NCBI GenBank assembly: GCA_011056835.1
Contig: DSDU01000121.1
Span: 1-33,294 of the forward strand
Length of the DNA stretch: 33,294 nt
Direction: 5' to 3'
DNA from: Deltaproteobacteria bacterium
GTDB taxonomy: Bacteria; Desulfobacterota; Syntrophia; Syntrophales; UBA6807
In this document: piece after piece, positions 1-33,294 of the stretch
Layout of the letters: every line of letters begins with the position of its first letter
How positions within the stretch are numbered: position 1 is the stretch's first letter
Notes under the pieces: generated by a model
What the model was told of the DNA's origin: nothing
The model's database searches: none
Seen by the model: only the letters and a program-made list of their open reading frames with translations
Position numbers and translations under genes: made by a program

Positions 1-75
1 GCTCCGCATTCAAATTCAAAATGAGCTGCGAATGACGGGCTTGGCTGCTTCAGATAACGTGCAGAATATCAAAGA

Positions 76-144
76 TCAGTTCCCTTGCGGGTCATATGCA
101 AAAACGTAACCGGAAATTACTGCACCAAGAGAAATCTTTTTCAT
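76..144 (-). CDS. Possible 22-residue leader peptide or truncated gene start
   Basis: A minus-strand ATG is preceded by the SD sequence AAAGGAGG (plus positions 153-160) at an ideal distance, and opens a reading frame of 22 codons that starts MKKISLGAVISG and stops with TGA. The start has the look of a signal peptide (Lys-Lys then hydrophobic residues), but the frame ends before any mature protein. It could be a leader peptide for a gene lying left of the window, the intact start of a frameshifted secreted protein, or chance. No homology can be judged at this length. The SD match is the only strong evidence. Confidence 0.3.
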   Translation of the reverse strand: MKKISLGAVISGYVFAYDPQGN

Positions 145-749
145 TCTACAACCTCCTTTCTAATTGTGATTGTATTGATCGCTCCCTGAAGGGCGAAATA
201 GCAATCGAACAAATGGACGGAGCATCAAACTGTCGTTATAACGGCAGATACCTCCATATCCGTATCGATTCACATAGCCGACATGCGGTTTATTAAGCAA
301 ATATTATGCCTCAAAATACAGTGCGCACGCATGTCGTATGGAATATGTGTGATAACGCACTGTAATATATGCATATATAATTACCTCAGCAGCGTTGTTT
401 CTCCGGTAACACCGTCATGAAAGGATGATCATATCGACCACGAATTGTAAAGAATCTCGACGTATTTGCCCGGCGATAAATAATATTCAGCATAACTACT
501 TGTAATTGATGCATTATCCTGGATTCCAAAACTGTAAAGAATTCCGACACTCTGCCGTGAAGGGGCATTTCCGCATCACGCTTCACAATGCAACCGTTCC
601 CCGGTTCCGATCCAAAGCCGGGGGAAAGCCGCCGGCCCGGGAATGTGTTAAAAAGAGGAAGGAAGCGAAAGATGGCGGAAAGGTTTCTCGCCACCGGTTT
701 CATATGACGGCATCCGGCGACATTTGAAGCTCTTAAGCCTATTACAATC
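145..749. other. Gene-free stretch with nested inverted repeats
   Basis: No convincing coding region is seen here. Open frames exist on both strands (for example minus 386-766), but they have no SD site and a composition unlike a protein. The stretch does contain nested inverted repeats at 279-364, described separately. Towards the left it probably serves as the 5' leader of the minus-strand SD at 153-160. Confidence 0.5.
279..364. repeat. Two interlocking 9-bp inverted repeats
   Basis: CGACATGCG (279-287) is perfectly complementary to CGCATGTCG (328-336). TACAGTGCG (317-325) is perfectly complementary to CGCACTGTA (356-364). The second arm of the first pair lies inside the loop of the second pair, so as RNA the two stems would form a pseudoknot or exclude each other. 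The position, 130-220 nt upstream of a minus-strand SD, would fit a structured leader. No known riboswitch class was recognised. Confidence 0.4.
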
Positions 750-779
750 TTGACAATGTGCGGCAATACGTCTTACAGT
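750..779 (+). promoter_or_regulatory. Sigma-70 promoter for the 842-1273 gene
   Basis: A consensus -35 box TTGACA (750-755) is followed after 18 nt by TACAGT (774-779), four of six matches to TATAAT. Transcription would begin near 786, about 55 nt before the GTG start at 842. Confidence 0.5.
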
Positions 780-841
780 TAAGCAACATGACCGCCATGC
801 AGGTGCGGATGATACGCATAAAAGCTTGAAGGAGGTTCACC

Positions 842-1273
842 GTGAGCGACACGAGGATCAATCTGACCGGGGGGAAGGCCGCCCTTGTCATTGCCGTCCT
901 TATTCTCATTGCGGTCATCCAGTTTACTCGACTTCAGATGCCGGTCGATGAGGAGGCAAAGGATGCCGTTCGAATACTGTTCTCCATGGAATATGCCGGC
1001 GAAAGCGGTGAAGGGGGCGAGCGGGCCGAACCGGGGGCGCCGACATCGGAATCTTTTGAAAAACCAGTCAGGAATCGTCAAGGTCCTGATAATGTTTCGA
1101 TTACCTCCTTCAAGGCGCGGAAATCCGGGAAGGATGTTATTGTCCGGGTGGAATTCGCCATTGATGGGAAAACGAAGGAGATCCGGTACTTTCACATGCA
1201 GTCATTTCCCGCAGGACAGCGGAAGATAAAAGGGGAAACGTCGGCTCTCTCGTACTATGCGACGTTCTGGTAG
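842..1273 (+). CDS. Hypothetical membrane-anchored protein
   Basis: This 143-residue protein has one N-terminal hydrophobic segment (about residues 13-27) after a short basic/polar head, so it is probably anchored in the inner membrane with the rest outside the cytoplasm. A Gly/Glu/Pro-rich low-complexity linker follows at about 52-78. The C-terminal half (about 83-143) alternates charged and hydrophobic residues as in beta strands and ends in a Tyr-Tyr-Ala-Thr-Phe-Trp tail. The start is GTG, chosen because AAGGAGG lies just upstream at the right spacing. It is followed by mtfA after about 70 nt and may share its transcript. I do not recognise the family. A type IV pilus or secretion accessory protein is conceivable, but nothing in the sequence shows it. 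Confidence 0.72.
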   Translation: MSDTRINLTGGKAALVIAVLILIAVIQFTRLQMPVDEEAKDAVRILFSMEYAGESGEGGERAEPGAPTSESFEKPVRNRQGPDNVSITSFKARKSGKDVIVRVEFAIDGKTKEIRYFHMQSFPAGQRKIKGETSALSYYATFW

Positions 1274-1342
1274 CGAGGAAAAGGGGGCGCGGATAGTTGC
1301 TAGTAGAAAAAACAGGGGACACCGGGTACGTGACGGTTTGAC

Positions 1343-2167
1343 ATGAACTTTTTTCTTTTCATTACCGCCATCGGGGTTATTATTCTGATTGCTGTTTACG
1401 GGCGGCGGGCCTTCGTGCAATATCGACGGGACCGGTTGATTGCGGAACCATTTCCCGGAGAATGGGAAGAAATACTTTTCAGAAACGTTTCACTTTACCG
1501 TCATATTCCCGCTTCACTGAAGGATCAGCTTCACGCAAACATGAAAATCTTTCTTGGTGAAAAACACTTCGAAGGATGCGGGGGACTTGAGATGACCGAT
1601 GAGATCAAGATCACCATCGCCGCCCAGGCCTGCATGCTTCTGCTGAACCGGAAAAACAGAAACTACCCGGGACTCTCGACGATTCTCGTTTACCCGGAGG
1701 CATACGTGGCGCCGGAAAGCATTCCCCTCGACGACATGATCTATGTGGAACACGAGTCGGTACGAGCCGGGGAGTCATGGGTTCAGGGAACGGTGATTCT
1801 TGCGTGGGATCATGTCCTGCGGGGGGCACGGAACAGACGGGACGGATACAATGTGGTCCTCCATGAATTCGCCCATCAGCTCGACCATGAAGATGGCACC
1901 ATCGACGGCGCACCCGATCTCGGGACACGGTCGGACTATGAACGATGGGCCTGTGTTCTGAGCCGCCGTTACGAGCAGCTGCAACATGATGTGGACAATC
2001 GGAGAACACCTGCTCTTGATGAGTACGGCGCGACGGATCCTGCGGAATTTTTCGCTGTTGCCACGGAAACCTTCTTCGAAAAACCGACGCATCTGAAACA
2101 GCATGAACCGGATCTCTATGAAGAACTCAAGAACTACTATAAAGTCGATCCCGCCGAGTGGGATTGA
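1343..2167 (+). CDS. mtfA: MtfA-type zinc metallopeptidase (M90 family)
   Basis: The 274-residue protein carries the zinc-binding motif HEFAH at residues 174-178, followed by QLDHEDG, the signature of the MtfA/glucose-regulated peptidase family (M90). A downstream acidic stretch, DPAEFFAVATETFF (about 232-245), supplies the third metal-ligand glutamate. In E. coli MtfA is a cytosolic aminopeptidase that binds the repressor Mlc. Here residues 1-19 form a hydrophobic segment followed by Arg-Arg, so this version is probably membrane-anchored with the catalytic domain in the cytoplasm, as in many environmental homologues. There is no strong SD before the ATG, and no better start is visible. Mlc-linked sugar control is not implied, since no phosphotransferase genes are present. 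Family assignment is secure; substrate is unknown. Confidence 0.92.
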   Translation: MNFFLFITAIGVIILIAVYGRRAFVQYRRDRLIAEPFPGEWEEILFRNVSLYRHIPASLKDQLHANMKIFLGEKHFEGCGGLEMTDEIKITIAAQACMLLLNRKNRNYPGLSTILVYPEAYVAPESIPLDDMIYVEHESVRAGESWVQGTVILAWDHVLRGARNRRDGYNVVLHEFAHQLDHEDGTIDGAPDLGTRSDYERWACVLSRRYEQLQHDVDNRRTPALDEYGATDPAEFFAVATETFFEKPTHLKQHEPDLYEELKNYYKVDPAEWD

Positions 2168-2270
2168 GAAGTACGGGTAGTGAGAACCCGACATTACCGT
2201 CCCGGAACGTCATAGTGCAGGTTCATGCCGTACCACATGGGGGCGGTGCGCAATGCAAAGGAGCCGAACG

Positions 2271-3263
2271 ATGAGCAGCCGGTATGTACCGAAAGTCTCA
2301 AGGAGATCATTTCTCGCCGCATCGGCGGGACTTGCGGCATCGGGGCTCGGCCTGCCCAGGGTATCTTATGGGCTGCAGCCCCGAGGACTCGCGTCGATCA
2401 TTGACCTTACCCTCTGCGACGGATGTCCCGGCAAGGATATGCCCGCCTGCGTCGCCGCCTGCAGAAATCTGTATCAGAAGACGGTACCCGACCCGGTCGA
2501 TCCGATTCCCAGGCTTTACCCCCGGGGAATGATCGAAGACTGGTCGAAGAAAAAACAGATTTATGATCGGTTGACGCCCTACAACTTTATCTTTGTCGAA
2601 ACGGCGGAGGTGGAGTACCGAGGGAACAAATCGACCCTCTTCATACCGAGACGGTGCATGCACTGCGACAATCCGGCATGTGCCACCATCTGCCCCTTTG
2701 CGGCAAATCACAAGATGAAAAATGGTGCGGTTGTCATCAACGATAATCTCTGCGTCGGCGGCGCCAAATGCCGTGCCGTCTGTCCGTGGGCCATACCGCA
2801 GCGTCAGTCAGGCGTCGGCGTCTACCTTTACGTTATGCCCACACTTGCCGGAAACGGCGTCATGTACAAATGCAATCTTTGCCATGATCTGCTGATGGAA
2901 GACAAGATTCCGGCATGCATGGATGCCTGTCCCGCGGGAGCGATGGTAATCGGCCCCCGTGAAGAAATTCTTGCCGATGCCCGGGGTCGGGCAGAGCATA
3001 TCAACGGCTTTATCTACGGAATCGGAGAAAACGGCGGAACGTCAACAATATATATATCGCCGGTTCCTTTCGATATCATTGACAAGGCTATCCCGCAGGG
3101 GCCGGGATTGCCTCATTTCAAGCCTGCGAAGCGGCGTATGGCGGAGGCTTCGGTACTGGAGACCCTGGTCATGGGGTCGCCCCTTGTCGGTATTGCCGCC
3201 GGCGTAGCGGGAGCTTTTTCAATCCTGTCTCGACGGAAGGGCAATGAGGGAGGGACGGAGTAA
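2271..3263 (+). CDS. Tat-exported polyferredoxin subunit (FdhB/HybA-like) of a periplasm-facing oxidoreductase
   Basis: This 330-residue Fe-S electron-transfer subunit starts with a twin-arginine signal (RRSFLAASAG at 11-20), so it is exported folded. Four ferredoxin-type cysteine groups follow: C49/C52/C60/C64, C129/C132/C137/C141, C161/C167/C171 and C201/C204/C216/C220. The third lacks one cysteine: glycine 164 stands where the CxxC partner is expected, which predicts a [3Fe-4S] or altered cluster. A hydrophobic segment near 298-316, followed by Arg-Arg-Lys, should anchor it in the membrane. The start at 2271 is preferred over an in-frame ATG at 2253 because AAAGGAG sits 7 nt before it. It runs directly into the cytochrome b gene, the expected quinone-side partner. 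No molybdopterin or NiFe catalytic subunit is in the window, so the electron donor is unknown. Confidence 0.88.
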   Translation: MSSRYVPKVSRRSFLAASAGLAASGLGLPRVSYGLQPRGLASIIDLTLCDGCPGKDMPACVAACRNLYQKTVPDPVDPIPRLYPRGMIEDWSKKKQIYDRLTPYNFIFVETAEVEYRGNKSTLFIPRRCMHCDNPACATICPFAANHKMKNGAVVINDNLCVGGAKCRAVCPWAIPQRQSGVGVYLYVMPTLAGNGVMYKCNLCHDLLMEDKIPACMDACPAGAMVIGPREEILADARGRAEHINGFIYGIGENGGTSTIYISPVPFDIIDKAIPQGPGLPHFKPAKRRMAEASVLETLVMGSPLVGIAAGVAGAFSILSRRKGNEGGTE

Positions 3264-3264
3264 G

Positions 3265-4065
3265 ATGTCGGAACGCATTCTTGAAGATAAAGGCCTGGTG
3301 GTCAGGCACAGCGTCCTCGAACTGTTCGAACACTGGGCGATCGCCCTGTCGGGACTCATCCTGATCCTTACCGGGCTTTTCCAAATGCCTATCGCGAACA
3401 GATACTATATCAATGAACTGCCCGGGCTGGCCTGGTCTGCTGACTACATCGTTTCATTGAAAGTCCATTATGGCGCCTCCATCGTATTCGTTGCCATGAG
3501 CTTTTTTCATGTCTTCTACCACGGTATTCTGGGAGACCGCGGGATGCTGCCCCGTAAGGGTGACATGAAACAGTCGATCGAGGTTGTCAAGACGTTCTTC
3601 GGCAAGGGTGAAGAACCTCCGTTTCACAAATATCTTCCGGAACAGCGGCTTGCCTACCTCGGCATGGCGGTCATCATCGGAGGACTCATCATTTCGGGAC
3701 TGATGAAAACCTATAAAAACCTTATCGATCCTCAGATGTCGGAGGCATTGACACTCCTGGCTACATGGGCGCATAATATTTTTTTTGTTCTGTTCATCAT
3801 TGCATTCATCGGCCATATGGCCGCCATCATCCTGAAACCGAACCGCCCGATGGTACGGGGAATTTTTACCGGTCGGGTCCGGCTTGACTATGCACGGCGC
3901 AGGCATCCCCTGTGGATTTCAGAGATCGTGGACCATCCGGTAACGGCAGAGGATCAACCTGAATCGGAGGCGGACACCATCGTCGAGACGGCGGATCCGG
4001 AGGAGCATGAAATAACGGAGGAGGAGGCTTCTGAGGATAAGGAAAAAGAGGAACCACGGCAGTAG
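3265..4065 (+). CDS. Formate dehydrogenase gamma-type cytochrome b membrane subunit
   Basis: This 266-residue integral membrane protein has four hydrophobic spans, at about residues 17-36, 65-90, 131-150 and 170-195. Histidines in or beside the spans (in LFEHWAI, LKVHYGA, FFHVFYH, WAHNIFF and IGHMAA) fit a di-heme cytochrome b of the FdnI/HybB-like type. It would pass electrons between the Fe-S subunit encoded just upstream and the menaquinone pool. An in-frame ATG at 3244 overlaps the previous gene. ATG 3265 is chosen because purine-rich GGGAGGGACGGAG precedes it and the protein then begins with a normal cytoplasmic head. The last 40 residues are an unusual, almost entirely acidic tail (Glu/Asp-rich from about 228) that typical family members lack. 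Confidence 0.85.
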   Translation: MSERILEDKGLVVRHSVLELFEHWAIALSGLILILTGLFQMPIANRYYINELPGLAWSADYIVSLKVHYGASIVFVAMSFFHVFYHGILGDRGMLPRKGDMKQSIEVVKTFFGKGEEPPFHKYLPEQRLAYLGMAVIIGGLIISGLMKTYKNLIDPQMSEALTLLATWAHNIFFVLFIIAFIGHMAAIILKPNRPMVRGIFTGRVRLDYARRRHPLWISEIVDHPVTAEDQPESEADTIVETADPEEHEITEEEASEDKEKEEPRQ

Positions 4066-4157
4066 ATGGTAACGGGGGGCTGTTGCTTACATCCATTTTT
4101 GCTTGCACAACAACTCCCCACACGGATCAGGGACAGGCGGCAGCTCCATGAACCTGG

Positions 4158-4529
4158 TCATCGTAATGGAAACCGGGCGATTGCCAGGGAAGGTTTCCCC
4201 GATTTTGTCTGGATGTAGAGCAGGTCATCATCGCTGTGACAGATCCGGAGCCGTACGTTCTTCACGCCATCCTTCCGGATATAGCCTTCCGATAACAATC
4301 CCTTGATGTTCAAGACATAGGTACCTATGAATTCCGCCGGTGCGGCGCTTTTCCGTCTCCAGAACAGGTGGAGATACAGTGGGTCGTTATCGGTGGGAAT
4401 GGCGATGTGATAGTGGTGATCAGTGTCGTCGTTGCCGGTCCAGCGACGGTGTTTCTGCAACAGCGACGCCTGGTCGATTCGACTCACCAGATGTCTGAAT
4501 TGTAGCAGGGGATAAATGTCTTTTTTCAT
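4158..4529 (-). CDS. Hypothetical protein, about 123 residues
   Basis: A minus-strand frame encodes a polar, probably soluble protein whose segments alternate like beta strands (HYHIAIP, LYLHLFWRR, VRLRICH, LLYIQTK). It includes a run of acidic and His residues (NDDTDHHYH) near the first third. The composition reads like a real folded protein, and no frame on the opposite strand looks better. ATG 4529 is preferred to the upstream ATG 4550 because GAGGT lies 10-11 nt before it, while nothing resembling an SD precedes 4550. It is convergent with the cytochrome b gene and divergent from greA. The family is not recognised. Confidence 0.55.
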   Translation of the reverse strand: MKKDIYPLLQFRHLVSRIDQASLLQKHRRWTGNDDTDHHYHIAIPTDNDPLYLHLFWRRKSAAPAEFIGTYVLNIKGLLSEGYIRKDGVKNVRLRICHSDDDLLYIQTKSGKPSLAIARFPLR

Positions 4530-4550
4530 TCCTGGGCTGACCTCAACCAT

Positions 4551-4922
4551 AGGAGGTTATGGGAACAGCATGATGCCGGCCGGTGCAGTTGGTGACTGTA
4601 TGGTTAACAATGCACGAAAGCGACCGCGTATCAAATGCTTACAAGACTTCACATAATTATCCATGGATTGTTCCCCCGGTCAAGTCATTTTTCTCCAGGC
4701 ATTTGAGAAACTCCGTCCGGCAGGTATGCCTTGATCATTTGTCGATCATTGCACCGATGGGAAGATTGACACCCCGGAATTCGGAAAGTTCCACTATTCG
4801 GGTTTGCCTCATCACCCGGACCTCGGCTCATCAACTGATTGAGAAAAGCATATTGCTTACTCCCATGAAAACACGATACAATAATGCGTCCTCCGGTCCT
4901 CAGGTCGAGAGGATAAATTCTC
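4551..4922. other. Intergenic stretch with no gene seen
   Basis: Between the minus-strand unknown gene and the greA promoter there is no frame with a plausible SD and protein-like composition. A plus-strand frame at 4583-4936 reads through it but is rich in His/Ser/Arg and has no SD. No clear terminator or repeat was found. Confidence 0.5.
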
Positions 4923-4951
4923 TTGACAGCTACTGAGAGATTGACTAGAAT
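4923..4951 (+). promoter_or_regulatory. Near-consensus sigma-70 promoter of greA
   Basis: TTGACA (4923-4928, six of six) and TAGAAT (4946-4951, five of six) are separated by exactly 17 nt. Transcription should start near 4958, giving an mRNA leader of only about 20 nt before the greA ATG at 4978. This is one of the strongest promoter matches in the window, and it suggests high constitutive expression. Confidence 0.8.
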
Positions 4952-4977
4952 CCCAGTTTTTTATGGGAGGGAATGGG

Positions 4978-5454
4978 ATGAGTAAAATACCGATAACCAG
5001 AGGCGGGTTCGAGAAATTACAGAAGGACTTGGAATACCTGAAAAATGTTTCAGTTCCTGAGAATTCACGGGAGATAGAAATAGCCCGGGGTCACGGGGAC
5101 ATATCGGAAAATGCCGAATATGAGGCAGCGAAGGAACGACAGGCATTTATACAGGGAAAGATTCAGGAACTCAGCAATAATCTTGCCTCAGCGGTTATCA
5201 TTGATCCCAGGGACCTGACGGATGAGAAAGTTGTATTCGGAACGACCGTCACCTTCGAAGATATCAATACTGGTGATGTAACATCCTACATTCTTGTGGG
5301 TCCCCTCGAATCAGACCTGAACCAAAATAAAATCTCCGTCACCTCACCCATTGGAAAGGCTCTTATCGGAAAAGTCATCGGCGACCAGGTCGAGGTGAAA
5401 ACACCCGGAGGAATCAGAGAGCTGGAGATTATCGATATTTCCATAGAGATCTGA
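4978..5454 (+). CDS. greA: Transcription elongation factor GreA
   Basis: The 158-residue product has the standard GreA layout. An N-terminal antiparallel coiled coil (about 1-75) contains the tip motif GDISENAEYEAAKERQ, whose acidic pair (Asp/Glu) reaches the RNA polymerase active site to stimulate cleavage of backtracked RNA. A C-terminal FKBP-like domain (about 80-158) includes the conserved SPIGKALIGKVIGDQVEV segment. Length is typical of the family. ATG 4978 is chosen over ATG 4963 because GGGAGG (4965-4970) lies 7 nt before it and the earlier ATG overlaps that SD. The gene stands alone, with its own promoter and terminator. Confidence 0.97.
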   Translation: MSKIPITRGGFEKLQKDLEYLKNVSVPENSREIEIARGHGDISENAEYEAAKERQAFIQGKIQELSNNLASAVIIDPRDLTDEKVVFGTTVTFEDINTGDVTSYILVGPLESDLNQNKISVTSPIGKALIGKVIGDQVEVKTPGGIRELEIIDISIEI

Positions 5455-5540
5455 AATCGATGGAGGAAATCTTCAAAAAATCCATTCACAGCCCCTCTAC
5501 TTTTACGACAAGCTCCTGCAGCATTTAGTGTTGAGAATCA

Positions 5541-5583
5541 AAAAAGACCGGCTGTCGGTAATCATACCGACAGCCGGTTTCTC
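5541..5583. terminator. Bidirectional intrinsic terminator between greA and the ZraP-like gene
   Basis: A perfect 14-bp stem (5547-5560 with 5565-5578) encloses a 4-nt loop (ATCA). On the minus strand it is followed by a CTTTTTT run (plus A-rich 5540-5546), which makes a strong terminator for the ZraP-like gene. On the plus strand TTTCTCTGT follows, a weaker U-tract ending greA transcripts. Confidence 0.85.
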
Positions 5584-5612
5584 TGTACGTTTCGTTATCA
5601 TAGATCAAGACA

Positions 5613-6155
5613 TTATCGCTGTCCCTGTGGAGCGCCGAATCCGGGGTACTTGCCGTAACCGCTGCCGAAGCCGCCATGACGACCGTTTACTCTCCCATAT
5701 TTCCGTGCCGACAGTTGCTCCTGCTGTTCCGATGTGAGGATGCCCCTCATGTCAAGACGGTGGACGGTGCGTTTTTCACTCATTTGATCACGAAGTTTGC
5801 TGATTTCTTTCTGCTTTGCCAGAATTGCTTTCCTGTCGGGAGTCTTCTGGGCCCAGAGTGCCCTCAACTCAGTTTTCTTAGTATACAGCTCTGACCTGAG
5901 CGGTGTCATTTCCTTCAAATGACTCTCCCTGACGGACTCGACCTTCGACTTCTGCTCATCCGTCAGGTTAAGGCCGTATGTGTGCGGTCCATAGCGGTAA
6001 ACATCCATGCCTCGTCTCTGGCCTCGATCATAATCATGGCCGACACACGGGCCCTGTGTCCATCCATGATTCCATACGGGACCCCTTCCGAATGCCGGAA
6101 TAGCGAATGCGGCAATCAAGAGAACAATTCCCAAACCTACTGCTGACTTTTTCAT
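5613..6155 (-). CDS. Spy/CpxP/ZraP-family periplasmic protein (zinc resistance-associated-like)
   Basis: This 180-residue secreted protein has a signal peptide at residues 1-23 (Lys-Lys, hydrophobic core, Ala-Phe-Gly cut region). The Spy/CpxP superfamily LTxxQ signature occurs twice, LTDEQ at 64-68 and LTSEQ at 140-144, with helical charged sequence between them. The N-terminal mature part is rich in His, Trp and one Cys (WNHGW, CVGHD). The C-terminal 25 residues are Gly/Tyr/His-rich, suggesting metal binding. ZraP in E. coli is a zinc-binding periplasmic chaperone that also dampens ZraS. Here the gene is divergent from a ZraS/ZraR-like pair and has its own sigma-54 promoter, the same arrangement as in E. 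coli. The SD is AAGGAGG with 7-nt spacing. Metal specificity is an inference. Confidence 0.85.
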   Translation of the reverse strand: MKKSAVGLGIVLLIAAFAIPAFGRGPVWNHGWTQGPCVGHDYDRGQRRGMDVYRYGPHTYGLNLTDEQKSKVESVRESHLKEMTPLRSELYTKKTELRALWAQKTPDRKAILAKQKEISKLRDQMSEKRTVHRLDMRGILTSEQQEQLSARKYGRVNGRHGGFGSGYGKYPGFGAPQGQR

Positions 6156-6202
6156 TGTACATCCTCCTTATGAAGTATCTTTGTTTCGTTTTATATTGTA
6201 AA

Positions 6203-6219
6203 TAGCAACAGGCGTGCCA
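6203..6219 (-). promoter_or_regulatory. Sigma-54 promoter of the ZraP-like gene
   Basis: On the minus strand the sequence is TGGCACG-CCTG-TTGCTA, an exact match to the sigma-54 consensus TGGCACG-N4-TTGCW, with the -24 GG and -12 GC doublets correctly spaced. Transcription would start near 6193, about 38 nt before the ATG at 6155. Confidence 0.9.
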
Positions 6220-6439
6220 GAAACGTAATATTTTTACAAATCCCCGAAACAACAAACTATTCTCTGTTGTCCGAACAGGACATACCTAATATCTTTGTCA
6301 TACATACACAAACAATGTATACTATATATCCACTTTTGGTATTCAGGTGGATACATTATATCCAGGCATTACTTCGTTCGGATGGCGGTTCGATAGCCTG
6401 GGTACTGATGGATGGCGTTCCGGGGCATAACGGGTAATC

Positions 6440-6456
6440 CGGCATTCATTTTGCTA
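6440..6456 (+). promoter_or_regulatory. Sigma-54 promoter of the sensor kinase/regulator operon
   Basis: The sequence CGGCATTCATTTTGCTA keeps the invariant -24 GG and -12 GC with 10 nt between them, and matches the TTGCT half fully. It differs from consensus at the first T and at two positions of the CACG part. Transcription would begin near 6466, about 25 nt before the kinase ATG. The SD AAGGTGG is at 6474-6480. Confidence 0.7.
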
Positions 6457-6490
6457 TAAAATGAAAAGACATTAAGGTGGATATAACAAA

Positions 6491-8230
6491 ATGAAAAAAA
6501 CATGGGTAACCCTCCCACCGTGGATCATCATCGGGGCGGTTTTCATTCTGGCGCCGATTTTTATTTTCTGGACTTTTCAGAACATCAGCAAACAGAAAGA
6601 AAATTCAACCAAACTGCTCCTGGAAAAAGGCGCCGCCCTCATCAGATCGGTGGAGGCAGGAACGAGAACAGGAATGTTCGGGACGCAATGGGGCGACAGC
6701 AGGGTTCAACGTCTCCTCGCGGAAACATCCCGGCATCCGGATATCAAATATCTTATGATCACCGATGAAACGGGGAAGATTCTTGCCCATAGTGATTATG
6801 ACGACTCGGAAGAACTCCATGGCGAAGGCCTCGATATGGAAGCCATTTCGCAGACGAAAACAGTCCGATGGCGGCAGATTAAGGATTCAAGGGGAGACGA
6901 CTTGTTTGAGGTTTACCGTCAATTCTCGCCGATGCGGAGACCCCCTCCGCAGCGATTCAGAGACATGATGCCCCACGATCGGAATCATGCGCCAATGATC
7001 ATGAGAGAAGATGAAGCGTCCCACCGGCTCATTATTTTTGTCGGTCTCGATATGGAAACGGTCATGGCGGCGGAAAAAGAAGACATTCGCCATACGGTTG
7101 TCATGGCGATCATTCTTCTTCTCATCGGCTTTGCAGGCATTCTCTCACTTTTCATGGCACAGGGATACCGGTCTGCCCGGATATCCCTGTCACGGATCAA
7201 GGCCTTTTCCGACAATCTGGTGGAACACATGCCCATCGGTCTGGTATCGGTCAGCGCCGAGGGTACGATAACATCCCTTAATCAGACCGCAGAGTCGATC
7301 CTCCGGCTCGTCGTCGGCAAAACGGTAGGGCAGAACGGTTTGTCCGTCCTGCCTCGACAGATGTACGAAATGCTTACCACTGTCAAAGAAAGCGGAGGCA
7401 CCATCGGCAGGGAAATCGATTATCCCCTGGCGGAGGGGAAGAGCATTCCCCTTGATGTTCTCGCAACGGAACTCAAGGATGAAGATGGCGTGTTCCTCGG
7501 GTATGTTATTCTGTTCAAAGATCTCACCGAAATCGACCGCCTGAGAAATGAAATCGAGCGGAGCCGGCGCCTGGCCTCACTGGGAAGGATGGCGGCGGGG
7601 ATCGCCCATGAAATCCGCAACCCCCTCAGCTCGATCAAGGGCTTTGCCACCTACTTCAGAGAAAGATACCGTGACATTCCTGAAGATCGGAAGACAGCGG
7701 ATATTATTATCGGTGAAGTGGATCGTCTGAACAGAGTCATCGGTCAGCTCCTCGAATTTGCCCGTCCCATGAATATTCAATTGAAGCCAACAGCACTTCA
7801 GGGATTTCTGCAGCATTCCGTCAAAATGATCAAGCAGCAGGCAGGGGAAAGGAACATCACCATCAAGACGGATTTCCCGTCGCTGATCGGAGAAATTTTC
7901 CTTGACGCTGACAGAATGAGTCAGGTTCTTTATAATTTGTATCTGAATGCCTTCGATGCGATGGATGAAGGCGGCACTCTTTCCGTCGGCCTTTCCTCGG
8001 CCGACGGTGGTACGGCGACCATTACGATTGCAGATACGGGAACAGGTATCGGTGCCGAAGACATGGGCAGAATCTTTGACCCGTACTTCACCACAAAGCC
8101 GTCGGGCACCGGCCTGGGGCTCGCCATCGTTCATCGAATCATGGAAGCCCATAACGGGGAAATTCATGTCGACAGTACACCGGGACAGGGAACGACGATA
8201 TCACTGATTTTCCGCAATCAGGCGAGGTAA
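6491..8230 (+). CDS. ZraS/HydH-like sensor histidine kinase
   Basis: The 579-residue inner-membrane kinase has transmembrane segments at about 10-30 and 203-223 that flank a periplasmic sensor of about 170 residues. The end of the sensor holds a Met/His/Pro-rich stretch (about 148-178), a plausible metal-binding site. The cytoplasmic part has a PAS domain (about 235-345), a HisKA domain with the phospho-accepting His373 in AHEIRNPLS, and an HATPase domain with N box NLYLNAFDAM and glycine boxes DTGTGIG and GTGLGLA. It is co-transcribed with the NtrC-type regulator 19 nt downstream and lies divergent from a ZraP-like gene. This supports a role in sensing envelope stress or zinc/copper, although the ligand cannot be read from sequence. 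Confidence 0.9.
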   Translation: MKKTWVTLPPWIIIGAVFILAPIFIFWTFQNISKQKENSTKLLLEKGAALIRSVEAGTRTGMFGTQWGDSRVQRLLAETSRHPDIKYLMITDETGKILAHSDYDDSEELHGEGLDMEAISQTKTVRWRQIKDSRGDDLFEVYRQFSPMRRPPPQRFRDMMPHDRNHAPMIMREDEASHRLIIFVGLDMETVMAAEKEDIRHTVVMAIILLLIGFAGILSLFMAQGYRSARISLSRIKAFSDNLVEHMPIGLVSVSAEGTITSLNQTAESILRLVVGKTVGQNGLSVLPRQMYEMLTTVKESGGTIGREIDYPLAEGKSIPLDVLATELKDEDGVFLGYVILFKDLTEIDRLRNEIERSRRLASLGRMAAGIAHEIRNPLSSIKGFATYFRERYRDIPEDRKTADIIIGEVDRLNRVIGQLLEFARPMNIQLKPTALQGFLQHSVKMIKQQAGERNITIKTDFPSLIGEIFLDADRMSQVLYNLYLNAFDAMDEGGTLSVGLSSADGGTATITIADTGTGIGAEDMGRIFDPYFTTKPSGTGLGLAIVHRIMEAHNGEIHVDSTPGQGTTISLIFRNQAR

Positions 8231-8249
8231 ACAGAGAGGCAGATGATCC

Positions 8250-9599
8250 ATGGAGCAGAAAGACATCATCCTTGTTGTCGACGATGATCATGTCCACCGG
8301 ACAATGCTTCGAACCCTCCTGTCGGGATGGGGATATGACATCATCGAAGCCGATGACGGTGACACCGCCGTCGAAATGGTGCGGGAACGGCCTTTCGATC
8401 TCATCTTAATGGATATCCGGATGATACGCGTTTCCGGGCTTGAAGCACTGGGGATCATCAGGGACATCAATCCGTCCATTCCCATCATTCTCATGACTGC
8501 GTATTCATCGGTGGAAACCGCCGTGGAAGGTTTAAAGAAAGGTGCCTACGACTATCTGACGAAGCCGCTCGACTTCGATGAACTGCGACTCGCCATGGAA
8601 CGGGCCATGGATCACACCAAACTGCGGGAGGAGAATCGCCTCCTGCGGGCAAGTCTCGACACACACTTTGACCGCAGCAATATCGTGGGCCGGAGTTCCG
8701 CCATGGAAAAACTGCTCGGGTTAGTGGCACAGGTATCCGAAGCAGATGCGACAGTATTAATTACCGGAGAATCGGGTACGGGGAAGGAACTGATCGCGGG
8801 AGCGATCCACTTTAACAGTCCGAGAAAGGATAGACCCTTTATCAAGATCAATTGTGCCGCCATAACGGAAAGCCTTCTCGAAGCAGAGCTTTTCGGTCAT
8901 GAGAAAGGATCATTTACCGGTGCCGATCGGACGAAAGAAGGAAAGTTCCGCCAGGCCGACGGGGGCAGTCTGTTTCTTGATGAGGTAAGTGAAATGTCTC
9001 AGGCCATGCAGGTCAAGCTCTTACGGGTGCTTCAGGAAAGGGAGATTACCCGAGTGGGCGGCGACGAGGTCATCACCGTGGATGTCCGTGTCATTGCCGC
9101 GACCAATAAAAATCTCCTTGAAGCGGTCACTGCAGGACATTTCCGAGAGGATCTTTTTTACCGTCTGAATGTGATCACCCTTCAGGTTCCTCCGCTCAGG
9201 GAACGTCAGGAAGATATCGCCCTCTTGGCACTGCATTTCCTGACGGTATTTGCAGAAAAAAACAATAAGGCAATAAAGGGCTTTACACCCCGGGCAATGG
9301 ATCGTCTGTTGAAATATGAATGGCCCGGGAATATCCGGGAACTCATGAATGTCATCGAACGGTCTGTTGTGCTCTCACGGTCCGAATACCTTGATGAAGA
9401 CGCACTCTCGCTGACTGAAAGGCATGAAGCCACGTCAAATGATGTCACGGCAGGCACCCTTCCCCTCGAAGAAGTGGAAAAAGCCACCATCATAAAGACA
9501 CTGAAAGCAACAGGGGGCAACAAGAGCGAAACGGCGCGGCGGCTCGGTATAACGAGGAGAACCCTCCATCAGAAACTCCGGAAATATGGAATGATGTAA
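8250..9599 (+). CDS. ZraR/NtrC-family sigma-54-dependent response regulator
   Basis: The 449-residue protein has a receiver domain (1-120; acidic pocket Asp11/Asp12, phosphorylated Asp55, Lys105). An AAA+ activator domain (about 145-380) contains Walker A GESGTGKE (173-180), the sigma-54 contact loop GSFTGA (220-225, a common variant of GAFTGA), Walker B LFLDEV (241-246) and the arginine-finger region. A Fis-type helix-turn-helix occupies about 410-447 ([18 protein letters not shown]). It should hydrolyse ATP to open sigma-54 promoters after phosphorylation by the kinase encoded just upstream. The two divergent sigma-54 promoters 2 kb upstream are its obvious targets, which implies autoregulation. 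No terminator was recognised downstream. Confidence 0.93.
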
Positions 9600-9895
9600 C
9601 ATCAAGCCGTCGAAACAGTTACCGCGGCATGAAATTCGAGAATGGAAAATCGTGGCATGGGTATCGTATATCGTCGTTTGGTTATCATGATTCGGCTCCC
9701 ACGCCCCGAACCTCTAACACGCTACCCCCCGGTTCCGAGGCCCTAAGCCCATCTCAGCCTTTGAATATTGGATTTGATGTGCCGTTCGGGTTTTGTCATT
9801 GGTCATTTTAAGCGGTATTGTTCCTTGTTTGCCCGTTCGTTCCGTGATATATGCTCACGATATGCATCAAGTCTGATGGTATCCCGGGGAAAGAA

Positions 9896-10570
9896 ATGAC
9901 TGGAACATTTGTAAACAGCGGCGCCATTATCGTGGGAAGCGCCGTCGGAATCATGGCGGGCAGACACCTGTCGGAAGGGATAAAATCCATTATCATGAAT
10001 GCCCTGGGGCTCTCGGTTGTTATCCTCGGTGTAAAAATGGCCCTGGAAGGAACGAATCTCATCGCTGCAATCGGGTGTGTCCTGCTCGGCGCAATTGCCG
10101 GCGAAATCATGCGAATCGAGACATGGATCGAATCCCTCGGCGTATGGTTGAAAAATCGATTCCGCTCCGATTCATCAACCTTTGTGGAAGGATTCGTGAC
10201 CGCGTCCGTTCTTTATCTGACGGGAGTCCTTGTCATCATCGGTCCCATTCAGGATGGAACCGTGGGAGACACGAGCATCCTCTATATCAAATCTTTGCTG
10301 GATGGTTTCGCATCGATGGCACTGGCATCCATGCTTGGAATCGGCGTTGCATTTTCCGCCCTGCCCGTTCTGATTGTTCAGGGGACAATCACCATCATGG
10401 CATCATCGCTGCTCTTTTTGAAAGAACCGCACATTCTGAATGCCATTACGGCTACCGGAGGCATTCTCATTCTGGGAATAGGAGTCAATCTTCTCGATCT
10501 TAAGAAGATTCCCATCGGCAACTTTATCCCCGCCATTCTCTTTGCCATTCTCTGGGCGCTCTGTGCCTGA
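9896..10570 (+). CDS. DUF554 family membrane protein (YdfK/YqgA-like)
   Basis: A 224-residue, very hydrophobic protein with about six membrane segments and the characteristic family opening MTGTFVNSGAIIVGS, plus a conserved mid-part ITGVLVIIGPIQDG-like segment (here LTGVLVIIGPIQDG). The family is widespread in Bacteria; its function is not established, and a transport role is often assumed. An in-frame ATG at 9851 would add 15 residues not seen in relatives. ATG 9896 is chosen because it has GGGGAAAG just before it and matches the usual family start. It is a single gene between the sigma-54 regulator and the minus-strand two-component pair. Confidence 0.9.
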   Translation: MTGTFVNSGAIIVGSAVGIMAGRHLSEGIKSIIMNALGLSVVILGVKMALEGTNLIAAIGCVLLGAIAGEIMRIETWIESLGVWLKNRFRSDSSTFVEGFVTASVLYLTGVLVIIGPIQDGTVGDTSILYIKSLLDGFASMALASMLGIGVAFSALPVLIVQGTITIMASSLLFLKEPHILNAITATGGILILGIGVNLLDLKKIPIGNFIPAILFAILWALCA

Positions 10571-10801
10571 CAGACCGCACCCAATACCCTCCACACCGCT
10601 CACACCCGGCATCCGCCCTTTGCCACAGTAAAACGGTATCTGTTGATGAAGACTTCACAATGGTATGTGCCGGGAAATTCGATCCGGAAGTACGGAAATC
10701 GGGAAATAGTAGTTCGTTATCAGCTATGGAGAATAAGAGTTCATGCCGTTTCACGGGCACCAACTACTGAGGACGGAAAAGATCACCGAGTGGTTGAGCC
10801 G

Positions 10802-11440
10802 TCAGCCGACAAGTTGATTCTGAACCGCGTACAGAGTTATTTCGGCATTGTTCTTCATCTTCATTTTTTCAAGTATGTGCGTTCGATAGGTGCTGATTGT
10901 TTTAACGCTGAGGCACAGTTCCCGTCCTATTTCCGTAACGGTTTTCCCAGATGCGATGAGGAGCATGACCTGGTACTCCCGGTCGGACAGGAGTTCATGC
11001 GGCGGTTTGGCCGCATCGATATCAAGATAATAGGTCAATTTTTCTGCAAGAGAGGAACTGATATACCTGCCCCCCTTTGAAATCTTTCGGATTGCCGCTA
11101 TAAGCTCGTGAGGGGCACTGGCCTTTGTAAGATAGCCCGATGCACCCGCCCTGAATGCACGAACTGCATATTGTTCCTCGGGATAGATACTGACGATCAA
11201 AACGGGAAGTTTTGGATATTCGTTTCTCAATTCCTTCAGAATTTCAAGACCGCTCCGGCCGGGCATGGAAATATCCAGCAGGATAACATCGTATTTATTG
11301 TTTCTAATCAGATTCAAGACTTCCTGACCGTTTCCCGCCTCATCAGCCACCAGCATGTCCGTTGTTTCCGACAGGACCTGTTTGAAGCCTTCTCGCACGA
11401 TAGGATGATCGTCCGCAATCAATATCTTTATTTTTGACAT
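10802..11440 (-). CDS. NarL/LuxR-family response regulator
   Basis: The 212-residue regulator has an N-terminal receiver (1-120) with acidic residues Asp10/Asp11, phosphorylation site Asp56 (ILLDISMPG) and Lys at the TKAS motif. A C-terminal LuxR-type helix-turn-helix follows (about 148-205; LSDREYQVMLLIASGKTV and IGRELCLSVKTISTY). Its start overlaps the 3' end of the upstream PAS histidine kinase by 13 nt, so the two are translationally coupled and form a cognate pair. The SD is AGAGGA before ATG 11440. Targets are unknown. Confidence 0.94.
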   Translation of the reverse strand: MSKIKILIADDHPIVREGFKQVLSETTDMLVADEAGNGQEVLNLIRNNKYDVILLDISMPGRSGLEILKELRNEYPKLPVLIVSIYPEEQYAVRAFRAGASGYLTKASAPHELIAAIRKISKGGRYISSSLAEKLTYYLDIDAAKPPHELLSDREYQVMLLIASGKTVTEIGRELCLSVKTISTYRTHILEKMKMKNNAEITLYAVQNQLVG

Positions 11441-13713
11441 TGTGTGTCCTCTTTCCCGTGGAATGGAATACTTACTTTAACTGTTGTCCCCTGATCCTTT
11501 TTGCCTAAGATATGGACATTTCCTCCCCAGTGGTAGGCCCTTTCGCTGATTCCGATTAATCCGTATGAATCAGGCTTGGACAACTGGTCTTTCGTTATGC
11601 CTTTCCCGTTATCTTTTACAATCAGTTCAAGTCCGCCGTTTCTGTTCTTCAGGCTGATAGTGACCGCCGTTGCTCCGGCATGTCGAGAAACGTTGGTCAG
11701 CGTCTCCTGAAAAATACGGAAGATCGCCGTCGACAAATCGGGATGAATCTCAAAATCTTCGGGGCTGAAGGTAACCTTGCATTCGATTCCGGTCCTTTTT
11801 TCGAATTCTCCTGCCTGCCACCCCATGGCTGCGGCAAGGCCGAGATGATCCAGCATGCCCGGTCTAAGATCCATGTATATCTTCTTAAGGGTACGAATGG
11901 TCATATCAACAAGCGCGGCCATGGAGTCCGTTTTTTCCCTGAGGTACATGTTATCAGGCGGTATCTTCTTGTTCAGCATGACGATGTCCATATGCAGGGC
12001 TGTCAGGAGTTGACCGAGTTCATCGTGAAGTTCGCGGGCGATACGGGATCGCTCTTCTTCTCGGGCGGATTCCAGGTGTGCCGAGAGATTGCGCAGCTGC
12101 TCCCGCGATTTTTCCAGTTCGTATTTCGACTGTTTGCTTTCTGTAATATCTTCATACGTGATAACGATGTTCCGATGCTTTAGACTGTCGCCGATCCGAG
12201 AGGCGCTGATGAGGCACTCAATCTCTTTTCCGTCTTTGCGCCTGCAGTGGAATTCGTCACTGAAGGTTCGCCGCCGTTTCAGCGTTGAATAGAGGCGCCT
12301 TGCTATTTCCCCGCCGTCGGTTTCATTACGATAAAGAACGACCACGCTTTGACCTATCAACTCACTGGCCTTCCATCCGAACACCGATTCCACGCCGTCA
12401 TTGGCAAAAATGATTCGTCGCTCCTGCAGACCGATGACGGCATGGGGAATTGCCTCAAGAAAAGAGGTTTCGAGAGCCTTCAGTTCGGCGACCTTTTTCT
12501 GTGCTTCCATGAGTTCGGTTATATCCATCGAATTGCCCAGAATCGCCCGCGCACCTTCATACGGAATGAGTGTTACCGCCTCCATGATCCAGCGGATTTT
12601 TCCGTGTTTCGTAATCACTCTGAACTCATAGGGAGAGTAACTGTTGTCTCTCAGCATTCTCATAGCATTTTCTCTGACTTTTGCTCTGTCATCAGGATGT
12701 ACGAGGCTTATCGATTCCTTTCCTACGAGTTCTCGCTGGCTGTACCCGGCATACTTTGCCGCATGTCGATTCACGAACAGAAACTTTCCGTCCTTCACAA
12801 CGTAGAGGCCGGCAACGGAACTTCGCGCCATTGTCTTATATGCCTCTTCCGCATGCTTGCGGTCCGTAATATCCTCATAGGTAATAACAACCGTTTTTTC
12901 TTTCTTGTTTTCACCGACCCGGGATGCCCTGATCATACATTCCACATCACTGCCGTCCTTCCGTCGACAGGTCGATTCAGCCATAAATTGTTTCCCCCGC
13001 TCGAGAGCAAAACGCAATCGCATGGAGGTTTCATCACTTTCCTGGGCGGAACGGCAAAATATGTAGGGCGTTTTACCGATAACCTCATCAGGGTTCCATC
13101 CCAGAATGGTCTGGACTCCTTCGTTGGCAAAGATGATGCGCTCCTTATACAGTCCGATGACCGCATTGGGAATGGCTTCCAGAAGTGATGCTTCCAGTGC
13201 CTCCATTTTGGCCAAACGATTGCGCGCCTCAATCTGCTCGGTGATGTCGAGTGAAATACCGAGGACGGCCCGCCCGCCGTCGTATTCGATGGGTGCGACC
13301 GTTTCCATCATCCAGCGGGGATTTCCATCAGCCTCGGTGGTCCTGAACTCATAAGGTGATGATCGCTCACCTCTCAGCATTCTGATGGCATTCTCCCGCA
13401 CCCATTCACGATCTTCCGAATGGACGAAATTCATTGAATTAATGCCGAGCAACTGTTCCTTGCTGTATCCCCAGTATTTTGCAGCATGATCATTCACAAA
13501 TCTGAAAGTTCCGTTCTGGACGACATAAAATCCGGCCCGGAGGCCTTCGTCGAGGATTTTATAGAGTCGTTCCTGAAAGACACTGGTGATTCGTGTTTGC
13601 TTCACTTCACCGATCTGTCGGCGAAGCGCCTGCACTTCTTCAAGAAGTTGCTGGAGCAATCGTTTGTTCTCTTCCATAGACAGCATCTCCGGGGCGTTCA
13701 TGGCCTTAACCAA
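11428..13713 (-). CDS. Soluble four-PAS sensor histidine kinase (NarX/DegS-type HisKA_3)
   Basis: This 761-residue kinase has no membrane segment, so it senses something in the cytoplasm or a diffusible ligand or redox state. After a short coiled coil (about 13-40) come four PAS domains with PAC-like ends: about 56-158, 172-285, 297-399 and 413-526. The third and fourth repeat the first and second at an exact offset of 241 residues. Then follow a HisKA_3 dimerisation domain with His563 (RIARELHDELGQ) and an HATPase domain (about 655-752; DNGKG at 701-705). The preferred start is TTG 13713, with GAGGGAGG 7 nt upstream; an in-frame ATG at 13701 is the alternative. Its partner is the overlapping NarL-type regulator. 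Confidence 0.92.
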   Translation of the reverse strand: MVKAMNAPEMLSMEENKRLLQQLLEEVQALRRQIGEVKQTRITSVFQERLYKILDEGLRAGFYVVQNGTFRFVNDHAAKYWGYSKEQLLGINSMNFVHSEDREWVRENAIRMLRGERSSPYEFRTTEADGNPRWMMETVAPIEYDGGRAVLGISLDITEQIEARNRLAKMEALEASLLEAIPNAVIGLYKERIIFANEGVQTILGWNPDEVIGKTPYIFCRSAQESDETSMRLRFALERGKQFMAESTCRRKDGSDVECMIRASRVGENKKEKTVVITYEDITDRKHAEEAYKTMARSSVAGLYVVKDGKFLFVNRHAAKYAGYSQRELVGKESISLVHPDDRAKVRENAMRMLRDNSYSPYEFRVITKHGKIRWIMEAVTLIPYEGARAILGNSMDITELMEAQKKVAELKALETSFLEAIPHAVIGLQERRIIFANDGVESVFGWKASELIGQSVVVLYRNETDGGEIARRLYSTLKRRRTFSDEFHCRRKDGKEIECLISASRIGDSLKHRNIVITYEDITESKQSKYELEKSREQLRNLSAHLESAREEERSRIARELHDELGQLLTALHMDIVMLNKKIPPDNMYLREKTDSMAALVDMTIRTLKKIYMDLRPGMLDHLGLAAAMGWQAGEFEKRTGIECKVTFSPEDFEIHPDLSTAIFRIFQETLTNVSRHAGATAVTISLKNRNGGLELIVKDNGKGITKDQLSKPDSYGLIGISERAYHWGGNVHILGKKDQGTTVKVSIPFHGKEDTQCQK

Positions 13714-14008
13714 TCCATCGCCTCCCTCGTGTTATGCGAGGGATATACGCTCTGTGCGCTCAAAGGGGAAACACTGTTCCCATTTCAGCATCCGTCTATT
13801 AGTATCAACCAATGAATTTGTCAATCCTTTCCTGCCCCGAAGCTCAGGGGAAGCTGTTCGGAATCCAGGCCCCTGTGTCCATATTTCACAGGATAAACAG
13901 GGCATCGGTAAATATAGCGAATCTTCCGCCTTAACCTGTTCCACATTGAACTTTATCGGCAGGGATGGTAGAAGCACATGTATATCAATCATCGGGGAGG
14001 TCAAAGAA

Positions 14009-14788
14009 ATGCTGAAGGAGATATTTACGGCGATTGACACGTACATTCGTCCCTTATCACAGCCTGTAGCGGTGAAGGTTCTGGAAAGTGAAGAAAACAT
14101 CTCAAAAGCACGCTTTCCAACGGAGGCGTTCGGACACCGGATGGCCATCTGTCAGGGCATAGCCCTGGTAAGGAGATTCGGCTGGAAAATAGCTTTTCAC
14201 GAACGTGACTGGGGGTGCCCCGTCGGCATGTCACTGTTTGGTTTTGGAGAAGAGCGGACCCCCGAAATGGAAGCGGAAATTGCCTGTCCGCTCTACACGG
14301 GAACTCATGAGGCAGGTATTGCTTTGCAGAGAGCGATGCCTCAGTTCTCATCAGATGCAGCCCGGACGGTGGTCCTGGCTGGGTTGAGTCGTGTCGATTT
14401 CGAACCGGATGTCATCATCATCTATGGGATGCCTTTTCAAATTGCCCGTTGCATTCAAGGGGCCCAGTGGGAGGATGGGAAACCACTCATATCGGAATTT
14501 TCCGGCAGGGCGAATTGCGCTTATGAGATCATCACACCAATGCAAACCGGCATGTGCAGGATCATTATCCCGGGAGGGGGCGAAAAGGCTTTTGCGGGAA
14601 CCCAGGACTGCGAAATGAGTTTTGCCATACCCCACAATAAGTTCGAAAGTTTCACCCAAGGTCTTGAAGCAACCCATAAAGCAGGAGCGAATCGCATTCC
14701 CACGCCGCTTCTCAGCATCACCGCGGAACCGATGATGCCCCCGCAATATGATAATCTCGCAAAATCTCTCGGCATCAAGGAAAAATGA
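14009..14788 (+). CDS. DUF169 domain-containing protein
   Basis: A 259-residue cytoplasmic protein of the DUF169 family, common in anaerobic bacteria and methanogenic archaea. It begins with a short helix (LKEIFTAIDTYIRPLSQPVAVKVL). Conserved Cys/His positions include MAICQGIALVRRFGW, DWGCPVG and IACPLYTG, along with the typical RANCAYEI and GGGEKAFAGTQDCEMSFAIP segments. Biochemical function is unknown; the conserved cysteines suggest a metal or cofactor, which is inference. The frame stays open upstream to 13586, but ATG 14009 with GGGGAGG at 13994-14000 is the clear start. It lies divergent from the PAS kinase and convergent with the HD phosphodiesterase. Confidence 0.9.
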   Translation: MLKEIFTAIDTYIRPLSQPVAVKVLESEENISKARFPTEAFGHRMAICQGIALVRRFGWKIAFHERDWGCPVGMSLFGFGEERTPEMEAEIACPLYTGTHEAGIALQRAMPQFSSDAARTVVLAGLSRVDFEPDVIIIYGMPFQIARCIQGAQWEDGKPLISEFSGRANCAYEIITPMQTGMCRIIIPGGGEKAFAGTQDCEMSFAIPHNKFESFTQGLEATHKAGANRIPTPLLSITAEPMMPPQYDNLAKSLGIKEK

Positions 14789-14986
14789 GGACCGCACTGA
14801 CGGGGGAAACCGCAGTCCCTGCAGTTTCATAGAATCACTAATTGATCATGCTGCCATCAGTGAGAGGGAAGATGCGAGCTTATAAAACCCGGTGAGTCCG
14901 AATGAAGGAAACGAACCATGTTCCACCGGTGTCGAATGTGGGCTTGGAACACAGGCCGCCGCCAAGTATCTGAAATCATACTCTCT

Positions 14987-17200
14987 TTACAAGCCAAGTT
15001 CTTCGAATTCGAAATCGACCTTTTTTTCATCCTGCCAGGGATACATGACCCGCGAGTGAGACGTGGCAACAAGGGCATCAACAAGTGTTTGAACAATCAT
15101 GCCAAGGTCCCTGGTTCGAATATCGCACTCATCGAATTGACCGTCGGCGATTCGCTTTTCAATAATAACGCGCACAACTTTTTCGATTCTTTCCCGCGTT
15201 GGATTACTGAGAGTACGGGATGCCGCCTCAGCCGCGTCAACGATCATCAGAACAGCGGCCTCAATGGTTTCGGGTTTCGGGCCGGGGTACCGGTATGTAG
15301 CCTTGTGAGTCAGTGAACCCTGCCGGGCCTTTGCTTTTTCATAAAAGAATTCGACGATCTGGGTGCCGTGGTGCTGGCTGATCATATCGATGACGACCGC
15401 GGGCAGTCCGATGGCACGACCGACCTCTATTCCTTTTTCAACGTGGCCGATAATGAACCGGGCACTTTCCATGGGATCCATGTCATCGTGATCGTTTTGA
15501 CCGCCCAGTTGATTTTCCACGTAGAGGTTCGATTTCTGAATTTTGCCGATGTCGTGATAATATGCCCCCACTCTCAGAAGCAGCGTATCCGCGCCAATGG
15601 CATCACCCACCGCCTGAACAAGGGATGCAACGATCATCGTGTGTTGGTAGGTTCCCGGTGCCTTGACCAGCAGGTCCCGCATAATGGGATGCTGCAGGTC
15701 GATAAAGCGTCTCAGCTTAAAAGAGGGTGTCGTGTACCACATTAACGTAAAAACCGGCAAAAGCACCAGGGATACAGGTCCCGCCAGAAGTCCTCCCAGA
15801 AAGGCCCAGCCGCCATGAATCAGCGCAGCCGTCTCGAAGACATCACCGGTGATCGTTACCCCTGCATTCATTCCCGCGCCTGCCGGGGACATGAACGTAT
15901 TCCAATTGCCGGACAGTACCATCACAAAGGTAATGTTGATCAACCCGACAACTACCGACGGCAGCACTACATGGCTTGGTTTCCGAATTCTTGCCGCCAG
16001 GAATGCCGCCCCCAGGCCGCCCACTGCAAAGAAGAGAACTATGGTAAGAGACTGTCCGACGGCAAAACCGACCAGAACGGATGCAAGCAGGGTCGTTCCC
16101 ACCGTCGTTACAACATCCTGATTTAACAGCAGCAGTGTCAGAGGCAACAGGGAAAACGGGAGTGCGTAATAAGGAAACGGAGTAAACAGCAGACAGGCCT
16201 TCATGATTACCAGCGTTATGATCAAGAGGAAGAAGAGGTAAGGGCCTGCAATTCTTTTCTGTTGGTGTTTGCCGAAAACGGTTGCGAGAAAGACGGTATA
16301 AAAGATTATCGACAGAACGACAACCAGGAAAATCCAGGGAATAATCCGATACAGTTCATCTATTCGCGTTTTCCGGTATTCTTCGAGGAGAAACGTATCC
16401 TTTTCATTCAGGACCGTGCCGAATGGTATGAGAACATCGTCCGGCTGATAGGAAACAATAACCGACGGATAGCGGGCGATAATCTCTTCAATACGTCTGC
16501 TGTTTCCCGGCTGGTCATAGGTAAGGTTCGGTGCCAGTGTGTGATGAAAGAGTGCAGTGACGGTATTCAGAAGATTCTTATCTACCTGCCACAGGAGTTG
16601 AGGTGCCTTTTCATCCAGTGCGAGGTGTGCTTCCTCGATAGTGATGAGCCTGTCTGCGGGAAATATCTGCGTGCTGGTCGAACCAGGGTAGAAGATTTCT
16701 ATGGTCTTTTTGCCTTTTATCGATGCAGTGTCGTCAACGATTCTGTTCTGCAGGATTGATTCCTCGATAGTCATCATGACTTCCAGGAGGTTATCCAGCT
16801 TATGGTATTTGTACAGGCGTTCCGCTTCCTGCCGTTCTAAGCGGACATCAAACTCGCGATTCAAGTATCCCCAGAGCGAAGCGGCTCCTGCCCGCTTCTC
16901 TTCTTTGAAAGCGGGGATCATGTCCTGCAGTGCCCGGATCTTTTTCTTTGCCGATTCCAGGACCTCATTAGAGTAATTATAGAGCGGGACGTATTCGGCA
17001 AGGGCCTGTTTTCTTTTTGCCCCGAGAGCCTTTTCCTGGTCATAGTCGAAAGACTGTCCCGTTCGTATCGTTATCAATGCGACCTGCCCGACCTGGGGTG
17101 GCCGAAGCAAGAGATAAATGTCTTCAACGCAGAATGCAAAGACAGTCAACATAATGAGCAAAAGTGTAACAAACAGCTTTAAGGAGTTACTTTGGGTCAT
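14987..17200 (-). CDS. 7TM-HD family phosphohydrolase, probable cyclic-di-AMP phosphodiesterase (PgpH-like)
   Basis: The 737-residue protein follows the PgpH/YqfF layout. It has one N-terminal membrane helix (about 9-25), a long extracytoplasmic 7TMR-HDED domain (about 35-285), a block of about seven membrane helices (about 288-485) and a cytoplasmic HD domain. The HD domain has its metal ligands in TYQHTM, YYHDIGK (His549/Asp550) and SQHHGT (His610/His611). In Listeria and Bacillus this enzyme hydrolyses c-di-AMP to pApA and so controls osmolyte uptake and envelope homeostasis; that function here is inferred by family. The SD GAGG lies 8 nt before ATG 17200. In many genomes the gene neighbours phoH and ybeY, but neither is present here. 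Confidence 0.9.
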   Translation of the reverse strand: MTQSNSLKLFVTLLLIMLTVFAFCVEDIYLLLRPPQVGQVALITIRTGQSFDYDQEKALGAKRKQALAEYVPLYNYSNEVLESAKKKIRALQDMIPAFKEEKRAGAASLWGYLNREFDVRLERQEAERLYKYHKLDNLLEVMMTIEESILQNRIVDDTASIKGKKTIEIFYPGSTSTQIFPADRLITIEEAHLALDEKAPQLLWQVDKNLLNTVTALFHHTLAPNLTYDQPGNSRRIEEIIARYPSVIVSYQPDDVLIPFGTVLNEKDTFLLEEYRKTRIDELYRIIPWIFLVVVLSIIFYTVFLATVFGKHQQKRIAGPYLFFLLIITLVIMKACLLFTPFPYYALPFSLLPLTLLLLNQDVVTTVGTTLLASVLVGFAVGQSLTIVLFFAVGGLGAAFLAARIRKPSHVVLPSVVVGLINITFVMVLSGNWNTFMSPAGAGMNAGVTITGDVFETAALIHGGWAFLGGLLAGPVSLVLLPVFTLMWYTTPSFKLRRFIDLQHPIMRDLLVKAPGTYQHTMIVASLVQAVGDAIGADTLLLRVGAYYHDIGKIQKSNLYVENQLGGQNDHDDMDPMESARFIIGHVEKGIEVGRAIGLPAVVIDMISQHHGTQIVEFFYEKAKARQGSLTHKATYRYPGPKPETIEAAVLMIVDAAEAASRTLSNPTRERIEKVVRVIIEKRIADGQFDECDIRTRDLGMIVQTLVDALVATSHSRVMYPWQDEKKVDFEFEELGL

Positions 17201-17745
17201 TTAGTAGCCTCACCGCATCACTTTTCAACCGTTTTTCAAACATACCCGCTGATGCCACTCCTTCCATGCCGATGGTCTGTTCTTCCTGAAATACGTTACA
17301 TGATTGTGATCTTTGTCAGTGAAGAAAACGCCCGTTCAGTTGTACTCGATAGGTCCGGGATTTCAATGGGCAGATCTGATGAAATGGCGGTTTGTACAAC
17401 AACGGCACATCGTGTGACATGTTAAAGGAAGAGGTGACTCCTGTACGGATTTTTTCTACTCTCGCCCGCATTTTATGCCGTGTATTTACCGGGGCGAGTA
17501 ATCGGTAACCACCTCGCTTTATATATCAAAGTGTCCGTAAAGATACAATCATATAATGTTTGTTATTGAATGGTGTTTTGTCGGTTTTTCCGGCAGAAGA
17601 AGACTGTTCAACAGGAGGAGACGGATATCTTAAACGTCCGGTGGCTACGCAGAGGCCTTAAGCTTTTATCGAAAGCCCCTGAAGCGACATCGGAGAGCAT
17701 CAACAGTGCTTCTTGCGTGTCAGGGGCCGATCATTTCATCCTATA
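17201..17745. other. Intergenic stretch with no gene seen
   Basis: No frame with a plausible SD and protein-like composition was found. The only structure noted is the inverted repeat GCCCCTGA/TCAGGGGC at 17675-17727, next to the end of the minus-strand exported protein gene. Confidence 0.5.
17675..17727 (-). terminator. Inverted repeat, possible terminator of the exported protein gene
   Basis: GCCCCTGA (17675-17682) pairs with TCAGGGGC (17720-17727), and an inner AGCA/TGCT stem sits in the loop. It lies about 20 nt beyond the stop codon of the minus-strand gene ending at 17746. On that strand TTTCGAT follows, a poor U-tract, so termination is only a possibility. Confidence 0.35.
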
Positions 17746-18351
17746 TCAGGGCAGGGTTGAGAGTTTCTGATAGTCGATAGCCGCGGCGTAATTTTTTAAA
17801 TCCTCCTGGTTGACGCTGTTTCCTTCTATAAGAATAAGCGTGCGATTTCCCACAACGATCGTGATGGTTCCGCTGTTGTTTCGGGAATTAAATTTGATGA
17901 TGGCTTTCTGCCCCTTGATTTTTTCCAGCTTCCCCCCGTCGGCGGTGGCAAACATGGGATTGCTGAACATCATCATCATACCCTGCAGCATGGGAGAATC
18001 AGTTGTGAATTTAACGGTCACGGAGCTATTGTCCCGCTGGTATCGCCGTTCTGCATTGATTCCGCCACCCATGATGGCTGCATTGATTGTCTCGGATGAT
18101 GCTTCATCGGCAGTCCATCCCGGCAGAGGTTTCGGCAACAGTTCCTGCAGTTGCACGCCCTTTTTCTGACCGAGCAACTGGAGTGCATAACTTAGTGATT
18201 CCGATGCGGCGGCATAGTCATTGTTTTTATACTGGGTTAATGCTTCGTTGATTGAGTCCGTGATTTCATCGGCAGAGACGGCGCCGGGAAAAGCCACGAG
18301 TCCGACAACCATGGCCGATGCCAGAGCGATTTTCATGATTCTTTTTTTCAT
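17746..18351 (-). CDS. Hypothetical exported protein
   Basis: A 201-residue protein with a clear signal peptide (residues 1-27: basic MKKRIMK head, hydrophobic core, cleavage after AVSA). The mature part begins with a TPR-like helical stretch (about 30-65; EALTQYKNNDYAAASESLSYAL). It continues into a beta-rich domain with the segments SVTVKFT, KAIIKFN, TITIVVG and RTLILIEGN. It is most likely periplasmic. The SD AAAAGGAG lies before ATG 18351, and the leader is AT-rich. It is unlinked to the flanking genes, with PgpH-like downstream and the helicase divergent. The family is not named with confidence. Confidence 0.78.
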   Translation of the reverse strand: MKKRIMKIALASAMVVGLVAFPGAVSADEITDSINEALTQYKNNDYAAASESLSYALQLLGQKKGVQLQELLPKPLPGWTADEASSETINAAIMGGGINAERRYQRDNSSVTVKFTTDSPMLQGMMMMFSNPMFATADGGKLEKIKGQKAIIKFNSRNNSGTITIVVGNRTLILIEGNSVNQEDLKNYAAAIDYQKLSTLP

Positions 18352-18640
18352 GTGTATTCTCCTTTTAATATATAAATTCCTATGATTTCATAAATAATAT
18401 CTGTAATCAAAGTCAATTACAGCAGTCCGAGCCCTTATGCAAGTCAAAAAATATTTATTCTCTTGTGTTTCGCCGTATCGTTGCTTAGAATAGCGCTTCA
18501 AACCGAACTCAGTCGGTGAATTTTGTAAGGGTCACTATCTGTTGTATTCTGATTCATTCCTGTTCGGCTGGTTTCCAGACGACAAATGCCTGGAGGAACA
18601 CAGCTGAGTCATGTTCTATGATCGATAAGATGAAGGGATT

Positions 18641-20875
18641 GTGAAACTGGACAAACTTTCGTCAGGATTCAGCATATTAAAAGAACATTTTCCCGATTAT
18701 GAAGATCGGCCGGAGCAGTGGGAGATGGCACGGGAAATATTCCGCTGTCTCACCGATGGAAAGAATCTGCTTATTGAGGCCGGTACCGGTGTCGGAAAGT
18801 CCTTTGCCTATCTTATCCCGGCGGTGTTTGCCGAAAAAAAGACCATCGTATCGACCTCCTCGCTGGCGTTACAGGATCAGCTGGTAACAAAGGATCTGGT
18901 GTTCCTGAAAACAGCGTTCCCCGGAAAATTTTCCTTTGGCGTGCTGAAAGGAAGGAATAACTATCTCTGCCTTAAGAAACATACGGAATATAACGGTACA
19001 GGGAAAACCTATGCACGGTTTCGTTCGTGGGTGGCAAAAACCGCTACGGGTGAGAAAAGCGAGCTTTCATTCATTCCTCCATTCTGGCCGGATGTGTCCG
19101 GCGATTCCAAGGACTGCAGCGGCAGACTGTGCTCATACTTCGGGACCTGCTTCTATTACAACCATTATCGGCGACTCATCAAGAAGGATATTCTCGTCGT
19201 CAACCACCATCTTCTCATCTATGATCTTCTTTCGGAGTTTAATATCCTTCCGTTTCACGACTGTCTGATCATTGATGAAGCGTCGGATATAGAGGAAATC
19301 ATTTCCACGGCGTTCGGATCCAGTCTGAGCTATTCACGAACCGTATGGCTTCTCTATCGGCTCCGGGGACTGAAAATTGTTGTCGATCATCTTTTCCCGG
19401 AGGTGGAATCATTCTTTAAAACAACGACTATGACTGCACAGGCTGTTTCTCCGATTCCCGGTCATATCACGGAACGATTGCGTAACTTCAGGGACAAGCT
19501 TGCCCTGGGGGAGACATGTGTGACATTGGAAAAACTCAGGAAGTCGACGAGCGATGAGGAACTGAAGGCTCGGACGGAAGCGACGGCGGGGTATATCCAG
19601 TCCTTCGAAGCCGATATGGATGATTTTATCGCCCAGGATGATGCCGAACGGGTCTATTATAGTTCATCCAGCGGTTCCATGATGGAACTGAGAAGTCGCC
19701 TTGTCGAATCTCAGGATGCATTCAGGCAGTTGACCGGTGCCTACGGCAGTATCATTATGACATCGGCGACACTGACTTCGGGAGGAAATTTTTCCTTTAT
19801 CAGACAGCGGCTCGGAATCGAAGACTTCGACGAACGGATCATCGGATCACCTTTCGATTACCGGAATAAATCACTTCTGTATGTCGATACGACACTGCCT
19901 CCGCCGAACAAGGGAAACGACGATGCCTTTCAGGAGCAGAGTCTCGGGGTTATCGAAGGCCTGATCGATGCTTCCCAGGGCAGGGCCCTCGTTTTATTTA
20001 CATCGTACCGACACCTGAATTATGTTGTGGAAAACACTACCGTATCGTATTTCTTCAGGTCACAGGGAGATATGCCGCCGGCAAAGCTGATTCAGTGGTT
20101 CCGAGACACCCCGCAATCAGTTCTTTTTGCAACGGCCACTTTCTGGCAGGGTGTTGATATCAAGGGTGATGATCTGAGTCTGGTCATCATCTGCCGGCTT
20201 CCTTTCAGTTCACCAGGAGATCCCGTATATCAGGAGCGGTGCAAGAGACTTGGTGGTCGGTGGTTTTACGATCTTGCCTTGCCGTCGGCGATCCTGACCC
20301 TGCGACAGGGGTTCGGGAGGCTCGTCAGGGGGCACAGCGATTACGGTGTGGTTGCCATCCTCGATTCGCGGGCGGCAAAAAGCTCGTACGGGAAAACGAT
20401 TCTGTCCTCACTGCCGGAGGTTCCCGTTACCCATGAAATCGAGGATGTGAAACGATTTTTTGATGCCATTCCGAAGCCTCTGGCCGCGAAGAAAACGTCT
20501 GCACCGGATCGTGCGGATACGGGGACCGGGAGACAAGGCGCGCGTCGTACAGGCGGAAAGCATAAAAGTGTGCTTGATGCAAGCATGATTCCTGAATTAA
20601 TTCAGGCGACGAAAAGCGGGAACGGGAACGAACGGAGAATGGCGGCATCCGCCCTGGGAAAACTCGGGCGAAACACACCTGCTATTTATGAGGCGGTGGA
20701 AGCCTTGGAAGAACTGTTGGTCGATGAGAAGCCCAAGGTTCGGCAGTACGCCTTGAAGTCGCTGGAAAAGATAGGCAAGGTAAACAAAAGCATTATGAAG
20801 CTCATCGTTAATGATCCCGATGAAAAGGAATATAATATTGCCATCGCAAGACGGCTGCTTGATAAGACCCCGTGA
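18641..20875 (+). CDS. DinG/XPD-family ATP-dependent DNA helicase with C-terminal HEAT-like repeats
   Basis: The 744-residue superfamily 2 helicase has Walker A EAGTGVGKS (46-54) and four cysteines (C110, C159, C164, C170) in the pattern of the XPD/DinG [4Fe-4S] cluster. Motif II reads DEAS (212-215) rather than DEAH, and motif VI is QGFGRLVRG. Such helicases unwind DNA 5' to 3', including R-loops and forked substrates. After a basic linker (about 620-645) the last 100 residues look like HEAT repeats (ERRMAASALGKLG, VRQYALKSLEKIG), which is not part of E. coli DinG. The start is GTG 18641 with AAGGG upstream; no ATG start fits. The M50 protease gene follows after about 100 nt. Confidence 0.9.
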   Translation: MKLDKLSSGFSILKEHFPDYEDRPEQWEMAREIFRCLTDGKNLLIEAGTGVGKSFAYLIPAVFAEKKTIVSTSSLALQDQLVTKDLVFLKTAFPGKFSFGVLKGRNNYLCLKKHTEYNGTGKTYARFRSWVAKTATGEKSELSFIPPFWPDVSGDSKDCSGRLCSYFGTCFYYNHYRRLIKKDILVVNHHLLIYDLLSEFNILPFHDCLIIDEASDIEEIISTAFGSSLSYSRTVWLLYRLRGLKIVVDHLFPEVESFFKTTTMTAQAVSPIPGHITERLRNFRDKLALGETCVTLEKLRKSTSDEELKARTEATAGYIQSFEADMDDFIAQDDAERVYYSSSSGSMMELRSRLVESQDAFRQLTGAYGSIIMTSATLTSGGNFSFIRQRLGIEDFDERIIGSPFDYRNKSLLYVDTTLPPPNKGNDDAFQEQSLGVIEGLIDASQGRALVLFTSYRHLNYVVENTTVSYFFRSQGDMPPAKLIQWFRDTPQSVLFATATFWQGVDIKGDDLSLVIICRLPFSSPGDPVYQERCKRLGGRWFYDLALPSAILTLRQGFGRLVRGHSDYGVVAILDSRAAKSSYGKTILSSLPEVPVTHEIEDVKRFFDAIPKPLAAKKTSAPDRADTGTGRQGARRTGGKHKSVLDASMIPELIQATKSGNGNERRMAASALGKLGRNTPAIYEAVEALEELLVDEKPKVRQYALKSLEKIGKVNKSIMKLIVNDPDEKEYNIAIARRLLDKTP

Positions 20876-20972
20876 AAGATCTCTATAGTGACCCCGATTG
20901 AAATGGATTCGATGAAAATGAATTTGAGCAATGCCCATTGAGCATTAACTGAAAGACGGGTGGTGAAACTAC

Positions 20973-21599
20973 ATGGGACTAATCAATCTTCTGATCAAAG
21001 ATCCGCTGGCATTCGTCTTAATTGCAGTGCCGCTCTTGTATTCAGTGATCTTACATGAGATGGCCCACGGGTGGGTTGCCTATAAAATGGGAGATCCCAC
21101 TGCCAAACTGATGGGCAGATTGAGTCTCAGCCCGCTGAAACATCTCGATCCGGTGGGAACGCTGATGCTGTTTTTTGTCGGTTTCGGCTGGGCCCGTCCC
21201 GTCCCGGTCAATTTTGCCTATATCGGTAAAAGCCGGGCGGCACAGATACTGGTTTCTTCAGCGGGAATTATTGTCAACATGTCCCTGGCCTTTATTGCCC
21301 TCTTCCTGTTGCAGGCACTCACGTTGCCGTCCCGGGGCATCGTTTGGACGATGCTGTACTACATGGCCCAGATCAATATTATTCTGGCGGCGTTCAATCT
21401 GATTCCGATTCCGCCTCTCGACGGGTCCAAGATTCTGATGGGGTTTGTGTCCGACCGTTTTCAGTCCGCCCTGTTGCGGCTTGAGCCATACGGCTTTTTC
21501 ATTATTATCGGGCTCCTCTTTTTCGGTGTTCTGAATCCTCTTATCGATTTCTTTCGCTGGATCATTCTGTCGATCATCGGGCTACTGCTCTTCAGGTAG
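20973..21599 (+). CDS. M50-family site-2-type intramembrane protease
   Basis: A 208-residue membrane protein of the small Rip-type M50B class. The zinc motif HEMAH is at 28-32 within the first membrane helix, and the third-ligand motif [14 protein letters not shown] (about 141-154) lies near the C-terminal half. About five to six hydrophobic segments are present. There is no PDZ or CBS domain, so it is the minimal form. Such enzymes cut membrane-spanning regulators, although for this compact subfamily substrates are largely unknown. It lies about 97 nt downstream of the helicase and may be co-transcribed; its 3' end faces the acyl-CoA ligase gene. Confidence 0.92.
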
Positions 21600-21647
21600 A
21601 AAGACTGTTGTGTCTTCTTTCTCTTCGGTTATTCAGAACCGCGGGCT

Positions 21648-23192
21648 TTATCCGAATTCCTTCAGCAGCAGTTCTCTCAGTGTGATCTTTTCCAGTTTGC
21701 CCGTGACAGTTTTAGGAAGACTCTCAAAAAACCGTACATATTTAGGTGCCTTGTAGGCTGCCAGATTATCGCGGCAGAACCTGATCAGATCGTTTTCGGT
21801 CAGATAATGCCCTCCCTTTAATGCGATGCAGGCAACCACCTCCTCACCTTTTACCAGGTCAGGAACGCCCACGACCTGGGCCTCCGCAACGGCGGGGTGC
21901 GTGTACAGGAGGTCCTCGATTTCCTTGGGGAAGATTTTAAAGGCAGCCCGGGCAATCATGTCCTTTTTCCGGTCTTTAACGTAACAGTAGCCGTCATCGT
22001 CAAAAGAAACCAGATCACCCGTATGGAGCCAGCCGTTACGGAGGGTCAGAGCGGTTTCCTCAGGCTTATTCAGATATCCCATCATGACATTAGGTCCCCT
22101 GATTACCAGTTCGCCTATTTCTCCCGGCGCTACCGGGTTATCATTTTCATCAAACGCAGCCACTTCAATCTCGGGTACAATGGGAATGCCGCATGAATTT
22201 GCCTTCTGTACGCCCTTCCCGGGCAGCGGATTCATGAAGACAACCGGTGCCGCTTCCGTCAGGCCGTAACCTTCGCTCAGCGGGGTGAATTTTTCATTCC
22301 ATGCCTTAAGAATCGGCTCCGGCGTTACCGCCGCGCCGGTAACACAATACCGCAGGTTGATCCTGCGGGCATACTCATCGACCCGGGGGTGATTAAGAAG
22401 GGCATAATAAATGGTGGCTACACAATGGCACGCCGTCGCCTTATGCACGGCCATCGCATCCAGAAAGGCTTCCGGATCAAAGCGCTTTAGCCAGACAACG
22501 GTTCCTCCCACAATGAACAGTTCACCGATGACGTGGGTAAGTGCGTAGGAATGAAACAGTGGGAGGGCGCAGACTGAAATATCGCGATAGGTCGTTTCTG
22601 CCCAATCGGCACAATGCCGTGCATTCGACCATAGATTCAGGTGAGTCAGCATCACCCCCTTCGGTTCGCCGGTCGTTCCTGATGTATACAGGATTGCAGC
22701 GAGATCATCGGGTTTCACTGTTATCGCATCAAAGTCTGTTCCTTGGCTGTTCGACCAGTTTTCATAACCCATCAGGTCTTCGCCGTCATCGCCACCGACC
22801 ACAATCAGCTTCTCCACGGTATGTTCCATATTTTGAAGGACAAGGCGTGGAACGTTGACGACATCCCGGGAGGTGACCATAATCTTCGGTGCGCAATCCC
22901 TGACGACATAGCTCAGTTCCTTTTCCTTCCACATAACATTCAGTGGATTTACCACCGCCCCCATTTTAAGCGTTCCGAAGTACCAGAAAAAATATTCCGG
23001 ACAATTCGGCAGGAACAGAGAAATCCGATCCCCTTGCTTCACGCCGAGTTCGATGAGTCCGTTTGCAACCTGGTTAGTCTTCTCATTCAGCTCATGATAC
23101 GTCCACTGCTCATGATCGAAAATCAAGGCGACTTTATCCGGGTGGGCGTGTACTGAGTTTTCCACACACTGCGCAACATTAATTCCTCTCAT
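21648..23192 (-). CDS. AMP-forming acyl-CoA ligase (fatty-acid or aromatic acid type)
   Basis: The 514-residue acyl-adenylate-forming enzyme has P-loop-like motif YTSGTTGEPKGV (169-180), GYGLTEAAP (about 315-323), WLHTGDLVSFDDDGY, and the hinge DRKKDM. The C-terminal catalytic lysine is in PKTVTGKLEK. It activates a carboxylic acid to acyl-AMP and then acyl-CoA; the chain length or aromatic preference cannot be told. The frame continues upstream to 23390 through two terminator hairpins, but ATG 23192 is the evident start. GAGGAGGGG lies directly before it, and the N-terminus (MRGINVAQCVENSVHAHPDKVALIF) matches the family. Expression is probably controlled in the leader (see the terminators and promoter upstream). 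Confidence 0.92.
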   Translation of the reverse strand: MRGINVAQCVENSVHAHPDKVALIFDHEQWTYHELNEKTNQVANGLIELGVKQGDRISLFLPNCPEYFFWYFGTLKMGAVVNPLNVMWKEKELSYVVRDCAPKIMVTSRDVVNVPRLVLQNMEHTVEKLIVVGGDDGEDLMGYENWSNSQGTDFDAITVKPDDLAAILYTSGTTGEPKGVMLTHLNLWSNARHCADWAETTYRDISVCALPLFHSYALTHVIGELFIVGGTVVWLKRFDPEAFLDAMAVHKATACHCVATIYYALLNHPRVDEYARRINLRYCVTGAAVTPEPILKAWNEKFTPLSEGYGLTEAAPVVFMNPLPGKGVQKANSCGIPIVPEIEVAAFDENDNPVAPGEIGELVIRGPNVMMGYLNKPEETALTLRNGWLHTGDLVSFDDDGYCYVKDRKKDMIARAAFKIFPKEIEDLLYTHPAVAEAQVVGVPDLVKGEEVVACIALKGGHYLTENDLIRFCRDNLAAYKAPKYVRFFESLPKTVTGKLEKITLRELLLKEFG

Positions 23193-23216
23193 GTTTCCCC
23201 TCCTCTTGATTGAAAT

Positions 23217-23246
23217 AAAAAAGGCCGTGGAAAATCCACGGCCTTT
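23217..23246 (-). terminator. Leader terminator 2 (proximal to the acyl-CoA ligase)
   Basis: Read on the minus strand, a perfect 11-bp stem AAAGGCCGTGG/CCACGGCCTTT with a 5-nt loop continues into a run of six T (plus A-run 23217-23222). It ends only about 25 nt before the ligase start codon. No minus-strand gene lies upstream, so it can only act on leader RNA. Confidence 0.75.
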
Positions 23247-23251
23247 GGATG

Positions 23252-23288
23252 AAAAAAACCGTGGGCAGTCAGCCTGGTCTGCCCACGG
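23252..23288 (-). terminator. Leader terminator 1 (distal)
   Basis: Read on the minus strand, a perfect 10-bp stem CCGTGGGCAG/CTGCCCACGG with a 10-nt loop is followed at once by seven T (plus A-run 23252-23258). This is a textbook intrinsic terminator about 60-95 nt before the ligase start. Confidence 0.8.
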
Positions 23289-23416
23289 TCGTGCATGTCG
23301 GTTCAGTTCACAAGCACAGCGGGCAGACCCTGAAAAAAAGAAGAAAAAGCTAAAGAATCCGTCTGCTGTGATGTGTTGTGTTCCAGTCATGTATTGGTAA
23401 AATCCCGTTTTCCACT

Positions 23417-23445
23417 TTTCTAAGGAAGTTACGAGCCAAAGTCAA
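23417..23445 (-). promoter_or_regulatory. Probable sigma-70 promoter of the acyl-CoA ligase leader
   Basis: On the minus strand TTGACT (23445-23440) and TAGAAA (23422-23417) are 17 nt apart, matching five and four of six consensus positions. The start would be near 23410. Confidence 0.5.
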
Positions 23446-23850
23446 GGAGAAAGATGCTGCAGACTGGCAATACCTTTCCGTAATAGTTGGAGAGGAAATA
23501 CGGCACAAAGCCCGCTGTTCGGAAAGCAACGAGCTTCTCCTCAATAGTGAGAATCCCGACAGGGCACTCCTTCGAGGGTCCTAGGATTCAAGTGTTTTCT
23601 TGTATTGTTCTTTTTATGGAAATCCTTTATTGGTATTTCGCTCGAATCCTTGAAACCCTGGCCCCTTGAATCCTAAAAAAGCAACTTTTTCGGAGATGAA
23701 GCTCTTTTGCTGAATAATTTACACCGATACGATTCTATACTGAAAAAGTATGAGGAAATTTATGAAAGAACGTGCTATAAGGGGCGTACCGAGATGCAGT
23801 GAACTGAAAAGTGATCATACGCATTAATAAAACTTTGTTTTGAATATTCC
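23446..23850. other. Intergenic stretch with an inverted-repeat element, no gene seen
   Basis: No coding frame with an SD and protein-like composition is seen between the ligase promoter and the RNA helicase leader. The stretch holds the palindromic element at 23582-23675. It may also hold the promoter for the helicase transcript, but no convincing -35/-10 pair was found. Confidence 0.45.
23582..23675. repeat. Palindromic element with AGGATTCAAG/CTTGAATCCT arms
   Basis: TAGGATTCAAG (23582-23592) is perfectly complementary to CTTGAATCCTA (23665-23675). A third related copy, GAATCCTTGA, lies at 23644-23653 inside the right arm. The roughly 94-bp unit is AT-rich in the middle and carries no gene. 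It resembles small dispersed palindromic repeats or miniature elements, but one copy in this window cannot prove dispersal. Confidence 0.4.
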
Positions 23851-23858
23851 GGATGTTT

Positions 23859-23886
23859 GCCCGGCTCATGGTAGTCGGGCCTTTTT
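23859..23886 (+). terminator. Intrinsic terminator in the leader of the DEAD-box helicase gene
   Basis: GCCCGGCT (23859-23866) pairs with AGTCGGGC (23873-23880), including one G-U pair, around a 6-nt loop, followed by CTTTTT. It lies about 105 nt before the helicase start. No plus-strand gene lies upstream within 2 kb, so it would end either a small RNA or attenuated helicase leader transcripts. Confidence 0.6.
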
Positions 23887-23990
23887 GTTGCGACAGATAC
23901 GCTCATACGTGCGGTACGGGTCACCTGTTGGCAGACAACAGGGGGCAGGCAACACAGAGGATTCGTCAAAACGCGCGAAGGAGCATTATC

Positions 23991-25631
23991 ATGACAAACG
24001 AGTTTACTCAATTAAACCTGAAACCGCAGTTGGTGCAGGCATTGACCGATCTTTGCCACACTATCCCGACTCCGATCCAGTCAAGTATCATTCCGGTGAT
24101 GCTCAGCGGCAAAGATGTTATCGGTCAGGCACAGACGGGAACCGGTAAAACCGCAGCATTTTCATTGCCGATTCTCCAAAATCTTGCACAGGGGCACAAA
24201 CGGGTTCAGGCTCTTCTACTGGCCCCCACGCGGGAACTTGCCATACAGACGGCCGATGCCCTGTGTCAGTATGGCCGTCATGGCGATGTCCGTGTCCTGG
24301 CGGTCTACGGGGGGCAGCCCTACAGCAGTCAAATGGGTCATCTCAAAAAAGGCGTTGATGTTGTCGTCGGAACGCCCGGCCGTGTGCTTGACTTGATTCG
24401 GCAGAAAGCCCTTGATCTCAGCAGGATTTCAACGGTGGTTCTCGATGAAGCTGATGAAATGCTCAGCATGGGTTTCATAGAAGATATAGAAACCATTTTC
24501 AAGGAAACCCCGGCAATTCGGCAGACCGCTCTTTTCTGCGCAACCTTGCCCGAGGGGGTCCGTCGCCTTGCCGACCGCTACATGCGGAATCCCCAGGCCT
24601 TCACCATGGGGGGCAAAAAGCTTACGGCAGCAGCGATTGAACAGCGGTACTATCTGGTCAATGAAGTTGATAAGTTAGCCGCGCTTACCCGCCTGTTTGA
24701 GGTTGAACCCATCACCAGCGCACTGATTTTTGCCCGCACGCGGCTTGCCACCGCCGGATTGGCAAATGAACTGACCGCCCGCGGTTTCCCCGCCGAGGCA
24801 CTGAACGGGGACATGAGCCAGGATGCCCGCATACAGGCATTGAACCGTTTCCGGCACAATCAGAGCAGGGTGCTGGTGGCAACTGATGTCGCCGCACGGG
24901 GACTGGACATTGACGATATTTCTCATGTATTTAACTATGATATGCCTCAGGGTGCAGAAGTATATGTTCATCGCGTCGGGCGGACGGGCCGGGCCGGAAA
25001 AACAGGTATCGCGCTTTCCTTGGTCACGCCGGGAGAACGATGGAGCCTGGGGAAAATTGAATCGTATACCAGGCAAAAGGTTGCCCGGTCGTTTCTCCCA
25101 ACGGCAGAAGAGATTCAGTCCCACCGCGAGGCGAGCCTGATGGAACAGATGATGGTATGGCTCAATCGTGGCCGTTGCCAGCGGGAACGGGAGATTGTGA
25201 CGGAACTTGTGGAGGCGGGAAGCGATCCGATTGCCATTGCCGCAGCGGCGTTGAAACTTGCCCGTGCGGAAGAGAAACAACGCCCCATTGACCCGATGAG
25301 TGACGTGCAGGAGTGGCGCCCGGAGAAATCCGAAAAAATTGCGAAACGGAGAATCAGGAGGAACGGCGGGAATGACCGGAGCAGTGACTCCTTTGAAAAG
25401 GGGATGATACGAATCACGCTTGGTGTTGGCACGGCAGATGGTATTCGTCCCAACCAGGTGATGGGCTCACTCTCCCGCCATGCCGATATCCCGGGACATG
25501 CTATCGGCAAGATCAAAATTCAGAAACAATATACCTTTGTCGATATCCCGGAGAAATTTGCGGGACAGGTGCTGGCTAAAGCGGGAACCTACCGCATTGG
25601 CAGACGGAATATCGCCGTTGAACGTGCATAA
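23991..25631 (+). CDS. DEAD-box ATP-dependent RNA helicase (DeaD/CsdA-like)
   Basis: The 546-residue protein has a Q motif near residues 5-30 and motif I AQTGTGKT (47-54). Motifs Ia PTRELA, Ib TPGR and II DEAD (152-155) follow. Motif III is CAT (183-185) instead of the usual SAT, and motif VI is HRVGRTGRAG. The C-terminal 75 residues (RITLGVGTADGIRPNQVM to the end) match the DbpA-type RNA-binding domain, as in DeaD/CsdA that helps ribosome assembly and cold growth. ATG 23991 is chosen because AAGGAG lies 7 nt upstream. An in-frame start at 23853 would run through the leader terminator. The long structured leader suggests post-transcriptional control. Confidence 0.92.
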   Translation: MTNEFTQLNLKPQLVQALTDLCHTIPTPIQSSIIPVMLSGKDVIGQAQTGTGKTAAFSLPILQNLAQGHKRVQALLLAPTRELAIQTADALCQYGRHGDVRVLAVYGGQPYSSQMGHLKKGVDVVVGTPGRVLDLIRQKALDLSRISTVVLDEADEMLSMGFIEDIETIFKETPAIRQTALFCATLPEGVRRLADRYMRNPQAFTMGGKKLTAAAIEQRYYLVNEVDKLAALTRLFEVEPITSALIFARTRLATAGLANELTARGFPAEALNGDMSQDARIQALNRFRHNQSRVLVATDVAARGLDIDDISHVFNYDMPQGAEVYVHRVGRTGRAGKTGIALSLVTPGERWSLGKIESYTRQKVARSFLPTAEEIQSHREASLMEQMMVWLNRGRCQREREIVTELVEAGSDPIAIAAAALKLARAEEKQRPIDPMSDVQEWRPEKSEKIAKRRIRRNGGNDRSSDSFEKGMIRITLGVGTADGIRPNQVMGSLSRHADIPGHAIGKIKIQKQYTFVDIPEKFAGQVLAKAGTYRIGRRNIAVERA

Positions 25632-25761
25632 TAATATCATTGGAGGGCGGGGTATTGAGATGCTGTTAAAAAACGGCCATCTGCAGCGTTCAGCCTTCCG
25701 GGGAACGAGTTGTTCTCGTTTTTCTCTCGACAAACGGAACCGGTGGTACCATATCTCCCGA

Positions 25762-26346
25762 TCACTCGTTTACATCACCTTTAAGACCGATTGCATCGGC
25801 GACCTCCCGCATGCCCATAATGGTATCTTCGATGAGTTCACTCACGTCCAGCCCGAGCATGTCGGCACCTTTCTGAATAATAGACCGGTCAACGCCGGCG
25901 GCGAAGGTAGGTGTTTTCCATTTTTTCTTGACCGACTTCACTGTCATATCCATGACACTCTTCGACGGACGTATCAGGGCATTTGCAGAAACAAGTCCTG
26001 TCAGTTCGTCGATGGCATATAACGTCTTCTCAAGGACCGTGTGAGGTTCCACCTCGGAACAGATACCCCAGCCGTGGGAAACAACGGCGCGGACATACTC
26101 TTCGGGCCAGTTTTCTTTTTCCAGTATTTCCCGTGTCTTTGTGCAGTGCTGATCGGGATGCCGCTCATAATCCAGATCGTGAACCAGGCCGATGACACCC
26201 CATTTCTCCTCGTCTTCGCCGCGTTTTCTCGCGATATAGCGCATGACGCCCTCCACGGCGTACGCATGCTTTCGCAGACTGTCTGTCTCGTTGTAGTCGT
26301 GCAGCAGCTTCAATGCGTCGTTTCTGGTGGGATTTGATTTTTTCAT
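25762..26346 (-). CDS. HD-domain hydrolase
   Basis: The 194-residue soluble protein of the HDIG-type HD superfamily has candidate metal ligands His27 (LRKHAYAV), His56/Asp57 (GLVHDLDYERHPDQH), and a later His in VVSHGWG and Asp in YAIDELTGLV. Such proteins hydrolyse phosphate esters, often nucleotides; the substrate here is unknown. It starts 18 nt after the rsmB stop codon with SD GAGGAG, so it belongs to the same transcript as rsmB. Confidence 0.9.
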   Translation of the reverse strand: MKKSNPTRNDALKLLHDYNETDSLRKHAYAVEGVMRYIARKRGEDEEKWGVIGLVHDLDYERHPDQHCTKTREILEKENWPEEYVRAVVSHGWGICSEVEPHTVLEKTLYAIDELTGLVSANALIRPSKSVMDMTVKSVKKKWKTPTFAAGVDRSIIQKGADMLGLDVSELIEDTIMGMREVADAIGLKGDVNE

Positions 26347-26364
26347 GTTGTATCTCCTCTCGGT

Positions 26365-27708
26365 TTATGTTCGATACAGCACGGCGCCGAAAAAGCCGTC
26401 CGTGCCGTGACGATGCGGGTATGTTCTGAAAAAACCATCCGGTGTTACCATGTCACGATCGATTGTTTTCGGCGGTTCCGCCAGCATGTAATCGCTGTGC
26501 CGGGCAAGAAAGTTCCGTATTACCGCTTCATTTTCTTCCGGTTCGGTGGAACATGTGCTGTAAACGATGATACCCCCTCGTTTCGGATAATTTGCAGCCG
26601 CATGTAATATGCTTTTCTGCATGATCGCTCCCTTTCTCAGGCCTGCTTCGCTGAGACGCCATTTGATTTCGGGGTGACGTCGTACCGTCCCCAGGCCTGA
26701 GCAGGGGGCATCCACAAGAACCCGATCGAATAGCCCATGATAGTCGTTGCCAAGGTCGCGTGTTGCGTCTTTTGTGGATGTTTCGATGATGGTCACTCCC
26801 ATTCGTTCGGAAAGCCTCTCTGCGGCTGTCCTTTTTCGGGGGTTGACATCGACGGCAATAATCCTGCCTCGGTTCTTCATGAGCTCGCCCAGATGCGTTG
26901 ATTTGATTCCCGTTCCCGAACATACATCCAGGATGATTTCTTCCCGATGAGGATTTACGATGTGCGATATCAGTTGTGAGGCTTCATCTTGGACCTGCAC
27001 AAATCCCTGCCGGAAAAGCGGCATGCGGGCAATCGGGATGGACGGAGCAGTCAGTAATATTCCACTTGTGGCATATTTGGCGGCCGTCGCATTGCTTCCT
27101 TCGACCAGCAGCTGTTCCAGAATGTCATCACGGCTTCCTTTCAGTATGTTGCATCTGAGGGTGATCGGCGGTGTTCCATTATTGCCGGTGCAGAGAGCCT
27201 TTGTTTCCTCGAAGCCGAACCGGTCAAGCCATCGTGCCACCATCCATTCAGGATGTGAGTGGATGATTGAGAGATACTGCAACGGATCGTGGTTTTCATC
27301 GGGAAATCGAAAGGCGTTCTTGTTTCGAAGAGCCTTTCTGAGGATTGCGTTAACCAGACTGCCACTGCCGGAGAAGTTCCGTTTTGCCAGTTTTACCGCC
27401 TCATCGACGGCAGCGAAAGCGGGAATTCGATCCATATAGATGAGCTGATAGAGGGCGACTCGCAGGATATTGTTAACACCGGTTCGCAGTGATGCCGGTT
27501 TCCCCCGGTAGAGTGATCGGATTATCCAGTCAAGGTGATTTTTCATCCGAAGGCTTCCATAGACGAGCTGGGTGAGGAGCCGCCGGTCCTGAAGAGTGAC
27601 AAGGACATCCTTCGAGAGATAGGTATCGAGCAGAGGTTCGGCAAAGGCGTTCGTCTGTTCTATGCGGTTCAATATGGTGACGGCGATGCCGCGAGCAGTC
27701 TTTTCCAT
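26365..27708 (-). CDS. rsmB: 16S rRNA (cytosine-967-C5)-methyltransferase RsmB
   Basis: The 447-residue enzyme has an N-terminal NusB-like RNA-binding domain (about 1-140; LLTQLVYGSLRMKNHLDWII). The C-terminal Rossmann methyltransferase has SAM motif DVCSGTGIKSTHLGE, the conserved Cys336 in DAPCSGLG, and the catalytic Cys386 in YSTCST. It methylates C967 of 16S rRNA from S-adenosylmethionine. The open frame extends to 27834, but those residues do not resemble the family. ATG 27708 gives the standard start MEKTARGIAVTILNRIE, with a weak SD (AGGT about 12 nt upstream). It lies divergent from the CDP-alcohol phosphatidyltransferase operon. Confidence 0.95.
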   Translation of the reverse strand: MEKTARGIAVTILNRIEQTNAFAEPLLDTYLSKDVLVTLQDRRLLTQLVYGSLRMKNHLDWIIRSLYRGKPASLRTGVNNILRVALYQLIYMDRIPAFAAVDEAVKLAKRNFSGSGSLVNAILRKALRNKNAFRFPDENHDPLQYLSIIHSHPEWMVARWLDRFGFEETKALCTGNNGTPPITLRCNILKGSRDDILEQLLVEGSNATAAKYATSGILLTAPSIPIARMPLFRQGFVQVQDEASQLISHIVNPHREEIILDVCSGTGIKSTHLGELMKNRGRIIAVDVNPRKRTAAERLSERMGVTIIETSTKDATRDLGNDYHGLFDRVLVDAPCSGLGTVRRHPEIKWRLSEAGLRKGAIMQKSILHAAANYPKRGGIIVYSTCSTEPEENEAVIRNFLARHSDYMLAEPPKTIDRDMVTPDGFFRTYPHRHGTDGFFGAVLYRT

Positions 27709-27897
27709 CAGTATTTTTACCTGCTTGTTCCAATAATCATATTTTCTTTGTTTATAGTTCCTTTTGAGGAGGAATGCAACACAGTCAGTCGTACCGAAGG
27801 AAACGCCGTGACACGTGAAGCGTCGGGAAATCAAATATTGATTGCATCAGTTTTCTATGATAGCGTTCCATAAAATTGTCGGTGAAAGGTGCTCGGA

Positions 27898-28563
27898 ATG
27901 ACACGTGAGCATCGTCAGTCAGAAGCATGGAAAACGAAGCCGACCGATCGATTTATTCTCCGGTGGATTAAATGTCATCTTTCCTCCGCCATCACTCCTC
28001 GTCTCGTCACCTGTCCATGGTTGCGACCTTGGATGATTACCGTCATGTCGGCATTGCTTGGCGTGATGGGCGGGGTGGTCTATGCGCTGGGTTGTGCATG
28101 GTCCGCGGGCGCGATAGCTGCCATGTCACAGGTTCTTGACGGCGTTGACGGTCAGTATGCCCGATTGACTGGGACAGAAAGCCGTGCCGGGGCGTTTTCA
28201 GATTCGGTTCTGGATCGCTTTACCGATGGTGCCATGGTGATCGGCATGGTACTCTATCTGGTAAGAATGACAGATCTCATGCCGTTGTGGATTCTTCTCA
28301 TTCTCGGTTCGCTTGCCCTTATCGGAAGCAACGGGATCAGTTATTCCACGGCGCGGGCGGAAACGCTTGATATAGACCTCGGAAAGCCAACACTGGCAAG
28401 CAAGGGAACACGATCAACCGTGATGATTCTTTGCGCCCTCGGTACGATATTCTGGCCGAAATTACCGGTTGCGGCACTTATCTATCTGGCCGTTCATCCG
28501 AATGCGGTCATTGTCATGCGGCTGATTCGTGCCTACAGATTCTATGGATCGGAGCGGGCATAA
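27898..28563 (+). CDS. CDP-alcohol phosphatidyltransferase family membrane enzyme
   Basis: The 221-residue integral membrane protein contains the full family signature DGxxAR(x8)G(x3)D(x3)D as DGVDGQYAR...GAFSDSVLDRFTD (starting about residue 82), with about five hydrophobic spans. The family joins a CDP-activated alcohol to a second alcohol, making phospholipids or phosphodiester solutes. The N-terminal stretch TDRFILRWIKCHLSSAIT, with a following PWMITVMSALLG, resembles the C-terminal domain of the inositol-phosphate (IPCT/DIPPS-like) branch. That similarity is from memory of the family pattern. ATG 27898 with AAAGG 8 nt upstream is preferred to GTG 27889. It is the first gene of a four-gene operon with a nucleotidyltransferase, an acetyltransferase and an acyl-CoA synthetase. 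Confidence 0.88.
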   Translation: MTREHRQSEAWKTKPTDRFILRWIKCHLSSAITPRLVTCPWLRPWMITVMSALLGVMGGVVYALGCAWSAGAIAAMSQVLDGVDGQYARLTGTESRAGAFSDSVLDRFTDGAMVIGMVLYLVRMTDLMPLWILLILGSLALIGSNGISYSTARAETLDIDLGKPTLASKGTRSTVMILCALGTIFWPKLPVAALIYLAVHPNAVIVMRLIRAYRFYGSERA

Positions 28564-28614
28564 CGGCACTGTGGAGGAAAGCCGAGGGCAACCGATAACG
28601 ACAGGGAGTTGAAA

Positions 28615-29181
28615 GTGATAGAGACAGGGGTGATCCACGGACGTTTCCAGATTCTTCATAACGATCACATGAAGTATCTTTTAGCCGGCAAAGCACGGTG
28701 CCGGCATCTTGTCGTGGGTATCACCAATCCCGATCCGACCCTGACCAGGGATGATCCGGTGAACATCGACCGAAGTCATTTTATCGCGAACCCACTTACA
28801 TACTACGAACGATATGTCATGATTCGACGAGCATTCGGAGAAGTCGGTATTGATCAGTCTGAATATTCTGTTGTGCCCTTTCCCGTTAATTTTCCTGAAC
28901 TCTACCGATACTATGTTCCGCTCGATGCCACTTTTTTTGTAACAATCTATGATGAATGGGGAAGGAAGAAACTCGAGATGTTCACTGCTGCAGGATTGAA
29001 AACGGAAATCCTCTGGGAAAAGCCGATCGAGGAAAAAGGGTTGACCGGGGAAGAAATCCGGCGGCGGATCGTGTCGGGGATCGCTTGGAAACATCTGATC
29101 CCGCCGAGCACCCATATGCTGCTGCGGCAGTGTGGTGTGTTGAAGCGATTACGGGATCTGTACATATCACAGAAACAATAA
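28615..29181 (+). CDS. Nucleotidyltransferase of the NadM/cytidylyltransferase-like fold
   Basis: The 188-residue enzyme opens with the nucleotide-binding motif GRFQILHNDH (about 9-18), the HxGH-type site of nucleotidylyltransferases. Near the C-terminus KGLTGEEIRRRI resembles the second ATP/CTP-binding (IS-T-IR-like) motif. The closest named relatives would be NMN adenylyltransferases of the NadM type, but the context next to a CDP-alcohol phosphatidyltransferase makes a different acceptor possible. The start is GTG 28615: AGGGAG lies 6 nt before it, while TTG 28609 directly abuts the SD and is unlikely. It follows the phosphatidyltransferase by 51 nt. Confidence 0.85.
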   Translation: MIETGVIHGRFQILHNDHMKYLLAGKARCRHLVVGITNPDPTLTRDDPVNIDRSHFIANPLTYYERYVMIRRAFGEVGIDQSEYSVVPFPVNFPELYRYYVPLDATFFVTIYDEWGRKKLEMFTAAGLKTEILWEKPIEEKGLTGEEIRRRIVSGIAWKHLIPPSTHMLLRQCGVLKRLRDLYISQKQ

Positions 29182-29211
29182 GACCACTGACGGTTTTCAG
29201 AGGGGGCGGCA

Positions 29212-29721
29212 ATGGTTGATGATCGTTACGGTGATCTCAGACTGACGGGTTATTACCCCGGTGTTGTGGGGAAGATTACAGAGCTTCACGCTGTGTATTA
29301 TCACCGGAACTGGGGTTTTGATGTATCGTTTGAGGCGCAGGTTGGAAAGGAATTATCTGAATTTGTGAGGGATTTCAAGATGGAGAGAGACGGGTTATGG
29401 ATTGCCCGAATATCCGACGCTTTTGCCGGGGCTGTCGCCATCGATGGTCATCGGGCAGATGACGACGGTTTACGTCTCCGATGGTTTATTGTTGAACCGG
29501 CATTTCAGGGATCGGGAATCGGCCGGATATTGCTTCGGACAGCCCTTACATTTTGTAAAGAAAGAGGATATGGAAGAATCTATCTATGGACGTTTCAGGG
29601 GCTCCATGCCGCACGCTCCTTATACGAGAGGCATGGTTTTATTCTGACCGAGGTAAACGCCGTGGATCAATGGGGACAAACAATTACCGAACAGAAATAC
29701 GAGCTGATGCTTGGGAAATGA
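29212..29721 (+). CDS. GNAT-family N-acetyltransferase
   Basis: The 169-residue protein contains the acetyl-CoA-binding motif A in the form RWFIVEPAFQGSGIGRILLRTAL (about 83-105; Q/GxGIG core). The closing GNAT elements LWTFQGLHAARSLYERHGF follow. It transfers an acyl group from CoA to an amine; the substrate is not predictable. It begins 30 nt after the nucleotidyltransferase with GAGGGGGCGG upstream, and is followed 12 nt later by the acyl-CoA synthetase, so it is an operon member. Confidence 0.9.
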   Translation: MVDDRYGDLRLTGYYPGVVGKITELHAVYYHRNWGFDVSFEAQVGKELSEFVRDFKMERDGLWIARISDAFAGAVAIDGHRADDDGLRLRWFIVEPAFQGSGIGRILLRTALTFCKERGYGRIYLWTFQGLHAARSLYERHGFILTEVNAVDQWGQTITEQKYELMLGK

Positions 29722-29733
29722 GGAGTACGAGTT

Positions 29734-31518
29734 ATGCAGGATCCGCATCTGGGAAGATTGATTCATCGAAAAACAAATGAATACGGCGACCTCATCGCCG
29801 TAAGGTATAAAGAAGGTGATGCGTGGCAGGAACTGACATATCGTGCCTTCGGTGGGAAAATAGATGCACTCGCAAGGTCGCTCATTGCGTATGGCGTGAA
29901 TGAAGGTGATATGGTCGGAATCTTCTCGGAGAACCGGCCGGAATGGGCTATAACCGATTTCGCCACACTCAGTGTCAGAGCGGTATCGGTTCCCATCTAT
30001 GCAACGAATACGGCACAGCAGGCGGAATACATCGTATCCGATGCCCGGCTGGGAATCGTTTTTGTCGGTGACCAGAACCAATACGACAAAATCAAAAGCT
30101 TTTCCGGTACCCATGAACATTTAAGATACATTGTTGCCTTTGACAGCACTGTAAAGCTTCGAGATGACGATTCATTGTATTTCAGTGACTTGCTGAAACG
30201 GGGTGGAGACGATTCCTATAAAGAAATCATGGAACAGAGACTGAATGCGGGTTCGCCGGATGATGTGGCGACGATCATTTATACATCGGGGACGACGGGA
30301 GATCCGAAAGGCGTGATGTTGACCCATGCTAATTTCTGCCACCAGATAGACGCCGTCGATGCCAACTTCAACGTGGGACCGAAAGATCGTTCTCTGTGCT
30401 TCCTTCCGCTGAGCCATGCATACGAACGGGCATGGTCCTATGTTGTTTTCAAAAATGGAGCGCAGAACAATTATCTCGCCGATCCCAAACGGATCATAGA
30501 GTATATGCAGGACGTCAGACCGACGGCCATGGTAAGCGTGCCCCGACTCTATGAAAAGATCTATTCTACTGTGTTTGACCGACTGGAAAAGGCATCACCA
30601 TTCAGAAAGAAGCTGTTCAAGTGGGCTGTGGTCATTGGAAGTGATTATAGATATGCGGTACGGAACAACGAGGCGGGGGTTGTTCTGAGTGCAAAACATT
30701 GGCTTGCCGATCGGCTTGTGTTGGGAAAAATACGGGATATCGTCGGTGGTCCCAAGAATTTCTTCTCGGCCGGCGGCGCCGCGCTATCAAAGGACATCGA
30801 GGAATTCTTCTTTGCAGCGGGACTTCTTGTCTGCGAGGGGTACGGACTGACGGAATCGTCTCCCATGATTACATATAATTGTCCCAGTGCGTTCAAGTTC
30901 GGTACCGTAGGTAAGCCGGTGCCGCTGTGTGAGGTGAAGATCGGAGAAAACGGAGAAATTCTGGCTCGAGGCCCCAACATTATGAAGGGGTATTACAATA
31001 AACCGGAAGACACGGCGGCGACAATTGTCGACGGGTGGCTGAAAACAGGCGATGTAGGAATTATCGATGAGGATGGATTTGTTAAAATTACCGATAGAAT
31101 CAAGGATCTCATCATAACGTCGGGAGGGAAGAATATTGCGCCCCAGCGTATCGAAACGTTGGTAGGGCGAGATCACTATATTGAACAGATTGAAGCGATC
31201 GGAGACGGGAGAAAGTATGTCAGCGCCCTGATCGTTCCCGCCTTTGCGGCGCTGGAAACATATGCCCGGGACCAGGGAATTGCCTTTGCATCACGGGAAG
31301 AACTGGTGCAAAAACAGGAAATCATCGACTTTTACAGAAAACGGATAGAAGATCAGTCAGGTGAGCTTGCAGGGTATGAAAAAATCAAGGCCTTTACGCT
31401 GCTCCCCAATGAATTCACCCAGGAAGGGGGTGAACTGACGCCGACAATGAAAATCAAGCGCAAAGTCGTTGTGGAGAAGTATCGTGATATCATCGATGCC
31501 ATGTATGCCCATGATTAA
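29734..31518 (+). CDS. Long-chain acyl-CoA synthetase (AMP-forming, FadD15/LACS clade)
   Basis: The 594-residue enzyme has core motifs IIYTSGTTGDPKGVM (about 181-195), GYGLTESSPM, GWLKTGDVGIIDEDGF and the hinge TDRIKDLI. It also has the LACS-specific LITSGGKNIAPQ segment and a C-terminal lysine region (PTMKIKRKVV). It should activate long-chain fatty acids to acyl-CoA at the inner membrane surface. It differs from the shorter ligase at 21648-23192 by its longer, LACS-type architecture. The SD GAGGAG is 9 nt before the ATG. It is the last gene of the operon that begins with the CDP-alcohol phosphatidyltransferase, which suggests acyl chains enter the same lipid or modification pathway. Confidence 0.94.
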   Translation: MQDPHLGRLIHRKTNEYGDLIAVRYKEGDAWQELTYRAFGGKIDALARSLIAYGVNEGDMVGIFSENRPEWAITDFATLSVRAVSVPIYATNTAQQAEYIVSDARLGIVFVGDQNQYDKIKSFSGTHEHLRYIVAFDSTVKLRDDDSLYFSDLLKRGGDDSYKEIMEQRLNAGSPDDVATIIYTSGTTGDPKGVMLTHANFCHQIDAVDANFNVGPKDRSLCFLPLSHAYERAWSYVVFKNGAQNNYLADPKRIIEYMQDVRPTAMVSVPRLYEKIYSTVFDRLEKASPFRKKLFKWAVVIGSDYRYAVRNNEAGVVLSAKHWLADRLVLGKIRDIVGGPKNFFSAGGAALSKDIEEFFFAAGLLVCEGYGLTESSPMITYNCPSAFKFGTVGKPVPLCEVKIGENGEILARGPNIMKGYYNKPEDTAATIVDGWLKTGDVGIIDEDGFVKITDRIKDLIITSGGKNIAPQRIETLVGRDHYIEQIEAIGDGRKYVSALIVPAFAALETYARDQGIAFASREELVQKQEIIDFYRKRIEDQSGELAGYEKIKAFTLLPNEFTQEGGELTPTMKIKRKVVVEKYRDIIDAMYAHD

Positions 31519-31761
31519 GATGTTCCGGCAATAGAAACATTGCACTTTTGTCGATGGCACCGGTTCGGCGGGTCGCCAGCCCGTGAATTTATTTCGGGCG
31601 TTAACCCGTGGGATCTTCGTTAGCCGATGTCTTTTCGACTGTGAATAGAGACATCGCGTCGACAACGAGTAAAAAATGCTTGATATTTTTATAATAATTG
31701 GTATTAGTACTGTATAACCTTTCGTATAGCGGCAATGTGACAGAGAAAGGAACGTGGTGAG

Positions 31762-32046
31762 ATGGTCACTATCCGTCTCGAGGATACATACACGGGCTCG
31801 TTACTGCCCGCCGTGAAGCAGATCACCGAGGTGCTTCCGCCGGCCTTCGACGGACAATCGCCGGTTCGCCGGTATGCCCTCTCGTCAAGCGCCGCACCAC
31901 ATGGCATACCCAGCCGGATCAGCCGGACGGAGACACACGGATATCTCATGTATTACGACAGGACGTCCGCCGCCGCGTCGGCAAGCCGTACCATCGGCCA
32001 CCGAATGTACATTGAAAAAGGTACGTATGTCGATACCTGGGCGTAA
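31762..32046 (+). CDS. Hypothetical small protein, 94 residues
   Basis: The frame begins at an ATG preceded by AGAAAGGAACGTGGTGAG, giving a plausible SD (AAAGGA, somewhat distant, or GGTGAG close by). The product is polar and lacks a signal peptide or membrane helix. It has Ser/Ala-rich segments and ends in YIEKGTYVDTWA, a short hydrophobic/acidic tail of the type seen at the end of some small envelope or flagellar-associated proteins. I do not recognise a family. AT-rich sequence with a TATAAC hexamer (31713-31718) lies 45 nt upstream and may be its -10 box, but no good -35 partner is seen. Confidence 0.5.
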   Translation: MVTIRLEDTYTGSLLPAVKQITEVLPPAFDGQSPVRRYALSSSAAPHGIPSRISRTETHGYLMYYDRTSAAASASRTIGHRMYIEKGTYVDTWA

Positions 32047-32194
32047 ACCTTACTACTAAAAACCTTACACTGAGTTTTATTTCTGCGGCTTCCCGACCTT
32101 TATCCTATTCTTTTGTCGTCACTCTGGTTTTCGAGAAGACAAAACAGGATTGACGAATCCCGCCGTGGTCATTGTGCTTTTTTTCAGGGGGTTG

Positions 32195-32974
32195 CTATGA
32201 ATAGAGAATTTCAGAAATATGGACGAACTTGATGTCGGAATGGGAGTGATTTCTGATAAAGTTCCCGATGGCCCGTACCGTAACTCCATATGGGTGTCCG
32301 ATACCAATGGCGTATCCGTATTGTCGTGCGCACCACATGAGTCTGTGAAGTTGGAGGAGGATGGTAGTTTCGTCATGTGAATTGTCAAGGAAGATGTTTC
32401 TGCGAGCCGTCGTCATATTGAGTTGTCGAGCTGTTCTGTATGCCTTTGAATGATTTGATGTGAGACTGTCAATGAAGAAGAGGTCTTTTTTTTTGATAAC
32501 TCTTAATGTTTCGGTGATTTCACCTTGGCACTCTGTGAACCGTGAACCCATATGATTGTTTACACCGATTGCGTAGGGCACATCGGAAACATTATCTTCA
32601 ATTATTCTGCCGATGGTCATTACCTCATCACCTACATAAAGCGCGCCGGGACCAGGGTCAAGATGCAGGTTGTATGGTTCCATTGGTTGGTGAAGCATGA
32701 TTTCGTGGCCGTCGTTCCAAATTTCTTTTGCTAGAAAATAGGAATATCTGAGCCGGGGCAAGACTGAAAAAGTTATGGGGATATCCAGTTTCAGGAATCG
32801 ATGAACCGGTGAGAGACTGTTTCCAATATCGTCGATAATCAGAGCAACGAGGGGACTGGAGGGAATCTCTATCCGGAGTTTTTCAAAGGCATATGCCTTG
32901 GGGAAAACGCCTATATTCAGGAAACATCCGGCCATCAGAAGGGCGCTTTTGCTTATAAAGCTTCGTCGATCCAT
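32195..32974 (-). CDS. Divergent polysaccharide deacetylase (YibQ/DUF610-like), Tat-exported
   Basis: The 259-residue protein shows the divergent deacetylase pattern ALIIDDIGNS (44-53), ITFSVLPRL, GHEIMLHQPMEP, GVNNHMGSRFT and IGIGHPYGVT, with its active-site Asp and His residues. Relatives are thought to be periplasmic enzymes acting on sugar polymers, but activity is unproven. The N-terminus MDRRSFISKSALLMAGC has a twin-arginine motif and a possible lipobox (MAGC, Cys17). It is therefore probably Tat-exported and perhaps lipidated, which is unusual because most relatives have Sec signals or a single membrane anchor. The SD is weak. The promoter lies at 33054-33082 and overlaps a palindrome. 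Confidence 0.88.
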   Translation of the reverse strand: MDRRSFISKSALLMAGCFLNIGVFPKAYAFEKLRIEIPSSPLVALIIDDIGNSLSPVHRFLKLDIPITFSVLPRLRYSYFLAKEIWNDGHEIMLHQPMEPYNLHLDPGPGALYVGDEVMTIGRIIEDNVSDVPYAIGVNNHMGSRFTECQGEITETLRVIKKKDLFFIDSLTSNHSKAYRTARQLNMTTARRNIFLDNSHDETTILLQLHRLMWCARQYGYAIGIGHPYGVTVRAIGNFIRNHSHSDIKFVHISEILYS

Positions 32975-33053
32975 GGGAGCGTCTTTTCTCGTTGAAGTTG
33001 ATGCAGCGTATCTCCCCTTTGTGAGGTAGCCCGTAAAATAAACATGTTACGAC

Positions 33054-33082
33054 CCTATACAATATATTGTGGTTTTAGTCAA
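33054..33082 (-). promoter_or_regulatory. Sigma-70 promoter of the deacetylase gene
   Basis: On the minus strand TTGACT (33082-33077) and TATAGG (33059-33054) are exactly 17 nt apart. The spacer contains ACAATATATTG, part of a palindrome that reaches the -10 box. The start would be near 33047, about 73 nt before the ATG. Confidence 0.55.
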
Positions 33083-33102
33083 GGATTAATACAATATATT
33101 GA
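33059..33102. repeat. Pair of ACAATATATTG palindromes, operator candidate
   Basis: A perfect 12-bp palindrome ACAATATATTGT (33059-33070) and a second copy with one mismatch (33091-33102) are 32 bp apart, about three helical turns, so they face the same side of the DNA. The first covers the spacer and touches the -10 box of the deacetylase promoter. The second lies just upstream of its -35 box. That placement suits a repressor. Confidence 0.55.
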
Positions 33103-33231
33103 TTTTTAATTTTTAATCTGTCTGTTCGGGTATCAAGAGCGTCATCAAAAAAAATCAATACGTTAATATGATCTAGAGTTTAGAGTCTCCACGTAAAAAA
33201 TGGTTAAAATTTATAAAAAATACTTGACTTT

Positions 33232-33292
33232 GCCGCGCATTCGCGCGGCCCATTTATCAATGGGCCTCCAGAAGAAAATTTTCTTTTGGAGG
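33232..33292 (+). promoter_or_regulatory. Chain of three overlapping hairpins, the last enclosing a Shine-Dalgarno site
   Basis: Stem 1 pairs GCCGCGC (33232-33238) with GCGCGGC (33243-33249). Stem 2 pairs GGCCCATT (33247-33254) with AATGGGCC (33259-33266). Stem 3 pairs 33265-33278 with 33279-33292, 14 bp with one G-U pair. Neighbouring stems share 2-3 nt, so they compete at their junctions. The last arm ends in GGAGG, a strong SD for a start codon that must lie just past the window end, and stem 3 pairs it to CCTCC. Confidence 0.7.
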
Positions 33293-33294
33293 TA

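Follow-up and report, generated by a model that had tools for sequence, protein, structure and literature searches.

Evidence for a Syntrophales-wide family of phenylalanine leader-peptide attenuators with tandem terminators ahead of CoA-ligase and liv transport genes

The acyl-CoA ligase gene in the 33,294-nucleotide stretch of Syntrophales DNA analysed here (contig DSDU01000121.1; hereafter the window) is preceded by a leader that is very probably a ribosome-mediated transcription attenuator sensing charged tRNA-Phe. The leader is one copy of a widespread family, absent from Rfam and present in nearly every Syntrophales genome searched, whose members conserve a reading frame, a bias of that frame towards Phe codons and a set of alternative RNA pairings. 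Ribosome-mediated Phe attenuation is well supported for the family and, by descent, very likely for the window leader, while the function of the window copy itself is uncertain. In our best reading, low charged tRNA-Phe would turn on the uptake and CoA-activation of what are presumably aryl acids, for aromatic amino-acid synthesis.

The first-pass annotation of this region had described a leader of about 218 nt carrying two intrinsic terminators 5' of the ligase, with no upstream gene for them to end, and this description holds. Terminator 1 (23288-23252) folds at −19.4 kcal/mol (z −4.1) and terminator 2 (23246-23217) at −20.0 kcal/mol (z −6.7), with 0 of 200 shuffles as good in either case; the antiterminator stretch from 23331 to 23252 folds at −35.3 kcal/mol (z −3.9). 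The length agrees with a possible promoter found by inspection, a weak match that is absent from a strict promoter scan. No minus-strand gene ends just upstream, the 5' neighbour being a divergent DEAD-box helicase gene (23853-25631, plus strand). Both complementarities noticed earlier were borne out: the 9-nt segment GGTCTGCCC (23329-23321) is the exact complement of GGGCAGACC (23284-23276) in the 5' arm of terminator 1, and CCACGG (23264-23259), within the 3' arm of terminator 1, can pair with CCGTGG (23241-23236) in the 5' arm of terminator 2, a pairing that is also conserved across copies. Since these elements are kept in related genomes, they are not a product of chance. A feature that the first-pass annotation did not note is the leader open reading frame, which starts at the ATG at 23390 and contains, just 5' of the antiterminator arm, a run of eight codons of which seven specify Phe. 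The parts of the leader, together with the related attenuators discussed below, are listed in Table 1.

Table 1. Positions of the leader elements and ligase in the window, and of sister attenuators on other contigs.
Feature	Position	Strand	Basis or locus
Possible sigma-70 promoter, TTGACT-17-TAGAAA	23417..23445	-	sequence inspection only
Putative transcription start of the leader	near 23410	-	from possible promoter
Leader-peptide start codon (MTGTQHITADGFFSFFFFF...)	23388..23390	-	ATG aligned with the leader ATG of three orthologous ligase leaders
Segment 1, may pair with segment 2 (CACAGCAGACGG with GGTCTGCCCGCTGTG region)	23359..23370	-	
Phe-codon run TTC TTT AGC TTT TTC TTC TTT TTT, presumed stall site	23334..23357	-	
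T7 run, one T short of the canonical frame	23333..23339	-	
Segment 2, antiterminator 5' arm GGTCTGCCC	23321..23329	-	
TGA at the canonical +18 position, out of the Phe-codon frame in the window copy	23308..23310	-	
Antiterminator hairpin (segments 2:3)	23276..23329	-	fold and covariation
Terminator 1 (segments 3:4) with U-run	23252..23288	-	fold and covariation
Possible cross-pair 4:5, would disarm terminator 2	23236..23264	-	
Terminator 2 (segments 5:6) with U-run	23217..23246	-	fold and covariation
Strong ligase ribosome-binding site GAGGAGGGG	23197..23205	-	sequence
AMP-forming acyl-CoA ligase, 514 aa, single-gene transcription unit	21648..23192	-	PF00501/PF13193
aro attenuator, same build	G000:C197:2916-3081	+	L140; likewise L131, L135
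Val-rich leader (MKHTAMAVVSVVVVVVSEG...), two terminators, before acetolactate synthase-like gene (ilvB)	G000:C38:15516-15614	+	L141
Trp-codon leader, paired terminators, before trpB-like gene	G000:C37:16648-16749	-	L143
Trp-codon leader, paired terminators, before trpE-like gene	G000:C95:9921-10051	-	L147
Ala-rich possible leader, two terminators, before aminotransferase gene	G000:C161:6252-6323	-	L142

A DNA search detected homologous leaders in 41 of 60 relatives, some of them short matches to the terminators only, as well as a second full leader copy within the source genome. A covariance model built from 27 copies matched in 152 of 155 Syntrophales genomes; about 64 of its matches exceed 80 bits, and the weaker ones include other amino-acid attenuators.

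The sequence 5' of the antiterminator arm is constrained as a coding frame. Stops and Phe codons were counted over the 16 codons preceding the arm in 63 copies (1008 codons). A short ORF that starts with ATG and runs through the arm is found in one frame in 58 of the 63 copies, as against 6 and 1 in the other two frames, and not a single copy has an in-frame stop before the arm in the Phe frame, compared with 15 and 56 copies in the others. Phe accounts for 359 of the 1008 codons. The encoded leaders average 25 amino acids with a mean of 6 Phe, contain no Trp and have Tyr at only 28 of 1500 residues; the second copy of the source genome encodes MDDRYEYAGRLFAFFSFFGEVCLLSS*. Counted from the first base of the arm's GTC codon, the leader stop is at +9, +18 or +24 nt in all 63 regular relatives, with +18 in 50 of them. 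Because the stop falls within this distance of the GTC codon, a ribosome of the usual footprint waiting there would cover the arm, while one halted early in the Phe run would leave the arm free.

The window copy is the only one examined that lacks an in-frame stop after the Phe codons. Its Phe frame passes through both terminators and joins the ligase, whose reading frame is open back to 23390 (580 aa). In an alignment with its G002 orthologue, the window has eight extra bases in the Phe run, which produces the T7 run and puts what follows out of frame. Given an additional T, or −1 slippage on U UUU UUU C, the window leader would read ...FFFFFFRVCPLCL* and have the canonical end FRVCPLCL*. The missing stop may reflect a one-base sequence error, frame-restoring slippage or a real mutation that weakens termination. 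If the T7 run is real, termination should weaken, because the ribosome would follow the polymerase into the terminators, and the response of the window copy to Phe could be weakened or lost. It is possible, if somewhat doubtful, that the window holds a decayed or altered attenuator, in which the ribosome would run through both terminators, transcription would be nearly constitutive and an N-terminally extended ligase of 580 aa might be made. Such decay would account for a T7 run one base short and a Phe frame open from the ATG into the ligase where every regular relative has kept its stop. Against it, the window copy has kept every RNA element as well as the Phe run, the leader ATG and the pairings are conserved, the canonical end would return if the homopolymer carried a one-base error in this draft assembly or if −1 slippage occurred, and the ligase still has a strong ribosome-binding site of its own. 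Among the loci of the order just one further copy is irregular: L122 (G012:C64) has a shifted leader frame with a stop inside the antiterminator arm.

The two mutually exclusive states of the RNA are both conserved. The arms of the terminators and of the antiterminator are kept and covary. Double changes are seen in 12 of the 21 pairs that make up terminators 1 and 2, whose covariation score is 0.203 compared with 0.147 when shuffled and at most 0.091 when slid. The 2:3 antiterminator arm is paired in 98.9% of cells across 66 copies; the whole antiterminator structure scores 0.191 (0.161 shuffled, at most 0.094 slid), and compensatory changes are present in its extension helix. Segments 1 and 2 also match each other within copies: the own 1:2 duplex has an energy of −25.4 kcal/mol versus −21.6 kcal/mol when segments are swapped between copies, and the own partner is the better one in 53 of 63 cases.

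The cross-pairing of segment 4, the 3' arm of terminator 1, with segment 5, the 5' arm of terminator 2, can form in 96.4% of cells among the 66 Syntrophales copies and in 98.6% of cells in a further set of 33 attenuators drawn from the phylum, figures that are not independent of the terminator helices, since each terminator pairs with itself and changes that keep both intact and their cores alike will also keep 4:5. Both alignments were fitted to a model that contained terminators 1 and 2 and left out 4:5. In eight of the 33 phylum copies a C-G pair of 4:5 has jointly become U-A, and GCCATGG-type cores occur in both terminators. Common ancestry might account for the likeness of the two cores, but the joint change favours selection. 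We infer a relay in which formation of 2:3 frees segment 4, which can then disarm terminator 2 through 4:5.

These features suggest the following mechanism. RNA polymerase would transcribe a leader encoding a peptide of about 25 amino acids with its run of Phe codons. A shortage of charged tRNA-Phe would stall the ribosome in this run, 5' of segment 2 (GGTCTGCC), allowing 2:3 to form and blocking terminator 1; the freed 3' arm of terminator 1 could pair with the 5' arm of terminator 2 and disarm that terminator as well. Readthrough would then reach the ligase gene or, in most relatives, a livK-livG-ligase-livHMF-(paaK) operon. With ample Phe, the ribosome would proceed to the stop just past segment 2 and cover that segment, so that terminators 1 and 2 form. 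Without translation, segments 1 and 2 would pair and termination would win.

The genes placed under this control are mainly transport and CoA-ligase genes. The gene next to the leader is livK in 55 of 67 fetched loci, and the usual order that follows is livK, livG, a gene for a 645-aa AMP-forming ligase, livH, livM, livF and often a PaaK-like ligase gene. Orthologues of the window ligase are present in 5 of 155 genomes at a strict threshold; the element precedes them in four (the source genome, G002, G033 and G017) and is absent from the fifth, G008. The solitary ligase has thus been recruited, in a minority of genomes, to a regulon that centres on the liv-ligase operon. The window ligase itself falls in the NCBIfam PRK06187 subfamily (494.9 bits against a cut-off of 476), does not match the phenylacetate-CoA ligase (PaaK) models TIGR02155 and NF041878, and classifies by sequence as a general or long-chain acyl-CoA ligase; its named relatives come from Syntrophales MAGs, and PaaK-like genes sit elsewhere in the regulon. 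An aryl-acid role for this enzyme is thus a prediction.

A regulon read out by Phe codons could also serve another end: the leader would sense Phe, and the genes would import amino acids (Phe and branched-chain) and activate fatty acids for catabolism in place of converting aryl acids to Phe. The name of the liv genes refers to branched-chain amino acids, the best scores of the window ligase are with long-chain fatty-acid ligases, and its orthologues in other orders adjoin a thiolase-like gene (L040, L041). We nevertheless consider this unlikely, as the operon holds two CoA ligases, one of them PaaK-like, and a ligase is needless for amino-acid import alone. A Tyr-rich version of the leader in other orders of the phylum (L211, L214, L216, L221; for example MVFSVSRRYDYYGYGYLRRSARR) also speaks against it, for it stands before livK-livHMGF-paaK-iorA-iorB, an operon that ends in genes for a reductive route from aryl acids. 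At these Tyr loci the alpha subunit of IOR (indolepyruvate ferredoxin oxidoreductase) exceeds its cut-off of 651 bits with a score of 737; PaaK and IOR beta are clear but score below theirs. Most simply, the Phe and Tyr versions would control the uptake and CoA-activation of aryl acids such as phenylacetate for reductive carboxylation to Phe and Tyr. IOR is above its family cut-off in 17 of 21 genomes. A leader of this kind was looked for at 20 IOR loci in close relatives, and a single weak match of 25 bits was the only sign of one. Genes for de novo Phe synthesis (aro-pheA) are present, so salvage would not be obligatory. Separately, in G002:C16, G010:C20, G012:C64, G014:C95 and G019:C25 the IOR alpha gene follows the liv attenuator at a distance of 20-27 kb, on the same contig and strand.

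That leader codons report the pathway is indicated by sister attenuators, in which the codons fit the genes that follow; gene names at these loci are our reading of the sequences, except where an HMM was scored. In the source genome, an attenuator of the same build with the leader MGKITVSYKVYSYFWYYFNTLVCPSLRRT (Phe, Tyr, Trp) precedes a DAHP synthase gene, and in relatives a complete aroF-aroB-pheA-aroDE-aroA-aroK-aroC-tyrA operon is headed by Phe/Tyr/Trp leaders. The Val-rich leader of the ilvB locus and the Trp-codon leaders of the trpB and trpE loci (Table 1) likewise fit their own pathways. For the Ala-rich possible leader at L142, a start codon was not identified. Phe/Tyr-rich leaders with CCATGG-core twin terminators also occur before aminotransferase-like genes (L207, L210, L223, L224). 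A wider proposal, plausible yet tentative, is that six-segment attenuators across the phylum let one ribosome decision set two terminators (off: 1:2 or masked 2, with 3:4 and 5:6; on: 2:3 and 4:5), that their Phe and Tyr versions mark a regulon leading from aryl acids to aromatic amino acids by import, CoA-activation and IOR, and that the window's solitary ligase joined this regulon late.

The first-pass annotation had left the choice between an attenuator and a riboswitch of no known class, with an acyl-CoA, a carboxylate, a tRNA or a protein as ligand. Conservation and covariation favour attenuation, of the ribosome-mediated leader-peptide kind known from trp and pheA, and what is sensed is most likely charged tRNA-Phe, by way of translation, in place of a ligand that binds the RNA. 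A metabolite riboswitch or T-box, binding a carboxylate, an acyl-CoA or uncharged tRNA directly with translation irrelevant, would share the alternation of terminator and antiterminator and would suit a target that looks catabolic. Rfam, however, gave no riboswitch or T-box match at the gathering threshold and nothing convincing at E values up to 10, the region 5' of the arm is constrained as Phe codons and not as a folded aptamer, and sister leaders switch codons with pathway; both readings were rejected as highly improbable. That the terminators belong to a small RNA or an upstream minus-strand transcript unrelated to the ligase is hardly credible: strong terminators are common at RNA ends and leader-only transcripts are expected in any case, but in nearly all genomes the element stands at the start of livK or of a ligase gene, and it covaries between its terminator and antiterminator states.

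Terminator and antiterminator are mutually exclusive structures in the E. coli pheA and pheST leaders. The Syntrophales family resembles these in that design, in its Phe-rich leader peptide and, as we infer, in its control by charged tRNA-Phe, which in E. coli acts through the leader peptides pheL and pheM (PMC11802643). It differs in having two tandem terminators with a possible 4:5 relay and in targeting CoA-ligase and liv transport operons where the E. coli systems govern Phe synthesis and tRNA charging, and there is no evident sequence relation. Amino-acid operon attenuators have reportedly been surveyed by comparative genomics in Proteobacteria (Vitreschak 2004, as cited in PMC1262725). 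A survey of Actinobacteria (Seliverstov 2005; PMC1262725), like that one, uses the same kind of evidence and concerns the same mechanism. The Corynebacterium glutamicum aroR-aroF attenuator, whose Phe-Tyr-Phe leader peptide precedes a gene of an aromatic pathway (PMC11802643), belongs to another phylum and has another target; the Phe/Tyr/Trp aro leaders found here are its closer parallel. In Bacteroides, as in methanogens, an AMP-forming arylacetate-CoA ligase and IOR have been proposed to act in aromatic amino-acid synthesis (PMC13285125). The regulon would have both enzymes in common with that route, which is a pathway and not a regulator; here it supplies the presumed purpose, the window ligase being only predicted to act on aryl acids. 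Searches of the open literature turned up neither a Phe attenuator on a liv or ligase operon nor any account of this family in Desulfobacterota, and nothing on point for tandem terminators with leader peptides or for phenylacetate-to-Phe conversion. The mechanism is thus a known one, the targets are new, the family is order-wide and the two-terminator relay is possibly new.

If leader codons tell what a regulon is for, the Phe and Tyr attenuators suggest a biosynthetic role for genes routinely annotated as branched-chain amino-acid transport and fatty-acid activation, and point to an overlooked synthesis of Phe from scavenged aromatic acids in these anaerobes. Aryl-acid salvage for aromatic amino acids thereby becomes directly testable in a syntrophic group that is difficult to grow in the laboratory. 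If it is real, the tandem-terminator relay would be a design outside the standard models of attenuation at a single terminator. Beyond Syntrophales, the same liv operon was also seen with a shorter FFFF leader (L205/L217 and L225).
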